The notes below the pieces were generated by a model, which was not told the origin of the DNA, did not search any database, and saw only the letters and a list, made by a program, of their open reading frames with translations. The position numbers and the translations under genes were made by a program. A stretch of 64,000 bases of DNA from Saprospiraceae bacterium (GTDB lineage: Bacteria > Bacteroidota > Bacteroidia > Chitinophagales > Saprospiraceae): assembly GCA_022842725.1 (NCBI GenBank), contig JALHOZ010000001.1, positions 295,968 to 359,967 on the forward strand, written 5' to 3'. Positions 1 through 64,000 of the stretch are shown piece by piece; the stretch's first letter is position 1; each line of letters opens with the position of its first letter.

Positions 1-3000
1 CAAATCCGGTAGCTACGATTTTAGGTGAAGACGCAGTTTGTGATGGTCAAAGTACAATCTTTACTGCAAATGGTGGAGTAACTTACGATTGGGGATTGGG
101 TAATACAAATGCCATCATTACCGTTTCTGACAATACGCCTTGGGTAGTCACTGTGACTGATATCAATGGTTGTACGGCAACTGCCCAAAAAACGTTAACC
201 ATTCACCCGAATCCTATCGCTTCTATAACCGGTGATGATTTTGTTTGTCAAGGTGGAAGTGTTGACTTTACCGCTGAAGGTGGATTGTTATACAGTTGGA
301 ATACAACAGAAGCAACTCAAACTATTTCTGTTTCAGATGCTTTAACAAAAATTGTCACTGTAACAGATGCCAACGGATGTACAGATACCGCTGAAAAATC
401 ACTTAATTTTTACACAAACCCAACAGCCTCTATCACAGGTGATGATTTTGTTTGTGAAGGCGGAAGTGTAGACTTTACCGCTGAAGGTGGGTTGTTATAC
501 AGTTGGAATACAACAGAAGCAACCCAAACTATCTCTGTTTCAGATGCTTTGACAAAAATAGTCACAGTCACTGACATAAACGGATGTACAGCCACTGCTG
601 AAAAAACATTGACAGTTCACCCTGTTCCTGATGCAGGTTCGGATATTTCTGTAAACTGTTATGTATCTGATGTCGTAAGCATGAATGCAAATGGTTCAGG
701 TACCTGGTCTCAAGGGATTGTTTCAGGAACTTTTATCATTTCGAATGTTAATAATGCGATTACAACAATAAGTGGATTTAGTGCACCGGGAACCTATCAG
801 TTTTATTGGTCCTCACCATTCTGCGAAGACGTAGTCACCATCACCGTAGGTGACAATTGTGATTGTCCTTCAGGTGATAACCAAATCATAGCACCGGCTT
901 TAACAGAAATATGTCAATCATATCCTGCGACCGTGATTACAGGAAATGACGGAAGCCCGACAGGCGGAACATATGTGTGGCAAATCAATGCCAACAACAC
1001 TGGTTTTGTATCAGCAGGAGGCATCAACAATACAAAAGATTATACGACATTAGTATTACCTGTCGGCAATTATATCATCAGAAGAGTTTATACGGTTGTG
1101 GCCAATGGTCAGGATTGTATCTACGAAAGCAATCCGGTGAATATAACGGTAAATCCAAATCCTGTAGCTACCATTTCCGGTGACGAAACAGTTTGCCAAG
1201 GCGAAAGCACAACTTTTACGGCGAGCGGCGGAACAAATTACCTTTGGAGCACAGGTCCGAATACACCAAGTATTACGTTGTCTGCAGCTTCAACGGTTAT
1301 TGTTACTGTAACAGATGCCAACGGATGTACAGCAACCGCTGAAAGAACATTGACGGTAAATCCAAATCCTGTAGCTACCATTTCTGGTGACGAAACAGTT
1401 TGCCAAGGCGAAAGCACAACTTTCATTGTGAGCGGAGGAACAGATTACCTTTGGAGTACAGGTCCGAATACACCAAGTATTACGTTGTCAACAGGTTCCA
1501 CAGTCATGGTAACCGTGACAGATGCCAACGGATGTACAGCAACTGCTGAAAGAACATTGACGGTTAATCCTAACCCTACAGCCACCATTTCCGGTGACGA
1601 CGCAGTTTGTTTAGGCGAAAGTACAACGTTCACTGCGAATGGCGGAACAGATTACATTTGGAGTACAGGTCCGAATACACCAAGTATCACGTTGTCTACA
1701 GCTTCAACAGTAATTGTTACCGTAACAGACGCCAACGGATGTACAGCGACTGCCGAAAGAACGTTGACGGTTAATCCTCTACCAAATGCCGGCCCGGATC
1801 GATCTGCCAATTGTTATGTAAGTGATATTGTCACCTTAGTAGCGACAGGAACAGGTACCTGGTCCTGGGCATCAAGCAGTTTGACGGCAACGATCGATAA
1901 CGTCACTTCTGCAACTACCACCATCAGTGGTTTCCCATCAGCAGGAACCTACGAATTGATTTGGTCCAACGGAAATTGTGAAGACGTAGTAACCATCACT
2001 GTAGGCGACAATTGTGATTGTCCTTCAGGTGATAATCAAATCATAGCTCCGGCTTTAACAGAAATTTGTCAATCCTATCCTGCAACTTTGATTACAGGAA
2101 ATGACGGAAGCCCGGCAGGCGGAAGTTACGAATGGCAAATCAATGCCAACAACAGCAGCTTTGTATCAGCAGGTGGCATCAACAATACAAAAGATTATAC
2201 GACAGAAGTATTACCTGTCGGAAATTATATCATCAAAAGATTATATACTGTTGTAGCCAATGGTCAGGATTGTATCTATGAAAGCAATCCGGTGAATATA
2301 ACGGTAAATCCAAATCCTGTAGCTATAATTTCCGGTGACGAAACAGTTTGCCAAGGTGAAAGCACAACTTTCACAGCGAGCGGCGGAACAGATTACCTTT
2401 GGAGTACAGGTCCAAATACACCAAGTGTTACGTTGTTTACTTCTTCAACGGTTTTTGTTACTGTAACAGATGCCAACGGATGTACAGCGACTGCTGAAAG
2501 AACATTGATGGTCAATCCGAATCCTGTAGCCACCATTTCCGGTGACGACGCAGTTTGTCAAGGAGAAAGTACAACTTTCACTGCGAATGGTGGAGTAGAT
2601 TACGTATGGAATACCAGCAATCAGACAACCCAAAGTATTACGGTTTCTACAGCAACAAATGCCGTAGTGACAGTAACAGACGCCAACGGATGTACAGCAA
2701 CTGCTGAAAGAACTTTGACAGTAAATCCAAATCCTGTAGCCACCATTTCCGGTGACGACGCAGTTTGTTTAGGAGAAAGTACAACTTTCACTGCGAATGG
2801 TGGAGTAGATTACCTTTGGAATATCAGCAATCAGACAACCCAAAGTATTACGGTTTCTACGGCAACAAATGCCGTAGTGACAGTGACTGATATCAACGGA
2901 TGTAAAGCAACTGCTGAAAGAACGTTGACGATTAATCCTCTTCCAAATGCAGGTCCTGATCGTTCTGCCAATTGTTATGTAAATGATGTCGTCACCCTGG

Positions 3001-6000
3001 CAGCAACGGGAACAGGTACCTGGTCCTGGGCATCAAGCAGTTTGACGGCAACCATTAATAATACAAGTTTTGCATCAACCACCATAAGCGGTTTCCCATC
3101 AGCAGGAACCTACACATTGATTTGGTCGGACGGAAATTGTGAAGACGTAGTCACAATCACTGTAGGCGACAATTGTGATTGTCCTTCAGGTGATAATCAA
3201 ATCATAGCTCCGGCTTTAAGAGAAATTTGTCAATCCTATCCTGCAACTTTGATTACAGGAAATGACGGAAGCCCGGCAGGCGGAAGTTACGAATGGCAAA
3301 TCAATGCCAACAACAGCAGCTTTGTATCTGCAGGTGGCATCAACAATACAAAAGATTATACGACAGAAGTATTACCTGTCGGAAATTATATCATCAAAAG
3401 AGTTTATACTGTTGTGGCCAATGGTCAGGATTGTATCTACGAAAGCAATCCGGTGACTCTGACCGTTCATCCAAATCCTGTAGCTACCATTTCAGGAGAC
3501 GAAACAGTTTGTTTTGGAGAAAGTACGACTTTCACAGCAACCGGCGGAGTAGATTACCTTTGGAATATCAGCAATCAGACAACCCAAAGTATTACGGTTT
3601 CTACGGCAACAAATGCCGTAGTGACAGTGACTGATGTCAACGGATGTACAGCAACTGCTGAAAGAACTTTGACAGTAAATCCAAATCCTGTAGCCACCAT
3701 TTCCGGTGACGACGCAGTTTGTTTAGGAGAAAGTACAACTTTCACTGCGAATGGTGGAGTAGATTACGTATGGAATACCAGCAATCAGACAACTCAAAGT
3801 ATTACGGTTTCTACGGCAACTACATCAATAGTGACAGTGACTGACGTCAACGGGTGTACAGCGACTGCCGAAAGAACGTTGACGATTAATCCGAATCCTG
3901 TAGCCACCATTTCCGGTGACGACGCAGTTTGTTTAGGAGAAAGTACAACTTTCACTGCGAATGGCGGAGTAGATTACTTATGGAATATCAGCAATCAGAC
4001 AACCCAAAGTATTACGGTTTCTACGGCAACAAATGCCGTAGTGACAGTGACTGATATCAACGGATGTAAAGCAACTGCTGAAAGAACGTTGACGATTAAT
4101 CCTCTTCCAAATGCAGGTCCTGATCGTTCTGCCAATTGTTATGTAAATGATGTCGTCACCCTGGCAGCAACGGGAACAGGTACCTGGTCCTGGGCATCAA
4201 GTAGTTTGACGGCAACCATTAATAATACAAGTTTTGCATCAACCACCATAAGCGGTTTCCCATCAGCAGGAACCTACACATTGATTTGGTCAGATGGGAA
4301 TTGTGAAGACGTAGTAACCATCACTGTAGGCGACAATTGTGATTGTCCTTCAGGTGACAACCAAATCATAACACCGGCTTTAACAGAAATATGTTTTGAA
4401 TTTACTACTACCCAAATCCTAGGAAATGATGCAACTCCGTCAGGCGGAAGTTATGAGTGGCAAATCAATGCCAACAACAATGGTTTTGTATCAGCAAGTG
4501 GCATCAACAATACAAAAGATTATACGACAGAAGTATTACCTGTTGGAAGTTATATCATCAGAAGAATGTATACAGTTGTGGCCAATGGTCAGGATTGTAT
4601 CTACGAAAGCAATCCGGTAAATATAACGGTAAATCCAAATCCTGTTGCCACCATTTCCGGTGACGACGCAGTTTGCCAAGGCGAAAACACAACTTTCACA
4701 GCAACTGGCGGAACAGATTACCTATGGTCAACGACAGAAACCTCTTCAAGCATTACGGTTTCAACAGCATCAACCGTAATCGTAACCATAACAGATGCAA
4801 ACGGATGTACAGCAACTGCAGAAAGAACATTGACGGTTCATCAAAATCCTGTAGCCACCATTTCCGGTGATGATACAGTTTGTTTGGGAGAAAGTACCAC
4901 TTTCACTGCGAATGGTGGAGTAGATTACCTATGGAATACCGGCAATCAGACAACCCAAAGTATTACGGTTTCTACTGCAACAAATGCCATAGTGACCGTG
5001 ACTGATGCTAATGGATGTACAGCGACTGCCGAAAGGACATTGACGGTAAATCCTCTTCCAATTGCCACTATTGTGGGAATCACAGATGTTTGTGCCGGTG
5101 AATCTTCAGTTTTTACAGCATCAGGAGGAACAAGTTACCTTTGGAGTTCTTTAGAAAATACCGACATCATTACAGTGTCAGACAATATTACCAGAATTGT
5201 AACGGTAACAGATGTCAACAATTGTACATCAACAGCACAACAAACATTGACCATACATTCTTTCCCGAATGCCGGAGACATTCAGTTGGCCAATTGTTTT
5301 TCCAAAGATTCTGTTACCATGAATGCAACAGGATCAGGAACATGGAGATTTGTTTCCGGTCCGGGATCGCCGACAATTATGGACATTAATCAATCCAATA
5401 CAGTCGTAACCAATTTCCCTGCAGCCGGAAAATATATCCTGGGCTGGTCAAACGGAAATTGCGAAAGTTTGGCAGAAATCAACGTTGGAGATCTTTGTGA
5501 TTGTCCTTCCGGAATTAATTCAGTATCCGGACCTGCAAATACCAGTGTTTGTGTAGTTTTCCCTTCAGAAACTTTGTCTGGAGTTTTAACGGCGCCTCAG
5601 GGAGGAACTTATCAATGGTTTTATTACAAAGATAATGGCACCGGCAGTATAGTAGGAACCAATCAGGATTATACAACAGGTGATTTGGATTTGGGTAATC
5701 ATAAATATCAACGAGTATATCGACTGATTGCCAATAATCAAACCTGTGTTTACAACAGTAATACTATTAATATTGATGTAAACCCTGAACCAATAGCGTC
5801 TATCACAGGTGATAATGTGATTTGTCGTGGTTCTTCCACAGTATTGACAGCACAAGGAGGAGCACAGTACCTTTGGAGTTCTTCGGAGCCAAACCAATCT
5901 ATAACCGTCAATGACGATGTTGAAAGAACAGTGACCGTGACTAATGTTTTCGGATGCACAGATGAAGTGTCATTCTCAGTAACATTAAATGAAAATCCGG

Positions 6001-9000
6001 TAGCAGTTATTTCAGGCCCTGATGCTGCATGTTTAGGATCATCTGTTACTTTCACGGCTTCAGGAGGCGTTCAATATCTGTGGAGCAATGGTGAGCCAAC
6101 TAATGAAATATCAGTATCTGATGATACGCAAAGAAGTGTGACCGTTACAGATGCCAATGGTTGTACTTCAGTAGCTTCCAAAACGCTTACCATTTTGCCT
6201 CTTCCGGATGCAGGAAATGACAGAGTAGCTAATTGTTTCTCTTCTTCTATTGTAACCATGAATGCATTTGGTTCCGGAACCTGGTCTTTATTGTCCGGTC
6301 CGGGTATACCATCTATCTCCGATATTACCAATCCGAATACAACTGTTTCGGGATTTCCGGCTTCAGGCACCTACGTGTTGGTTTGGAATGATGGTAATTG
6401 CGAGGATGCGGTCTCTATCATCGTTAATGAAAACTGTGATTGCCCCGACGGAGACAACCGTATCAACGATCCGAATGTCAATGTCTGTAAAATCTTTACT
6501 TCTTCCATATTGGAAGGAAATGACGCAAACCCTGTTGGTGGTACGTATAGCTGGGATTATGCATTAAACAGTGGTGCATTCGCAGCAGCCCCGGGCATCA
6601 ACAATACAGAAGATTATATTACCGGCGACTTAGGACCGGGAACACATAGTTTTGTCAGAAAATATTCAGTTATCATAGATAATAAAGAATGTTCTTACGA
6701 AAGTAATACCATTGTCCTTAGGGTAAACAATGAGCCTGTAGCGGATATTACCGGAAACAACGTGGTTTGTTCCGGCGTTTCTACAGAATTTATTGCTACA
6801 GGCGGTGATTTTTACCTCTGGAATGACGGAAGCACAAATCCAAACATTTTGGTTTCTGTTGCAGGTGACTATTTTGTAACTGTAACGGATGCCAATGCTT
6901 GTACCGCAACAGCAAGCAGAACCTTAACCGTTCTTGACAATCCTGTAGTTACCATTACCGGAGAAGACAGAATCTGTGACGGTGGTACAGCGACCTTTAC
7001 TGCTTCCGGAGGAAATGAATATGTATGGAGTTCCGGTGAAAATATATCTGTAATTTCGGTTAGTGATGAAACAGAAAGAATTGTCACCGTAACCGGAAGT
7101 AACGGATGTTCGGCCATAGCTTCTAAAACCCTGGTTGTTACTGAACAACCTTCAGCTGGTCCGGATCTTTTGGTAAATTGTTACACCAGAGATCAGGTAA
7201 CATTAGCTGGTAGCGGAACAGGTACGTGGATAGTTGATCCTTCAAGTTCAGGTATTCTTACCATTTCAGACGTTAATGATCCGAATGCAGTACTTTCCGG
7301 TTTTTCAACAGCCGGCACGTATACACTTATCTGGTCAAATGGATTTTGTGAAGACCAGGTGACCATCCTTGTTCTCGACAATTGTGATTGCCCGAATCAG
7401 GACAATTCATTGACTCCGGGACAGGAAGATACCGCTTGTGATACATACCCTTCAACCCTTTTATCAGGAAATGAGGCTTCACCTGCAGGTGGTTTTTACA
7501 GATGGGAATACAATCTGAATAACACAGGTTATGCACCTGCTCCGGGCAATTTTACCGACAAGGATTATACAACAACCGTTTTGGGCGTGGGAAGTCATCT
7601 TTTCAGAAGGATTTACACCGTACAGGCCAATGGAATTACCTGTGAATATATCAGTACAGATGTGCTGATAACCGTGAATCCAAATCCTGTTGCCGCCATC
7701 GTTGGTGCAGATTCGGTTTGTGAAGGTTTATCAACCACATTTACTGCGTCAGGAGGAACAACATATTTATGGAACACAGGACAGACAAATCCTACGATTT
7801 CAGTTTCAGACGATCAGACAAAATTTGTAACCGTAACCGATGACAACGGATGTTCTGATGTTGCTTCAAAAACCCTTACCATATTTAATAATCCTACAGC
7901 TTCGATCGAAGGTGAAACATCCGTTTGTCAAGGCGATGAAGTTTCTTTCACGGCTCTTGGGGGCAATCTTTTTGTCTGGAATAATGGCTCGGATAATCAA
8001 ACCATACAAGTTAATGTCGCCGGCACTTATTTTGTTACGGTTACAGATGCCAATGGTTGTTTTGCTGTTACTTCTAAAACCTTAACCGTTTTCAATAATC
8101 CTGTAGCATCCATTTCTGGTGCGGACAGAATATGTTCAGGTGAATCAACTCAGTTTACAGCTGTCGGAGGTGTTTCTTATCTTTGGAATACCAATGAGTC
8201 AACCTCTTCAATTGAGGTAAGTGATGATACTGAAAAAATAGTTGTTGTCACAGATAATAACGGTTGTACAGCATCGGCATCAAAAACTTTGATTATATCT
8301 CCGCTTCCGGATGCAGGACCAGACCAGTCGGCCGATTGTTACAAAGAAGCTGTTGTGACATTGCAGGCTTCAGGAAATGGTCGTTGGACGGCAGCTTCTT
8401 CAAATCCGACATCTGTACTGATCGTCAATCCGTTGTCGCCAATTTCTGAAGTTCGTGGATTTGTCAGATCAGGAGTTTATACCTTCATCTGGAATGACGG
8501 TTTCTGTGAAGATATGGTCATCGTTACCATTGGCAATAACTGTCCTTGCGAAGATGTTTTAAATGAAATTTATGAACCTTCTGAAACCGTATTCTGCGAC
8601 GTTGTGACAGAATTGACCTTAAACGGAAATCAGCCTGCATCAGGCAATGGTTCCTTCCTTTGGGAATACAGTTTTAATGGCAGCGGGTTTATTTCTGCTC
8701 CGGGTATCAATAATCTGTCTGCTTATCAGGCGCAAAACCTGAATCCGGGTACACATAGCTTCAGAAGATTTTATCTTTTTGATAATGAAAACGGAACCGT
8801 ATGTATTGATTCAAGCAATATGATCTCTGTCACGGTCATTCCACCGGTGAATGCTGAATTTGATGTTGATATCAATCCGAATCCGGTTTGTGCTGGTGAT
8901 ACAGTCCATGTAAGTATAAATGCTATGGTAGCAGGCACTTATGAATGGAATGTGATTTCAGGAAATGCAGATATACAGACGTACTCTGACCATGCCATCA

Positions 9001-9608
9001 TCATTCCTCAAAGTGAAGGTAAAATTGTATTTACCGTAACACAAACCACTGAGTTTTGTAATTTTGTTTCTCAACCTTTACCTTTTGAATTTACTGTCAA
9101 TCCAAGACCAAGAGTTGCTTTGGGCAGAGATACCATTATCTGTGATCAGGATCAGGGATTTGAACTGAGTATCGATGGTGATTATGTTGACATTACCTGG
9201 GACAACGGCTCTAAAGAAAATTCGATTTTTGTCGAGGAGTCCGGTGTATACAAAGTAAGTGTGACAGACGAAAACGGATGTACAGGTTATGACGAAATCA
9301 CCATAAAAGATTTCTGTTGTAAAGTATACTATCCGAATATCATCAGTTTGTCCAGCGCAAATTACATCAACAGACAATTCCAGATAAAAGAGTCAGGTTG
9401 TGTCATTTCTTCAGAATTGTGGATTTATGACAGATGGGGCAATTTGGTGTATAAATCTGACGATGGTTTGGCACCTTGGGACGGTATTTTTAAAGGAGAT
9501 TATGTCGAGCAGGGGGTTTATGCTTTTATTTTCAAATTTAAAGCCCTCGACGAAAATGATGAGGAATTTGAAGAAAAAATATCAGGAGATATCACCATTC
9601 TTCATTAA
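1..9608 (+). CDS. Giant repetitive T9SS-secreted adhesin-like protein (3' part; 5' end lies outside the window), PKD/Ig-like Cys-containing repeats, C-terminal CHU_C / gliding-motility-associated type B sorting domain
   Basis: The reading frame is open from base 3 (NPVATILGEDAVCDGQSTIFTANGGVTYDWGLGNTN...), so the listed TTG start at 96 is an artefact. About 25 short repeats (xNPxAxIxGxxxVCxGxSxxFTAxGGxxYLW...VTVTDxNGCTxTAxxTLTV) plus spacer modules. C-terminus SELWIYDRWGNLVYKSDDGLAPWDGIFKGDYVEQGVYAFIFKF...ISGDITILH matches the type B CTD pattern. Confidence 0.93.
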   Translation, partial: NPVATILGEDAVCDGQSTIFTANGGVTYDWGLGNTNAIITVSDNTPWVVTVTDINGCTATAQKTLTIHPNPIASITGDDFVCQGGSVDFTAEGGLLYSWNTTEATQTISVSDALTKIVTVTDANGCTDTAEKSLNFYTNPTASITGDDFVCEGGSVDFTAEGGLLYSWNTTEATQTISVSDALTKIVTVTDINGCTATAEKTLTVHPVPDAGSDISVNCYVSDVVSMNANGSGTWSQGIVSGTFIISNVNNAITTISGFSAPGTYQFYWSSPFCEDVVTITVGDNCDCPSGDNQIIAPALTEICQSYPATVITGNDGSPTGGTYVWQINANNTGFVSAGGINNTKDYTTLVLPVGNYIIRRVYTVVANGQDCIYESNPVNITVNPNPVATISGDETVCQGESTTFTASGGTNYLWSTGPNTPSITLSAASTVIVTVTDANGCTATAERTLTVNPNPVATISGDETVCQGESTTFIVSGGTDYLWSTGPNTPSITLSTGSTVMVTVTDANGCTATAERTLTVNPNPTATISGDDAVCLGESTTFTANGGTDYIWSTGPNTPSITLSTASTVIVTVTDANGCTATAERTLTVNPLPNAGPDRSANCYVSDIVTLVATGTGTWSWASSSLTATIDNVTSATTTISGFPSAGTYELIWSNGNCEDVVTITVGDNCDCPSGDNQIIAPALTEICQSYPATLITGNDGSPAGGSYEWQINANNSSFVSAGGINNTKDYTTEVLPVGNYIIKRLYTVVANGQDCIYESNPVNITVNPNPVAIISGDETVCQGESTTFTASGGTDYLWSTGPNTPSVTLFTSSTVFVTVTDANGCTATAERTLMVNPNPVATISGDDAVCQGESTTFTANGGVDYVWNTSNQTTQSITVSTATNAVVTVTDANGCTATAERTLTVNPNPVATISGDDAVCLGESTTFTANGGVDYLWNISNQTTQSITVSTATNAVVTVTDINGCKATAERTLTINPLPNAGPDRSANCYVNDVVTLAATGTGTWSWASSSLTATINNTSFASTTISGFPSAGTYTLIWSDGNCEDVVTITVGDNCDCPSGDNQIIAPALREICQSYPATLITGNDGSPAGGSYEWQINANNSSFVSAGGINNTKDYTTEVLPVGNYIIKRVYTVVANGQDCIYESNPVTLTVHPNPVATISGDETVCFGESTTFTATGGVDYLWNISNQTTQSITVSTATNAVVTVTDVNGCTATAERTLTVNPNPVATISGDDAVCLGESTTFTANGGVDYVWNTSNQTTQSITVSTATTSIVTVTDVNGCTATAERTLTINPNPVATISGDDAVCLGESTTFTANGGVDYLWNISNQTTQSITVSTATNAVVTVTDINGCKATAERTLTINPLPNAGPDRSANCYVNDVVTLAATGTGTWSWASSSLTATINNTSFASTTISGFPSAGTYTLIWSDGNCEDVVTITVGDNCDCPSGDNQIITPALTEICFEFTTTQILGNDATPSGGSYEWQINANNNGFVSASGINNTKDYTTEVLPVGSYIIRRMYTVVANGQDCIYESNPVNITVNPNPVATISGDDAVCQGENTTFTATGGTDYLWSTTETSSSITVSTASTVIVTITDANGCTATAERTLTVHQNPVATISGDDTVCLGESTTFTANGGVDYLWNTGNQTTQSITVSTATNAIVTVTDANGCTATAERTLTVNPLPIATIVGITDVCAGESSVFTASGGTSYLWSSLENTDIITVSDNITRIVTVTDVNNCTSTAQQTLTIHSFPNAGDIQLANCFSKDSVTMNATGSGTWRFVSGPGSPTIMDINQSNTVVTNFPAAGKYILGWSNGNCESLAEINVGDLCDCPSGINSVSGPANTSVCVVFPSETLSGVLTAPQGGTYQWFYYKDNGTGSIVGTNQDYTTGDLDLGNHKYQRVYRLIANNQTCVYNSNTINIDVNPEPIASITGDNVICRGSSTVLTAQGGAQYLWSSSEPNQSITVNDDVERTVTVTNVFGCTDEVSFSVTLNENPVAVISGPDAACLGSSVTFTASGGVQYLWSNGEPTNEISVSDDTQRSVTVTDANGCTSVASKTLTILPLPDAGNDRVANCFSSSIVTMNAFGSGTWSLLSGPGIPSISDITNPNTTVSGFPASGTYVLVWNDGNCEDAVSIIVNENCDCPDGDNRINDPNVNVCKIFTSSILEGNDANPVGGTYSWDYALNSGAFAAAPGINNTEDYITGDLGPGTHSFVRKYSVIIDNKECSYESNTIVLRVNNEPVADITGNNVVCSGVSTEFIATGGDFYLWNDGSTNPNILVSVAGDYFVTVTDANACTATASRTLTVLDNPVVTITGEDRICDGGTATFTASGGNEYVWSSGENISVISVSDETERIVTVTGSNGCSAIASKTLVVTEQPSAGPDLLVNCYTRDQVTLAGSGTGTWIVDPSSSGILTISDVNDPNAVLSGFSTAGTYTLIWSNGFCEDQVTILVLDNCDCPNQDNSLTPGQEDTACDTYPSTLLSGNEASPAGGFYRWEYNLNNTGYAPAPGNFTDKDYTTTVLGVGSHLFRRIYTVQANGITCEYISTDVLITVNPNPVAAIVGADSVCEGLSTTFTASGGTTYLWNTGQTNPTISVSDDQTKFVTVTDDNGCSDVASKTLTIFNNPTASIEGETSVCQGDEVSFTALGGNLFVWNNGSDNQTIQVNVAGTYFVTVTDANGCFAVTSKTLTVFNNPVASISGADRICSGESTQFTAVGGVSYLWNTNESTSSIEVSDDTEKIVVVTDNNGCTASASKTLIISPLPDAGPDQSADCYKEAVVTLQASGNGRWTAASSNPTSVLIVNPLSPISEVRGFVRSGVYTFIWNDGFCEDMVIVTIGNNCPCEDVLNEIYEPSETVFCDVVTELTLNGNQPASGNGSFLWEYSFNGSGFISAPGINNLSAYQAQNLNPGTHSFRRFYLFDNENGTVCIDSSNMISVTVIPPVNAEFDVDINPNPVCAGDTVHVSINAMVAGTYEWNVISGNADIQTYSDHAIIIPQSEGKIVFTVTQTTEFCNFVSQPLPFEFTVNPRPRVALGRDTIICDQDQGFELSIDGDYVDITWDNGSKENSIFVEESGVYKVSVTDENGCTGYDEITIKDFCCKVYYPNIISLSSANYINRQFQIKESGCVISSELWIYDRWGNLVYKSDDGLAPWDGIFKGDYVEQGVYAFIFKFKALDENDEEFEEKISGDITILH
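852..8560 (+). repeat. Higher-order intragenic repeat: about eight supermodules, each with a ~170-aa Cys-rich spacer (NAGPDRSANCYV...GDNCDCPSGDNQI...NGQDCIYESNPV) followed by 2 or 3 copies of a ~72-aa repeat
   Basis: The spacer landmark (GDNCDCPSGDNQ or its divergent equivalent) recurs at about 852, 2007, 3168, 4332, 5489, 6428, 7377 and 8533. Spacings are about 1155-1164 bp with three short repeats and about 939-949 bp with two. Confidence 0.9.
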
Positions 9609-9627
9609 AATAAATAAATAGACTGAT

Positions 9628-9659
9628 AAAAGGGGATTTCTTTTGGAAATCCCCTTTTT
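9628..9659 (+). terminator. Rho-independent terminator of the giant adhesin gene
   Basis: AAAAGGGGATTTC-TTTTG-GAAATCCCCTTTTT hairpin with T-tract 20 bp after the stop codon. Confidence 0.88.
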
Positions 9660-9802
9660 CTTTTGATAAGGGATTTTTCTATTATAAAAATATTTTTTTC
9701 TTAACCGGATGGAAAGAATTACCATGCAGTTTTTCCTCTAATCAGGTTATATCCAACGGCAAAAAAAATATCAAAAAAAGTGTAATAATAAAATTTATGT
9801 AT

Positions 9803-9810
9803 TACCTTTG
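9803..9810 (+). promoter_or_regulatory. Candidate Bacteroidota -7 box (TACCTTTG) for tRNA-Cys
   Basis: TAnnTTTG match 18 bp upstream of the tRNA; no clear -33 TTTG. Confidence 0.4.
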
Positions 9811-9828
9811 CACTTCCAAAATTTTTTT

Positions 9829-9899
9829 GGTCGGGTGGCCGAGCGGCTAGGCAGAGGTCTGCAAAACCTCGTACAGCGGTTCGAATCCGCTCCCGACCT
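9829..9899 (+). tRNA. tRNA-Cys (anticodon GCA)
   Basis: GGTCGGG/CCCGACC acceptor stem, GAGGT-CTGCAAA-ACCTC anticodon arm with GCA, T arm GCGG-TTCGAAT-CCGC, discriminator U73 typical of tRNA-Cys; CCA not encoded. Confidence 0.95.
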
Positions 9900-9904
9900 C
9901 ACCC

Positions 9905-9938
9905 AAAGAGACCATTTCAATTGAAATGGTCTCTTTTT
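9905..9938 (+). terminator. Terminator downstream of tRNA-Cys
   Basis: AAAGAGACCATTTCAATTGAAATGGTCTCTTTTTT perfect hairpin with T-tract. Confidence 0.85.
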
Positions 9939-9950
9939 TCAATATAGTTC

Positions 9951-12329
9951 ATGGATATACTCGAACATTTTCCCGGTCATTTTATCAGTATTTCTCAGGA
10001 TCAGCATATTTTTACTATCCATACCTCTACAGATTGTGTACTCCAGATATCTTTGGTGAGTGATGATATAGCAAGAATTCGATACGCTACGGAAGGTATT
10101 TTTGAAAATGATTTTTCATATGCTGTTGATGAAAAAAACACCCTGAACCCTACACATTTTTCATACAACATACTGGAAGAATTTGTCGAAATTGCCTCGC
10201 GAAATCTTAAAGTGGTAGTGCGTAAAGATGACCTCAAAATTTCTTTTGTCGAAAATTCCGGAAGGATTATTTGTCGGGATGATAAAGGATTTCATTGGCA
10301 ACACAATGAAACTTTTGGGGGAAATATTGTCAAAAGCTGTAAAGTTATACAGGAAGGGGAACATTTTTATGGCCTGGGCGATAAAACCATGCATCCTAAC
10401 CTGAGAGGTCGCAAACTGACCAATTGGGCAATGGACATCTACGGGTTTAAAAAAAATGAAGACCCTATTTACAAAGCCATACCATTTTATTTAGGTATCC
10501 ACCACGATATCGGTTACGGTATATTTTTTGACAATACCTTCAAATCTTTTTTTGATTTCGGTAGTGAAAGAAAAACAGTGACCAGTTTTTGGGCTGAAGG
10601 CGGTGAGATGAATTACTACTTCATCTACGGACCTAAACTTTTGGAAGTCATCCAAAGATATACATTACTTACCGGTCGGCCTGAGCTGCCGCCTATGTGG
10701 GCATTGGGTTTTCATCAGTCAAAATGGAGTTATTATCCCGAACAAAAAGTTAGAGATATCACACAAAAGCTCAGGAAACTACAGATTCCTTGTGATGCCG
10801 TTTATTTTGATATTGACTACATGGACGGCTTCAGATGTTTTACCTGGGATAAAGGGAAATTTCCAAATCCGAAAAAATTTGTCGCTGAGTTGAAATCACA
10901 AGGATTTAAATCCATTGTCATCATTGACCCGGGCATTAAAAAAGATAAAACCTACGATATATATAATCAGGCTTTGGCCAATGATTATTTTTGCCGAAGA
11001 GCAGACGGACCTTATGTAAGTGGTAAGGTTTGGCCGGGAGATTGTTATTTCCCGGATTTTACCGATCCAAAAGTTAGAAAATGGTGGGGTGGTCTTCATC
11101 AGGAATTAATAGAAGATACCGGTGTCAGAGGAGTTTGGAATGATATGAACGAACCTGCCGTATTGGAGACAGAAACAAAAACTTTTCCTTTAGATACCCG
11201 CCATGATTATGATGGCAATCCGTGCAGCCACAGAAAAGCCCATAATATTTATGGCACTCAAATGGCCAGGGCAACCTACAGAGGATTAAAAAGAATCAAA
11301 AAAGATGTCAGACCTTTTGTAATCACCCGTTCTGCCTATGCAGGTGCACAACGTTACGCTTCGACCTGGACCGGGGATAATATTGCTTCCTGGGAACATC
11401 TTTGGTTGGCAAATGTCCAGATTCAAAGATTAAATGTGACAGGTTTTGTTTTCGCAGGAACAGATATAGGTGGTTTTATTGACCATCCTACACCTGACTT
11501 ATTTATCCGTTGGGTTCAAATGGGTGTTTTCCATCCTTTTTGCAGGATTCACAGCAGTGGAGATCATGGTGAGCAGGAGCCTTGGTCATTCGGAGAAGAT
11601 GCTTTACAAATCGTTCGCCGGTTTATTGAGTTGAGGTATACTTTATTGCCTTATTTATATACAGCGTTTTATAAACATATTGCGGAGGGTACACCCATCA
11701 TTCAACCAATAGCCGTTTTTGATCAGTTTGACAAAGAAACTTTGTACAGAGCTGACGAATTTTTATTTGGTGAAGACATGTTGGTATGTCCGGTACTCGA
11801 ACCAAATGCTCCGAGCAGATATGTTTATTTACCTGAAGGTTTGTGGTACCATTATTTTACCTCAGAAGTTTTTGAAGGCAAAAAAGAAGTTGTGGTACCT
11901 ACACCTTTAGATACATTACCATTATTTGTCAGAGCCGGATCTGTCATTCCACATTTTCCGGTGATGCAATATGTCGGTGAAAAAGAAGTCGACATTCTTA
12001 CCCTTTATGTGTATTTTGGTCAGGGTGTGTATCAAAGTCTTATGTACGAAGATTCCGGTGATGGATATGCCTACGAAGCGGGAGATTATAATAAAAAAAC
12101 GTGGATTACACGGTCATCTCAGGATTCCTTCGAACTTACCCTCGAATCCCGGGGTCATTACCAGCCTACGTATAAAAATTATAAAATCGTTTTATTCGGA
12201 TTGCCTTTCAAACCATCCGTTATTCAAATAAACGAAAAAGAAATCCATCCCGATAGTTTGGTTGAAAACCAAATGAAGTATGAATTGGTTATAGAAAGCA
12301 AACTTTTTTTACAACTAAAGGTACAATAA
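9951..12329 (+). CDS. Glycoside hydrolase family 31 (alpha-glucosidase-like)
   Basis: GVWNDMNEPAVLE catalytic nucleophile motif, FHQSKWSYYPEQKVRDI and GTDIGGF motifs, 792 aa. Confidence 0.93.
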   Translation: MDILEHFPGHFISISQDQHIFTIHTSTDCVLQISLVSDDIARIRYATEGIFENDFSYAVDEKNTLNPTHFSYNILEEFVEIASRNLKVVVRKDDLKISFVENSGRIICRDDKGFHWQHNETFGGNIVKSCKVIQEGEHFYGLGDKTMHPNLRGRKLTNWAMDIYGFKKNEDPIYKAIPFYLGIHHDIGYGIFFDNTFKSFFDFGSERKTVTSFWAEGGEMNYYFIYGPKLLEVIQRYTLLTGRPELPPMWALGFHQSKWSYYPEQKVRDITQKLRKLQIPCDAVYFDIDYMDGFRCFTWDKGKFPNPKKFVAELKSQGFKSIVIIDPGIKKDKTYDIYNQALANDYFCRRADGPYVSGKVWPGDCYFPDFTDPKVRKWWGGLHQELIEDTGVRGVWNDMNEPAVLETETKTFPLDTRHDYDGNPCSHRKAHNIYGTQMARATYRGLKRIKKDVRPFVITRSAYAGAQRYASTWTGDNIASWEHLWLANVQIQRLNVTGFVFAGTDIGGFIDHPTPDLFIRWVQMGVFHPFCRIHSSGDHGEQEPWSFGEDALQIVRRFIELRYTLLPYLYTAFYKHIAEGTPIIQPIAVFDQFDKETLYRADEFLFGEDMLVCPVLEPNAPSRYVYLPEGLWYHYFTSEVFEGKKEVVVPTPLDTLPLFVRAGSVIPHFPVMQYVGEKEVDILTLYVYFGQGVYQSLMYEDSGDGYAYEAGDYNKKTWITRSSQDSFELTLESRGHYQPTYKNYKIVLFGLPFKPSVIQINEKEIHPDSLVENQMKYELVIESKLFLQLKVQ

Positions 12330-12371
12330 AATTGAATGTATAACCATTATTGATTCAGTGATAAAACATTT

Positions 12372-13187
12372 ATGATAAAATATACAATTTTAGTCTATAT
12401 CTTGATGGTTATTCCGTTTACGGGTTTCACTCAAAAAGGTTATGAAGTCGGTGGTTGGCTGGGCACGTCTGTTTACCATGGAGATTTGAATCCTGAAATC
12501 AATTTTAAATCACCTGGTTTGGCCGGAGGTATCCTGGGTAGATACAATTTTAATTCCAGGGTTTGTATGAAATTTTCTTTCAACTACGGATTTATTAAAG
12601 CTGCGGATGAAGGCTCAGACAATAACTTTAACCGCAACCGGAATCTGAGTTTTCAATCACACATTCTGGATATTTCTCCGGTTTTTGAGTTTAATTTTTT
12701 GGACTATGTTCATGGCAGCAGAACAAAATATTTTACACCCTATCTTTTGGGAGGACTCAATTTGTTTTATTTCAATCCGACAGCAGAATTGGATGGGCAA
12801 AGGTATTCTTTGCGCAAAATGGGTACCGAAGGACAGGCTGTAGGCAAAGAGTATGGACCCGTTCATGCCGGTATAATCATGGGATTGGGTTTCAAATGGG
12901 ATATCAATTATGATTACAGCATCAATGTGGAATGGAGCACAAGACTACTCTTTACTGACTATCTGGATGATGTGTCAACCGTATACGCTGACGCTGCTTT
13001 AATCAGGGCCAGAAGGGGAGATGTAGCTGCGGCATTAGCTGACCGTTCGCTGATTGAAGGTCTTGGTGCGGCCGGCAGACAAAGAGGAGACAGCAAAACC
13101 AATGACAGCTATTCGTTTCTGGGTATTGGTATTGTTAAATATTTTGGCAGTATCGACTGTCCTGAAATTTCCAAAATCAGGAAGTAA
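12372..13187 (+). CDS. DUF6089-like outer-membrane beta-barrel protein (possibly PorG-like)
   Basis: Signal peptide, YEVGGWLGTSVYHGDLNP...RYNFNSRVCMKFSFNYG pattern typical of Bacteroidota DUF6089 proteins. The PorG link is from memory and unverified. Confidence 0.7.
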   Translation: MIKYTILVYILMVIPFTGFTQKGYEVGGWLGTSVYHGDLNPEINFKSPGLAGGILGRYNFNSRVCMKFSFNYGFIKAADEGSDNNFNRNRNLSFQSHILDISPVFEFNFLDYVHGSRTKYFTPYLLGGLNLFYFNPTAELDGQRYSLRKMGTEGQAVGKEYGPVHAGIIMGLGFKWDINYDYSINVEWSTRLLFTDYLDDVSTVYADAALIRARRGDVAAALADRSLIEGLGAAGRQRGDSKTNDSYSFLGIGIVKYFGSIDCPEISKIRK

Positions 13188-13482
13188 AGTTTTTTAAATT
13201 TTCTTTTTTAATAGAAAGGGTAACCAATTTTGCAGTATTCAGGAAACTTTCTTTCCAAAAAATCGTTATAGGATACATTTAGAGATTTTAAAAACATGAT
13301 TAAAGAATCGTGGGTAAATCGGTGTGTAATAAACAAAGAATCAGGAATGATTTTTTCTTTATGATTCTTTCGGCATTACACGCAATATAGATATTGTATT
13401 AAACGAAAGTTCGATACATCCAAAAATTAAACAGGTAGTTTGTTAACATTAATATTTACAAAAAAAAATAAAAATTGAAAAC

Positions 13483-13914
13483 ATGAAAGGTAAAGTTCTT
13501 ATTCCAACATTATTATTGTTATTTATAGGTTCGTTGAGCATTCAGGCTCAGTCTATAAAAGGTATCTGGAAAACGATAGATGATACAGATGGAAGAGAAA
13601 AATCCCATATTGAAATTTACGAAGAAAACGGGAAGTACAGAGGTAAAGTGATCAAATTGCTTCCCGGAGCCACGGCAACACATTGTAGTGCCTGCAAGGG
13701 GAACAACAAAAACAAACCCATAACAGGCATGATCATTCTTTGGGATTTGGAACCGGTAGGAAAATCATTTGACAATGGTACCATCCTGGACCCGAAAACA
13801 GGTAAAGTGTATGATTGTAAAGTATCCTTTCAGACTCCGGACAAATTAGATGTAAGAGGGTACATGGGGCTTTCTCTGCTGGGTAGAACTCAAACCTGGT
13901 ACAGGGTAAAATAA
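13483..13914 (+). CDS. DUF2147 domain-containing secreted protein
   Basis: Signal peptide, IKGIWKTIDDTDGREKSHIEIYEENGKYRGKVIKL and LDVRGYMGLSLLGRTQTWYRV are characteristic of DUF2147. Confidence 0.88.
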   Translation: MKGKVLIPTLLLLFIGSLSIQAQSIKGIWKTIDDTDGREKSHIEIYEENGKYRGKVIKLLPGATATHCSACKGNNKNKPITGMIILWDLEPVGKSFDNGTILDPKTGKVYDCKVSFQTPDKLDVRGYMGLSLLGRTQTWYRVK

Positions 13915-13979
13915 TCTTTGGTTTATACAATATCGGGCGGCATTCAATCGTTATCAAAAAGTACCTTAAAATTGAATGC

Positions 13980-14201
13980 ATGAAGCACAATTACACTGAT
14001 TTTACCACCATTTATTATCTTTACAATGAGCTTGATTTATTTTCAAAGCTTGAATACGAATTTGCTCTTGATGAAGATAGTACCCTTGTTGAATCTTTCG
14101 AAAATATGAGCGAAGGTCGCGATATTTTGCCGGAAATCAGTTTGTCACCCAAACTTTCGGTTATCGAAAGCATACTGGCGTACAGCCGTCAAAATGTCTG
14201 A
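13980..14201 (+). CDS. Small 73-aa protein resembling a stand-alone N-terminal anti-sigma-like helical domain
   Basis: YYLYNELDLFSKLEYEFALDEDSTLVESFENM...LSVIESILAYSRQ; acidic, short, no TM segment. Function inferred from sequence pattern only. Confidence 0.55.
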   Translation: MKHNYTDFTTIYYLYNELDLFSKLEYEFALDEDSTLVESFENMSEGRDILPEISLSPKLSVIESILAYSRQNV

Positions 14202-14428
14202 TTTTTTTATCAGTACAACACTTTTAATTTGTACTTACCGAATAGAAACTTCCTTTATTTCATTCAATAAGTTGTAATTAAATATATTATTATTTGGTAT
14301 TTGTGTGTTCCGAAATAAACGCATACCACGTTGCCGGATGACCGAATATATTGCAAATAAAAGTGTCTGTATCATTATAATGTTATAATTCTTAAGTAAT
14401 TATTAGTCAAATAATAAAAAATTTGTAT

Positions 14429-14436
14429 TATCTTTG
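14429..14436 (+). promoter_or_regulatory. Candidate -7 box TATCTTTG
   Basis: TAnnTTTG consensus 30 bp upstream of the 14467 start codon. Confidence 0.45.
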
Positions 14437-14466
14437 TGCTCCTTTTTATAAAAGCAACAGCACTCA

Positions 14467-15279
14467 ATGAGTAAAAAGAAAATACTTTTTGTCACTCAGG
14501 AATTAAATCCGTATACAGAGTTATCCATTCTTTCAGATATTGCCCGAAAAATTCCGGCTATAGCGCATGATAAAGGTTTTGAATTTCGTGTTCTTATGCC
14601 AAAATTCGGAATCATCAACGAAAGAAGACACCGATTGCACGAAGTAGTGCGCCTGTCAGGAATGAATATCATCGTTGACGATGAAGATTACCCTTTGATT
14701 ATTAAAGTTGCTTCGTTACCCGGAGTAAGATTGCAGGTTTATTTTTTGGATAACGAAGAATTTTTTAAAAGAAAGGCAGTCTTTTATGATGACGACGGCT
14801 CAGCATTTGACGACAACCAACAAAGATTGGTTTTTTTCTGTAAAGGAGTCATGGAGACTGTTAAAAAATTTGGTTGGGCGCCTGATATTGTTCATTTACA
14901 CGGCCAAATGACAAGCCTTATCCCTTTATACATTAAAGAAGCGTATAAAAATGATCCGGTTTTCAGAGATGCTAAAATCATTTATTCAATGTATGAAGAG
15001 GGTTTGGGTAAAACCTTCAACAAAAACTTTTTAGACATTGCAGCAATCAACGACCTTGAATCGCAAAATCTGGAGGTTTTTGAAAGCAATGGAGAAATAG
15101 ATCTGAATAAAGGTGCATTAAAATTTTCTGATGCAATCACCGCGGGCAACGAAAATCTGAATGATTACGTTATACAACAAGCAAAAGACAATGACAAGTT
15201 TTTCCTCGAACATATCGAGGGCGTGGATGAAGTTTCAAAATCCATGTTGGAATTTTATGAAAAAGTTTTAGAAAAGTAA
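14467..15279 (+). CDS. Glycogen/starch synthase-like protein, N-terminal GT5 half only
   Basis: KKILFVTQELNPYTELSILSDIARKIPAIAHDKGFEFRVLMPKFG and PDIVHLHGQMTSLIPLYIK motifs; only 270 aa. Confidence 0.82.
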   Translation: MSKKKILFVTQELNPYTELSILSDIARKIPAIAHDKGFEFRVLMPKFGIINERRHRLHEVVRLSGMNIIVDDEDYPLIIKVASLPGVRLQVYFLDNEEFFKRKAVFYDDDGSAFDDNQQRLVFFCKGVMETVKKFGWAPDIVHLHGQMTSLIPLYIKEAYKNDPVFRDAKIIYSMYEEGLGKTFNKNFLDIAAINDLESQNLEVFESNGEIDLNKGALKFSDAITAGNENLNDYVIQQAKDNDKFFLEHIEGVDEVSKSMLEFYEKVLEK

Positions 15280-15299
15280 TTTAGTCACCTTAAGGTATC

Positions 15300-16673
15300 A
15301 TGCAGGTAAATTATCCATTTTTCCACCGGAAACAAGTGCGTAACTTGTTTATTTTTGTTTTTGGTCTATCCATATTTTTATTTTCCTGCAAAGATGAAAT
15401 CATTGTCGGCAGTGAATTATTGAATGACGAATTAATTCTGGTAGATGTCACGGATGAAGTTGAAATCAACAGCTTCACAGAATTCGGAGAACCATTTAAT
15501 GCCTTTAATTCTGCTTTAGTAGGAAGAAGATTAGCACATGTAGGCCAAATCAACGATGGTTTATTCGGAAGTTTGAATGCAGAACTGGCGCTTTCATGCA
15601 ATATTGTGACGTCAACACCACCCAATTATCCCATCGGGACAAAAAGTTTACAGGCTGACTCTTTGGTGCTGAGTTTGTTGTTTGACACGTTGGCTACGTA
15701 TGGCGACCTTTCAGCCCCGTTCAGAATTGAGGTCAGACAATTGGATCAAAAAATGCCAACAGGAGCGATCGTAAAATCTGATTATTCCTTTTTACTGGGA
15801 GACCTTCTGGTAGATACCCTGATCCAAATCAAACCTAAAGATTCAGTTACAGTATATAATTTTACGGATAAAAAAAATGTAAAAGTTGTCCCTCAATTGA
15901 GATTGGTCTTACCAAAATCTATGGCTGAGGCATTGTTGAACAATAAGGAAGCAGCCGTTTCTGACACATCTTTTGTCAATTTCCTGAAAGGTCTTCATAT
16001 CAGGGCAATTCCTCAAAATGATAATGGTATTTTTGGTTTTAATCTGTCAGCCTCTGCACTTGTGAGCAATACCAGCAACAAACTTTTTATGTATTATACA
16101 GAATCAGATACCTTAAAAAAGACTTATAGTTATCCGATTTCAAACCGTTTTGTAAATACCGGTCAAAGAGATTTTACAGGATCCGTTGTAAGCCAACATG
16201 TAGAAAATAATGATCTTTCCAATCAATTGACCTTCCTTCAGGGTTTTGGTGGTCCAAGAGTAAAAATCACATTATCAAATCTGGATATCCTGAAAAATAA
16301 AATAATCAACTATGCAGAATTAACGGTAACGGCTGACAAAACATCCGGTCTAAATGATATTTATCCTGCAGCAAGTCAGTTGTTTGCCTTTCAAAAAAAT
16401 TCAACAGATTCATTAATTCATATTGCTGATATTTTTCGACCTGAAAATGCCTCACTTGAATTTGGAGGAATCAAAAAAGAAGCGGATGGTAAAGTCGTGT
16501 ATAAAATGAATATTACCAATCAACTAAAAATGTTTTTGAAAGATCCGACCATCAAGCCGGATATTTATTTGCGAACACCTTTTCAGGAAGATTTTGTGCA
16601 AAGGTCGGTCATATATGGTGCAAAACATGATTTGTACAAAATGAAATTAAAAGTTAACTTTACAACAAATTGA
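15300..16673 (+). CDS. DUF4270-like lipoprotein
   Basis: Lipoprotein signal (FLFSCKDE), GSELLNDE start, 457 aa, located between the GT5-like gene and glmS as is common in Bacteroidota. Confidence 0.75.
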   Translation: MQVNYPFFHRKQVRNLFIFVFGLSIFLFSCKDEIIVGSELLNDELILVDVTDEVEINSFTEFGEPFNAFNSALVGRRLAHVGQINDGLFGSLNAELALSCNIVTSTPPNYPIGTKSLQADSLVLSLLFDTLATYGDLSAPFRIEVRQLDQKMPTGAIVKSDYSFLLGDLLVDTLIQIKPKDSVTVYNFTDKKNVKVVPQLRLVLPKSMAEALLNNKEAAVSDTSFVNFLKGLHIRAIPQNDNGIFGFNLSASALVSNTSNKLFMYYTESDTLKKTYSYPISNRFVNTGQRDFTGSVVSQHVENNDLSNQLTFLQGFGGPRVKITLSNLDILKNKIINYAELTVTADKTSGLNDIYPAASQLFAFQKNSTDSLIHIADIFRPENASLEFGGIKKEADGKVVYKMNITNQLKMFLKDPTIKPDIYLRTPFQEDFVQRSVIYGAKHDLYKMKLKVNFTTN

Positions 16674-16677
16674 TATT

Positions 16678-18516
16678 ATGTGCGGTATTGTAGCCTATAT
16701 CGGTAAAAAACAAGCTTATCCTATCATCATCGAAGGCCTGAAAAGACTGGAGTACAGAGGGTATGATAGTGCCGGTGTTTCTATATTTTCTGACAAACTT
16801 GTAGTTGTTAAAAAGAAAGGAAAGGTTTCAAAACTTGAAAATGCGGCAGCAGCAGCTAACACCACAGGTACTATAGGTATAGGTCATACACGATGGGCCA
16901 CACATGGTGAACCCAATGACAAAAATGCACATCCTCATCTTTCTGGCAATGGCAGGTTGGCATTGATACATAACGGTATTATTGAAAATTACGCAACCTT
17001 AAAAAAAGCATTACAAAATCTTGGGCATGAATTTATAAGCGACACCGATACTGAAGTTCTCGTTCACCTTATAGAAGAATATCAAAAAAGAGAAAACCTC
17101 TCTTTAAGTGAGGCTGTCAGAAAAGCTTTACAAAAAGTTGTAGGAGCATATTCTATTGTTGTCATGGATGAAAATGATCCTGATGTATTGGTGGGTGCCA
17201 GAAAATCAAGTCCTTTGGTTTTGGGTATCGGCGATGATGAATTGTTTTTAGCGTCGGATGCAACTCCTATCATAAAGTACACCAATAAAGTGGTATACCT
17301 GAATGACGAGGAAATGGTATCCATTTACAGAGATGGTACTTATGAAATTAAAAACCTTCATAATGAAATCAAAGTTCCCACAATCCATGAATTGGATCTG
17401 AAGCTGGAAGAGCTTGAAAAAGAAGGTTTCGAACATTATATGCTGAAAGAAATATACCAACAACCTACCACCATCAAAGAAAGTATGAGGGGGCGCCTGA
17501 ATGCTGATGAAGGTTGGGTTTTAGTTGGTGGAATGCAACAATATTTCAGCAGAATTATGAATGCAAAAAGAATCATTTTTGCAGCTTGCGGTACGTCCTG
17601 GCATTCAGCGTTGGTAGGTGAGTATCTGTTTGAAGAATTAGCAAGAATTCCCGTTGAAGTAGAATATGCTTCAGAACTGAGATACAGAAATCCCATTATC
17701 CACGATGATGACGTTGTCATAGCCTTGTCTCAATCCGGTGAAACTGCCGATACTTTAGCTGCTTTGGAATTGGCAAAAGAAAAAGGAGCTTTGATTTACG
17801 GTATCGTAAATGTAGTCGGTTCATCCATTTCCCGTATTACGCATTGCGGGTCATATATTCATGCCGGACCGGAAATAGGTGTTGCTTCAACAAAAGCTTT
17901 TACCAGTCAGATTACAGTTTTGACTTTGATGGCTTTAAATCTTGGATATAAAAAAGGTACCATCACCGAGGATTATTTCCGAAGGTTGTTATTTGCCCTT
18001 GAGGCAATACCTGATAAAGTGGAAAAGGTGTTGAAACAAAATGAAAAAATAAAATATATCGCCTCAGAAATTAAGAATGTAAACAACTCATTATATTTGG
18101 GGAGAGGATATAATTTTCCTGTGGCACTGGAAGGGGCTTTAAAACTGAAAGAGATTTCCTACATTCATGCAGAAGGTTACCCGGCAGCTGAAATGAAACA
18201 CGGACCCATTGCCCTGATAGACGAAAATATGCCGGTAATCGTCATAGCTACCAACCAATCTGCATACGAAAAAGTGATCAGCAATATTCAGGAAGTGAAA
18301 GCAAGAAAAGCGATCGTCATTTCCGTAATCACTGAAGGTGAAGAAAAGATCAAAGCCATGTCCGATTATTTTATCGAAATACCGGAGACAGAAGAACCTT
18401 TGACACCTTTATTGTCTGTAATTCCACTCCAATTGCTGGCATATCATATTGCAGTCATGAGAAATTGTGACGTCGACCAACCACGTAATCTTGCAAAATC
18501 AGTTACTGTAGAATAA
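16678..18516 (+). CDS. glmS: Glutamine-fructose-6-phosphate aminotransferase (isomerizing)
   Basis: MCGIVAYIGKKQAYPIIIEGLKRLEYRGYDSAG start and LAKSVTVE end, 612 aa. Confidence 0.98.
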   Translation: MCGIVAYIGKKQAYPIIIEGLKRLEYRGYDSAGVSIFSDKLVVVKKKGKVSKLENAAAAANTTGTIGIGHTRWATHGEPNDKNAHPHLSGNGRLALIHNGIIENYATLKKALQNLGHEFISDTDTEVLVHLIEEYQKRENLSLSEAVRKALQKVVGAYSIVVMDENDPDVLVGARKSSPLVLGIGDDELFLASDATPIIKYTNKVVYLNDEEMVSIYRDGTYEIKNLHNEIKVPTIHELDLKLEELEKEGFEHYMLKEIYQQPTTIKESMRGRLNADEGWVLVGGMQQYFSRIMNAKRIIFAACGTSWHSALVGEYLFEELARIPVEVEYASELRYRNPIIHDDDVVIALSQSGETADTLAALELAKEKGALIYGIVNVVGSSISRITHCGSYIHAGPEIGVASTKAFTSQITVLTLMALNLGYKKGTITEDYFRRLLFALEAIPDKVEKVLKQNEKIKYIASEIKNVNNSLYLGRGYNFPVALEGALKLKEISYIHAEGYPAAEMKHGPIALIDENMPVIVIATNQSAYEKVISNIQEVKARKAIVISVITEGEEKIKAMSDYFIEIPETEEPLTPLLSVIPLQLLAYHIAVMRNCDVDQPRNLAKSVTVE

Positions 18517-18540
18517 TTCATAAAAAAAACAAAATCAGGA

Positions 18541-19242
18541 ATGACCAAAGAAATGTTAAGTCTGGAATACAACAGCACAAGAGATAAATTATATTACCCG
18601 GAGTACGGACGTTTTATTCAAAAACTCGTTTTGCACTGCAGGTCCGTTGAAAATAAAGAAGAAAGACAGGCAGAGGCAGAAATGATCATCGAAATGATGC
18701 AACAAATGAACCCTCCGGTCAAAAATATCAACGAATATAAAAACAGACTTTGGAGACATTTTTTCAGAATGGCTGAATGGGATATTGATGTTGATGTTCC
18801 CGGCGAAGAGAGGCCAACACCTGAAAGTACGCAACTCAATCCTGAAAAAGTACCTTATTTCCAACATGAATTTAACTGGAGACATTATGGTTTTATAACC
18901 AGAAGATTGATTGACAAAGCTTGTGCATTGGAAGAAGGTCCTATCAAACAAGGTCTCGTTGAAGCCATTTTATCTTATATGAAATTGGCATACAGAACCT
19001 GGAATAAAGAACATTTTGTCAATGATGAATTGATTAAATCAGATTTGGGTGTCTTGTCAAAACATCAGATTAAAGTTGATGATGATCACATGATTGAAAA
19101 TTTGGTCAAACATATTAATATTCAGCCGGTCAATACTTTCCAAAAAAGTAATAATAAAAATCAGAACAACAGAAATAAACAAAAAAATAAACCACTTAGT
19201 GCCCGAAACAGCAATTTTAAACCGTCAAAACAAAAAAGATAA
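18541..19242 (+). CDS. DUF4290 domain-containing protein
   Basis: LEYNSTRDKLYYPEYGRFIQKLV...YKNRLWRHFFRMAEWDIDVD typical of DUF4290; Lys/Asn-rich tail. Confidence 0.85.
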   Translation: MTKEMLSLEYNSTRDKLYYPEYGRFIQKLVLHCRSVENKEERQAEAEMIIEMMQQMNPPVKNINEYKNRLWRHFFRMAEWDIDVDVPGEERPTPESTQLNPEKVPYFQHEFNWRHYGFITRRLIDKACALEEGPIKQGLVEAILSYMKLAYRTWNKEHFVNDELIKSDLGVLSKHQIKVDDDHMIENLVKHINIQPVNTFQKSNNKNQNNRNKQKNKPLSARNSNFKPSKQKR

Positions 19243-19272
19243 ATCTTCTTTTGGTTAGTGTTTTCAGAAACA

Positions 19273-19884
19273 TTACAGGTTTGACTCTATTTGTTTGCTG
19301 ATGGCCATTAATCCTTTGATTTCGCTGTCTAGTTGTTCCAGATAGGCCTGATCATCTGAAAAAAACATAAACCAGGCAATAGAACTGATTGTAACTGCGG
19401 TAATAGCATATTGCCAAATTGGTAGGGTATAGCTGCTATCTTCAATAAGTCTGAAACCCATATAACAAATAATGGGGAAAAAGAGAAGAAAAGCAAATTT
19501 GACGGCAGTAAACCGGGTATCCTTAATTAAATATCCGTCATACATATACTGATCAATATTATTTTGATGTTCCTGCAATTGAAATATGGCTTTCTTTAGT
19601 TTTTTTGTGGTATAAATATAATATGCTATACCCGCCACTAAAACGATGGCAAACAAAAATATACCGTTAATGATATGTATCAGGCTCATAACGGCCAGTA
19701 CAATAATCAACCCGTTTAACATGATCGGATATTCTTTATTATCCGTATCTTCTTTCATTTTTAGGATTAATTGTTTTTTTCTCTCCTCAATCCATTGTTC
19801 AGAATGGGAAGTATGTTGATGTTCTGAATCGGCAATTAAATCCTGTATTCCTTTTGTGGCATCTTCTCTGTACACTGGTTTCAT
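19273..19884 (-). CDS. Hypothetical membrane protein
   Basis: 203 aa with about four hydrophobic segments. Confidence 0.6.
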   Translation of the reverse strand: MKPVYREDATKGIQDLIADSEHQHTSHSEQWIEERKKQLILKMKEDTDNKEYPIMLNGLIIVLAVMSLIHIINGIFLFAIVLVAGIAYYIYTTKKLKKAIFQLQEHQNNIDQYMYDGYLIKDTRFTAVKFAFLLFFPIICYMGFRLIEDSSYTLPIWQYAITAVTISSIAWFMFFSDDQAYLEQLDSEIKGLMAISKQIESNL

Positions 19885-20018
19885 TTTTATAATTTTAATG
19901 GGTTGTATAATTATGAAAATTATTCGTAAATTTTAATAAAACGGATAGTTTTGGCAATCAGGAAGGAATTCCTCTTTTGGCAAAACAAAGTCAGGTTGGC
20001 AAAATAGGATTGAATTTG

Positions 20019-20026
20019 CAAATATA
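20019..20026 (-). promoter_or_regulatory. Candidate -7 box (TATATTTG on minus strand)
   Basis: CAAATATA on the plus strand upstream of the 19884 start. Confidence 0.35.
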
Positions 20027-20279
20027 ACATATATTTATAATATGTAAATGATTCAAAACTATTATTCTTAAAAAATAATTATTTCTTTTTTTCATTGACT
20101 CAGTGTATAAAATGAGTTTTTATGTCTACAGGACCAAATGTAACCGGTTTTACCGGCAAGGTGTAAAATCCTGAAGCTTCTTTTTGAAAAAAATGACATC
20201 CATTTGGCCTCATTATTGTTGTAGTGTATGAACAAACGAATCATATAAAATCTAAAATACAAAGTAGTAAAAAAATAGT

Positions 20280-21809
20280 ATGGACACTAAATTTCTTAAA
20301 ACCTTAGGGTTGAAAAAACAAAATGCAGGAACGTGGACGGGACTTAAGTCTTCTGAAAGCAAACAATATATTGTTTCTTATTCGCCGGTTGATGGTAAAA
20401 AAATTGGAGAAGTTTCTGTTACTTCCAAAAAGGAATATGAAAAAGTAGTTGATACAGCATCCAAAGCATTTTTGGCATGGAGAGAAGTACCTGCACCAAA
20501 AAGAGGTGAAATCGTCAGACAATATGGTGACGAATTGAGAAAATACAAAGATGATCTGGGCAAACTGGTCTCCTATGAAATGGGAAAATCCCTGCAGGAA
20601 GGTTATGGCGAAGTTCAGGAAATGATAGACATTTGCGATTTTGCTGTCGGCCTGTCGAGACAATTATACGGCCTGACCATGCACTCTGAAAGACCATTAC
20701 ATCGTATGTACGAACAATGGCATCCGTTGGGAATAGTAGGTATTATTTCTGCTTTTAACTTTCCGGTTGCAGTTTGGTCATGGAATGCTATGATCGCGAT
20801 GGTTTGCGGAGATGTTTGTATTTGGAAAGCAAGTGAAAAAACGCCTCTTTGTGCAGTAGCTTGTCAGCAAATATTGCATAAAGTATTGAAAAAGAATAAA
20901 TTACCTGAAGGAATCAGCAGCATAATTACCGGAGATTACCAGGTAGGAGAGTGGCTTACCAGCGATAAAAGAGTTCCATTGATATCTGCAACAGGTAGTA
21001 CAAGGATGGGTAAAATTGTAGGATCAGCAGTTGCTCAACGTTTGGGCAGAAGCCTCCTTGAATTGGGTGGTAACAATGCCGTCATCGTCACTGAATCTGC
21101 AGATTTGAATCTGGTTCTTGTCGGGGCTTTGTTTGGTGCAGTGGGGACTTGTGGTCAAAGATGTACTACAACCAGGAGATTGATTGTCCATGAAAGTATG
21201 TACAACCAGGTTAAAACAAAATTGGTGGCAGCCTATAAACAATTAAAAATTGGTAATCCTTTAGACAGTAAAAACCATGTCGGACCATTGATCGACCAAA
21301 ACGCTGTCGAAGCTTACTTATCTGCTTTAGATGCTGCCAAAGAGCAAGGAGGTAAAATTCTTGTGCCCGGTGGCGTCCTTTCCGGAAAAGGTTATGAAAG
21401 TGGTTGTTACGTAAAACCGGCGATTGTAGAAGCAAACAACGATATGGCAATCGTTCAACATGAGACTTTTGCACCTATCTTATATCTGATAAGTTACAAA
21501 GGTACTGTTGAAGATGCTATTCATATACAAAATGATGTTCCTCAGGGCTTGTCATCTGCTATCATGACAACCAATCTGAGAGAAGCAGAGAAATTTTTGT
21601 CTTATGCAGGTTCAGACTGTGGTATTGCTAATGTCAATATCGGAACTTCCGGGGCAGAGATCGGTGGTGCTTTCGGAGGAGAAAAAGAAACCGGAGGAGG
21701 TCGCGAATCCGGTTCTGATAGCTGGAAAGCGTATATGAGACGTCAAACAAATACGATCAATTACAGCACACAACTTCCTTTGGCTCAGGGAATTAAGTTT
21801 GATTTTTAA
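20280..21809 (+). CDS. ALDH7-like (aminoadipate-semialdehyde type) aldehyde dehydrogenase
   Basis: LELGGNNAVIV and GQRCTTTRRLIVH catalytic motifs, FGGEKETGGGRESGSDSWKAYMRRQTNTINYS C-terminus, 509 aa. Confidence 0.93.
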   Translation: MDTKFLKTLGLKKQNAGTWTGLKSSESKQYIVSYSPVDGKKIGEVSVTSKKEYEKVVDTASKAFLAWREVPAPKRGEIVRQYGDELRKYKDDLGKLVSYEMGKSLQEGYGEVQEMIDICDFAVGLSRQLYGLTMHSERPLHRMYEQWHPLGIVGIISAFNFPVAVWSWNAMIAMVCGDVCIWKASEKTPLCAVACQQILHKVLKKNKLPEGISSIITGDYQVGEWLTSDKRVPLISATGSTRMGKIVGSAVAQRLGRSLLELGGNNAVIVTESADLNLVLVGALFGAVGTCGQRCTTTRRLIVHESMYNQVKTKLVAAYKQLKIGNPLDSKNHVGPLIDQNAVEAYLSALDAAKEQGGKILVPGGVLSGKGYESGCYVKPAIVEANNDMAIVQHETFAPILYLISYKGTVEDAIHIQNDVPQGLSSAIMTTNLREAEKFLSYAGSDCGIANVNIGTSGAEIGGAFGGEKETGGGRESGSDSWKAYMRRQTNTINYSTQLPLAQGIKFDF

Positions 21810-23344
21810 TTTTTTGATTCCATTCTTGCCAAAGCAGTTTTAGCTTTTTGATGGAGACTGGTACTATATCCTTCCGGATGTAGTACCAGGCATTCCTGAT
21901 AATATTGTTTTGCGAGTCCAAAGTTCTGCTGCTTTTCGTACAAGTGACCAAGACTCAATGCCGAACTGCAAGCATAATATTTAACTCCTGTACTCAAAGA
22001 GAGTGCCTTTTTGTAATGTATGATAGCATCTTCATGCATAAGAAGAGCATCACTGTTTTTAGCAATTCTGTAATAATATTCTTCCTTTTCTTCAGTTGTA
22101 AAACGATCCGGACTTACACTTTTAAGTTCTTCCATGGATCGGGTATAATAACCACCGTCATATAGTAATCTTGACTTAAGTAATACAGGATTTGGCGCAC
22201 CATCTCGGGATTCTGTCAAAGCCTGACTGTCTTCATCTATTAAAGACTTTCCGGCTTTTAAAATTTGTTGTTTATAATATCCGGATTTTCCCGGTTTACT
22301 ACCAAATAATTGTTCGTACCAATAAAGTTTTTGATAGGCTTCTTTTATATAATGGCGGCCTTTAAAACCATTTACAAATTTCAGAATGTGTTGATTGGCA
22401 TCTTTATCCAATCTGTAAAGTTTGTATTTTCCTAATAAAAAATCCAGGTAAAGGAAGGGAAGTTGTCCGGGTGATTTATGGCGCTCCTCCAAAATTTTGA
22501 TGGCATCATTGTTTTTTCCGGACTTTTGAGTAATCGTAGCTGTTAAAAAAATAAGAAGCGGGCTTTGAGATTCATTAAGTTTATATTTTTGGATGACCGT
22601 ATAAGCCAGCTCCTTTTCCTGTTTTGTATAAAACAGGATGTATATGTAAATAGCCAGAATCTCGTCTTTAAATAAAGGATAGTTATGGATACGGTTGACC
22701 AGAACTTCAATTTCTTTAGTGCCCTGACTTACAGACCCTTTTATGCCGGATAATTTTTGCACCCATGCCGGCAAACTTTGAGCCAATGCATGAATAATGC
22801 TGAGGCTTTTATAATTTTCATGAAATTCGGGAAACCGTTTTGTGTTTTCTTCCAGTAATTGATAGGCTTCATATACATCATAGGCTGCTTTTGTTTTTTC
22901 ATTAAATTTTAAATGAATGGTAGCCCATTGTAATAAAATTTCTGCCTGACAAAACCTGTAATAGGGTGATGTCGGATCACCTTTTTTAATATTTTCCAAT
23001 AATGTTTTTTTTCTCTTGAGTGCCCGGTCATATTGCGTCTGCTCCTCCTGTATAAAAAGCGTAAAAAACCATGTATAACTTTCAAGGAAATCATACATTT
23101 TGTTTCCGGGTTCTGCCAGCCTTCTTTCGTGCAAATCTTGTGCTACTTCTTTGATTTGCAGGTTCAGCGTTTTTTTCTGAATTGCAAGAACATGTTGATT
23201 GATATGAAAATATAGTTTTTTAGGAACATGGGCAGTATTTTTAACCCCACCATTCACAACAGATACCGGACTCAAAAAACAAGTCAAAAGTATAAAATGC
23301 ACCCAACTCCCCTTTAAATGAATATTCAGGGATTGGAAAAACAT
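21806..23344 (-). CDS. TPR-type repeat exported protein
   Basis: EDAIIHYKKALSLSTG..YACSSALSLGHLYEKQQNFGLAKQYYQECLVLHPEG TPR-like helices; N-terminal hydrophobic signal. Confidence 0.65.
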   Translation of the reverse strand: MFFQSLNIHLKGSWVHFILLTCFLSPVSVVNGGVKNTAHVPKKLYFHINQHVLAIQKKTLNLQIKEVAQDLHERRLAEPGNKMYDFLESYTWFFTLFIQEEQTQYDRALKRKKTLLENIKKGDPTSPYYRFCQAEILLQWATIHLKFNEKTKAAYDVYEAYQLLEENTKRFPEFHENYKSLSIIHALAQSLPAWVQKLSGIKGSVSQGTKEIEVLVNRIHNYPLFKDEILAIYIYILFYTKQEKELAYTVIQKYKLNESQSPLLIFLTATITQKSGKNNDAIKILEERHKSPGQLPFLYLDFLLGKYKLYRLDKDANQHILKFVNGFKGRHYIKEAYQKLYWYEQLFGSKPGKSGYYKQQILKAGKSLIDEDSQALTESRDGAPNPVLLKSRLLYDGGYYTRSMEELKSVSPDRFTTEEKEEYYYRIAKNSDALLMHEDAIIHYKKALSLSTGVKYYACSSALSLGHLYEKQQNFGLAKQYYQECLVLHPEGYSTSLHQKAKTALARMESKN

Positions 23345-23363
23345 AAAAATGAGCTTTTTAGGA

Positions 23364-24116
23364 TTATTCTCCCGGTGACTCCGTCAATGTATCCGGAACA
23401 AGTACCCTTCCGCAGTGTTCGCAGGCTACGATTTTTCTCATCATACCAACTTCAATTTGTAGCTGAGGTGGTATTCTGTTAAAACATCCTCCGCAGGCAC
23501 CTCTGTTGATACTGACGACAGCCAAACCATTTCTGTACGTCTTACGAATCTTTTCGTAAGATTTTAATAACCTTTCGTCAATATCTTTTTTGGCTTTATC
23601 AGAATCTTTACCAAGTTTTGCTTCTTCTTTTTCTGTTTTTTCAATGATTTTGGAAAGTTCTACCTTTTTGTTTTCCAAATCTTTTTGACGACTGTTCAGT
23701 TTGACCTGTATGACGTCCATAGCTTCAATTTTTGACTCTTTAATGGCTGAAGTTTCCTTCATTTTTTTCTGAGAAAGCTGAATCTCCAGTTTTTGAAGTT
23801 CTATTTCTTTTGTCAGAGCTTCAAACTCCCTGTTGTTTTTAACATTATCCAACTGCTTTTGATATTTTTCAATCAATGCCTCAGATTGTTTAATATTTGC
23901 CTGATGATTACCAATTTCACGTTCCTGGTCAGCTATCGTATTTTCAAGCTTTTTAATTCTTGTCTGCAAACCGGTTAATTCATCTTCCAGGTCACTTACT
24001 TCAATAGGAAGTTCGCCTTTTAAGACTGAAATTTCATTTAATTTTGAATCAACGTGTTGTAGTGAATAAAGCGCTAAAAGTTTTTCTTGAATGGTTTGAT
24101 CTTTTACTGCTGCCAT
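23364..24116 (-). CDS. Coiled-coil zinc-ribbon (C4-type) protein
   Basis: Long coiled coil followed by CGGCFNRIPPQLQIEV...ACEHCGRVLVP (two CxxC motifs). Confidence 0.88.
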   Translation of the reverse strand: MAAVKDQTIQEKLLALYSLQHVDSKLNEISVLKGELPIEVSDLEDELTGLQTRIKKLENTIADQEREIGNHQANIKQSEALIEKYQKQLDNVKNNREFEALTKEIELQKLEIQLSQKKMKETSAIKESKIEAMDVIQVKLNSRQKDLENKKVELSKIIEKTEKEEAKLGKDSDKAKKDIDERLLKSYEKIRKTYRNGLAVVSINRGACGGCFNRIPPQLQIEVGMMRKIVACEHCGRVLVPDTLTESPGE

Positions 24117-24131
24117 GATAAAAATATTATA

Positions 24132-24935
24132 TTAAAGATAATGAACAGGGTTCGTTATATGTTTTGTGAAACGGACTGCAAAGGTACTAAATTTATTTTG
24201 TAATAAACCAAAAAGTAGGTCAATTGTATATTTTTCACTCTCAAAATGTCCGATATCAACTATGATTATTTGGTTATTGGCTTCAAAGAACTCATGATAT
24301 TTAAAATCAGATGAAATAAAAACATCTGCCTGTACCGAAATAGCAGCTTTGGTAAGAAAACTTCCTGATCCGCCACATAGCGCAATTTTTGATACCGTTG
24401 GTTTTATTATTTCTGTATGTTTAATCCATTGAAGTTCCATTTTTGACTTCAGGTGATTAAAAAAATCTTTAATAGGCATAGGTTCCGGTAGCCAGCCATA
24501 CATTCCTGCACCGATAGCCTCAAGGTTATTACCTGTTTCATTTTTTTTAGGCGCAAGGATATTGATTTCCTGTAATCCGATTTGTTCGCAGAATTTAGTA
24601 TTCACACCATAAAAAAAGGCATTATCCAAATTGGTATGGATAGCAAAAATGGCTATATCGTTTTTTATTGCTTTAATGATTACTTTTTCGACATAATGAG
24701 CACCTGTTATTTTTTTTAGTCCGCTGAAAATGATCGGATGATGAGCAATGATGAGATTACATCCTGAATGAATGGCTTCATCAATGATGTTTTCTGTAGA
24801 ATCCAAACAAACCAATATTCCCTGAACAGGCCAATCCGGATTTCCGGTAATCAACCCGGCATTATCATAACCTTCCTGCCAATTTTGTGGAGCTATTGAA
24901 TCTAAAAATGAAATGACTTCATTGATTTTTATCAT
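24132..24935 (-). CDS. Nif3-like dinuclear metal center protein
   Basis: APQNWQEGYDNAGLITGNPDW...IIAHHPIIFSGLKKITG...IAIFAIHTNLDNA; short form (267 aa). Confidence 0.93.
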   Translation of the reverse strand: MIKINEVISFLDSIAPQNWQEGYDNAGLITGNPDWPVQGILVCLDSTENIIDEAIHSGCNLIIAHHPIIFSGLKKITGAHYVEKVIIKAIKNDIAIFAIHTNLDNAFFYGVNTKFCEQIGLQEINILAPKKNETGNNLEAIGAGMYGWLPEPMPIKDFFNHLKSKMELQWIKHTEIIKPTVSKIALCGGSGSFLTKAAISVQADVFISSDFKYHEFFEANNQIIIVDIGHFESEKYTIDLLFGLLQNKFSTFAVRFTKHITNPVHYL

Positions 24936-24950
24936 GTTGTTTTTAATAAA

Positions 24951-25463
24951 TTAACTTTGATTTTTCAATTTCTGTTCTATGCCGGTTGTTGAATAATTTG
25001 GTATCAGTGACAGGGTTTTTACTTTTCCTCCATGCATAAGTACAAAATCAGCACCTACAATTTCTGATATGGGATAATCTCCACCTTTAACCAGGATATC
25101 GGGTTTGATTTCCTTAATTAAATTCAAAGGGGTATCTTCTTCAAAAAGGATTAATGCATCTACGGATTCCAGGGCTGCCATCACCTGAAGTCTTGCACTT
25201 TGATGATTAATGGGCCGATTAGGACCTTTTAGGTTACGAACTGAAGAGTCCGTATTAATTCCTACCACTAAAAAGTCACCTTCATTTTTAGCTTCTTCGA
25301 GGTAGGTAACGTGACCTACATGGATGATGTCAAAACAGCCATTGGTAAAAACCACCTTTTTGCCTTCGGACTGTATTAATCTGATAGTTTCAGAAAGTGT
25401 GTATATGTCTAAAAATATTTTCTTTTTAGAATCAAGCACGGTTGTAAATATATTTTTGAACAA
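24951..25463 (-). CDS. rfaE2: D-glycero-beta-D-manno-heptose 1-phosphate adenylyltransferase
   Basis: FTNGCFDIIHVGHVTYLEEAK nucleotidyltransferase motif, NTDSSVRNLKGPNRPI, ILVKGGDY. Confidence 0.93.
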   Translation of the reverse strand: MFKNIFTTVLDSKKKIFLDIYTLSETIRLIQSEGKKVVFTNGCFDIIHVGHVTYLEEAKNEGDFLVVGINTDSSVRNLKGPNRPINHQSARLQVMAALESVDALILFEEDTPLNLIKEIKPDILVKGGDYPISEIVGADFVLMHGGKVKTLSLIPNYSTTGIEQKLKNQS

Positions 25464-25470
25464 AAATGAT

Positions 25471-25511
25471 AAAAAAAAAGGTAGCCCGTATCAATACGAG
25501 CTACCTTTTTT
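25471..25511 (-). terminator. Hairpin terminator downstream of the OmpA-family gene (T-tracts on both strands)
   Basis: AAAAAAAAAGGTAGCCCGTATCAATACGAGCTACCTTTTTT. Confidence 0.85.
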
Positions 25512-25527
25512 AAATTATTAGGACAGA

Positions 25528-27300
25528 TTAATAACCTGCATTTTTATTACCAATAAACTTGGAAGTTTTAGTTGATTTTGAAGTACCTGACTTCTCCATG
25601 GAAGAACTGTTTACTTCCGGTGCAGTCATTTCCTGATCACCCGGCTCACAAAGTCTGAACTCAACTCTTCTGTTCATGTAATGTTCTTTTTCTTTTGAGC
25701 CCGGAGTTAAAGGTTTTTCTTTACCACCATACATCAATTTGAATCTTGATCTGTCAATTCCGTAAGTGCTTGTCAGATAATTTACTGCATTTTCAGCTCT
25801 TCTGTAAGATAAACCCTGGTTATAAGCGTTTGAACTTCTTACATCTGTATGACCAACAACAGCTACACAAACATCAGGACACATTTTTAAAACATTAGCT
25901 ACGTGATGTAAATGTCCGTAAAACTCAGGTTTGATTTTGTCTTTGTCCAGATCAAAATGAATCATAGGTAAAAACCATTTACCACAATCACTTTTTCCTG
26001 CCATTTTCATGTCAATAGACTTGTTGACATCTTCCATCGTGATACAACATTTAACGTCTGCTACACCGTCGCTATTTACAACGTATCCCGGTGGAGAATA
26101 TGGTTCTTTGTCTTTGTAATCTGCGATTCCGTCACCGTCACTATCCAATGCAATACCTCTGGTGTCTACAGGTGCGCCGGCCGGTGTATTATTTTCCTGA
26201 TCCAACATATCAATAACCCCATCACCATCTGTATCGGTAAGGTCAAGTACAGGTCTTTGTTTCAGGTCTGCGATATCGTTCATACCGGCATCCAAAGGAT
26301 TTAACCAGTAAAGAGGTTCTGTTTTTTTGTTGAAATTACCCAAATTGATACCCAATCTTATATTGGTGTAATGGCCCATATCTACATTATTGGTTGCATC
26401 AAGTGCTGTTCTGAAATGAATTCCATCCAGATAATCATTGTCAGAAGCCATAACCTGATGCTCAATACCAATATTAATTCTTTTATTGATTTTTCTGGAT
26501 ATACCCATACTTGCGATAAAAACAACATGGACGTTAGTTTCATCTCCCAATCTGAAAATTCCTTGTTTTTTGAATCCCGGTGTTTCGTATTCACCATCAT
26601 AAAGATCTCTGATATTGCTAACAATAGCCCTTCTACCTGCTTTAGTGTCAAAGTTTTCATTGCCTACAACTCCGGAAACATCATATGGCTGACCATTGCC
26701 AGCAAATAAGTCCAAAGAAACTTTGTGAGTTGATAAACCGGTACCGATGGCTGTATACCAATTCCATTTATTTCTTTCTTTGTGGAACAATAAATTTCCG
26801 ATATTGATAACTGCCTGCAGGGATAAATACCCGTATTGAGTCCTGTAGCTTGGGTGCCAACCTGCTCCTGCTGATTTATACTGTTCGTAATAATTCCAGT
26901 TATTAGGAGCGCCTGATGCTTCCACCAAACCACCTCCAAAATTTGGAGTATACCACGCTTGCGGATCAATACCTTTGGCCTGACCGTAAAAAAAGTCTCC
27001 TCTGACAGAAAATACATAATGAATGGCTTTTCTTATGTGAAGGCCAAGACCATACCCACCCGGAACTCTAGTATCTACATCGCCATCAATAAAATAGTGA
27101 CCCAGGTGAACACCTAATTCCCAGGCATCTTTTGGTTTGGCAGAATATTTGCCCTGTCCCATTTTCCAGTTTTTATTCTGTTCGGGATTTACAGTCATTT
27201 CGTCTGTAATATTTGCTTTTGTCCATGTGTCATCCTGAGCATATCCAATTACGGATAATGATAGGGACACGAAAAATGTGTAAAAAAGTTTACGCAACAT
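25528..27300 (-). CDS. OmpA-family peptidoglycan-binding outer membrane protein with TSP3-like Ca-binding repeats
   Basis: DTDGDGVIDMLDQ...DSDGDGIADYKD repeats followed by MIHFDLDKDKIKPEFYGHL...VVGHTDVRSSNAYNQGLSYRRAENAVNYL OmpA domain. Confidence 0.93.
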   Translation of the reverse strand: MLRKLFYTFFVSLSLSVIGYAQDDTWTKANITDEMTVNPEQNKNWKMGQGKYSAKPKDAWELGVHLGHYFIDGDVDTRVPGGYGLGLHIRKAIHYVFSVRGDFFYGQAKGIDPQAWYTPNFGGGLVEASGAPNNWNYYEQYKSAGAGWHPSYRTQYGYLSLQAVINIGNLLFHKERNKWNWYTAIGTGLSTHKVSLDLFAGNGQPYDVSGVVGNENFDTKAGRRAIVSNIRDLYDGEYETPGFKKQGIFRLGDETNVHVVFIASMGISRKINKRINIGIEHQVMASDNDYLDGIHFRTALDATNNVDMGHYTNIRLGINLGNFNKKTEPLYWLNPLDAGMNDIADLKQRPVLDLTDTDGDGVIDMLDQENNTPAGAPVDTRGIALDSDGDGIADYKDKEPYSPPGYVVNSDGVADVKCCITMEDVNKSIDMKMAGKSDCGKWFLPMIHFDLDKDKIKPEFYGHLHHVANVLKMCPDVCVAVVGHTDVRSSNAYNQGLSYRRAENAVNYLTSTYGIDRSRFKLMYGGKEKPLTPGSKEKEHYMNRRVEFRLCEPGDQEMTAPEVNSSSMEKSGTSKSTKTSKFIGNKNAGY

Positions 27301-27335
27301 AGATTTAATTTTACTGTGATATATATATATAAGGA

Positions 27336-27343
27336 CAAAAATA
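27336..27343 (-). promoter_or_regulatory. Candidate -7 box TATTTTTG (minus strand) for the OmpA-family gene
   Basis: CAAAAATA on the plus strand, 36 bp upstream of the start codon. Confidence 0.4.
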
Positions 27344-27375
27344 GCCCTAATTATTTAATTTTGTTAAGTTTTATG

Positions 27376-28647
27376 TTATTTTTTAGATAATTCAAGCAAA
27401 TTGTATGCCAATGCTCTGGTACTGATTAAATATGACGAAGGATTTTCCTGATAAAGTTTGTTCAAAAACTGAAATATCGTATTGGAGGTATCTTCAAAAA
27501 TCGCCTTATCTGTCATTTCAACATCAGGTTTCATCAAATAGGCAAAAACTCTGGCCATACCACAATTTGCTACAAAATCCGGAATCAAACTGACCTTTCT
27601 GTCTAATTCTTTAGCTGTATCGCCAAAAAAGATCTTATCATCTGTGAAAGGAACATTGGCTCCGCACGATATGACTTCCATACCGTTGTTCATTAGACGG
27701 TTCATTTGTTCTGATGTCACAATTTTTGATGCAGCTCCGGGTATAAAAATATCACAGGGGACATCCCATATGGTTTGATTTATTTTTTCAAAATCCATTT
27801 CAGGGGATCGTAATGCATTTCCGTTTTTTTGAATAAACAGATCGGTAACCTCCTTTAGGCTTAAACCGTCAGGTCTTATGATGCCGCCATTCCGGTCTAT
27901 GATGCCCACTATTTTTCCGCCCAATTCTGAAAGATAGTATGCAGCGGCAGAGGCTACATTTCCCCAACCCTGGATGATTATTTTTTTTCCGGTGATATCT
28001 TTTTGTTTAAATATCCTGTAAAAGTGTTTGACAGATTCAGAGACACCGTACCCTGTTATCATGTCTGCAACCGCATATTTTTCATCAGCATCAGGAATAA
28101 AAGTTTTATCCTCAATGATTTTAGAAACACCATAACGCAACTGACCTATGATATTAATTTTTTCTCCTTCCGTGGGTTTAAGATGACCATTAACAATTCC
28201 TTCCTGTGGATGCCACAATCCCAAATCTTCTGTAATAGGCACTACATCTTTGATTTCGTCTACATTCAAATCTCCTCCGGTACCGTAATATGACTTAAGT
28301 AATGGCATGACAGCTTTGTACCACCTTTCCAAAACTTCTTTTCTTCTTGGATCTGTCGGATCAAAATCAATTCCTGATTTAGCTCCCCCGATAGGCGGTC
28401 CGCAAACTCCAAATTTTATCTCCATCACCTTTGCAAGTGAAATCACTTCATCCCGCGTTAATCCTTTGCGCATTCTTGTACCTCCTCCTGCTGCTCCGTT
28501 TTTTAAGGAATTGATAACAATCCAACCTTTTGCTCCTGTTGGAATATCATTCCATTCAAAAACTACTTCAGGCTCTTTTTCCTTGTATTTTTCCAACAAT
28601 GTATCGATGTCCGTTGTGGCAGAAACTTCTGTGGTAAAGGTACTCAT
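27376..28647 (-). CDS. Glu/Leu/Phe/Val dehydrogenase family protein
   Basis: GGGTRMRKGLTRDEVISLAKVMEIKFGVCGPPIGGAKSGIDFDP motif and IIIQGWGNVASAAAYYL Rossmann fold. Confidence 0.93.
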   Translation of the reverse strand: MSTFTTEVSATTDIDTLLEKYKEKEPEVVFEWNDIPTGAKGWIVINSLKNGAAGGGTRMRKGLTRDEVISLAKVMEIKFGVCGPPIGGAKSGIDFDPTDPRRKEVLERWYKAVMPLLKSYYGTGGDLNVDEIKDVVPITEDLGLWHPQEGIVNGHLKPTEGEKINIIGQLRYGVSKIIEDKTFIPDADEKYAVADMITGYGVSESVKHFYRIFKQKDITGKKIIIQGWGNVASAAAYYLSELGGKIVGIIDRNGGIIRPDGLSLKEVTDLFIQKNGNALRSPEMDFEKINQTIWDVPCDIFIPGAASKIVTSEQMNRLMNNGMEVISCGANVPFTDDKIFFGDTAKELDRKVSLIPDFVANCGMARVFAYLMKPDVEMTDKAIFEDTSNTIFQFLNKLYQENPSSYLISTRALAYNLLELSKK

Positions 28648-28737
28648 TTTTTATTTTGTAATAATTTGAAAGATAAAGAATTATGTATTAAAATTTAAAT
28701 ATGTTTGTAATTAAACTATTTGAATATAAATTATTTA

Positions 28738-28745
28738 TATATTTG
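28738..28745 (+). promoter_or_regulatory. Candidate -7 box TATATTTG with upstream TTTG (28719-28722)
   Basis: TAnnTTTG consensus about 22 bp before the 28767 start codon. Confidence 0.4.
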
Positions 28746-28766
28746 CAAAATATTTAATATATTGTT

Positions 28767-29768
28767 ATGGACATAATGGATTTTTTTTCAGGGGTATCCG
28801 GTGATGAATCAGTATTATCAAACCGTTTTTTTGAATTTCCGCACAAAGATACAATTTCAACCAGTGAAATAAATAATTTTGATCTGATTTTCATGTCAGC
28901 AAACATTCCTTTTGCAAATCAGGTTCGTTCATCCCTTCAGTTATTGAGTAATCATTTTCAGAATATAAAGTCTTTTGATTGCGGGAAGACACTCAACAAT
29001 GATCATCGTTTTATCTGTCAACCTCTTCAATATTGTGTGGAACAAAATATACCGGGATTTTTTTTGGGTGGAAATGTTGACCTGGTTCACATGTTGTCTT
29101 CTCAACAAAAACGAAAAGTAACCTTTGTCTCAAATACGTTACCTCCTTCTGACCAAATTTCGGAACAACACACTTTTTTATCTTACCAAAGACATCTGTG
29201 TGAATACAAAAGCCTAAAATACGTTGACGAATTTTGCCCGGATTCATTGAGTCTTGGACAAATGAAATCTCATCCTCATCTGATAGAACCTATTCTCAGA
29301 GATACAGAAATTTTATACATTCATTTGAATGCACTAAGGTCGGCTGAAATCCCGGAACTTTCATCAGCTTGGCCTTCCGGATTAAATACTGAAGAATTGT
29401 GTCAGATTGCCAAATATGCCGGACACTCTCTGCAACTAAAAACCATAATTATTGATTGTGGGGATATAGCAGAAAAAACTTTTGAACTTGGTTCAAAATT
29501 GGTTGCAGAATTGTATTGGTATTTGATGGAAGGACTCAAAATGAAACAATCAGACCATCCCGGATTGAATACTAATATTAGTGAATATGTGGTCAATATG
29601 GCAGAATTTGACACCGAACTGGTTTTTGTAAAAAGTAATATTACACAGAGATGGTGGCTGAAACTGGAAGAAAATGATACAAATCCTTTTCTGTCCTGTG
29701 CTCAGGAGGAATATCAGCAATCCATAAGAAGTGAAGTTCCGGAACGTCTCCTGAGACATATATTTTAG
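28767..29768 (+). CDS. Arginase/formimidoylglutamase-fold protein with degenerate active site
   Basis: GGNVDLVHML in place of GGxxDLTY, IEPILRDTEILYIHLNALRSAEIP...WPSGLNTEELCQIAKYAG...LVAELYWYLMEGL...RWWLKLEEND match Bacteroidota arginase-family proteins; metal-binding Asp/His positions are lost. Confidence 0.75.
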   Translation: MDIMDFFSGVSGDESVLSNRFFEFPHKDTISTSEINNFDLIFMSANIPFANQVRSSLQLLSNHFQNIKSFDCGKTLNNDHRFICQPLQYCVEQNIPGFFLGGNVDLVHMLSSQQKRKVTFVSNTLPPSDQISEQHTFLSYQRHLCEYKSLKYVDEFCPDSLSLGQMKSHPHLIEPILRDTEILYIHLNALRSAEIPELSSAWPSGLNTEELCQIAKYAGHSLQLKTIIIDCGDIAEKTFELGSKLVAELYWYLMEGLKMKQSDHPGLNTNISEYVVNMAEFDTELVFVKSNITQRWWLKLEENDTNPFLSCAQEEYQQSIRSEVPERLLRHIF

Positions 29769-29784
29769 TAAGGGAATTTCTAAA

Positions 29785-29815
29785 ACAAAAAAAAAGGAAA
29801 GCCCGGAGGCTTTCC
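29785..29815 (-). terminator. Terminator downstream of the 29846 gene (minus strand)
   Basis: GGAAAGCC-CGGA-GGCTTTCC with an A-tract on the plus strand (T-tract on minus). Confidence 0.75.
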
Positions 29816-29845
29816 TTCTTGGAATTAAATTAAGCAAATTGTTGG

Positions 29846-32800
29846 TTACTCGAGGCCTATCATTTTAGCAGTGGCAGCATATTGTCCGCTTTCTACCTTG
29901 TAGATCATAACTCCTGTCTGGTTAAGATCTGCTTTTGAAATCTGGAATGAATTCATTCCTTTTTCAAAGTTTCCGGATTTTTTGTAAATCAATTTTCCGG
30001 TTACATCAAGAATAGTAAGGGTTGCTTCTCCTGCTTCGGGGAGGTTAAATTGAATATTGGTAATATCCTGGAATGGGTTTGGTTCGTTTTGATACAATGC
30101 AAACTGATCGTTTGAACCACCAACAAATTTTAGGGATAATTTATTGGATTCCAATGTTTTACCATTGTAAATCTCAGCTTTGGTTACATCTGAATGGATT
30201 CTTAACATATCTGATAATTTTCCTTTCTGTAAAGCTTTGATTTCTAAGGTCAAAATCTGCTGATCTTCTACAGGTGTAAGACTGTTCCAACTCACTGTAT
30301 AAAGATTCTGACCAAGTTTTGCAATATTTGATGCATCAACAGGACTTCCATTGACATAGATGTTGGCCAATTCTGCATGACGAAGATCCATTGTAAACTG
30401 GAATCCGTGTACTTCTGGGGTATTGTCAACAAACAATGGAATCATGGCTGTTTCATTTTGCTCAAAAGATTTTTCATCAACATTTAATGTAAATGCTGAT
30501 CTTGTATCGACATTTCCATCTTGTGCATTTGCAGACGCTGAACCATTGACATCACCGATTTTTACCGAAATAAAATTCATATTGTTCATGTCATTGGTCA
30601 TATTCTGAATGAAAAGTTTTTCATTGATCGGCCAAGGGAAGTTAGCATTGGCAAATTGTTGTTTTGCATCAACAAATCTCCAGCTTCCGTTACTTGGGAA
30701 TTCATCATAAATACCCAAAATCAGTTTTCGGAGTTCAACAAGGTCCGTTGAATTGATTTTGTCGTCTTTGTTAATATCCGCTGCCACAATTTTATAACCG
30801 TCGTTCAGCTGATTGATACCCAAAATGTGTCTTTGGATCAATACGAGGTCAAGTGTGCTTACACCATTGGTATAATCATCATTTTTGACTGACTGAATCT
30901 CGTAATCCTGAGAATGCTGCACATTACTGAAGGTATACACTCCACTGTTGTTTGTTGTAGCTGCACGTACCATTTCAGGAAGCATATTTGTCAGGATAGT
31001 CGTAGCACCATTTAACATTTGTCCGGTTGGTGTACTGATGTTTCCTGTAACAGTTCCTGTAAGTCCGTTTCCACAAGCTCCCTGATTATCAGCAAGCTGT
31101 AGTGTGACAACGCAAAAGTCATAATTTAATTTCTGATCCCAAACCGTCATTTTGACTGATGTTTCAGGGAAATCGAAACAATTAAACACTTTTCCTGAAC
31201 TTCTTGTATTCGGCAACCATTTTTGTGCACGGCCCGCTGCATATTCTGTTTGTGCAGTGACACCGGTTAATAATTGGCCCTGACCTTTGAATATATGTAC
31301 TTCATTTAATCTGGAAAGTACCGGATGTTCTTCGTTGAAGGTATATAATAACTGATCTCTTGAAGTACAATTATCAAATGATCCGACATTAAAGTCAACA
31401 GCCCACAACTCTACCGTTCCGTTTACCATTAAAGCACTGGAAATACTTTTGCAATATGGTGTCGGTTTTTTCTTGTCTACGACCATAAAGTTTTGTTCGC
31501 AAACACTGTAATTTCCGCAACCATCAGTCACTCTCCAGCTAACTTTGTGGTTTGACATACTTCCTACGATATCTTCAGGTATGGTGATTTTGATTTCGCC
31601 ACCCTGTCCTGTCGGACCGGCATATCTGTCAGGAATACCATTACCATTTGTGTCGTTAAATGTTCCGTCGCTGCTTGGTAAGAAACTTGAAAACTCATAG
31701 TCATAAGTTCCGTCACCCCAAAGGTCAACAAAAACTACCCATTTCAACCAATCTGAAGCACATATTCCCTGATCCGTTGCCGTTTTGGTCAACATCACAT
31801 TTTTTGCTTCACACTGATTACCGTCACCGTCAACATCACCATGGTCGTTGATTTCAAACATTAAGTCTGCACAACTACCTAATGTAGGTTTGTCGTTGTC
31901 AACAACTTTGATGGTTTGTGTTCTTGTATAATATCCTAGCGGGAAACTGGCATTAGGATCATACGTACACCAGTCAATAACAGTCCACTTATTAAGGATT
32001 TTCATACATGATCCTGCTTCAAAATAGAAGGTATCACTTTGCAGACTTACTCCGACCTGATCACAAGGTCCGCTGACCCACGTTGGTGTGTCGTTAAAGT
32101 TCAGATCCGCACAATTGGTGGTTCTGTCCTGAGGCCATGTGATATTTCCGTTAAATGGAGTGGTAGGTCTGATATCTATTCTTTGTACGCAAGATATATT
32201 GTTGATGCCTTTTAATCTCCAGGTTCTCAGTACGTATCCTGTTTTACATGCATTCAGGAAGTTTCTGTCTGTATATTCAACTTCCAGATTTCTGCAATTT
32301 GTCAAACCGATAGCACTTCCGGTTAAGGTCAAATCATCAATATTTTGTTCGCAATTGATAGTAACATTGGCAGGACAAACAATTTTCGGAGTCAATTTGT
32401 CTTCAACTCTTACGTTTACCCAAATTTCATTATAATTGTCAGGTTGACCGTTGACGACGTCGCCAAAAGTTCCGGACATGTTTCCATCATCCCATACACG
32501 CATCCAGACTTTTACAATACCAAAAGCTACATTTCCTTCTGTAGAAGTAAGATCTTCACAACAGAATTTAACATATGCGCCGTTGTCAGGGTCATAATTA
32601 GGACTGCTTGGGTTGGAAGAACCATCATTAGGATGACTTCCTGCATTATAGGTAAAATTTCCTGTGTAGTCGCAACCTTTGTCATCTCTGGTGACATCTT
32701 GTTCTCTTCTGATTTCAACATGTATTGGTGTACAGCTGTCATAAGAACCATTATCTACACTGTTGGTAAATAATTTTGCAATTCCGTCACCATCTCCGCT

Positions 32801-34177
32801 TGTTGTCAATGACAAAACAATATTTTGTTTGGCAACAGCTACAGGTGGCGTAAGATCCATAATATTGATAACTACCGCAATGGTTGTTGTATTTCCGCAA
32901 CAATCTCTACCTGTGTAATAAAATGTTTGTAAACCTTTAGGCGCGTTGATAGCAAGATACCTTTTTGATATTGGATCATAACTGATGGTTGTACCTAATG
33001 GTCCCTGAACAGAGTATGTAGGGTTGTCATCACAATTATCATGAAGAATTCTTGGAGCAGGTAATAAGAAGTTTCCTGCACAAACCCAAGGGTCTACACT
33101 TACTGTGATTTCATCAACAACAATCGTCGGACCTTCGTCATCTGTTGCTTTGATTAACTGTGTAAATAATCTGGCATCGCCATTACACCAGTCTATTACA
33201 TGCCATGTTCTGATGACTTTTTTGCTGTTCGCACAAGAAGTGCCACAAGCCAATACTTCTGTATCAGTCTTGGACGTCAATACATTACAGATAGGTTCTG
33301 TGATGGCTACTCCGTTGATGGTCGGATATGCGTAATAAGGAGCATATTCTGCTGCAAGTGCATTTGCCTGCGCAGTAGCTGCTGCATCTGACAGGTTGTG
33401 CGGCGGAGCCAGGTAAATTGCTTTGTATTCTCTTCTGAATTTTGCAATATAAAAATCATACACATCTTTAGGTTCGGTTTTTGAACCACAAGTCAATTGT
33501 ACATTCGCCTGAGGAGCTACCACATGCGCATCAATGTCTACCGGTCCAAAATAGTATTCTGAAATACAAGGAGCTGAAACATTGCCATACTGGTCTGTGA
33601 AGACCCATGTTCTTCTGATGATTTTAGCACCACAAGGTAAACCTGCTGTGACTTCCTGATCTGAATTGAGGGTTGTAAAACCTCCACAGTTTTCGTCGAC
33701 AAGAGGTGTCGGGAAATTTAATGTACCGGCATAAAATGCATCGATATCAGTACATAAAAATTGACAATCGGGATTTACATTTCCCGGAGGACAGGCACAA
33801 TCTTCCACTTGAGGAGGAAGTTTGTCTTCTACTAAAAGGTTACCCCAACACTTGTTTCCGTTGCTGTTGGTTACAGTCACCTTAAAATATCCGGGTGAAG
33901 TAACAATCGGCTGATTCGTGTTGTTGTTGATCACGTTGACCGAAGCAATGGTAATGGTGAATGGAGGTCCGTACTGGCCCGCAGGGCCTTCAAGAATCAT
34001 ATCAGGTCGCATCAATGCCTGACAGTCGGCGTTTAATGATACATTTACCTGATCGTTACATACCATCTGTTGTGCAGATAATTGGTATGTTGTTAATTGG
34101 GTTACAAAGAGGATTAACAGCATTAAATTAAATGCCTTAGTCCCCTTACTGAGCGTAAGTAAAACTTGCTTTACCAT
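29846..34177 (-). CDS. Large T9SS-secreted surface protein: Cys-rich HYR/PKD-like body, carboxypeptidase-regulatory-like segment, dockerin-like EF-hand pair, cohesin-like segment, type A sorting domain
   Basis: Signal peptide; GTVTGNISTPTGQMLNGATTILTN..; NGVSTLDLVLIQRHILG...DINKDDKINSTDLVELRKLILG; ENETAMIPLFVDNTPEVHGFQFTMDL; ALYQNEPNPFQDITNIQFNLPEAGEATLTILDVTGKLIYK...GVMIYKVESGQYAATAKMIGLE. Confidence 0.9.
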   Translation of the reverse strand: MVKQVLLTLSKGTKAFNLMLLILFVTQLTTYQLSAQQMVCNDQVNVSLNADCQALMRPDMILEGPAGQYGPPFTITIASVNVINNNTNQPIVTSPGYFKVTVTNSNGNKCWGNLLVEDKLPPQVEDCACPPGNVNPDCQFLCTDIDAFYAGTLNFPTPLVDENCGGFTTLNSDQEVTAGLPCGAKIIRRTWVFTDQYGNVSAPCISEYYFGPVDIDAHVVAPQANVQLTCGSKTEPKDVYDFYIAKFRREYKAIYLAPPHNLSDAAATAQANALAAEYAPYYAYPTINGVAITEPICNVLTSKTDTEVLACGTSCANSKKVIRTWHVIDWCNGDARLFTQLIKATDDEGPTIVVDEITVSVDPWVCAGNFLLPAPRILHDNCDDNPTYSVQGPLGTTISYDPISKRYLAINAPKGLQTFYYTGRDCCGNTTTIAVVINIMDLTPPVAVAKQNIVLSLTTSGDGDGIAKLFTNSVDNGSYDSCTPIHVEIRREQDVTRDDKGCDYTGNFTYNAGSHPNDGSSNPSSPNYDPDNGAYVKFCCEDLTSTEGNVAFGIVKVWMRVWDDGNMSGTFGDVVNGQPDNYNEIWVNVRVEDKLTPKIVCPANVTINCEQNIDDLTLTGSAIGLTNCRNLEVEYTDRNFLNACKTGYVLRTWRLKGINNISCVQRIDIRPTTPFNGNITWPQDRTTNCADLNFNDTPTWVSGPCDQVGVSLQSDTFYFEAGSCMKILNKWTVIDWCTYDPNASFPLGYYTRTQTIKVVDNDKPTLGSCADLMFEINDHGDVDGDGNQCEAKNVMLTKTATDQGICASDWLKWVVFVDLWGDGTYDYEFSSFLPSSDGTFNDTNGNGIPDRYAGPTGQGGEIKITIPEDIVGSMSNHKVSWRVTDGCGNYSVCEQNFMVVDKKKPTPYCKSISSALMVNGTVELWAVDFNVGSFDNCTSRDQLLYTFNEEHPVLSRLNEVHIFKGQGQLLTGVTAQTEYAAGRAQKWLPNTRSSGKVFNCFDFPETSVKMTVWDQKLNYDFCVVTLQLADNQGACGNGLTGTVTGNISTPTGQMLNGATTILTNMLPEMVRAATTNNSGVYTFSNVQHSQDYEIQSVKNDDYTNGVSTLDLVLIQRHILGINQLNDGYKIVAADINKDDKINSTDLVELRKLILGIYDEFPSNGSWRFVDAKQQFANANFPWPINEKLFIQNMTNDMNNMNFISVKIGDVNGSASANAQDGNVDTRSAFTLNVDEKSFEQNETAMIPLFVDNTPEVHGFQFTMDLRHAELANIYVNGSPVDASNIAKLGQNLYTVSWNSLTPVEDQQILTLEIKALQKGKLSDMLRIHSDVTKAEIYNGKTLESNKLSLKFVGGSNDQFALYQNEPNPFQDITNIQFNLPEAGEATLTILDVTGKLIYKKSGNFEKGMNSFQISKADLNQTGVMIYKVESGQYAATAKMIGLE

Positions 34178-34286
34178 GAGTAAAAGAGTTTTGGTTATTA
34201 AATAAAGTAATACTCGCGGCCCTCGTCTAAAGGCCTGGCTCAGATCAGATTTAAGACTTACTTGTAATTAAGTCGGGGAATTGGTG

Positions 34287-34294
34287 CAAAGGTA
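34287..34294 (-). promoter_or_regulatory. Candidate -7 box TACCTTTG (minus strand) for the 34177 gene
   Basis: CAAAGGTA on the plus strand; implies a ~100-nt leader. Confidence 0.4.
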
Positions 34295-34623
34295 AGCTGA
34301 CACCCCCCACCGTTGTGTTCGAAAATCAGGGTAATTTTCGTATATTTTTTTTTAATATGTACAATGATAAAAAAATGAAAATGAAAAATATTGAAATTGT
34401 ATATTTTGTAAATATATGATTATCAATGATTAACAGAATGATTTATTTTGAAATGATGCTGTAAAAATGAGTGGCAGTTTTATTTATTTTCGTTAATCAG
34501 ATTGTGATTATTTATTTTACCATTACGTCATTGTTCTGATAAAAGAACAATATTTTAGTAAAAAATCCTTTGCTTCAACTATTTTTTAATAATAATCTTT
34601 TGAATTTTTGTTTAGAATTTTTC

Positions 34624-34662
34624 AAAAAAAAAGAGCCTGCAGTTTTCTGCAAGCTCTTTTTT
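34624..34662 (-). terminator. Terminator downstream of the M43 protease gene
   Basis: AAAAAAAAAGAGCCTGCAGTTTTCTGCAAGCTCTTTTTT imperfect hairpin (one mismatch) with T-tract on the minus strand. Confidence 0.8.
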
Positions 34663-34680
34663 AAAGATTAACCTACATGT

Positions 34681-36600
34681 TTATTGTCTGACAATGGCCA
34701 GTTTTTGTTTATACTGTTTTTCACCTGAAGTGAAATTAATCAGATACATACCAGCCTGAAATGAGGATACATCCATATTAAATGTTTTGACAGTTCTGTC
34801 ACCTTCCATTTGTTGAGAAAATACTAATTTTCCGGCAATGTCATATATCTGCAAAGAGCCGGTTGCATATTTTCCAAACGGGATCATCATGGTTACATCA
34901 CCTGAAGTCGGATTCGGGAATACCACAAACTCGTCTTCAACCAATTCAAAGTGTGAAGGTTCTTCTTCTTCCTTTCCTTCTCTGAAATTGGTTCCACTGA
35001 TTTCTGCCAAAAGGTTATAACAACTGTTATTATTGAAAGCTCCGTTATATCCGTACACCTGAACATAATAAGTCGTTGCGGCAGTGGTGGTGTTAAAGAT
35101 AATTTGTTCATCATTCGTGCCATCATTCTGAGAAATTGCAACCTCAGAAGAATTTCTGTATAATCTCATATCGTAATCCGCAGGCAGATTTGTCATAGTC
35201 ACTCTGATTCTTCTCTGAGATGAAGTATTATTAAATCTGAACCAGTCAACATCTGTGGATGTAGAAATTCTTGCGGTAATCGGACTACCTAAAGGGATGA
35301 CTTTAGCAGCATTACGACTGTTGTTTGATTCGTATATGTCAGTACAGGTACTGGTGGTCTGCGTGGTAAATGATAATATTGTCGAATAACTGCTGTTTGT
35401 ACTACCGCAAACAGTGCGAACTCTGACATTATAGGTTGTGGCTGCTGTCAAACCTGACAGATTCACTGATGTGGCCGTAACATTTTGTACAGTCCAGGTT
35501 GTGGCAGTACTGACTTTATATTCAAAGCCATAACCGGTTGCCCCTGAAACAGGTGACCAACTCAATGTTGCTGTTGTGGTACCCACATTAGATGAAGACA
35601 AACCTGTGGGTGCGTTACATGCCCCGGGTGTAGGTGGCACACAACCCAAAGAATTTTGAAGACTTGATCTGGCACCTGTTCCTTCAAGCACAGCTCTCAT
35701 CCGGGATTTTTGGCCTTGTGAAAACATATACATACATGCATCGTCTGTATAATCCATATAATTCATGGTCATCTCTACCGGATTACCTGAGCATGTAGAT
35801 AAATGCGGGTAGGCAGGACATCCTCCATTGGATGTGTTATGAACAGGGGTATCACTTACAAAATCGTTTCCGCAGGTCGCATCACCCCAAATGTGTCTCA
35901 GGTTTAACCAATGTCCCACCTCGTGAGTGGCTGTTCTTCCTTTATTAAAGGGTGCTGTCGCTGTTCCGGTCGTGCCGGTATATCTGTAATCGAGTACTAC
36001 GCCATCTGTGGCTGCGGTACCTCCCGGAAACTGTGCATATCCGAGGATTCCACCACCGATATTGCATACCCAAATGTTAAGATATTGATTTCGATCCCAT
36101 GCATCTGTACCTCCCTGAGTCGATCTTTTAACATCGTCATTTGTTCCCCAGGTTGTTCTGGTTGTACTTTTTCGGGTGATTCCATTGGTGACAGCTCCTG
36201 TCGGCGTTCGTTGTGCCAGGCAAAACTGAACTTCAATATTTCCGACTACCGGTTGAAACAGGGTAGGCACCAGATTAAGGTCACTGTTTGCTGCACTAAA
36301 ATCATTATTCAGCACATCAATCTGACTTTGAATCTGAGCATCTGAAATATTTTCAGAAGTCGTGCGGTACAAAACATGAACCACTGTAGGAATAGTCACC
36401 GTATACCTTTGACCGGTGCCCTGAGGGTTTTGTTTTAAAAATTCACGTATTTGATCCTCAATAATTTCCATGTTTTGAAATAATTCAGGATTTTCTTCGA
36501 GTTGTCGGTCCAAAACTTCCATAGCACCACAGTTTTTCTGACTGTAACCTATTGACATGGTAAAAACAACAAATAGTAACACCAATAAATGTCTGATCAT
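34681..36600 (-). CDS. M43-type (pappalysin-like) zinc metalloprotease with FN3 and PPC-like domains and T9SS type A sorting domain
   Basis: HEVGHWLNLRHIWGD (HExxHxxxxxH), MNYMDYTDDACMYMF Met-turn region, FN3 (PTGLSSSNVGTTTATLSWSPVSGATGYGFEYKV), PPC-like (STDVDWFRFNNTSS), C-terminal VFPNPTSGDVTMMIP...GMYLINFTSGEKQYKQKLAIVRQ. Confidence 0.95.
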   Translation of the reverse strand: MIRHLLVLLFVVFTMSIGYSQKNCGAMEVLDRQLEENPELFQNMEIIEDQIREFLKQNPQGTGQRYTVTIPTVVHVLYRTTSENISDAQIQSQIDVLNNDFSAANSDLNLVPTLFQPVVGNIEVQFCLAQRTPTGAVTNGITRKSTTRTTWGTNDDVKRSTQGGTDAWDRNQYLNIWVCNIGGGILGYAQFPGGTAATDGVVLDYRYTGTTGTATAPFNKGRTATHEVGHWLNLRHIWGDATCGNDFVSDTPVHNTSNGGCPAYPHLSTCSGNPVEMTMNYMDYTDDACMYMFSQGQKSRMRAVLEGTGARSSLQNSLGCVPPTPGACNAPTGLSSSNVGTTTATLSWSPVSGATGYGFEYKVSTATTWTVQNVTATSVNLSGLTAATTYNVRVRTVCGSTNSSYSTILSFTTQTTSTCTDIYESNNSRNAAKVIPLGSPITARISTSTDVDWFRFNNTSSQRRIRVTMTNLPADYDMRLYRNSSEVAISQNDGTNDEQIIFNTTTAATTYYVQVYGYNGAFNNNSCYNLLAEISGTNFREGKEEEEPSHFELVEDEFVVFPNPTSGDVTMMIPFGKYATGSLQIYDIAGKLVFSQQMEGDRTVKTFNMDVSSFQAGMYLINFTSGEKQYKQKLAIVRQ

Positions 36601-36962
36601 TTTAATAAAAATTTATATTATGAAAAAAAACCTCTCACCTATAGCAACAGTGAGGGCAACCTTAAATAATGCATCGGGATTGATATGGCAAATGTAACAA
36701 CATTATAATATGTAGTATATATAATGAACCGTTTTTTTTAAACATAAAAAATCTATGTAAGTTATCTTAATTTCGATAATTAGTAATATTTAAAATAATA
36801 TTTCTTAAATGGGCTATTTTTTATTAGTTGACCTAATAATGTTTTAATTAAAATTTCTTTTTATAGTTTTAATTTTTTTTACTTAAAGTAAGTTTCAGGT
36901 TTTATTTTAAATTCCTGTTTTTTAAAAAAACCTTTAATGTGCGTAAAGTATTGAATACAAGA

Positions 36963-37871
36963 CTAGTCTGTCAGACTAAGGGCAATGCCTTCTTTCATAG
37001 AATAATGGGTTGTTAATAATTTTTTTGGTTTTAGTTTTTGGATAAAAAACCGGATGAGTTCCATGCCAACCGGTAGCAATACCGCTCTTTTTTCCGGTAC
37101 ACCGGGAAACAATTTTCTATCTTGTTCGCAAAGTGACAAAATGGTATGGTACAGTTTTTCGAATGATTCCAAAGAAATCGGGGTAACGTGACTTCCGTAT
37201 TCACTTTTGCCACAGATGATGTTTTCAAGACTTTCAAAAGTTCCTGAAGCCCCTGCAATACTGTCTATCTCAATTCCTGAAATGGTTGATAACCAATCAG
37301 CTGTAATTTCTTCAAAATAACGGTTTACGGCTTTAAGATCTGATTGTCCGACAGGATCATTTTTAAAATAGATGGTTTTTAAAACACCAACACCCAGAGG
37401 AAAGGATTTTATGGCTTTGATACTGCCATCACTTATATATATACATTCCGTGCTTCCTCCTCCAATATCCAGAATGACGTGATTGCCTGTTTTTATTTCC
37501 TGATGTATGAGACTTCCCTGAGCAATATACATTGCTTCAGTCAGTCCTTCGATAATATCGATGGGATGTCTAAGTATTTTTTCAGCGTCGTGCACAAACG
37601 CCAAACTGTTTGTTGCCGTTCTTAAAACAGCAGTACCTACAATTTTTACCTTATCCGGCCTGAAAGTTGTAAGGGCATCAGCAAAAAGTTTAATTTTTTT
37701 TAGAGCCTCTTCATAGATATCTTCAGGAATCCGGTTTCCTCCTCCCGCCGACAAACTGGTGAAGTGGGTTTCTCTGTGTAATATATTGAAAGACAAAGGA
37801 TTTGAAAATCCGGCTTCAGTTATAAGTAAATGAAAAGTATTGGAGCCTAAATCAATGACGGCACAAATCAT
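36963..37871 (-). CDS. Ppx/GppA phosphatase family protein
   Basis: AVIDLGSNTFHLLI, VILDIGGGSTECIYI and ASGTFESL motifs. Confidence 0.92.
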   Translation of the reverse strand: MICAVIDLGSNTFHLLITEAGFSNPLSFNILHRETHFTSLSAGGGNRIPEDIYEEALKKIKLFADALTTFRPDKVKIVGTAVLRTATNSLAFVHDAEKILRHPIDIIEGLTEAMYIAQGSLIHQEIKTGNHVILDIGGGSTECIYISDGSIKAIKSFPLGVGVLKTIYFKNDPVGQSDLKAVNRYFEEITADWLSTISGIEIDSIAGASGTFESLENIICGKSEYGSHVTPISLESFEKLYHTILSLCEQDRKLFPGVPEKRAVLLPVGMELIRFFIQKLKPKKLLTTHYSMKEGIALSLTD

Positions 37872-38374
37872 TGGCCTTGTCCTTGTTGTTGTCCTATTTT
37901 TGCTGCCTGATCGATCAGATTGTTATAAAAATTGACACCACTTTGTGCCATTTTATTAGCATAAACAGCTTTATTATCTTTATAGAAAATAAAATGTTTG
38001 CACTGATCTGTCATATATACTTCTGCTTCCCAAACGATGGTTCCTTTTACTTTAAAAAACTTTCGTGCCATGGGTTTGCAACCGGCCGGAATATTGGAAA
38101 GTCCTTCTCTGGATATAAAATTCATGTTCTGGATGATACTTTCTTTTTCGTCCTGGCTTAAGCTGAAAGGAAGATCAAAAAATATATAATCGATAAAATC
38201 ACATTCTTTCATTAAATAATTGTAGTCTGAATCCGATATCGGAGGGAGTTCGTTTTTAGTTTCTGTAACGGCTTGAGTCATTTCAGGTTTTGGGCTGTCT
38301 GAAGCTTTTTCTTTACATTGGAACAACAAGAGGACCAATGACAAAGTGAACAAATTTTTTAAAAGGATATTCAT
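37868..38374 (-). CDS. Hypothetical lipoprotein
   Basis: Likely start at internal Met (MNILLKNLFTLSLVLLLFQCKEKASD) giving a lipobox; overlaps the ppx-like gene start by 4 bp. Confidence 0.65.
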   Translation of the reverse strand: MNILLKNLFTLSLVLLLFQCKEKASDSPKPEMTQAVTETKNELPPISDSDYNYLMKECDFIDYIFFDLPFSLSQDEKESIIQNMNFISREGLSNIPAGCKPMARKFFKVKGTIVWEAEVYMTDQCKHFIFYKDNKAVYANKMAQSGVNFYNNLIDQAAKIGQQQGQGQ

Positions 38375-38417
38375 ATTAAAAATTTTCGCAAAACTAATCA
38401 AAATCATGAAAATACAA

Positions 38418-39035
38418 CTAAAATTGATATTCCATTCTGGTTGTCAGGAAATATCCTCTGAATGTTATTTGTTTTCCGTCAACATCTGTATAGTCCAACA
38501 TCTTATTAATGGATCTGGTATACCGGACACTCAGGCCGATATGTTTGGAAAACTGAAATCCGGCGCCCAGAATATATGAAAAATCATGGTTTCTGAATGC
38601 TTCAGGGTCTCCGATCGGAGTTTCTAGTTGAAAGAGATTGCCATAAGAAAACCCTAAATCTGCTCTGACAACGTGATATTTTTTTTCTTCTTTAAACCAA
38701 TCATGTATAGAAAAAATAAGAGGAACTTCGATATACCGCAATACAATTTTGCTTTCAGGTTCTGAGGCAAAAAAAGTTGTGGACGAACCTCTTTCGCTGT
38801 ATAAAAATTCAAGATTGACAAATTTGTTTTTATCGATTCCATAACCAATTTTGCCTCCTGCTGACAAGCCGATTTTTCTGTATCCATACTCATTATCACC
38901 GTCGATCTGTGATAGGTTTGCTCCTACAACAGCAGTGGCTTTGAAGGCCTGTCCGGAGACATTTTGAAAGGATAGTATAAAAATTATCAGGGTTATATAA
39001 TAAAGAGATCTGTCTGTTTGTGTTTTATCTGTCAT
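38418..39035 (-). CDS. Outer membrane beta-barrel protein, PorT-like family
   Basis: GANLSQIDGDNEYGYRKIGLSAGGKIGYGI...HIGLSVRYTRSINKML; terminal aromatic residue (EYQF). Confidence 0.72.
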   Translation of the reverse strand: MTDKTQTDRSLYYITLIIFILSFQNVSGQAFKATAVVGANLSQIDGDNEYGYRKIGLSAGGKIGYGIDKNKFVNLEFLYSERGSSTTFFASEPESKIVLRYIEVPLIFSIHDWFKEEKKYHVVRADLGFSYGNLFQLETPIGDPEAFRNHDFSYILGAGFQFSKHIGLSVRYTRSINKMLDYTDVDGKQITFRGYFLTTRMEYQF

Positions 39036-39324
39036 AAAATTTTTGATTTTTGCAATATCAACGGCAAATGAAGTTGTTTGGTGTTGGATATTGGCAAATT
39101 AACGCTAAAATGTCGTCATTTCGACCATAATCTAAATAAATAAGTAAAATTTAGTGCAAAAATATTACTTTTGCCTTTATTCATATGATTATTAATGAGG
39201 TTTAATACGACTTTCTGAAAAACCTCTTCAAAAACACATTTACTAAATATTTTTAAAAAAAGTTTGATTTTTATTATATTATGTTTCCGGTTTTCGATAA
39301 TCAGTCTCTGATAAAGTATAGTTT

Positions 39325-39588
39325 ATGAAATTCAGCAAAACTAATTTATTAAAACTCGAAGAAATTCTGGCTAAATCAGGGTATAAAATCAGGTATGAAA
39401 AAGGTAACTTTACGTCAGGTTATTGTATTGTGGATCAAAAGAAGATGATTATTATCAATAAATTTTTTGACGTCGAGGGTCGGATCCATGTTTTGCTCGA
39501 TATCCTGCAAAACATCGATATTAAAGAAGAGGACCTCGATCAAAAAGATTTGACACACCTCAAAAATTTTCTCAAAGAAACCACATAA
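39325..39588 (+). CDS. Conserved hypothetical small protein
   Basis: 87-aa ORF with good start, co-oriented 31 bp upstream of the MBL-fold gene. Confidence 0.65.
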   Translation: MKFSKTNLLKLEEILAKSGYKIRYEKGNFTSGYCIVDQKKMIIINKFFDVEGRIHVLLDILQNIDIKEEDLDQKDLTHLKNFLKETT

Positions 39589-39619
39589 CGTCTTTAAATC
39601 CTTGTAAAATCTAACCGGA

Positions 39620-40387
39620 ATGGAAGTAGTCTTTTTAGGAACAGGAACATCACAAGGAATCCCTGTCATCGGATGTGGCTGTGATGTATGTCTTTCAGAT
39701 GATGAAAAAGATAAGAGGCTCCGTACTTCTGTTTTGGTGAAAACGGGTGGAATCAACATTCTTATAGATGTCAGTCCTGATTTTCGACGACAAATGCTTG
39801 ACAATAATGAAGATAATGTAGACGTCATTTTGCTTACACATGAACACAATGACCACATCATTGGCATGGATGATATACGTCCTATTAATTTTAAATATGA
39901 AAAAAACATTCCGGTTTATGGTATGGGCAGGGTTTTGGAGCAGGTCAGGCAAAAATTTCATTATGCATTTTCAGACTCGGTTTATCCCGGGGCACCGAAA
40001 CTGAATTGTGTGGAGATTGAGGCCGGTAAAAGCTTCTGGCTCAACGAGTCACTGGAGATTGTACCGTTACTCGTCTTTCATGCAGGATTGCCTGTTTTAG
40101 GATTCAGGATTCATGATTTTGTTTATATCACCGATGCAAGTCATTTGCCGGAGGAAACCATTTCGGCTGTGACCGGTGTCGATGTGCTCGTTATTAATGC
40201 ATTGCAGCGAACCAAACATTTTTCGCATTTTAATCTCGAAGAGGCGTTGGAAATGATTCGTTTGCTGCACCCATCCAGGGCTTTTTTGACACATATGAGT
40301 CATCAGATGGGAAAACATACAACGATTTCGGACGATTTACCCGGGCATGTAGAGCCTGCTTTTGACAAAATGAGGTTAAAAATTTGA
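39620..40387 (+). CDS. MBL-fold metallohydrolase (PhnP-like)
   Basis: VFLGTGTSQGIPVIGCGCDVC, LLTHEHNDHIIGMDDIRPIN, YITDASHLPEE, FLTHMSHQMGKH. Confidence 0.93.
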   Translation: MEVVFLGTGTSQGIPVIGCGCDVCLSDDEKDKRLRTSVLVKTGGINILIDVSPDFRRQMLDNNEDNVDVILLTHEHNDHIIGMDDIRPINFKYEKNIPVYGMGRVLEQVRQKFHYAFSDSVYPGAPKLNCVEIEAGKSFWLNESLEIVPLLVFHAGLPVLGFRIHDFVYITDASHLPEETISAVTGVDVLVINALQRTKHFSHFNLEEALEMIRLLHPSRAFLTHMSHQMGKHTTISDDLPGHVEPAFDKMRLKI

Positions 40388-40530
40388 TTTTTCAGAACAA
40401 AATTACGAATATTGTATTCCATTTAAAGAGTTAAGCCGTTTTTTGGCGGGTTTAGTTCTGAAAATGATCGCATTACGGAGAATATCCGTATCATTTCTGC
40501 GGGTTTTATATAATAATATTATACAAACAA

Positions 40531-41487
40531 ATGATTTTACGTTTTTGGCTGATGTGGGTATTGTTTGTTCCTTTGGTGGCATCGGGACAACAGAGACCTT
40601 TATTCAGTCAGTATATGCTTAATAAATATTACGACAATCCGGCCTATGCAGGGATGGAAAGGTCATTATTTATTAATGCAGCTTACAGAAATCAATACGG
40701 AGGTCTTCCGGGCAATCCCGGTACGCTGCAGATAGGATTCCATTTGCCTGTTTACAAGTGGTTTGGAGGTGCGGGCGCACAATTATCCCGGCACGAATCC
40801 GGGCTTATGCAGATTATCCAGGCTTCGGGAAGTTATAATTATGTAATGAGGAGTTCTTTGGGCTTCATATCCTACGGAGCCAGATTGGGGATCAATCATG
40901 TCAGTTATAATGGTGAAAGGATCATAACTCCGGAAGGAAATTACGAAGGAACCATCTTACATAATGACCCCGTCCTTGAGTCTGGTGTATTCAGTGGGAA
41001 CGGTGTTTTTTGGGAAATGGCTATATACATAAAGAATGAAGTGTGGGAAGCAGGATTAATGTTTCATGATTTGCCTGAATCAACAAACAGCCTGGGACTG
41101 GCGACCTACACAAAAAGTCGGGGGATGCTGATTTCCGGCCAATATACATGGAAATACGGACCGCTTAATGTAGTCCCGTCACTGATGGTAAGGTCTGATT
41201 TTCGGGTTTTTCAAAGTGATGTTGGGGTATTGGTTAATGGTTTTGAAAACTTCTACGGAGGACTCGGGGTGAGGGGGTACAACCGCTTTTCATGGGATGC
41301 TTTGGTTTTTATAATTGGCACAAATATTGGTAACCATTATAAAGTGTCGTACAGTTATGACCTTGGTCTTTCAGATTTGAGCCATGTTTATGACAGTACC
41401 CATGAAATTTTATTGAGTTACAACCTCAATAAAGCAATCGGGGCAGGGATTATGCCTAAAGTAATCCGGAATCCCAGACATTTATAG
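40531..41487 (+). CDS. PorP/SprF-family T9SS membrane protein
   Basis: QQRPLFSQYMLNKYYDNPAYAGMERSLFINAAYRNQYGGLPGNPGT, directly upstream of gldKLMN. Confidence 0.92.
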   Translation: MILRFWLMWVLFVPLVASGQQRPLFSQYMLNKYYDNPAYAGMERSLFINAAYRNQYGGLPGNPGTLQIGFHLPVYKWFGGAGAQLSRHESGLMQIIQASGSYNYVMRSSLGFISYGARLGINHVSYNGERIITPEGNYEGTILHNDPVLESGVFSGNGVFWEMAIYIKNEVWEAGLMFHDLPESTNSLGLATYTKSRGMLISGQYTWKYGPLNVVPSLMVRSDFRVFQSDVGVLVNGFENFYGGLGVRGYNRFSWDALVFIIGTNIGNHYKVSYSYDLGLSDLSHVYDSTHEILLSYNLNKAIGAGIMPKVIRNPRHL

Positions 41488-41776
41488 CGTCCTTGCATAA
41501 TATTTTATTCTGTTTTTTTAGTTTTTTGGCAAATATTTAATTTCCAGCCTCAAAATGTCATTTTTTTGGCGGATTTAAATTTTTTTTAAAAAACTTTTGG
41601 TTATCAGGGATAAAAAAAAACAGACAACAGTTTAAAAAAAATGTACATGTATAAACCTGTCATTACGATAACGCATGAATATTTTTTAAGGACAATAAAA
41701 CACCAAATATTTACGTTTTGGTTTGGCTAAAGAGTAGGAAACCGTCCAAAATATTTTAAAATTCGAATTCAAATTA

Positions 41777-41807
41777 TTTGTTAATTTGAATAAGGTAAGT
41801 ATCTTTA
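41777..41807 (+). promoter_or_regulatory. Candidate promoter of gldKLMN: TTTG-N19-TATCTTTA
   Basis: -33 TTTG at 41777-41780 and near-consensus -7 TATCTTTA at 41800-41807, about 50 bp before the gldK start. Confidence 0.55.
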
Positions 41808-41860
41808 CGGCTCTTTTTTACAAACCGTATTACATAATAGGTTAAATCGCTAAAGGTAAA

Positions 41861-43102
41861 ATGAAGAGTGTATCGAATTTCTTTTTTTTATTAGTCATTG
41901 TTTTGGCTGTATCGTCGTGCAGCAAAGAAGAACAAGGACAACTTGTCGGAGCTCAAAACCGACCTTCTTGGAGTGGAGTCAATCCTTATGGTATGGTGTA
42001 CATTCCTTCAGGGACGTTACATATCGGTCAGAGTGATCAGGATGTATTCAGTACATATCTCCAAAGGCCAAAAGCAATATCCATTTCCGGATTTTTTATG
42101 GATGATACTGAAATCACCAACAATGAGTACAGACAATTTGTCGAATGGGTGAGAGATTCCATCGCATTGACCAAATTGGATGAAACCATTGAAGATGACT
42201 TTGGTAATACCAGACTTAATTGGGAAGCTTCAGCTGATATCGATTATAATGATGAAACTTTAGAAGACATGTACTTTCAGGGTGACATGCGTATCGATGA
42301 AAAAAGAGAGATGGATGTCGCTCAGTTTGAATATCAGTACCAATGGGTGGATTGGCAACGTGCTGCCAATGATAAAAATGCTACCAGGCAGAACATCATC
42401 AATAAAGAAAAAGTCAAAATATTTCCTGACACCCTTTGTTGGATCAGAGATTTTTCTTATTCATACAATGAACCGTTATCAAGAAATTATTTCTGGCACC
42501 CTGCTTTCGATGATTATCCTGTAGTAGGAGTAACCTGGAAACAAGCAAATGCTTTCTGCCATTGGAGAACAAAAATCTGGAATATGTTTAAAGGCGAAAG
42601 TGAGCCTAACACCGAAGTTTTCAGATTACCTTCTGAATCAGAGTGGGAACATGCAGCCAGAGGAGGTCACGCAACTGCACCTTACCCTTGGGGAGGACCT
42701 TACGTAAGAAATGCAAAGGGTTGTCTTTTGGCCAATTTTAAGCCGGGCAGAGGAAACTATCCTGAAGATGGTGGTATGCATACAGTAAAAGCTGATGCTT
42801 ACTTCCCGAACGATTACGGATTGTATAATATGGCAGGTAATGTTTCTGAGTGGACCATTACAGCATTCCATGAAAACGCATATGTTCAGGTTCATGATTT
42901 GAATCCTGACTACAGATATGATGCAAAAGATACAGACCCTGAAGCTTTCAAAAGAAAAGTTATCAGAGGAGGTTCTTACAAAGATGTTTCCTACTATCTT
43001 CAAAACAGTACCCGTTCATGGGAGTTTCAGGACACATCCAAGTCTTACATTGGTTTCCGATGCGTTCTCACATATCTGGGACGTTCTATTGACGATTTTT
43101 AA
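41861..43102 (+). CDS. gldK: Gliding motility/T9SS lipoprotein GldK (FGE-sulfatase-like domain)
   Basis: Lipobox (AVSSCSKE), YGMVYIPSGTLHIGQSD, LPSESEWEHAARGG, NMAGNVSEW, VIRGGSYKD, GFRCV; gene order. Confidence 0.95.
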   Translation: MKSVSNFFFLLVIVLAVSSCSKEEQGQLVGAQNRPSWSGVNPYGMVYIPSGTLHIGQSDQDVFSTYLQRPKAISISGFFMDDTEITNNEYRQFVEWVRDSIALTKLDETIEDDFGNTRLNWEASADIDYNDETLEDMYFQGDMRIDEKREMDVAQFEYQYQWVDWQRAANDKNATRQNIINKEKVKIFPDTLCWIRDFSYSYNEPLSRNYFWHPAFDDYPVVGVTWKQANAFCHWRTKIWNMFKGESEPNTEVFRLPSESEWEHAARGGHATAPYPWGGPYVRNAKGCLLANFKPGRGNYPEDGGMHTVKADAYFPNDYGLYNMAGNVSEWTITAFHENAYVQVHDLNPDYRYDAKDTDPEAFKRKVIRGGSYKDVSYYLQNSTRSWEFQDTSKSYIGFRCVLTYLGRSIDDF

Positions 43103-43199
43103 TTCGTCATCATATCAACAATTATTTGGCTAAAGTATCTGTGTAAGCAGAAACAGAATATCTATTTATTAATTAACCTTTTTCAAATTTTCAAAAACA

Positions 43200-43784
43200 A
43201 TGAGTTTCGTAAAATCAAAATCATTTAAGTATCTTAAAAACTTAATCATCGGTCTTGGAGCGTCAGTAGTAATGATTGGTGCCTTGGGAAAAATCAACAG
43301 TTATTCATGGGGAGGTCCGGCAATTACAGCAGGTCTTTTAGTTGAAGCTTTCCTTTTCGCTATGTTGGGTCTTTTAGGTCCTGAAAAAGATTATTATTGG
43401 GAAAAGTTGTACCCGGGATTGGATGAATATGCATCGAATATTGCTCCCATCACTTCAGGTGCTACTGCAGGAACTCCTTCAAGAGCATTAAATGCTGATT
43501 CAGTGGAGAAAAATTTAGGTGGCATGTTAAGCGAATTGCAATCAATGTCAAAAAGTATGGGTTCATTAAAAGCCCTTCAGGAAGTTGATTTTTCTCAGAC
43601 AGGAGAGCAATTAAAAACAATGAATAATTTTTACAGCAAAATGAATGAAGCCATGAATGCTTTGAACTCCAGTGTGGAAGATACCAAGCAATATCAGGCT
43701 CAAATGGCAAGTTTAAGCAAAAACCTTACTTCATTGAATGCGGTATATGGTAATGTTTTGTCTGCTTACCAGGCTAAGGCTTAA
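43200..43784 (+). CDS. gldL: Gliding motility/T9SS inner-membrane protein GldL
   Basis: Two N-terminal TM segments (LIIGLGASVVMIGALGKI..., ITAGLLVEAFLFAMLGLLGPEKDYYWEKLYPGLDEY), gene order. Confidence 0.95.
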   Translation: MSFVKSKSFKYLKNLIIGLGASVVMIGALGKINSYSWGGPAITAGLLVEAFLFAMLGLLGPEKDYYWEKLYPGLDEYASNIAPITSGATAGTPSRALNADSVEKNLGGMLSELQSMSKSMGSLKALQEVDFSQTGEQLKTMNNFYSKMNEAMNALNSSVEDTKQYQAQMASLSKNLTSLNAVYGNVLSAYQAKA

Positions 43785-43829
43785 TCATTCGTTTTCAAAA
43801 ATTATTTATTAACAAGAAAATAGTATAAA

Positions 43830-45380
43830 ATGTCAATACCTAAGGAACCGCGTCAGCTGATGATCACCATCATGTACCTCGTTTTGACAGCATTGTTGGC
43901 CCTCAACGTTTCCGCTGAGATCTTCAACGCTTTCGACATGGTGGATAAAGGCTTGGTAAAAGCCAACGATGCATTGGATGCCGCAAACGCCGCAATTCCT
44001 GCCCAGATTAAAAAGAGTGCTGAAAAAGGTCAGCAATACAAAACATATGCAGACAGAGTTGATCAGGTGATCGCAGTCTCAAAAGAAGGATCTGAATTTA
44101 TCAATGGCCTTAAAAATTACCTCGTTGAAAAAGGGGGTGGTTATATTGAGGTAGGTGGTCTTCAGCAATTAAAAGCGTTGAGAGATTATGACCTTACCAC
44201 AAGATTAATGGTCAATGAAGGAAAAGGTGAGGAACTGAAAAACAAAATGATGGAAATGAAAGATAAGTTTTTAGCTTTCGTTGACAAAGAAGATCAGGCC
44301 GCTTTTGCCGCAAACCTTCCTATCAACATTGATGATGAAACCTGGAAGAAGTCAACTAACAAAAAGTTGAACTGGGCAGATTTTACATTTGGTCACATGC
44401 CATTGGGAGCTTGTATGCCGATATTTTCAAAATATGCCAATGACGTAAAATCTTCTGAAGCAGCGGTATTAAATTACCTTGCCGGAAAAGTTGGTTTGAC
44501 TGAAGAAGTGGTTTTGGATCAGTTCAGAGTGGTTTCTTCTCCTAAAAAATCTTACGTCATCAAAGGTGAGAAGTTTGAAACTGAAGTATTCCTTTCTGCA
44601 TCTGCCGGTAAATCCAGTAACACAGGAATCAGATTATCCGTAAATGGTGCAAATCTTGCTGTTAATGATGAAGGAGCAGCTCAGTATGCTGCTACAGCAG
44701 GTGAGGTTGGGATTAAAAAGTACACAGCTGTTGCCAGTGTATTTAATCCTGTTACCAAAGAAACCAAAGAATACAGAGCTGAGTTTGAATATGAAGTTGG
44801 TGAAAGATCTGTTACCATTTCTGCGACCAAAATGAACGTATTCTATATGGGGGTTGAAAACCCTGTGGAAGTTTCAGCAGCGGGTATACCTTCTGCTCAG
44901 GTAAAAGTCTCGATGGATAACGGAAATATTTCTAAAAATTCAGACGGAACGTACACAGTAACTGTAAGCGGCCCTCCGGGTAGAGAGGCTACAATTCGGG
45001 TGAATGCACCTGGTGTTACCTATTCTAAAAATTACAGAATCAAAAGAATTCCTGACCCTGTACCTACCCTCGGTCCAAAAGAAAGAGGCGGAAATATAGG
45101 TAACGGAACCTTTAAAGGTTTAGGAGGTCTTGTTCCAACTTTAGAAGGATTTGATTTTGATGCAAGATGTAATATCGGTTCCTTTACTTTAGTACGGGTA
45201 GCAAAAAGACAAGATGCCGAATTCGGACCTAACCAGGGAGCAAAAATATCCGGCAAAGCATCTGAATTGCAAAATAAAGCTGTACCGGGAGATAAATACA
45301 TATTTCAGGATATTAAATGCAAATGCCCGGGTGATGCCATTGAAAGGAATCTTGGCCAATTGGTTTTTGATATTCGATAG
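43830..45380 (+). CDS. gldM: Gliding motility/T9SS protein GldM
   Basis: MSIPKEPRQLMITIMYLVLTALLALNVSAEIFNAFDMVDKGL start, 516 aa, gene order. Confidence 0.96.
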   Translation: MSIPKEPRQLMITIMYLVLTALLALNVSAEIFNAFDMVDKGLVKANDALDAANAAIPAQIKKSAEKGQQYKTYADRVDQVIAVSKEGSEFINGLKNYLVEKGGGYIEVGGLQQLKALRDYDLTTRLMVNEGKGEELKNKMMEMKDKFLAFVDKEDQAAFAANLPINIDDETWKKSTNKKLNWADFTFGHMPLGACMPIFSKYANDVKSSEAAVLNYLAGKVGLTEEVVLDQFRVVSSPKKSYVIKGEKFETEVFLSASAGKSSNTGIRLSVNGANLAVNDEGAAQYAATAGEVGIKKYTAVASVFNPVTKETKEYRAEFEYEVGERSVTISATKMNVFYMGVENPVEVSAAGIPSAQVKVSMDNGNISKNSDGTYTVTVSGPPGREATIRVNAPGVTYSKNYRIKRIPDPVPTLGPKERGGNIGNGTFKGLGGLVPTLEGFDFDARCNIGSFTLVRVAKRQDAEFGPNQGAKISGKASELQNKAVPGDKYIFQDIKCKCPGDAIERNLGQLVFDIR

Positions 45381-45423
45381 TGCAATTGTAATGTAATACA
45401 TCTATTCATAAAAAAATTTTAAA

Positions 45424-46302
45424 ATGAAATCGTTCTTAATTCTATTTTTTGTTGCTTCGTTTGTTTTTATGGCTGATTCCAGATTAATAGCTCAGGCAGA
45501 AAAAACGGAGTCATCCTTACCAAGTGAAGATTTTTTTATCGATGATGTGGTAGACAAGCGATTGATTGTTGAAAATCGGTTAATGGATTATCAACCTATC
45601 AGAGAAGCTGACATAGCTTGGGAAGTTAGAATTCAACGGGTAATTGACACAAGAGAAAAGTTAAACCTACCTTTCAGAAGTGAGGAACTTAATTTATTCT
45701 CAACATTGATAGAATTGGTAAATAATGAAGAAATAACAGTCTTTAGTGATGAGAAATTCAAATCTCCAATGACAAAAGAGGATATTGATAAAAAATTATT
45801 CTCTTTAGATACAATTGAAGATTTTGATTATGAAACCTATACCCAGGTTCTTAAAATTGTCAAAAATGATATAGCTTGGACAGATATTTTTTCATATAGA
45901 ATTAAGGAAATCTGGTTTTTTGATAAAGAAACCTCTACCATGAGACAACGAATTTTGGGAATTGCACCAATATATGCTAAGCCAAAAGAAATTGAAAGTG
46001 GAATAGCACCTTATCCTTTGTTTTGGGTTTATTATCCTGAAGCAAGAGAATCTTTATCAAAATACAGAGTATTTAATGAAAGTAATGACATTGCACCAAT
46101 GACCTGGACAGACTTGTTTGATGCAAGAGTTTTTACCAGTTACATCTACAAAAGGTCAAATGTACTTGACTACAGGTTGAAGGACTATTATCAACCTAAT
46201 CCTGAATCTGAGGTAGATATGACAGGTATAGACATGTTGTTGCATTCTGATAAAATTAAGAACGAACTTTTTAATTTCGAACACGATCTTTGGGAGTATT
46301 AA
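45424..46302 (+). CDS. gldN: Gliding motility/T9SS protein GldN
   Basis: DDVVDKRLIVENRLMDYQPIREADIAWEVRIQRVIDTREKLN, SYRIKEIWFFDKETSTMRQRILGIAP; gene order. Confidence 0.95.
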   Translation: MKSFLILFFVASFVFMADSRLIAQAEKTESSLPSEDFFIDDVVDKRLIVENRLMDYQPIREADIAWEVRIQRVIDTREKLNLPFRSEELNLFSTLIELVNNEEITVFSDEKFKSPMTKEDIDKKLFSLDTIEDFDYETYTQVLKIVKNDIAWTDIFSYRIKEIWFFDKETSTMRQRILGIAPIYAKPKEIESGIAPYPLFWVYYPEARESLSKYRVFNESNDIAPMTWTDLFDARVFTSYIYKRSNVLDYRLKDYYQPNPESEVDMTGIDMLLHSDKIKNELFNFEHDLWEY

Positions 46303-46321
46303 TAAATTCTCCTCTGAAAAT

Positions 46322-46353
46322 AAAAGAGTTGCCCTGCGCAACTCTTTTTTTTT
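46322..46353 (+). terminator. Terminator of the gldKLMN cluster
   Basis: AAAAGAGTTGCCCTGCGCAACTCTTTTTTTTT. Confidence 0.88.
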
Positions 46354-46597
46354 ACCCTGTTGTGAGTGTACATTATAATGTAAAACAGGGTTAATCAGGG
46401 TGATACGTAAAACTTTGATGTCAAAACAATTTCTTTTTCACACTATTTTGTCTCTTTAAACGTCTTATTAATATCTCTCTGTGTATTCTAAGTATTTGCC
46501 TTTGCACAGAGTAAAGACCTTTTACAGCTTTACAGAGCATATCAAATTAAGTTTTTATTTTTTTATTCAGCACTAATCATACCCAAATTTATATTTT

Positions 46598-48133
46598 ATG
46601 AGTCGATCTGTCAAAGTAAGATCTGCATTAGTTTCCGTTTTTTATAAAGATAAACTGGAATCACTCATTCAAACGCTTGCCGGTCATGAAGTTACATTTT
46701 ACAGCACCGGAGGTACAAGAGAATTTATTGAAAAGCTGGGGTGTCCGGTCGTCAAAGTCGAAGATGTCACTTCTTATCCACCTATTTTGGATGGAAGGGT
46801 TAAAACTCTTCACCCGAAAATTTTTGGTGGTATTCTCGCTATACGCAATGAGGACCATTTAAGACAGTTGGAAAAATATGATATACCGGAGTTAGATATG
46901 GTCATTGTGGATCTATATCCTTTTGAAGAAACCCTCGCTTCTACAACTGATATGGCTCAAATCATAGAAAAAATTGATATCGGTGGTATATCTTTGATCA
47001 GAGCAGCGGCTAAAAACTTTAATGATGTGGTTGTAATTGCTTCAAAAGATGACTACGAACAAGTAAAAGTATGGCTTGAAAATCAGGAAGGCACCATAAC
47101 CTATGATCAACGTAAACATCTTGCTGCCAAAGCTTTTGCGGTAAGCTCAAGGTATGATATGTTGATTCACCAATATCTCGCAGGTGGAAGTAATGAGTTA
47201 TCATCGAATTTTATACAACATGTATCAACAAGCAGACCTGTTCGTTACGGCGAAAATCCTCACCAAAGAGCAATTTTTTACGGCAATCTCGAAGATACTT
47301 TTGATATGTATGGCGGCAAAGAACTGTCTTACAATAACATTGTTGACATTGACGCAGCTGTGCAGTTAATCAGAGAATTTGCCGGTGATAAACCCACTTT
47401 TGCCATTCTCAAACATACAAATCCATGCGGTGTGTGTACCAGGGAAAGTATAGCTGAAGCTTATTTGGGAGCTTTGGCTTGTGACCCGTTATCTGCTTTT
47501 GGTGGTGTTTTTATTTCCAATACAGAAATTGACCTTACAACAGCTCAGGAAATCAATCAGTTATTTTATGAGGTGGTTATAGCGCCTTCATACAGTCCGG
47601 AAGCTAAAAATTTACTTACGGCTAATACAAAAAGAATAGTCCTTCGCCTGAAACACTTTACTGTGCAACCTCAGAGTTTTAAGACAGTACTGGAAGGTAT
47701 TTTGCTTCAGGATAGTGATTTGGCAATGGAAGATATTTCTCAAAGTAAAATCGTCACCAAACTCGCACCTAAAACAGAAGAAATGTTGGATTTGCAGTTT
47801 GCCCTTAAGTGTGTCAAACATTTAAAATCCAATACTATTACCTTAGTAAAAAACAAGCAGCTCATTGGAATGGGATGTGGGCAGACTTCCAGGGTAGATG
47901 CATGCAGACAAGCCATTGAGAAAGCCAATCATTTTGGATTTTCACTTGCCGGTTCTGTGATGGCTTCCGATGCTTTTTTTCCATTTCCGGATTGTGTGGA
48001 AATCGCTTCTGAGGCAGGTATCACCAGTGTGGTCCAACCAGGAGGGTCGATCAAAGATCAGTTGAGTATTGATTATTGTGATGAAAACAAGATGAGCATG
48101 GTCATAACTGGTGTCAGACATTTCAAACACTAA
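46598..48133 (+). CDS. purH: Bifunctional AICAR transformylase/IMP cyclohydrolase
   Basis: ALVSVFYKDKLESLIQTLAGHEVTFYSTGGTREFIEKLG, DGRVKTLHPKI, KHTNPCGVC, GSVMASDAFFPFPDCVE, RHFKH C-terminus. Confidence 0.97.
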   Translation: MSRSVKVRSALVSVFYKDKLESLIQTLAGHEVTFYSTGGTREFIEKLGCPVVKVEDVTSYPPILDGRVKTLHPKIFGGILAIRNEDHLRQLEKYDIPELDMVIVDLYPFEETLASTTDMAQIIEKIDIGGISLIRAAAKNFNDVVVIASKDDYEQVKVWLENQEGTITYDQRKHLAAKAFAVSSRYDMLIHQYLAGGSNELSSNFIQHVSTSRPVRYGENPHQRAIFYGNLEDTFDMYGGKELSYNNIVDIDAAVQLIREFAGDKPTFAILKHTNPCGVCTRESIAEAYLGALACDPLSAFGGVFISNTEIDLTTAQEINQLFYEVVIAPSYSPEAKNLLTANTKRIVLRLKHFTVQPQSFKTVLEGILLQDSDLAMEDISQSKIVTKLAPKTEEMLDLQFALKCVKHLKSNTITLVKNKQLIGMGCGQTSRVDACRQAIEKANHFGFSLAGSVMASDAFFPFPDCVEIASEAGITSVVQPGGSIKDQLSIDYCDENKMSMVITGVRHFKH

Positions 48134-48137
48134 TCGG

Positions 48138-48857
48138 ATGAACCTGGTAGTAGATATAGGCAACAGCCGAATCAAATATGCATTTTTTGAGGACGGAATC
48201 ATTCAGTCTCAAAATTCGGTAGAACCGACGGCATCAGAAACTATTTTTCATGATGTTTGGATGAATAAAGGTACAAGGGCAATCCTTTCGGCAAGTGGTA
48301 AATTAGATGAAGGTTTCCTTCAAAAATTAAAAAATGAGGTGGATGTTATCGTTTTTGATCAACATACAAAATTGCCGGTTACCATAGCCTATGATACACC
48401 TGAGACGTTGGGTAAAGACAGGATTGCAGGGGCTGTTGCCGCCTGGAAAATGTTTCCCGGGGAGTCTTCGCTAATTATTGACATGGGAACCTGTATTACT
48501 ACAAATATTATAAACTCCAAAGGAGAATACCTTGGAGGAACCATTTCTCCGGGAGTGCAAATGCGCACTAAGGCTATGGCTGCATTTACTGAAAACCTTC
48601 CTTTGGTTGACCTTGAATTACCAAAAGAACTGATAGGCAGAAATACTATTACAGCATTGCAAAATGGTGTGATTCGGGGTACGTATTATGAAATTCAGAC
48701 CTTTATTGACAACGTAAAACCGATTTTTGGAATAAATAACGTAATTTTAACCGGAGGCGACGCTAAAATCTTTGGCAATTTGCTTAATTTTGAGATATTT
48801 GCACTCCCTAATCTGGTTTTATCAGGTTTACATGAAATATTGCAATATAATGCTTAA
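48138..48857 (+). CDS. coaX: Type III pantothenate kinase
   Basis: MNLVVDIGNSRIKYAFFEDG, TLGKDRIAGAVAAW, LIIDMGTCITTNII, GGTISPGVQMRTKAM; start moved to the ATG at 48138. Confidence 0.94.
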   Translation: MNLVVDIGNSRIKYAFFEDGIIQSQNSVEPTASETIFHDVWMNKGTRAILSASGKLDEGFLQKLKNEVDVIVFDQHTKLPVTIAYDTPETLGKDRIAGAVAAWKMFPGESSLIIDMGTCITTNIINSKGEYLGGTISPGVQMRTKAMAAFTENLPLVDLELPKELIGRNTITALQNGVIRGTYYEIQTFIDNVKPIFGINNVILTGGDAKIFGNLLNFEIFALPNLVLSGLHEILQYNA

Positions 48858-50190
48858 AAAAAATATTCTTTTTTTAGTAATTTTATGGCTTACCGGCCAT
48901 AATGTTTTTGGACAACAATCAGACAATTCACCCTATTCAAGATTTGGAATCGGAGAATTGTCAGACAATCATTTTAACTACCTTCGTCAGATGGGCGGGT
49001 TGGGCACCGCACCGATTGATCAATATCATTTTAATGTCCTTAATCCGGCAAGTCTGAGTCATCTGAGTAACTTTTCGCTCGATGTCGGCTTATTTGCCAA
49101 GTACAATACCTTACGTGACGGAAATCAGGAAAACAATATCTGGACCGGGAATATAGACTATCTTGCCTTTGCCTTTCCATTGCGCAATCCTGTAAACGAT
49201 ATCTATGAAGGTAAAACGACCAAAACTAAGTTTGGAATGTCGTTTGCCCTTATGCCTCATTCCAATGTAAGTTATAATATCCTTACATCCGGTGTAGATG
49301 AAAATGTCGGTAATGTAAACAGAAGCTATATTGGATCCGGAGGCTCTTATAAGTTTCTGTTTGGAAACTCTGTAAAATATAAAGATTTTTCATTCGGTGT
49401 TAACCTGGGATATTTATTTGGAAAGATTGATTATCAAAGAAATATTGATTTTCTTGATTTTATCTATTCATATCAAAACAGATTTACTACCAATTACAAT
49501 ATCAGAGGATTTTTGTGGAATGCCGGAATGATCTATTCTAAGGTATTGAATAAAAAGGAAGTCGAAAAAAACAGATCAAAACCTACAAAAATGATCAGCA
49601 TTGGGGTGAGAGGGAACTCTGCACACCGATTTCAAACGACAGCCAATGAATTTGACTACGGCATTCAGGTTCTTGAAAGCGTTGTCAACAGGGATACTTT
49701 TAAAAACATCAATGATGTCGAAGGCAGAGGTCAGTTGCCGGCAGAATTTGCCATAGGTGGTCATTATTATCATGGTGAAAAATGGAGTCTGGGATTTGAT
49801 TATCAGATGGGAGTCTGGGATCAGTATTACAATGATGCCAATGATGAAGTAAAAGGAACTTTACGAAATACAAGCCGGATTGCTATCGGGGGACACTTCC
49901 GTCCTAACTATAAATCTTTTGACAATTTTTTTGAGAGAGTTTACTACCGATACGGAGCTTATTATAATACAGACCCGAGAGTAGTAAACGATCAACAATT
50001 GGATGGATATGGTGTTTCGTTGGGCTTTGGGTTACCATTTGTTTATCAAAGAAAAATATCATTTGTGAACCTTGGTGTTCAATATGGTCAGAGGGCTACG
50101 GCATTGCCACTTTCAGAAAGATATGTTAAAATTTCTTTTGGCGTAACTTTTAACGATGATGAGTGGTTTTTAAAATCTAAATATTATTAA
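48850..50190 (+). CDS. Outer membrane porin/transporter-like beta-barrel protein
   Basis: Start moved to 48850 (MLKKNILFLVILWLTGHNVFGQQSDNSPYSRFGIGELSD); overlaps coaX by 8 bp; beta-barrel-like aromatic pattern. Confidence 0.75.
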   Translation: MLKKNILFLVILWLTGHNVFGQQSDNSPYSRFGIGELSDNHFNYLRQMGGLGTAPIDQYHFNVLNPASLSHLSNFSLDVGLFAKYNTLRDGNQENNIWTGNIDYLAFAFPLRNPVNDIYEGKTTKTKFGMSFALMPHSNVSYNILTSGVDENVGNVNRSYIGSGGSYKFLFGNSVKYKDFSFGVNLGYLFGKIDYQRNIDFLDFIYSYQNRFTTNYNIRGFLWNAGMIYSKVLNKKEVEKNRSKPTKMISIGVRGNSAHRFQTTANEFDYGIQVLESVVNRDTFKNINDVEGRGQLPAEFAIGGHYYHGEKWSLGFDYQMGVWDQYYNDANDEVKGTLRNTSRIAIGGHFRPNYKSFDNFFERVYYRYGAYYNTDPRVVNDQQLDGYGVSLGFGLPFVYQRKISFVNLGVQYGQRATALPLSERYVKISFGVTFNDDEWFLKSKYY

Positions 50191-50220
50191 TTTCTAAACC
50201 TTTTCTAAAATCATTAAAGT

Positions 50221-51627
50221 ATGAAAATTGTAAGTTTGCTAATATTAAACATTGCTCTTCTGACCGGAAGTAACATGTTTGGTCAATGCAAAAGTTGGGT
50301 TGATTCCGACAGACAATCTGATGCTGAAAACGCACATTCCATTTACAGGCAGGCTTTAAAAATGAAGACGATGGATATCGCCTTCGAAAATTGGCAAATT
50401 GCTTATGACCTTGCCCCTGCTGCAGATGGTAAAAGAGATGTTCACTACATCGATGGTGTCGAATTTTACAAACAAAAATGGACACAGTCCCAAAACCCGG
50501 AAGAAAAAAAGGCTTTTGCGGACAAAATGATTTCATTTTATGATGGCGCTATCAATTGTTACATTTCAGGAGGAATTACCGTCAAAGAAGGAACTGAGGA
50601 AGCTTTAAATAAAAAGCTTGGCTTTTTATACGGAAGGAAAGCATATGACATGTTTTATTATGTTAATGCTCCTTATGTTCAAACCATCGAAGCGCTGGAT
50701 CTTTGTATTAAATATTCCGGAGATCATGCTGAATATATCATCATGGATATTTATCCTAAGATTATGGTGTATCAGTTTAAAAACGCTTTGATGACCAAAG
50801 AAAAAGTCAATAGTGTGTACAAAAGCCTCAAACAAATAGCTGAATACAATATTGCCAACAACGAACAATATTCTGAAGGATATCAACAGGCTCAGGCAAA
50901 TATGAATTATACCCTGACTGAAATTGAAAAAGAGGCATTTGATTGTGAATATTTTAAAGATAAATATTTGCCGGAATACGAAGACAACAAAGAAGATCCG
51001 CAGGTTATTAAATATGTTTTATTTATATTAAAAACCCAGGGATGTGGTGAGGATTCTATGGTTAAAGTGATTGATCAGGAATGGAAAAAATACGCTTCTG
51101 CTGAAAACGAAAGGATTCAGGCAGAACATGATGCCAATAACCCCGGGTCAATGGCTAAAAAGTTGTACGACGATGGTAAATTTTCAGAATCCATCAGCAA
51201 ATATCGTCAGGCTATAAGTGAAACGGATGATGCAAAACAAAAAGCAACCTATCTTTTTGCTATTGCTTCTATCCAATTCCGAAAGTTGAATCAATACAGT
51301 GAGGCGAGAAAAACCGCTTATGATGCAGCCAAAATGAGACCTAACTGGGGCAGACCGTATTTATTGATTGGTGATATGTACGGAAAAACGGCAAGATCCT
51401 GCGGAGATGCATGGAATCAGCGCCTTGCCATTCTTGCAGCCATTGATAAGTACGCTTATGCCAGATCTATTGATGACGGTGTGGCCGGAGAAGCATCAAG
51501 CAGAATAGGTGCTTATTCAAGATCACTACCGGATGCAGCTGAAGGACACATGAGAGGTGTCAAAGAAGGTCAGACACAAACTGTAGGGTGCTGGATCGGA
51601 GAATCAGTAAGGTTAAGATTTAACTAA
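50221..51627 (+). CDS. TPR-like exported protein
   Basis: Signal peptide; FSESISKYRQAISETDDAKQKATYLFAIASIQFRKLNQYSEARKTAYDAAKMRPNWGRPYLLIGDMY. Confidence 0.78.
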   Translation: MKIVSLLILNIALLTGSNMFGQCKSWVDSDRQSDAENAHSIYRQALKMKTMDIAFENWQIAYDLAPAADGKRDVHYIDGVEFYKQKWTQSQNPEEKKAFADKMISFYDGAINCYISGGITVKEGTEEALNKKLGFLYGRKAYDMFYYVNAPYVQTIEALDLCIKYSGDHAEYIIMDIYPKIMVYQFKNALMTKEKVNSVYKSLKQIAEYNIANNEQYSEGYQQAQANMNYTLTEIEKEAFDCEYFKDKYLPEYEDNKEDPQVIKYVLFILKTQGCGEDSMVKVIDQEWKKYASAENERIQAEHDANNPGSMAKKLYDDGKFSESISKYRQAISETDDAKQKATYLFAIASIQFRKLNQYSEARKTAYDAAKMRPNWGRPYLLIGDMYGKTARSCGDAWNQRLAILAAIDKYAYARSIDDGVAGEASSRIGAYSRSLPDAAEGHMRGVKEGQTQTVGCWIGESVRLRFN

Positions 51628-51661
51628 TTGGCTTTAAGTCAGGCTAATTATAAAAGGTATA

Positions 51662-51697
51662 AATGGCAGAAAATTTATTTTCTGCCATTCTTTTTTA
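51662..51697 (+). terminator. Terminator after the TPR-like gene
   Basis: AATGGCAGAAAATTTATTTTCTGCCATTCTTTTTT hairpin with T-tract. Confidence 0.85.
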
Positions 51698-51844
51698 TTG
51701 AATAGATTAAAATTTCTCAAAATGGAAAATAAACTTTACCTTTATATTCAGTACAAAATTTCCGGTTTTTACTTCATTATATGGTTTGATTATGTTGCAT
51801 TAAACCTTTTGTAACTTAATCTTGTCTATTTTAAAAATATTCAT

Positions 51845-52378
51845 ATGGAACACGTTTCCGTCTGGCAACGTTGTAAAAGAGGTGATAAAAATGCATTCAG
51901 GGAATTATACCTTGAAAACATAGATTCTCTTATGGCTTATGGCCGTAAGATTTGTTCTGATGCCGATATTCTTCAGGATGCGGTGCATGATTTGTTTGTC
52001 TATATCTGGGAAAAAAGAGAAACGTTGAGTGACACTGATTCTGCGATTAAATATCTGTGTGTTTCATTAAGAAGAAGGCTGATCAAAGATATGGAAAAGG
52101 ACCATCAGGTATCTCAGTCTGATGTGTTGGAAAATCATATAAACTATGCAGAAACTTCACCTGAAACCCAATGGATGGAAAAAGAAGAACAGACTAAGTC
52201 GCAGCAACTGCTTCAGGAAGCCATGCTGAAATTGCCAAAAAGACAACAGGAAGCATTGCACTTAAAATATTATGAAAATTTACCTTACGAAGATATATGT
52301 ACTATTATGGAAATCAATTACCAATCGGTGAGAAACCTGATTTCCAGAGCCGTTTCTGATTTGAGAAATTATCTTTGA
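51845..52378 (+). CDS. RNA polymerase ECF-type sigma-70 factor
   Basis: WQRCKRGDKNAFRELYLENIDSLMAYGRKI region 2, LPKRQQEALHLKYYENLPYEDICTIMEINYQSVRNLISRAVSDLR region 4; no adjacent FecR-type anti-sigma gene. Confidence 0.92.
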   Translation: MEHVSVWQRCKRGDKNAFRELYLENIDSLMAYGRKICSDADILQDAVHDLFVYIWEKRETLSDTDSAIKYLCVSLRRRLIKDMEKDHQVSQSDVLENHINYAETSPETQWMEKEEQTKSQQLLQEAMLKLPKRQQEALHLKYYENLPYEDICTIMEINYQSVRNLISRAVSDLRNYL

Positions 52379-52603
52379 ACTGATATCAAGGTCGAAAAAT
52401 CAGACATTTTGACCATGTCAGACGTGGTTCTCTGAAATAAAAGACTTGTTTTATTTCATAAATATGTCATTATGGCACTTCGTTTCAGTTGGTATAATTT
52501 TAGGGTATCATATAATCTTCTTATTTTTGCAACTTATTTTCAATATTGACAAAATCATTCTAATTTATCCTGACGGTTTTTTGCCGGTTTAAAATCAAAG
52601 ACA

Positions 52604-55600
52604 ATGTTTAATTTTATAAAAAATATATTTTCATCCAAACATGAAAGAGATGTGAAAGCGTATTCTTCTGTTGTGGATGCCGTAAACAGGAATTTTGCAG
52701 ATTATGCTTCTTTGGATAACGACCAATTGCGTAACAAAACAATTGAGTTCAGACACAGAATCAAAGAATATCTGGCTCCGATCACCGCAGATATCCAAAA
52801 TATGGAAAAAAATGCTGCTGAAATGGCCAATTTTCATGAAAAAGAAAACCTGTACAATGAAATTGATAAACTCAGAAAAGATAAAAACAAAAGTCTCGAA
52901 GCCATTTTAATGGAAATTCTTCCTGAAGCTTTTGCCGTTGTCAAAGAAACAGCCAGAAGATTCAAAGAAAATGCCACATTGACCGTCAAAGCAACCGAAC
53001 ATGACAGGAATATTGCTGCCTCCAAAGATTATGTAATGATCGATGGGGATAAAGCCATATGGAAAAATGAATGGACTGCGGCAGGTGGTCAGGTCAAATG
53101 GGATATGCTTCATTATGATGTGCAACTCATTGGGGGTATGGTCCTTCACGAAGGAAAAATTGCTGAGATGGCCACGGGAGAAGGTAAAACTCTCGTAGCG
53201 ACACTACCGGCCTATCTCAACGGACTTTCAGGCGAAGGTGTCCACGTTATTACTGTCAATGATTATCTCGCCCGAAGGGACTCTGAATGGGTAGGGCCTG
53301 TTTTTCAGTTCCTTTTGCTTACCATTGATTGTATTGACAAATATAAACCACATTCTCCGGAGAGGATCAATGCTTATAATTGTGACATAACCTATGGTAC
53401 AAATAACGAATTTGGTTTTGACTACCTGAGGGACAATATGGTCAGGGACAAAGACGAACTGGTTCAGAAAAGACACCATTTTGCGATGGTGGATGAGGTT
53501 GACTCTGTATTGATTGACGATGCCAGAACGCCTTTGATTATTTCCGGTCCGGTACCTGAAGGGCTTGAAGAACAGGAATACCTCGAACTGAATCCGAAAA
53601 TTGAAAAACTTTTTAATGTTCAGAGGCAACTTGCCACAGAATTATTAGCGGAAGCCAGAAAAAAAATCAAAGAAGGAAAAACCGGATATAATGAAGGCGA
53701 CGGAGGACTTGATTTGTTCCGTGTGTACAGAGCACTTCCAAAATACAGACCTTTGATTAAGTTTTTAAGTGAAGATGGTGTAAAAGTGGTTTTACAAAAG
53801 TCTGAAAATTTTTATATGCAGGAGCAAAGTAAAAATATGCACCTTGCTGATACACCTCTTTATTTTACGATTGATGAAAAAAACCGTAACGTCGAATTGA
53901 CGGAAAAAGGTATTGAATATCTTTCCAGAGGAGAAAACGACCCTAACTTTTTTGTTTTGCCGGATATTGCCCGGGAAATGCAGGAACTTGGAGACAGAGA
54001 AAAAGCCGCAGGTGTGAAATACCATGAGGAAAGAGATCATTTGTTACAGAATTTTTCGCTCAAATCCAGAAGATTACATTCAACCAGTCAATTACTGAAG
54101 GCTTATACATTGTTTGATAAAGATCAGGAATATGTGGTCATGGATGGACAGGTGAAGATTGTTGACGAACAAACCGGTCGTATGATGGAAGGTCGTCGTT
54201 ATTCTGATGGTCTTCATCAGGCACTTGAAGCTAAAGAAAGAGTGAAAGTCGGGGATATTACCCAAACCTATGCAACCATTACGTTACAGAATTATTTCAG
54301 GATGTACCACAAACTTTGTGGTATGACCGGTACAGCAGAAACAGAAGCAGGTGAATTGTGGGAAATCTATAAATTGGAAGTTTCTGTGATACCAACCAAC
54401 AGACCGATTCAACGTATAGATAGAGATGACCTTGTCTATAAAACAGCCAGGGAAAAATTTAATGCTGCCATCGAAGAAATCGTGCAGTTGACCTCTCAGG
54501 GAAGACCGGTCCTTGTGGGAACTACTTCTGTGGAAATCTCAGAACTTTTGAGCAGAATGCTCAATCTGCGAGGCATCAAACATAATGTGTTGAATGCAAA
54601 ACAGCATCAAAGAGAAGCAGAAATCGTAGCGGAAGCCGGAAGACCGGGCAATGTAACCATTGCGACCAACATGGCGGGTAGGGGAACGGATATCAAAATC
54701 AATGATGAAGTCAAAAAAGCGGGTGGATTGGCTATTATTGCCACTGAACGACACGATTCCAGAAGGGTCGACCGACAGTTGCGGGGTCGGGCAGGACGTC
54801 AGGGTGATCCGGGTACCAGCCAGTTTTACGTTTCATTAGAAGACAACCTCATGCGTTTGTTCCAATCTGACAGAATTGCTTCGTTGATGGATAAAATGGG
54901 ACATAAAGATGGTGAGGTCATTCAACATTCTATGGTAACCAAGTCGATTGAGAGGGCACAGAAAAAAGTTGAAGAAAATAATTTTGGGGTAAGAAAACGT
55001 TTGTTGGAATACGACGACGTTATGAATATCCAACGGGAAGCCATTTACAAAAAACGTAATAATGCGTTACAAGGAGAAAGGCTGAAAGTGGATCTGAATT
55101 CCATGTTTATCGGATTGGTGGAAAATATCGTCCTTACACATAAAGGCACCAACCAATACGACGACTTTATCCGGGATTGTTTCACCAGTCTCGGAATAGA
55201 TCCGGGAATAGATAAAGATAGTTTTAAATCGACCGACGTTGATACGCTGATTGATAATCTGTATGACATGGTGATGAATGAATACAAGTACAAAAGTGAC
55301 CACGTCACCAATGTTTTGTTGCCATTGATTAAAAATGTATATCAAAACGAAGGCCACAGATACAAAAGGATTTCTATTCCATTTACTGATGGAAGGACAC
55401 AACCTCTTCCGATTGCAGCAGATTTGAAAGAAGCCGTAGAATCCAATGGTGCTTCAATTATGACAGATATTGAAAAAACCATTACCCTTGCGTTGATTGA
55501 CGACAACTGGAAGGAGCACCTTCGAAATATGGACGAATTGAAAGATTCAGTGCAGGCAGCTTCTTTCGAACAAAAAGATCCGTTAGTCATTTACAAAATG

Positions 55601-55900
55601 GAAGCGTATAATCTTTTTGAAGAACTGGTTAATAAAATCAACCGGGATGTTTGCGGATACCTTCTTTTGGGTGATCTTGTGATGCAACAGGAAGTAAGAG
55701 AAGCCAAAGTGCAGAAAACCGACCTCAGCAAAGTGCGCACCAGCCGTGAGGAAGATGCAATGCGACAGGCGGCAGAAGGCGTAAGCCGGAAACCGGTTGA
55801 AAAGCCGGAAACTTTCATCCGACAAGAAGCAAAAATCGGTAGAAATGATCTTTGTCCATGCGGCAGTGGTAAAAAGTTTAAACAATGTCATGGGAAGTAA
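52604..55900 (+). CDS. secA: Preprotein translocase ATPase SecA
   Basis: MATGEGKTLVATLPAYLNGL, MVDEVDSVLIDDARTPLIISG, ATNMAGRGTDIKI, C-terminal zinc motif CPCGSGKKFKQCHGK; 1098 aa. Confidence 0.98.
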   Translation: MFNFIKNIFSSKHERDVKAYSSVVDAVNRNFADYASLDNDQLRNKTIEFRHRIKEYLAPITADIQNMEKNAAEMANFHEKENLYNEIDKLRKDKNKSLEAILMEILPEAFAVVKETARRFKENATLTVKATEHDRNIAASKDYVMIDGDKAIWKNEWTAAGGQVKWDMLHYDVQLIGGMVLHEGKIAEMATGEGKTLVATLPAYLNGLSGEGVHVITVNDYLARRDSEWVGPVFQFLLLTIDCIDKYKPHSPERINAYNCDITYGTNNEFGFDYLRDNMVRDKDELVQKRHHFAMVDEVDSVLIDDARTPLIISGPVPEGLEEQEYLELNPKIEKLFNVQRQLATELLAEARKKIKEGKTGYNEGDGGLDLFRVYRALPKYRPLIKFLSEDGVKVVLQKSENFYMQEQSKNMHLADTPLYFTIDEKNRNVELTEKGIEYLSRGENDPNFFVLPDIAREMQELGDREKAAGVKYHEERDHLLQNFSLKSRRLHSTSQLLKAYTLFDKDQEYVVMDGQVKIVDEQTGRMMEGRRYSDGLHQALEAKERVKVGDITQTYATITLQNYFRMYHKLCGMTGTAETEAGELWEIYKLEVSVIPTNRPIQRIDRDDLVYKTAREKFNAAIEEIVQLTSQGRPVLVGTTSVEISELLSRMLNLRGIKHNVLNAKQHQREAEIVAEAGRPGNVTIATNMAGRGTDIKINDEVKKAGGLAIIATERHDSRRVDRQLRGRAGRQGDPGTSQFYVSLEDNLMRLFQSDRIASLMDKMGHKDGEVIQHSMVTKSIERAQKKVEENNFGVRKRLLEYDDVMNIQREAIYKKRNNALQGERLKVDLNSMFIGLVENIVLTHKGTNQYDDFIRDCFTSLGIDPGIDKDSFKSTDVDTLIDNLYDMVMNEYKYKSDHVTNVLLPLIKNVYQNEGHRYKRISIPFTDGRTQPLPIAADLKEAVESNGASIMTDIEKTITLALIDDNWKEHLRNMDELKDSVQAASFEQKDPLVIYKMEAYNLFEELVNKINRDVCGYLLLGDLVMQQEVREAKVQKTDLSKVRTSREEDAMRQAAEGVSRKPVEKPETFIRQEAKIGRNDLCPCGSGKKFKQCHGK

Positions 55901-56309
55901 AAAAAGATAAATATAAAATCACAATTTTACAGATAAAAAAAGTAGGCGGAACAAAGGAAGTTTTCATATTTTCTTTGATATGAATAATTTCTAAAAAATG
56001 AGATACTGAAGTAATCATCTGATATTTATGTCATTTCCTTTTAAATACCTGGCTAATAATCCTGGAATTAAAATAAGAGTAGCTCAAGGTGATTGTTTAA
56101 GGAATAAAAAAAAGTAAGAAGATACATGTGAGGAAAGTTTTTCTTTAATTTATCATCCTGTTAAATCAGAAATTGGTCAGGGAGTTAAAATAAAAATATA
56201 TGGTTTACAGATATTCATAAAATTTTTAATAGCTTGAAATTAATTTTTACGATGATATGATCCTAAATCAAAAAAAAAATAATACTATTGTGTTTAAAAT
56301 TTGATATTG

Positions 56310-57107
56310 ATGAATTCACTTACCCGTATTTTTCATTTATGTTTGTTCATTATGTTATTGTTCAGTTCTGAAAGATTGATTGGACAAGGGTTGGCAGAAA
56401 AATATTTTAATGTTTCTTTTCAATATAGCAAACAAAATATAAAAACAAAAGCCGGACCTTACAATGTCGCTTATACAAATAGTTTAGGAAGTTTTTCCTC
56501 ATTGTATGAGATTTCGCCAGAGTATAGTAGTAATTTATATCAGTTTGGGGTTGGATTCGGCAAATTTAAAGGTTTCAACCATAAAATTTGTTTTGATTTG
56601 CTCAGAGGTAAGATAGAAAAAGGGCAATTCGGATATTTTTTGGGATATAATATTGCATTTGAAGGAAATAAAAATGATTTTTTAATCAATCCTTCAATGG
56701 GTCTGTTAGCAGGAAATACAAATATTATCTTAGAAGAAATTCGGAACAAGGATGGTATTATTAACCTGTACGGCGAAAATTATCCTGCCAATTATGTTTC
56801 CATAATGCAAAAATTTAGTAGTTGGATAGTCAGACCTTCATGTTCATTTACATATTTAATTAAACAATATGTTGGTTTAAATGTAGAGGTCGGATATGAT
56901 TTTGCTATTGAAGGTGAAAATGGAAATTATAAAGTTGATTTTGTCGAATTTAAGGATTCTCCAAAAGAGATAGAACATGCCATTACAGATGAAAATTATT
57001 CAGTGATCGGTCCTGCCGGGAAACTTTCCAAATCCAGGATATACGGATTAACCGGTTTTTACTGGTCAATAGGTTTAAGTATTTATAAGAGTTATGACTA
57101 CGACTAA
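56310..57107 (+). CDS. Hypothetical exported protein, probable outer-membrane barrel
   Basis: Start moved to the ATG at 56310; signal peptide; Gly/aromatic beta-rich pattern. Confidence 0.6.
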   Translation: MNSLTRIFHLCLFIMLLFSSERLIGQGLAEKYFNVSFQYSKQNIKTKAGPYNVAYTNSLGSFSSLYEISPEYSSNLYQFGVGFGKFKGFNHKICFDLLRGKIEKGQFGYFLGYNIAFEGNKNDFLINPSMGLLAGNTNIILEEIRNKDGIINLYGENYPANYVSIMQKFSSWIVRPSCSFTYLIKQYVGLNVEVGYDFAIEGENGNYKVDFVEFKDSPKEIEHAITDENYSVIGPAGKLSKSRIYGLTGFYWSIGLSIYKSYDYD

Positions 57108-57223
57108 CACTTTATGTGGTTGGAAAGGATGAAATATATTATTACTTGTTTTTTATGAATAGCTAAAAGGAATGTATTTTCCTGATTAAAATATTTTCCA
57201 TTATAAATTTAATTTCAAGGTTG

Positions 57224-58750
57224 TTAGTTTTTAGGTATAAAAATGGCTCCTGTTTTTCCGTTTTGTTCCACAACCCATTTATCCTGATAAAGTTGAGCAT
57301 GTTTTGAAAAAATTGGGTTAATAATTATTTTACCATTTTGATCAATGATACCATATTTTCCTTTGTTTTTAAGAATAAACAAAGGTATGTTGTTTTTATC
57401 TCTCGGGTTTAATCTGTTGCCTACGTCTTCATAACTTACGGGTTTTTCTGAAGTCAGAAAATCCTTTATAAAGTATACTTTAGCATTTTCATTTAATTTA
57501 TTCACTCTGACGGTGTTGCTTTCTTTATTAAAAGTTAGTGAATGTCCATTGGCAAATTCTTTTAAAACTTTACCTTCTGTGTTATACCAAGTTACTTTAT
57601 TTAATGTATCCGTTATAACATATCCATCATCAATTATCATTAAAGAATTATAAAATCCTGCAAATAATACTTTTCCGGTTTTATTGAGAATTTCATGATG
57701 TTTACTTTTTTTATCTCCGAAACGGCCAATAAATAATCCATCGCGAAAGGTCAGGTGATCATATTTTGGTTCAACAATTACTTTTTTATCTGAAAAATTA
57801 AATAATCCTCTCTTTTCATCTTTGTCTTTGAAGGCAAGAACATCGCCACTTTTTTCATTTGTTATTGTATTAAAATCAAAAGTAAATGATTGTTTATTTT
57901 CAACATCATATATGATTGTTTCTTTACTTAAGGGAATAATTACCAATGAAGAATTGTTGATTCTGTGCGGATATACATTAAATGTATCGGCCAGCAGAGG
58001 TTTTAATTGGAGATCAGTAAGAAGATATTTTTTATTGTATTCAAATATCATAATATCCAAACTGTCATCCAACCATATGTTATTGCTTGGTGCAATATTA
58101 ATAGGTTGAAAATCCTTATTGTACAAGAATGCTTTGTCTTTTGTTCTGTTCGTATAGAATCCTTTTTTATGATGGACCAAATTGTTTGGTGATTCATCCA
58201 AAGATTTATAGAAGTTTCCATTTAAGTCGAAAATTCTGGTTTTTTGTGATCCATTTCCTTCAGCAACATAAAATTTGTTGTCAAAGAGTCTGGGGTTTAC
58301 GGCATCAGTTAGTCTTAATACAGTATCCTGAGCCTTGTTGATATAAGCAGTATAACCTTTGGCTTTAATACCAAATAGTTTTCCCGACTGTAAAGTATAA
58401 TCTTTGTTCTTTTCAGTATTCATTTTAAACCAATGAGCGTGTGCCTTTTCTCCGATTTCTTTTGAAACTGAATATCCTTCGAGATCGAAGTATAACATTT
58501 GTTTTCCGTCATGTACTGAGATAACGTTACTTTCGGCATACAAATTCAGACTTTCATATTGTATCGGGATTATGACCTCATTGGTTATCGATTTAACTCC
58601 TTTAAGCCTTCCTTTTTCAACATATATAAGGTTTTTAGTTGAATTTTCTATATTAATATTATCAATATCTGTATAAATTGGTTCTAAAAACCATGTGGGT
58701 GATTGACATTGTATATCATGTAAAAAAGTGGTTGAAAAGAAAATCATCAT
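57224..58750 (-). CDS. WG-repeat containing exported protein
   Basis: GRLKGVKSITNEVIIPIQYESLNLY, RGLFNFSDKKVIVEPKYDHL, KGKYGIIDQNGKIIINPIFSK. Start moved to the internal MMIFFSTTFLHDIQCQ (signal-like); the ORF itself extends to 58825. Confidence 0.8.
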   Translation of the reverse strand: MMIFFSTTFLHDIQCQSPTWFLEPIYTDIDNINIENSTKNLIYVEKGRLKGVKSITNEVIIPIQYESLNLYAESNVISVHDGKQMLYFDLEGYSVSKEIGEKAHAHWFKMNTEKNKDYTLQSGKLFGIKAKGYTAYINKAQDTVLRLTDAVNPRLFDNKFYVAEGNGSQKTRIFDLNGNFYKSLDESPNNLVHHKKGFYTNRTKDKAFLYNKDFQPINIAPSNNIWLDDSLDIMIFEYNKKYLLTDLQLKPLLADTFNVYPHRINNSSLVIIPLSKETIIYDVENKQSFTFDFNTITNEKSGDVLAFKDKDEKRGLFNFSDKKVIVEPKYDHLTFRDGLFIGRFGDKKSKHHEILNKTGKVLFAGFYNSLMIIDDGYVITDTLNKVTWYNTEGKVLKEFANGHSLTFNKESNTVRVNKLNENAKVYFIKDFLTSEKPVSYEDVGNRLNPRDKNNIPLFILKNKGKYGIIDQNGKIIINPIFSKHAQLYQDKWVVEQNGKTGAIFIPKN

Positions 58751-58761
58751 AAAATAGCAAA

Positions 58762-58788
58762 TTGTTTGAATCAAATTAACTATTTTTG
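58762..58788 (+). promoter_or_regulatory. Candidate promoter for the 58861-63779 gene cluster: TTG-N16-TATTTTTG
   Basis: TATTTTTG at 58781-58788 (TAnnTTTG) with TTG at 58762-58764, 73 bp before the first start codon. Confidence 0.45.
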
Positions 58789-58860
58789 TCACACTTTTAA
58801 AAGATTTATAATTTTTATAAGTCATTGTGATGCTGATTTTAATAATGGAACAAATATAAT

Positions 58861-59316
58861 ATGAAAAATGTAATCATCGTATTATTTCTGATTTTTTCAG
58901 GCTTGATGTATTCATGTAGTACAAAAAAGTTGTCAGGAGAAACAATAAGTGCAAAAGAAAAGCCTCAGGGTTTGATTGAAGTTACTTCCAAAGGTTATGG
59001 ATCTTTAAAATCTGAATCTGTAAACAATGCAGTTCATAATGCCTTTACAAATATACTGGTTTACGGTATACCGCAGTCTAACCAAAAAAGACCTTTATTA
59101 GGTAATCAGGCAGTTCAGGTATTTGAAAGAAATAAAAAATACTTTGATAAGTTTTTTAAAAATGACCTGTCATCTTTCATATTAAATCAAAAGGTTCTGT
59201 CATTCAATCCAACTAATATAACAGAAGCATCTTCGGAAGTTTGGATGGAAATCAATCTGGACGCACTCAGAAGAAAGTTAGAAAATGATAAAATTATTTC
59301 AACTTTCGGGTTATAA
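58861..59316 (+). CDS. LPP20/FlgP-like small lipoprotein
   Basis: Lipobox GLMYSC; IEVTSKGYGSLKSESVNNAVHNAFTNILVYGIPQS resembles the GYG...A..NA pattern of LPP20/FlgT N-terminal domains. Confidence 0.55.
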   Translation: MKNVIIVLFLIFSGLMYSCSTKKLSGETISAKEKPQGLIEVTSKGYGSLKSESVNNAVHNAFTNILVYGIPQSNQKRPLLGNQAVQVFERNKKYFDKFFKNDLSSFILNQKVLSFNPTNITEASSEVWMEINLDALRRKLENDKIISTFGL

Positions 59317-59332
59317 ATATAAATATAAATTC

Positions 59333-60208
59333 ATGAGACATATTATTTTATTTATTTGTACAGGCCTACCTTTATATTTTTTTGGTGGATTAATATTAAA
59401 AGCTCAAAACAGTGTGATTCAGCCTAAAATTATGGTGATACCATACTCAAAATCCAATCAGAATATGATGCAGACTTTTGAGAGTAATGATTTAGTAAGA
59501 TTGGCAATTTCAAAAGTTAAAAGTGGTTTTGAATCCCGAAATTTTCCTACGGTTGATTTTGTATCCAATATGAAGATGTTGTCAAATGATCAGGCTATGG
59601 AGATAGAAAATCAAACTTCTATAAAACAACAATTGATTGAAATGTCGGGAGCTGATATTTATGTTGAAGTTGAAACTACCGTAAACAGAAGTAGTGGAGG
59701 CAATAGTGTTACTGTCATTTTGTCTGCCTATGATGCGTACACCAGTATGACGATGTCAAATGAAACCGGAGTTTCGGATAGGTTTTATACAGAATCTTTT
59801 GAAAAGCTTGTAATGAAAAAGGTAGATGAAATGATGGATAATTTTCTAAATACAATGAATAGTCGTTTTGAAGATATAAGACTGAACGGTAAGTCATTGT
59901 TTTTGAATGTTGGAATAAGAGAAGGTTCGGAAAAAGATATGGATTTTGAAACTAAAGACGGACAGTCATTAAGTGAAATAATAGAAAGTTGGGTAGAGGC
60001 TAATTCATTTAACGGCAGTTATCATATTCAGGGAGTAACAAAAAGTAAAATCATATTTAATGAAATAAGAATTCCTGTTAAGGATGCTAATGGGAATAAT
60101 TATAAATCAAGTCAGTTTGTCGCTGCATTACGTAAATATCTTTCCGGTCAGGATATAGAAACCGAACGTGATATTCAGGGTAACAGAATTTTTATTTCAA
60201 TTTTATAA
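59333..60208 (+). CDS. DUF6175-like exported protein
   Basis: QPKIMVIPYSKSNQ...NDLVRLAISKVKSGFESRNFPTVDF...ALRKYLSGQ; start moved to the ATG at 59333 after the preceding stop. Confidence 0.6.
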   Translation: MRHIILFICTGLPLYFFGGLILKAQNSVIQPKIMVIPYSKSNQNMMQTFESNDLVRLAISKVKSGFESRNFPTVDFVSNMKMLSNDQAMEIENQTSIKQQLIEMSGADIYVEVETTVNRSSGGNSVTVILSAYDAYTSMTMSNETGVSDRFYTESFEKLVMKKVDEMMDNFLNTMNSRFEDIRLNGKSLFLNVGIREGSEKDMDFETKDGQSLSEIIESWVEANSFNGSYHIQGVTKSKIIFNEIRIPVKDANGNNYKSSQFVAALRKYLSGQDIETERDIQGNRIFISIL

Positions 60209-60269
60209 ATTTGTGGAATAAGAATTTACCTTTTCTTTTAAGTATATTGCTTATCTAATAAAATGTATT

Positions 60270-61091
60270 ATGATCCGAATTAAAAAAATTATGATGTTTT
60301 GTGCTTTAAATTTATTGATTTTACAAAATTTGAAAGCACAACAGATATTTACGAGTATTGTAAGTCAGGATCCTTTAATACAAAACCAGGTAGCTGAATT
60401 ATCAGATTTATTTATCATAAATGAAATGCCCAAGGTTACTGCAAAGGTTGACATTATTAAAGAACAAATGGTTGATGTAAAATCAGCTTCCAATTTGAAA
60501 GTTGTGAAACTTTTATTAACTGTTCAATTATTCCAATTGTCAGGAAATAAATCAGTTGGCAGTAAAATGTTTACCTTTTCAGGTAGCGGGAAAACTGAAG
60601 AAACTGCTATGTATAATGCAATTACTAATATTAAAAAAGGTAGAAATGGTATAAAAAATTATCTTGAGAAAGTAAATAATGAAACATCTCAGCCTGATTG
60701 TGCTTTGGCGCAATCAGAATTGTATGAATATATTAATTCAGGGGATAATTTAAAGGCATTACATTTAAGCAGACAATTTTCTTATTATTGTAGTGAACAT
60801 AAATATTTATTTGAAAATACATTTGAACAAATTCAGACTTTGAATTGTGAGAAATATTTACTTAATGCAAAAGCATATTCTGCAAACAAAGAATTTGGTC
60901 TCGCGGTCAGGGAAATTTTAAGTATTCAACCGGGTACTAAATGTTTTTTGAAAGCTGAAAAAGAAATTGAGTCAATATCAAAAGCGTACGATATAGAAAA
61001 TGATAAACTATATTTAATGTATAAAGAGACAGCCGGGGACCAACAAAAGTATATGGAATTTTTTATAGCAACGTTAATGAAGATCAGATAA
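60270..61091 (+). CDS. Exported protein with LPP20-like N-terminal segment and helical C-terminus
   Basis: Signal peptide; KMFTFSGSGKTEETAMYNAITNIKKGRNGIKNYLEKV; Cys-containing helical repeat region. Confidence 0.5.
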   Translation: MIRIKKIMMFCALNLLILQNLKAQQIFTSIVSQDPLIQNQVAELSDLFIINEMPKVTAKVDIIKEQMVDVKSASNLKVVKLLLTVQLFQLSGNKSVGSKMFTFSGSGKTEETAMYNAITNIKKGRNGIKNYLEKVNNETSQPDCALAQSELYEYINSGDNLKALHLSRQFSYYCSEHKYLFENTFEQIQTLNCEKYLLNAKAYSANKEFGLAVREILSIQPGTKCFLKAEKEIESISKAYDIENDKLYLMYKETAGDQQKYMEFFIATLMKIR

Positions 61092-61115
61092 AAAAATGTT
61101 TAATATTTATTGATT

Positions 61116-61880
61116 ATGTTTACTAAAATATTTTCTATATTTTTGTTTCTTATCATTTTGTCTCTTAATTGCTGTGGACAAAAGTTAATTCTCTCCATAG
61201 ATGATATATCCTATGATCAATCAAGATTTCAGTATGCAGCTACTTTTATAAAACAATCCTTTGAGAAAAATTTTTTAAAACATAAAGGTGTGACAATTGT
61301 TGACAGAGACCAAACTCAATCTGTACTCAAGGAGCGTGAATTACAAAAGAACGAATCCTTTATTGATGGAGTAACTGTCAAACAGGACAAAGCTCTTGGT
61401 GCGCAGTATATGATAAAACTTTTGTATGTAAGTAAAAACAATGAATTAACATTAAAATTAATAGACATTGAAACCGGAGCTTTAATTTTGTTTAAGAATT
61501 ACCCGCTCAATGATTTTGTAAATTCTTCAAATTATAGGATTGGCAGAGAGGATTTTTTTGATCGGTATATAAAGGAACAAGTACAGCATCTGATATATGA
61601 ATTGGATATGCATCCTGAAATCAACCTTGTAAGATTAGAAAAGAAGAATAATAAAGAGATGGCTTTATTGTATTGTCCGGATGGGTGTAATTTGAAATCC
61701 GGGGATGAATTGAAAGTTTATTTCTTGAAAGATAGTGAATATAAATTGAAAGAAACTGTTGGAACAATTAAAGTTAAAGAAGTGGAAGGTGCCAAGTCTT
61801 GTCTGGCAGAAATTAAAGATGGAAAAAATGATATTTTACAATATTTGCATAAAAATTTAAAGTGTTATGTACAAAATTAA
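61116..61880 (+). CDS. CsgG-like protein with FlgT-C-like C-terminal segment
   Basis: VTIVDRDQTQSVLKERELQKNESFIDGVTVKQDKALGAQYMIKLLYVSKNNELTLKLIDIETGALI (CsgG pattern), CNLKSGDELKVYFLKDSEYKLKETVGTIKVKEVEGAKS. ATG start at 61116. Confidence 0.65.
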   Translation: MFTKIFSIFLFLIILSLNCCGQKLILSIDDISYDQSRFQYAATFIKQSFEKNFLKHKGVTIVDRDQTQSVLKERELQKNESFIDGVTVKQDKALGAQYMIKLLYVSKNNELTLKLIDIETGALILFKNYPLNDFVNSSNYRIGREDFFDRYIKEQVQHLIYELDMHPEINLVRLEKKNNKEMALLYCPDGCNLKSGDELKVYFLKDSEYKLKETVGTIKVKEVEGAKSCLAEIKDGKNDILQYLHKNLKCYVQN

Positions 61881-62733
61881 TTTAGTTTTTTTATTATTAT
61901 TTGGATTTCAGGTTGCCATTTATGGACAAATTACGCAAGGATTTTTAGACAGTCTGTCATTTACCTCTGGTTATCCTAATGGTATTACAGTTTATCCTGT
62001 AGTTGTAAATGATATAAGAATGTCGGAGAAACTATTTTTAGATATAAACAATGCTCATCTGGCTGGTGTAAAAAATTCCGGTATTTTGAATCCTGTTACG
62101 CAGATTTCCAAAAAACATGTTAAAAAAAATGAATTGGACGTAAGTCTGGCAGATGTGATAAAACATTCTGGGCAGCCGTGTATTTCCATATTAAAATTTC
62201 AAATTATGGATATGTATTCAAATTATGATTTTATAGAAGATTTTACACCACTTACTTTTATCAATATTTTGGCAACCCATTATGTATATGATATCAGTAC
62301 CGGAAAAAAAATTCATAGTAAATTAATTCATGTGAGGCTTGATCTAACTAAATTTGCGAACCGGTATTTGCAGAATGACGAAATATGCCGGGTTATTGGA
62401 AATGAAATCAAAAGTGGATTACAGAGCAGGTTTTCGATATATTCCAATGTTGTTGCCATGGAAAAAGATGACAAAAACAAGGCAAAGTGGATTGTTGTTG
62501 ACGGAAGTTTTTCCGATAAATCAGAAAAAAAGGATTTGTATATAAACAAGGTTGTAAAGACATTCAAAAAAGATGATCAATTATATTATCAAATTGAAAC
62601 TATAGGAAAGGCAAATTTTAAACAAAAGTATAACCCTACAACTATGATGTATACAATTAGTCAGGGTGCAAAAGAATTGGGACAATACAATACTAAAAAC
62701 CTTCCTGTATTTCTGAGTACACATTCCTTTTAG
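61867..62733 (+). CDS. Exported protein, putative member of the CsgG/FlgT-like cluster
   Basis: Signal peptide; start overlaps the preceding stop by 14 bp; ITVYPVVVNDIRMSEKLFLDINNAHLAG; same layout of N-terminal alpha/beta and C-terminal beta segments. Confidence 0.5.
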   Translation: MYKINLVFLLLFGFQVAIYGQITQGFLDSLSFTSGYPNGITVYPVVVNDIRMSEKLFLDINNAHLAGVKNSGILNPVTQISKKHVKKNELDVSLADVIKHSGQPCISILKFQIMDMYSNYDFIEDFTPLTFINILATHYVYDISTGKKIHSKLIHVRLDLTKFANRYLQNDEICRVIGNEIKSGLQSRFSIYSNVVAMEKDDKNKAKWIVVDGSFSDKSEKKDLYINKVVKTFKKDDQLYYQIETIGKANFKQKYNPTTMMYTISQGAKELGQYNTKNLPVFLSTHSF

Positions 62734-62792
62734 TTGTTTTATTTCTAATAATAAAATCTAAATTTGTAATCTTAACTTTAAATTTATTAAAA

Positions 62793-63779
62793 ATGAATTT
62801 ATTTTATAAAATTAGTGTATATTTCTTTTTATTTATTTTGTGCTTTAATATGGATCTGTATGCACAGAAATATATGGCCCCTGTAAATATTGAAATACAA
62901 AAGCCGGCAATAAAAATTACAGATTTACAAAATAATTTGGATATTGTTGTATATGAAAGTATGACTAATTATTTTTCAGGTCATCAGAATTTATTTAATC
63001 TCATTGACAGAAGAGATATGGAACAAATTGAAGAGGAAAGATCTTTGTTTAAAAACAAAACTTCAGGAAATTTTCAGTCTGCTGCCATGTTTGGAACACA
63101 AATAATTATAGAAAGTACGATTAAGAACGTCAGAGAAAAAATTGATAGTGCGTGTGTTGAAATTAAAACTCCTACAAAGAAAGTGGGTAATGTTCAGTTG
63201 TATGACAGTAAAATGACGGAATGTTCTTTGTATATAATGACGTATTCTTTTAATCTTGAACTTTCAGCAATTGATGTTGAAACGGGATCTGTAATTGAAA
63301 CCATTAGTTTGTCTGTTTCCACACAAGGAAGTACTAAATATGTGGCAGGAAAAAGAAATAAAGATGATATGAGAAGGGATGCCATGAGGAGAATGCATGG
63401 TTGTATTCGGAATGTTTTGAATGAAAGTAGCTTATTTATAACAAAAATTAATATTCCGGTTTTGGGAGTATTTAAAGAAAATGTAAAAAAGAGGGAAGCT
63501 CAGGAACTATTAGTTTTGGGAGCCCATTCGACATTTGTGCCTTACGGTCTTGATATGGAAGTTTTTGAAATTATTGAAGATAAAATAGGATCTGATGTTA
63601 TAAAGAGGCAAGTTCTCATTGGGAACGGTAAAATAGTATCTTCAACCAATGGTCATTTTGTTCTTGATGTTTCAAAGGGTAAAAGCGAAATATTTGAAAA
63701 AATATCAGCCAATACTTCTTTATATGTTAGGCTTGGAAAAAATATGATCAATAAAACATGTACTAATACATTAAATTGA
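62793..63779 (+). CDS. CsgG-like protein with FlgT-C-like C-terminal segment
   Basis: Signal peptide; NLFNLIDRRDMEQIEEERSLFKNKTSGNFQSAAMFGTQIIIESTIKNV...LELSAIDVETGSVIETISLSVSTQGSTKYV; C-terminal beta-rich VFEIIEDKIGSDVIKRQVLIGNGKIVSSTNGHFVLDVSKG. Confidence 0.6.
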   Translation: MNLFYKISVYFFLFILCFNMDLYAQKYMAPVNIEIQKPAIKITDLQNNLDIVVYESMTNYFSGHQNLFNLIDRRDMEQIEEERSLFKNKTSGNFQSAAMFGTQIIIESTIKNVREKIDSACVEIKTPTKKVGNVQLYDSKMTECSLYIMTYSFNLELSAIDVETGSVIETISLSVSTQGSTKYVAGKRNKDDMRRDAMRRMHGCIRNVLNESSLFITKINIPVLGVFKENVKKREAQELLVLGAHSTFVPYGLDMEVFEIIEDKIGSDVIKRQVLIGNGKIVSSTNGHFVLDVSKGKSEIFEKISANTSLYVRLGKNMINKTCTNTLN

Positions 63780-64000
63780 TTTTACTTAATTTTTTCAACT
63801 AATATCTTTGTATCCCTGATACTAAATTTGCTATTTGTTTAGGTTTTTATTTCTTAGAAATCAAACAATTATTTTGTATTTTTATAGATAAATACCTTTA
63901 TTATATGTTGCTTCCATTTAAGAATAAAAGGTCTTGAAAATTCAATTTCAATCAGATAACTGCACTATTTTTGAAAGTGCCCTGTACAGGACATGTTCTG

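Follow-up and report, generated by a model that had tools for sequence, protein, structure and literature searches.

Which envelope structure, if any, is built from six adjacent genes for exported proteins in a genome that has no flagellin match? The genes lie near one end of the window, by which we mean the whole 64,000-nucleotide stretch of Saprospiraceae DNA analysed here. The window stops at a contig end 221 bp past the sixth gene, and no long ORF is found in these 221 bp. The locus, with two further genes upstream, reads as follows.

56310..57107, + strand: gm1, exported protein of about 265 aa with a barrel-like look; probable accessory gene of this sub-type
57224..58825, - strand: exported protein with WG repeats, oriented divergently to g1; probably accessory to this sub-type
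58861..59316, + strand: g1, small lipoprotein with a GYG...A..NA block; core gene
59333..60208, + strand: g2, DUF6175 protein, modelled with an N-terminal CsgG/PelC/FlgT-like domain and a C-terminal α/β domain; core gene
60270..61091, + strand: g3, exported protein with an N-terminal domain, a TPR-like C-terminal half and four conserved cysteines; core gene
61116..61880, + strand: g4, CsgG/LpoB/TolB-N-like domain with a FlgT_C-like tail, without membrane hairpins
61867..62733, + strand: g5, divergent g4 paralogue, overlapping g4 by 14 bp
62793..63779, + strand: g6, g4 paralogue with an insertion at the CsgG hairpin 1 site; last gene before the contig end

Genes g1 to g6 form a compact operon, and all their products are exported. 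The preliminary description had placed six plus-strand ORFs here, closely spaced and all with export signals, and the sequence confirms each of these points. The intergenic distances are 16 bp for g1-g2 (taking the ATG at 59333 as the start of g2, whose longer ORF begins at 59285), 61 bp for g2-g3, 24 bp for g3-g4, -14 bp for g4-g5 and 59 bp for g5-g6. An export signal can be read in all six proteins and a plausible lipobox in g1 only, where it has the non-canonical form MYSC. Matches to a Bacteroidota-type promoter consensus were no commoner than in shuffled sequence, and none lies at the operon.

The six-gene extent first given to the cluster, 58861-63779, is real, but the module probably also takes in the two upstream genes outside it. 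The WG-repeat protein matches PF14903 (5.7e-7). In the two loci most like the window, L025 and L089, divergent WG-repeat homologues adjoin g1 (1.5e-20 and 3e-21), and beyond them is encoded an exported protein of about 260 aa; homologues of gm1 in the same position occur in these two loci only (phmmer 5e-15 and 2e-16). Since both upstream genes are common to these closest loci, the module probably comprises eight genes, with a local extent of 56310-63779. The gm1 protein has no match among Pfam and NCBIfam profiles; from its sequence appearance it is a possible β-barrel.

The cluster occurs far beyond chance. Its g1-g2-g3 core was found again in about 45 other Bacteroidota loci, mostly with few bp between genes, so that the conserved synteny whose absence, in the preliminary description, was to count as a refutation is present. 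Among 150 genomes from the order, 14 carry DUF6175; for the family the figure is 29 of 150, and for the phylum 19 of 398. Nearly all of the about 48 DUF6175 neighbourhoods examined have a g1 homologue directly upstream and a g3 homologue directly downstream; among the departures from this arrangement are contig ends, overlapping ORF starts and loci that lack g1. The collected loci hold 49 short g1 homologues and 48 g3 homologues, and g2 and g3 are separated by a median of about 9 bp (43 pairs).

Of 149 genomes of the family, 26 have both g2 and g3, 2 only g2, 5 only g3 and 116 neither (Fisher 8e-22); for g2 and g1 the corresponding counts are 23, 5, 1 and 120 (4e-21). Distances between the core proteins are correlated (Mantel r 0.45-0.75), and like the co-occurrence values these statistics include the effect of shared ancestry. 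The patchy distribution suggests several joint gains or losses of the core genes. In loci L104-L106, the g1 and DUF6175 parts are fused in a single protein, the g1 part being weak in L106; the neighbour of this fusion carries an LPP20 domain and a stretch like the N-terminal part of g3.

The proposal of a conserved, undescribed set of envelope genes, in which CsgG/FlgT-like domains predominate and one member probably provides a lipid anchor, is borne out. We are highly confident that the locus encodes a real, conserved and so far undescribed multi-protein envelope system. Several Bacteroidota families inherit these genes as one unit.

The second gene, previously called DUF6175-like, matches PF19672 over model positions 2-292 of 293 (E 7.6e-74; 248.9 bits against a cut-off of 23). 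We found no mention of DUF6175 in the literature searched, and a PDB sequence search with it returned nothing useful. Its N-terminal part is CsgG-like by hhalign (96%; 83% without signal peptides). An AlphaFold (AF2) model of g2, built from five sequences (pLDDT 83), was compared with known structures by Foldseek, and matches ranged from E 7.5e-6 to 1e-3. Of the PDB entries, a ring that contains FlgT matches best, with FlgT itself close behind (7.5e-6 and 4.4e-5); PelBC (3.4e-5), GNA1162 (4.4e-5) and CsgG (1.4e-4) match as well, all at probability 1.00. TM-scores are modest, at 0.30-0.33 on the query and 0.5-0.59 on PelC/GNA1162. The CsgG/FlgT fold for which structure prediction was the announced check is therefore recovered in the g2 model, which supplies a predicted fold assignment for DUF6175.

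Pfam and PDB sequence searches with g3 of the window gave nothing useful. Among 43 g3 relatives, 15 match TPR and 7 match ARM profiles, and cysteines C144, C174, C193 and C225 are conserved.

The likeness of g1 to LPP20/FlgP, part of the preliminary description, was not confirmed. None of 44 g1 relatives matches PF02169 (LPP20), and hhalign gives the g1-LPP20 alignment a probability of 4%; on sequence, we reject g1 as a member of this family. Pfam and PDB sequence searches with g1 also yielded nothing useful. The strict lipobox pattern is found in 26 of 49 g1 homologues and in more by eye, and some relatives are without a lipid anchor. In its AF2 model (pLDDT 78), g1 follows the order β-β-α, helical insert, β-β-α. 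Foldseek returned no significant match to this model; Tip-alpha, a structural relative of Lpp20, appears at E 1.4. FlgP has an SHS2-like fold, in which an insertion at the corresponding place accompanies ring formation (PMC12222027). The predicted g1 order of strand, helix, insert, strand, strand and helix matches that description (PMC12222027), though without a significant Foldseek match. The model can do no more than suggest an SHS2-like fold for g1, and its insertion is helical, which weakens the comparison with FlgP.

Genes g4, g5 and g6 are paralogues, together with a longer g7 present in other genomes (hhalign 97-99.8%). Specifically, g5 aligns with g4 at 97.4% (96.3% without signal peptides) and g6 with g4 at 99.8% (99.7%). 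The links that hhalign drew from g3 and from g1 to g4 were due to signal peptides and vanish once these are removed. In all 4 loci measured, g4 and g5 overlap by 11-20 bp. The CsgG pattern noticed earlier in 61116 and 62793, that is g4 and g6, was read correctly. Although PF03783 (the CsgG family) has no match in g4 of the window itself, nor in the whole genome, 16 of 30 g4 relatives match CsgG, and g4 aligns with the CsgG periplasmic domain at 97%. For g6, the value is 69% with the corrected CsgG reference set (94% with the earlier set) and E is 0.029 against the CsgG 4UV3 profile; its relatives match CsgG at up to 1.3e-6, LpoB, and FlgT_M weakly. CsgG-likeness also extends to g5 (61867) and to the N-terminal part of DUF6175, neither of which had been mentioned before.

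The only Pfam family whose cut-off g4 of the window passes is LpoB (PF13036, 23.2 against 22.3 bits), matched by 19 of the 30 relatives; FlgT_C and TolB_N are each matched by 2, weakly. One could thus imagine g4 and its paralogues as regulators that act on cell-wall synthases as LpoB does. LpoB shares the CsgG-superfamily fold and is not known to form rings. This reading seems improbable to us: g4 scores 20.4 bits with the NCBIfam LpoB model against a cut-off of 110.55, lacks a clear lipid anchor, contains an additional FlgT_C-like domain and occurs in several paralogues, and CsgG is matched by nearly as many of its relatives as LpoB.

A CsgG-like membrane pore without curli, offered as an option in the preliminary description, would account for the CsgG-type domain of g4, g5 and g6. 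We read the alignments at the membrane hairpin positions of CsgG. Against E. coli CsgG, the hairpin 1 region is deleted from g4 and hairpin 2 is not aligned, also after correction of the reference set; many g4 relatives are equally short at the first site. An insertion does stand at the hairpin 1 site of g6, yet hairpin 2 is not recognisable there, and the insertions of its homologues are shorter and variable. With both hairpins missing from g4, and g6 showing an insertion at just the first of the two sites, a CsgG-type barrel is unlikely, and the pore is the explanation to which we give least credence.

The second part of the locus, which accompanies the core, depends on lineage: it consists either of CsgG/FlgT-like paralogues or of an alternative family, the two being almost mutually exclusive. 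The g4 type alone was found in 30 loci, the alternative family alone in 14, both in 1 and neither in 4, these last mostly cut by contig ends. Proteins of the alternative family have about 400-600 aa and a Y-x-R-x-S-L start, and look unrelated to the g4 type. This free exchange, like the patchy distribution in family (29 of 150) and phylum (19 of 398), would suit proteins that form no supramolecular assembly and instead each work on their own in the periplasm, as binding factors for housekeeping or stress. Such independence is rather unlikely in our judgement, as the g1-g2 fusion and a core gene order that hardly varies point to physical contact.

CsgG, PelC and FlgT form rings (PDB titles; PMC7990780; PMC12141448). 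Ring formation by the products of this locus, which would follow by analogy with these relatives, is the most economical guess. The Vibrio H-ring (FlgO, FlgP, FlgT) likewise combines a lipoprotein with periplasmic proteins; the best match of the g2 model is to a FlgT-containing ring, and FlgT_C and FlgT_M match relatives of g4 and g6 weakly. The genome studied here (95.5% complete), in contrast, has no match to the flagellin N-terminal domain or to LPP20, in keeping with the earlier remark that no flagellar gene is visible here; no FlgT_N was found, and the cluster adds DUF6175 and TPR-like proteins. From the CsgG channel, with which g4 and g6 share the periplasmic domain, the locus differs by the hairpin-less g4, by a FlgT_C-like C-terminal tail and by g4 and g6 not being lipoproteins.

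We tentatively favour a periplasmic scaffold of Bacteroidota, anchored to the outer membrane and so far undescribed. A narrower version is possible but doubtful: a non-flagellar relative of the H-ring, in which CsgG/FlgT-type subunits with a fixed g1-g2-g3 core and an exchangeable second part would form a lipoprotein-anchored ring or lattice under the outer membrane, serving some envelope machine. The lipoprotein g1 would tether the complex to a membrane, probably to the outer membrane on the side that faces the periplasm, since its cysteine is not followed by an acidic signal for surface export. Direct contact between g1 and g2 is suggested by their fusion in distant relatives. A disulphide-braced TPR adaptor would be provided by g3, while g2 and g4-g6 may oligomerise through their CsgG/PelC/FlgT-type domains into the ring or lattice, which might work like the Vibrio flagellar H-ring or a PelC collar around some other partner. 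Counting against the scaffold are the lack of a significant fold match for g1, the missing anchor in some of its relatives, the modest TM-scores of g2, the share of common descent in the co-occurrence and Mantel statistics, and the presence of CsgG-superfamily folds in proteins not known to form rings, such as LpoB. If the ring is real, H-ring-like structures exist outside flagella, and the locus would offer a context other than the flagellum for the evolution of FlgT/CsgG-type subunits.

The PelC ring is a 12-mer. PelC and the N-terminal part of g2 belong to one fold class (Foldseek E 3e-5), and a TPR-like partner is present here, which brings up the main rival to the scaffold: an export accessory, in which CsgG/PelC-like proteins would sit as a collar in the periplasm on a barrel of the outer membrane, gm1 or some other, and act as the gate through which a polysaccharide or a protein polymer is secreted, the role that PelC has for PelB. 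The TPR-like protein, lipoprotein and possible barrel of the locus recall PelB, which joins TPR and barrel and works together with the PelC lipoprotein ring (PMC12141448), and one relative of the alternative upstream family matches an OMP barrel domain below cut-off. We nevertheless hold this collar to be unlikely. Alongside the core we saw no conserved gene for a polymer synthase, a curlin or an export barrel, gm1 is limited to three loci, and g4 lacks the CsgG hairpins; PelC is a lipoprotein, which g2 is not, and lacks the additional C-terminal domain of g2, and neither a PelB-like TPR-barrel protein nor Pel synthesis genes were seen near the cluster.

A role in anti-phage defence was also considered and dropped, PADLOC giving no match, and the plasmid collection contained no relatives of g4. 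The analysis yields a defined gene list for deletion and tagging. A separate g7-like ORF is found elsewhere in the same genome (L121).

In some loci the core genes, which encode the small lipoprotein (g1), the DUF6175 protein (g2) and the TPR-like protein (g3), are preceded on their 5' side by an alternative family that replaces the g4-type CsgG-like genes. Members, listed by position within each collected locus, are exported proteins of 400-600 aa with the N-terminal start Y-x-R-x-S-L. The family has no match in Pfam or NCBIfam; a single member gives a weak OMP-barrel match.

L031:3433-4794, alternative-family member
L078:7097-8782, alternative-family member
L099:6212-7573, alternative-family member
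L103:6623-8320, alternative-family member
L106:10185-11975, alternative-family member

One cluster (L090, G165:C5) combines two DUF6175 genes with three CsgG-like paralogues, and g3-like genes lie in unrelated neighbourhoods of genomes devoid of DUF6175.

L118:4120-4956, g3-like gene
L119:7866-8621, g3-like gene
L120:6697-7602, g3-like gene

The window's own genome (G000) carries a solitary g7-like ORF apart from the six-gene cluster. An additional exported CsgG-like protein is likewise encoded outside it.

L121:7721-9400 (G000:C9), g7-like ORF, 559 aa, E = 2.4e-37 against the g7 profile
L122:7754-8821 (G000:C5), exported CsgG-like protein, 355 aa, E = 5.9e-9 against g4

Further Bacteroidota proteins with a CsgG domain (L131, L133 and L140; about 305 aa) seem to bear the FlgT_C-like tail as well.

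Within the window, the start codons of g1 and the divergent WG-repeat gene are just 35 bp apart (58826-58860); a promoter therefore probably lies inside one of these two reading frames, or else one start is mis-called.
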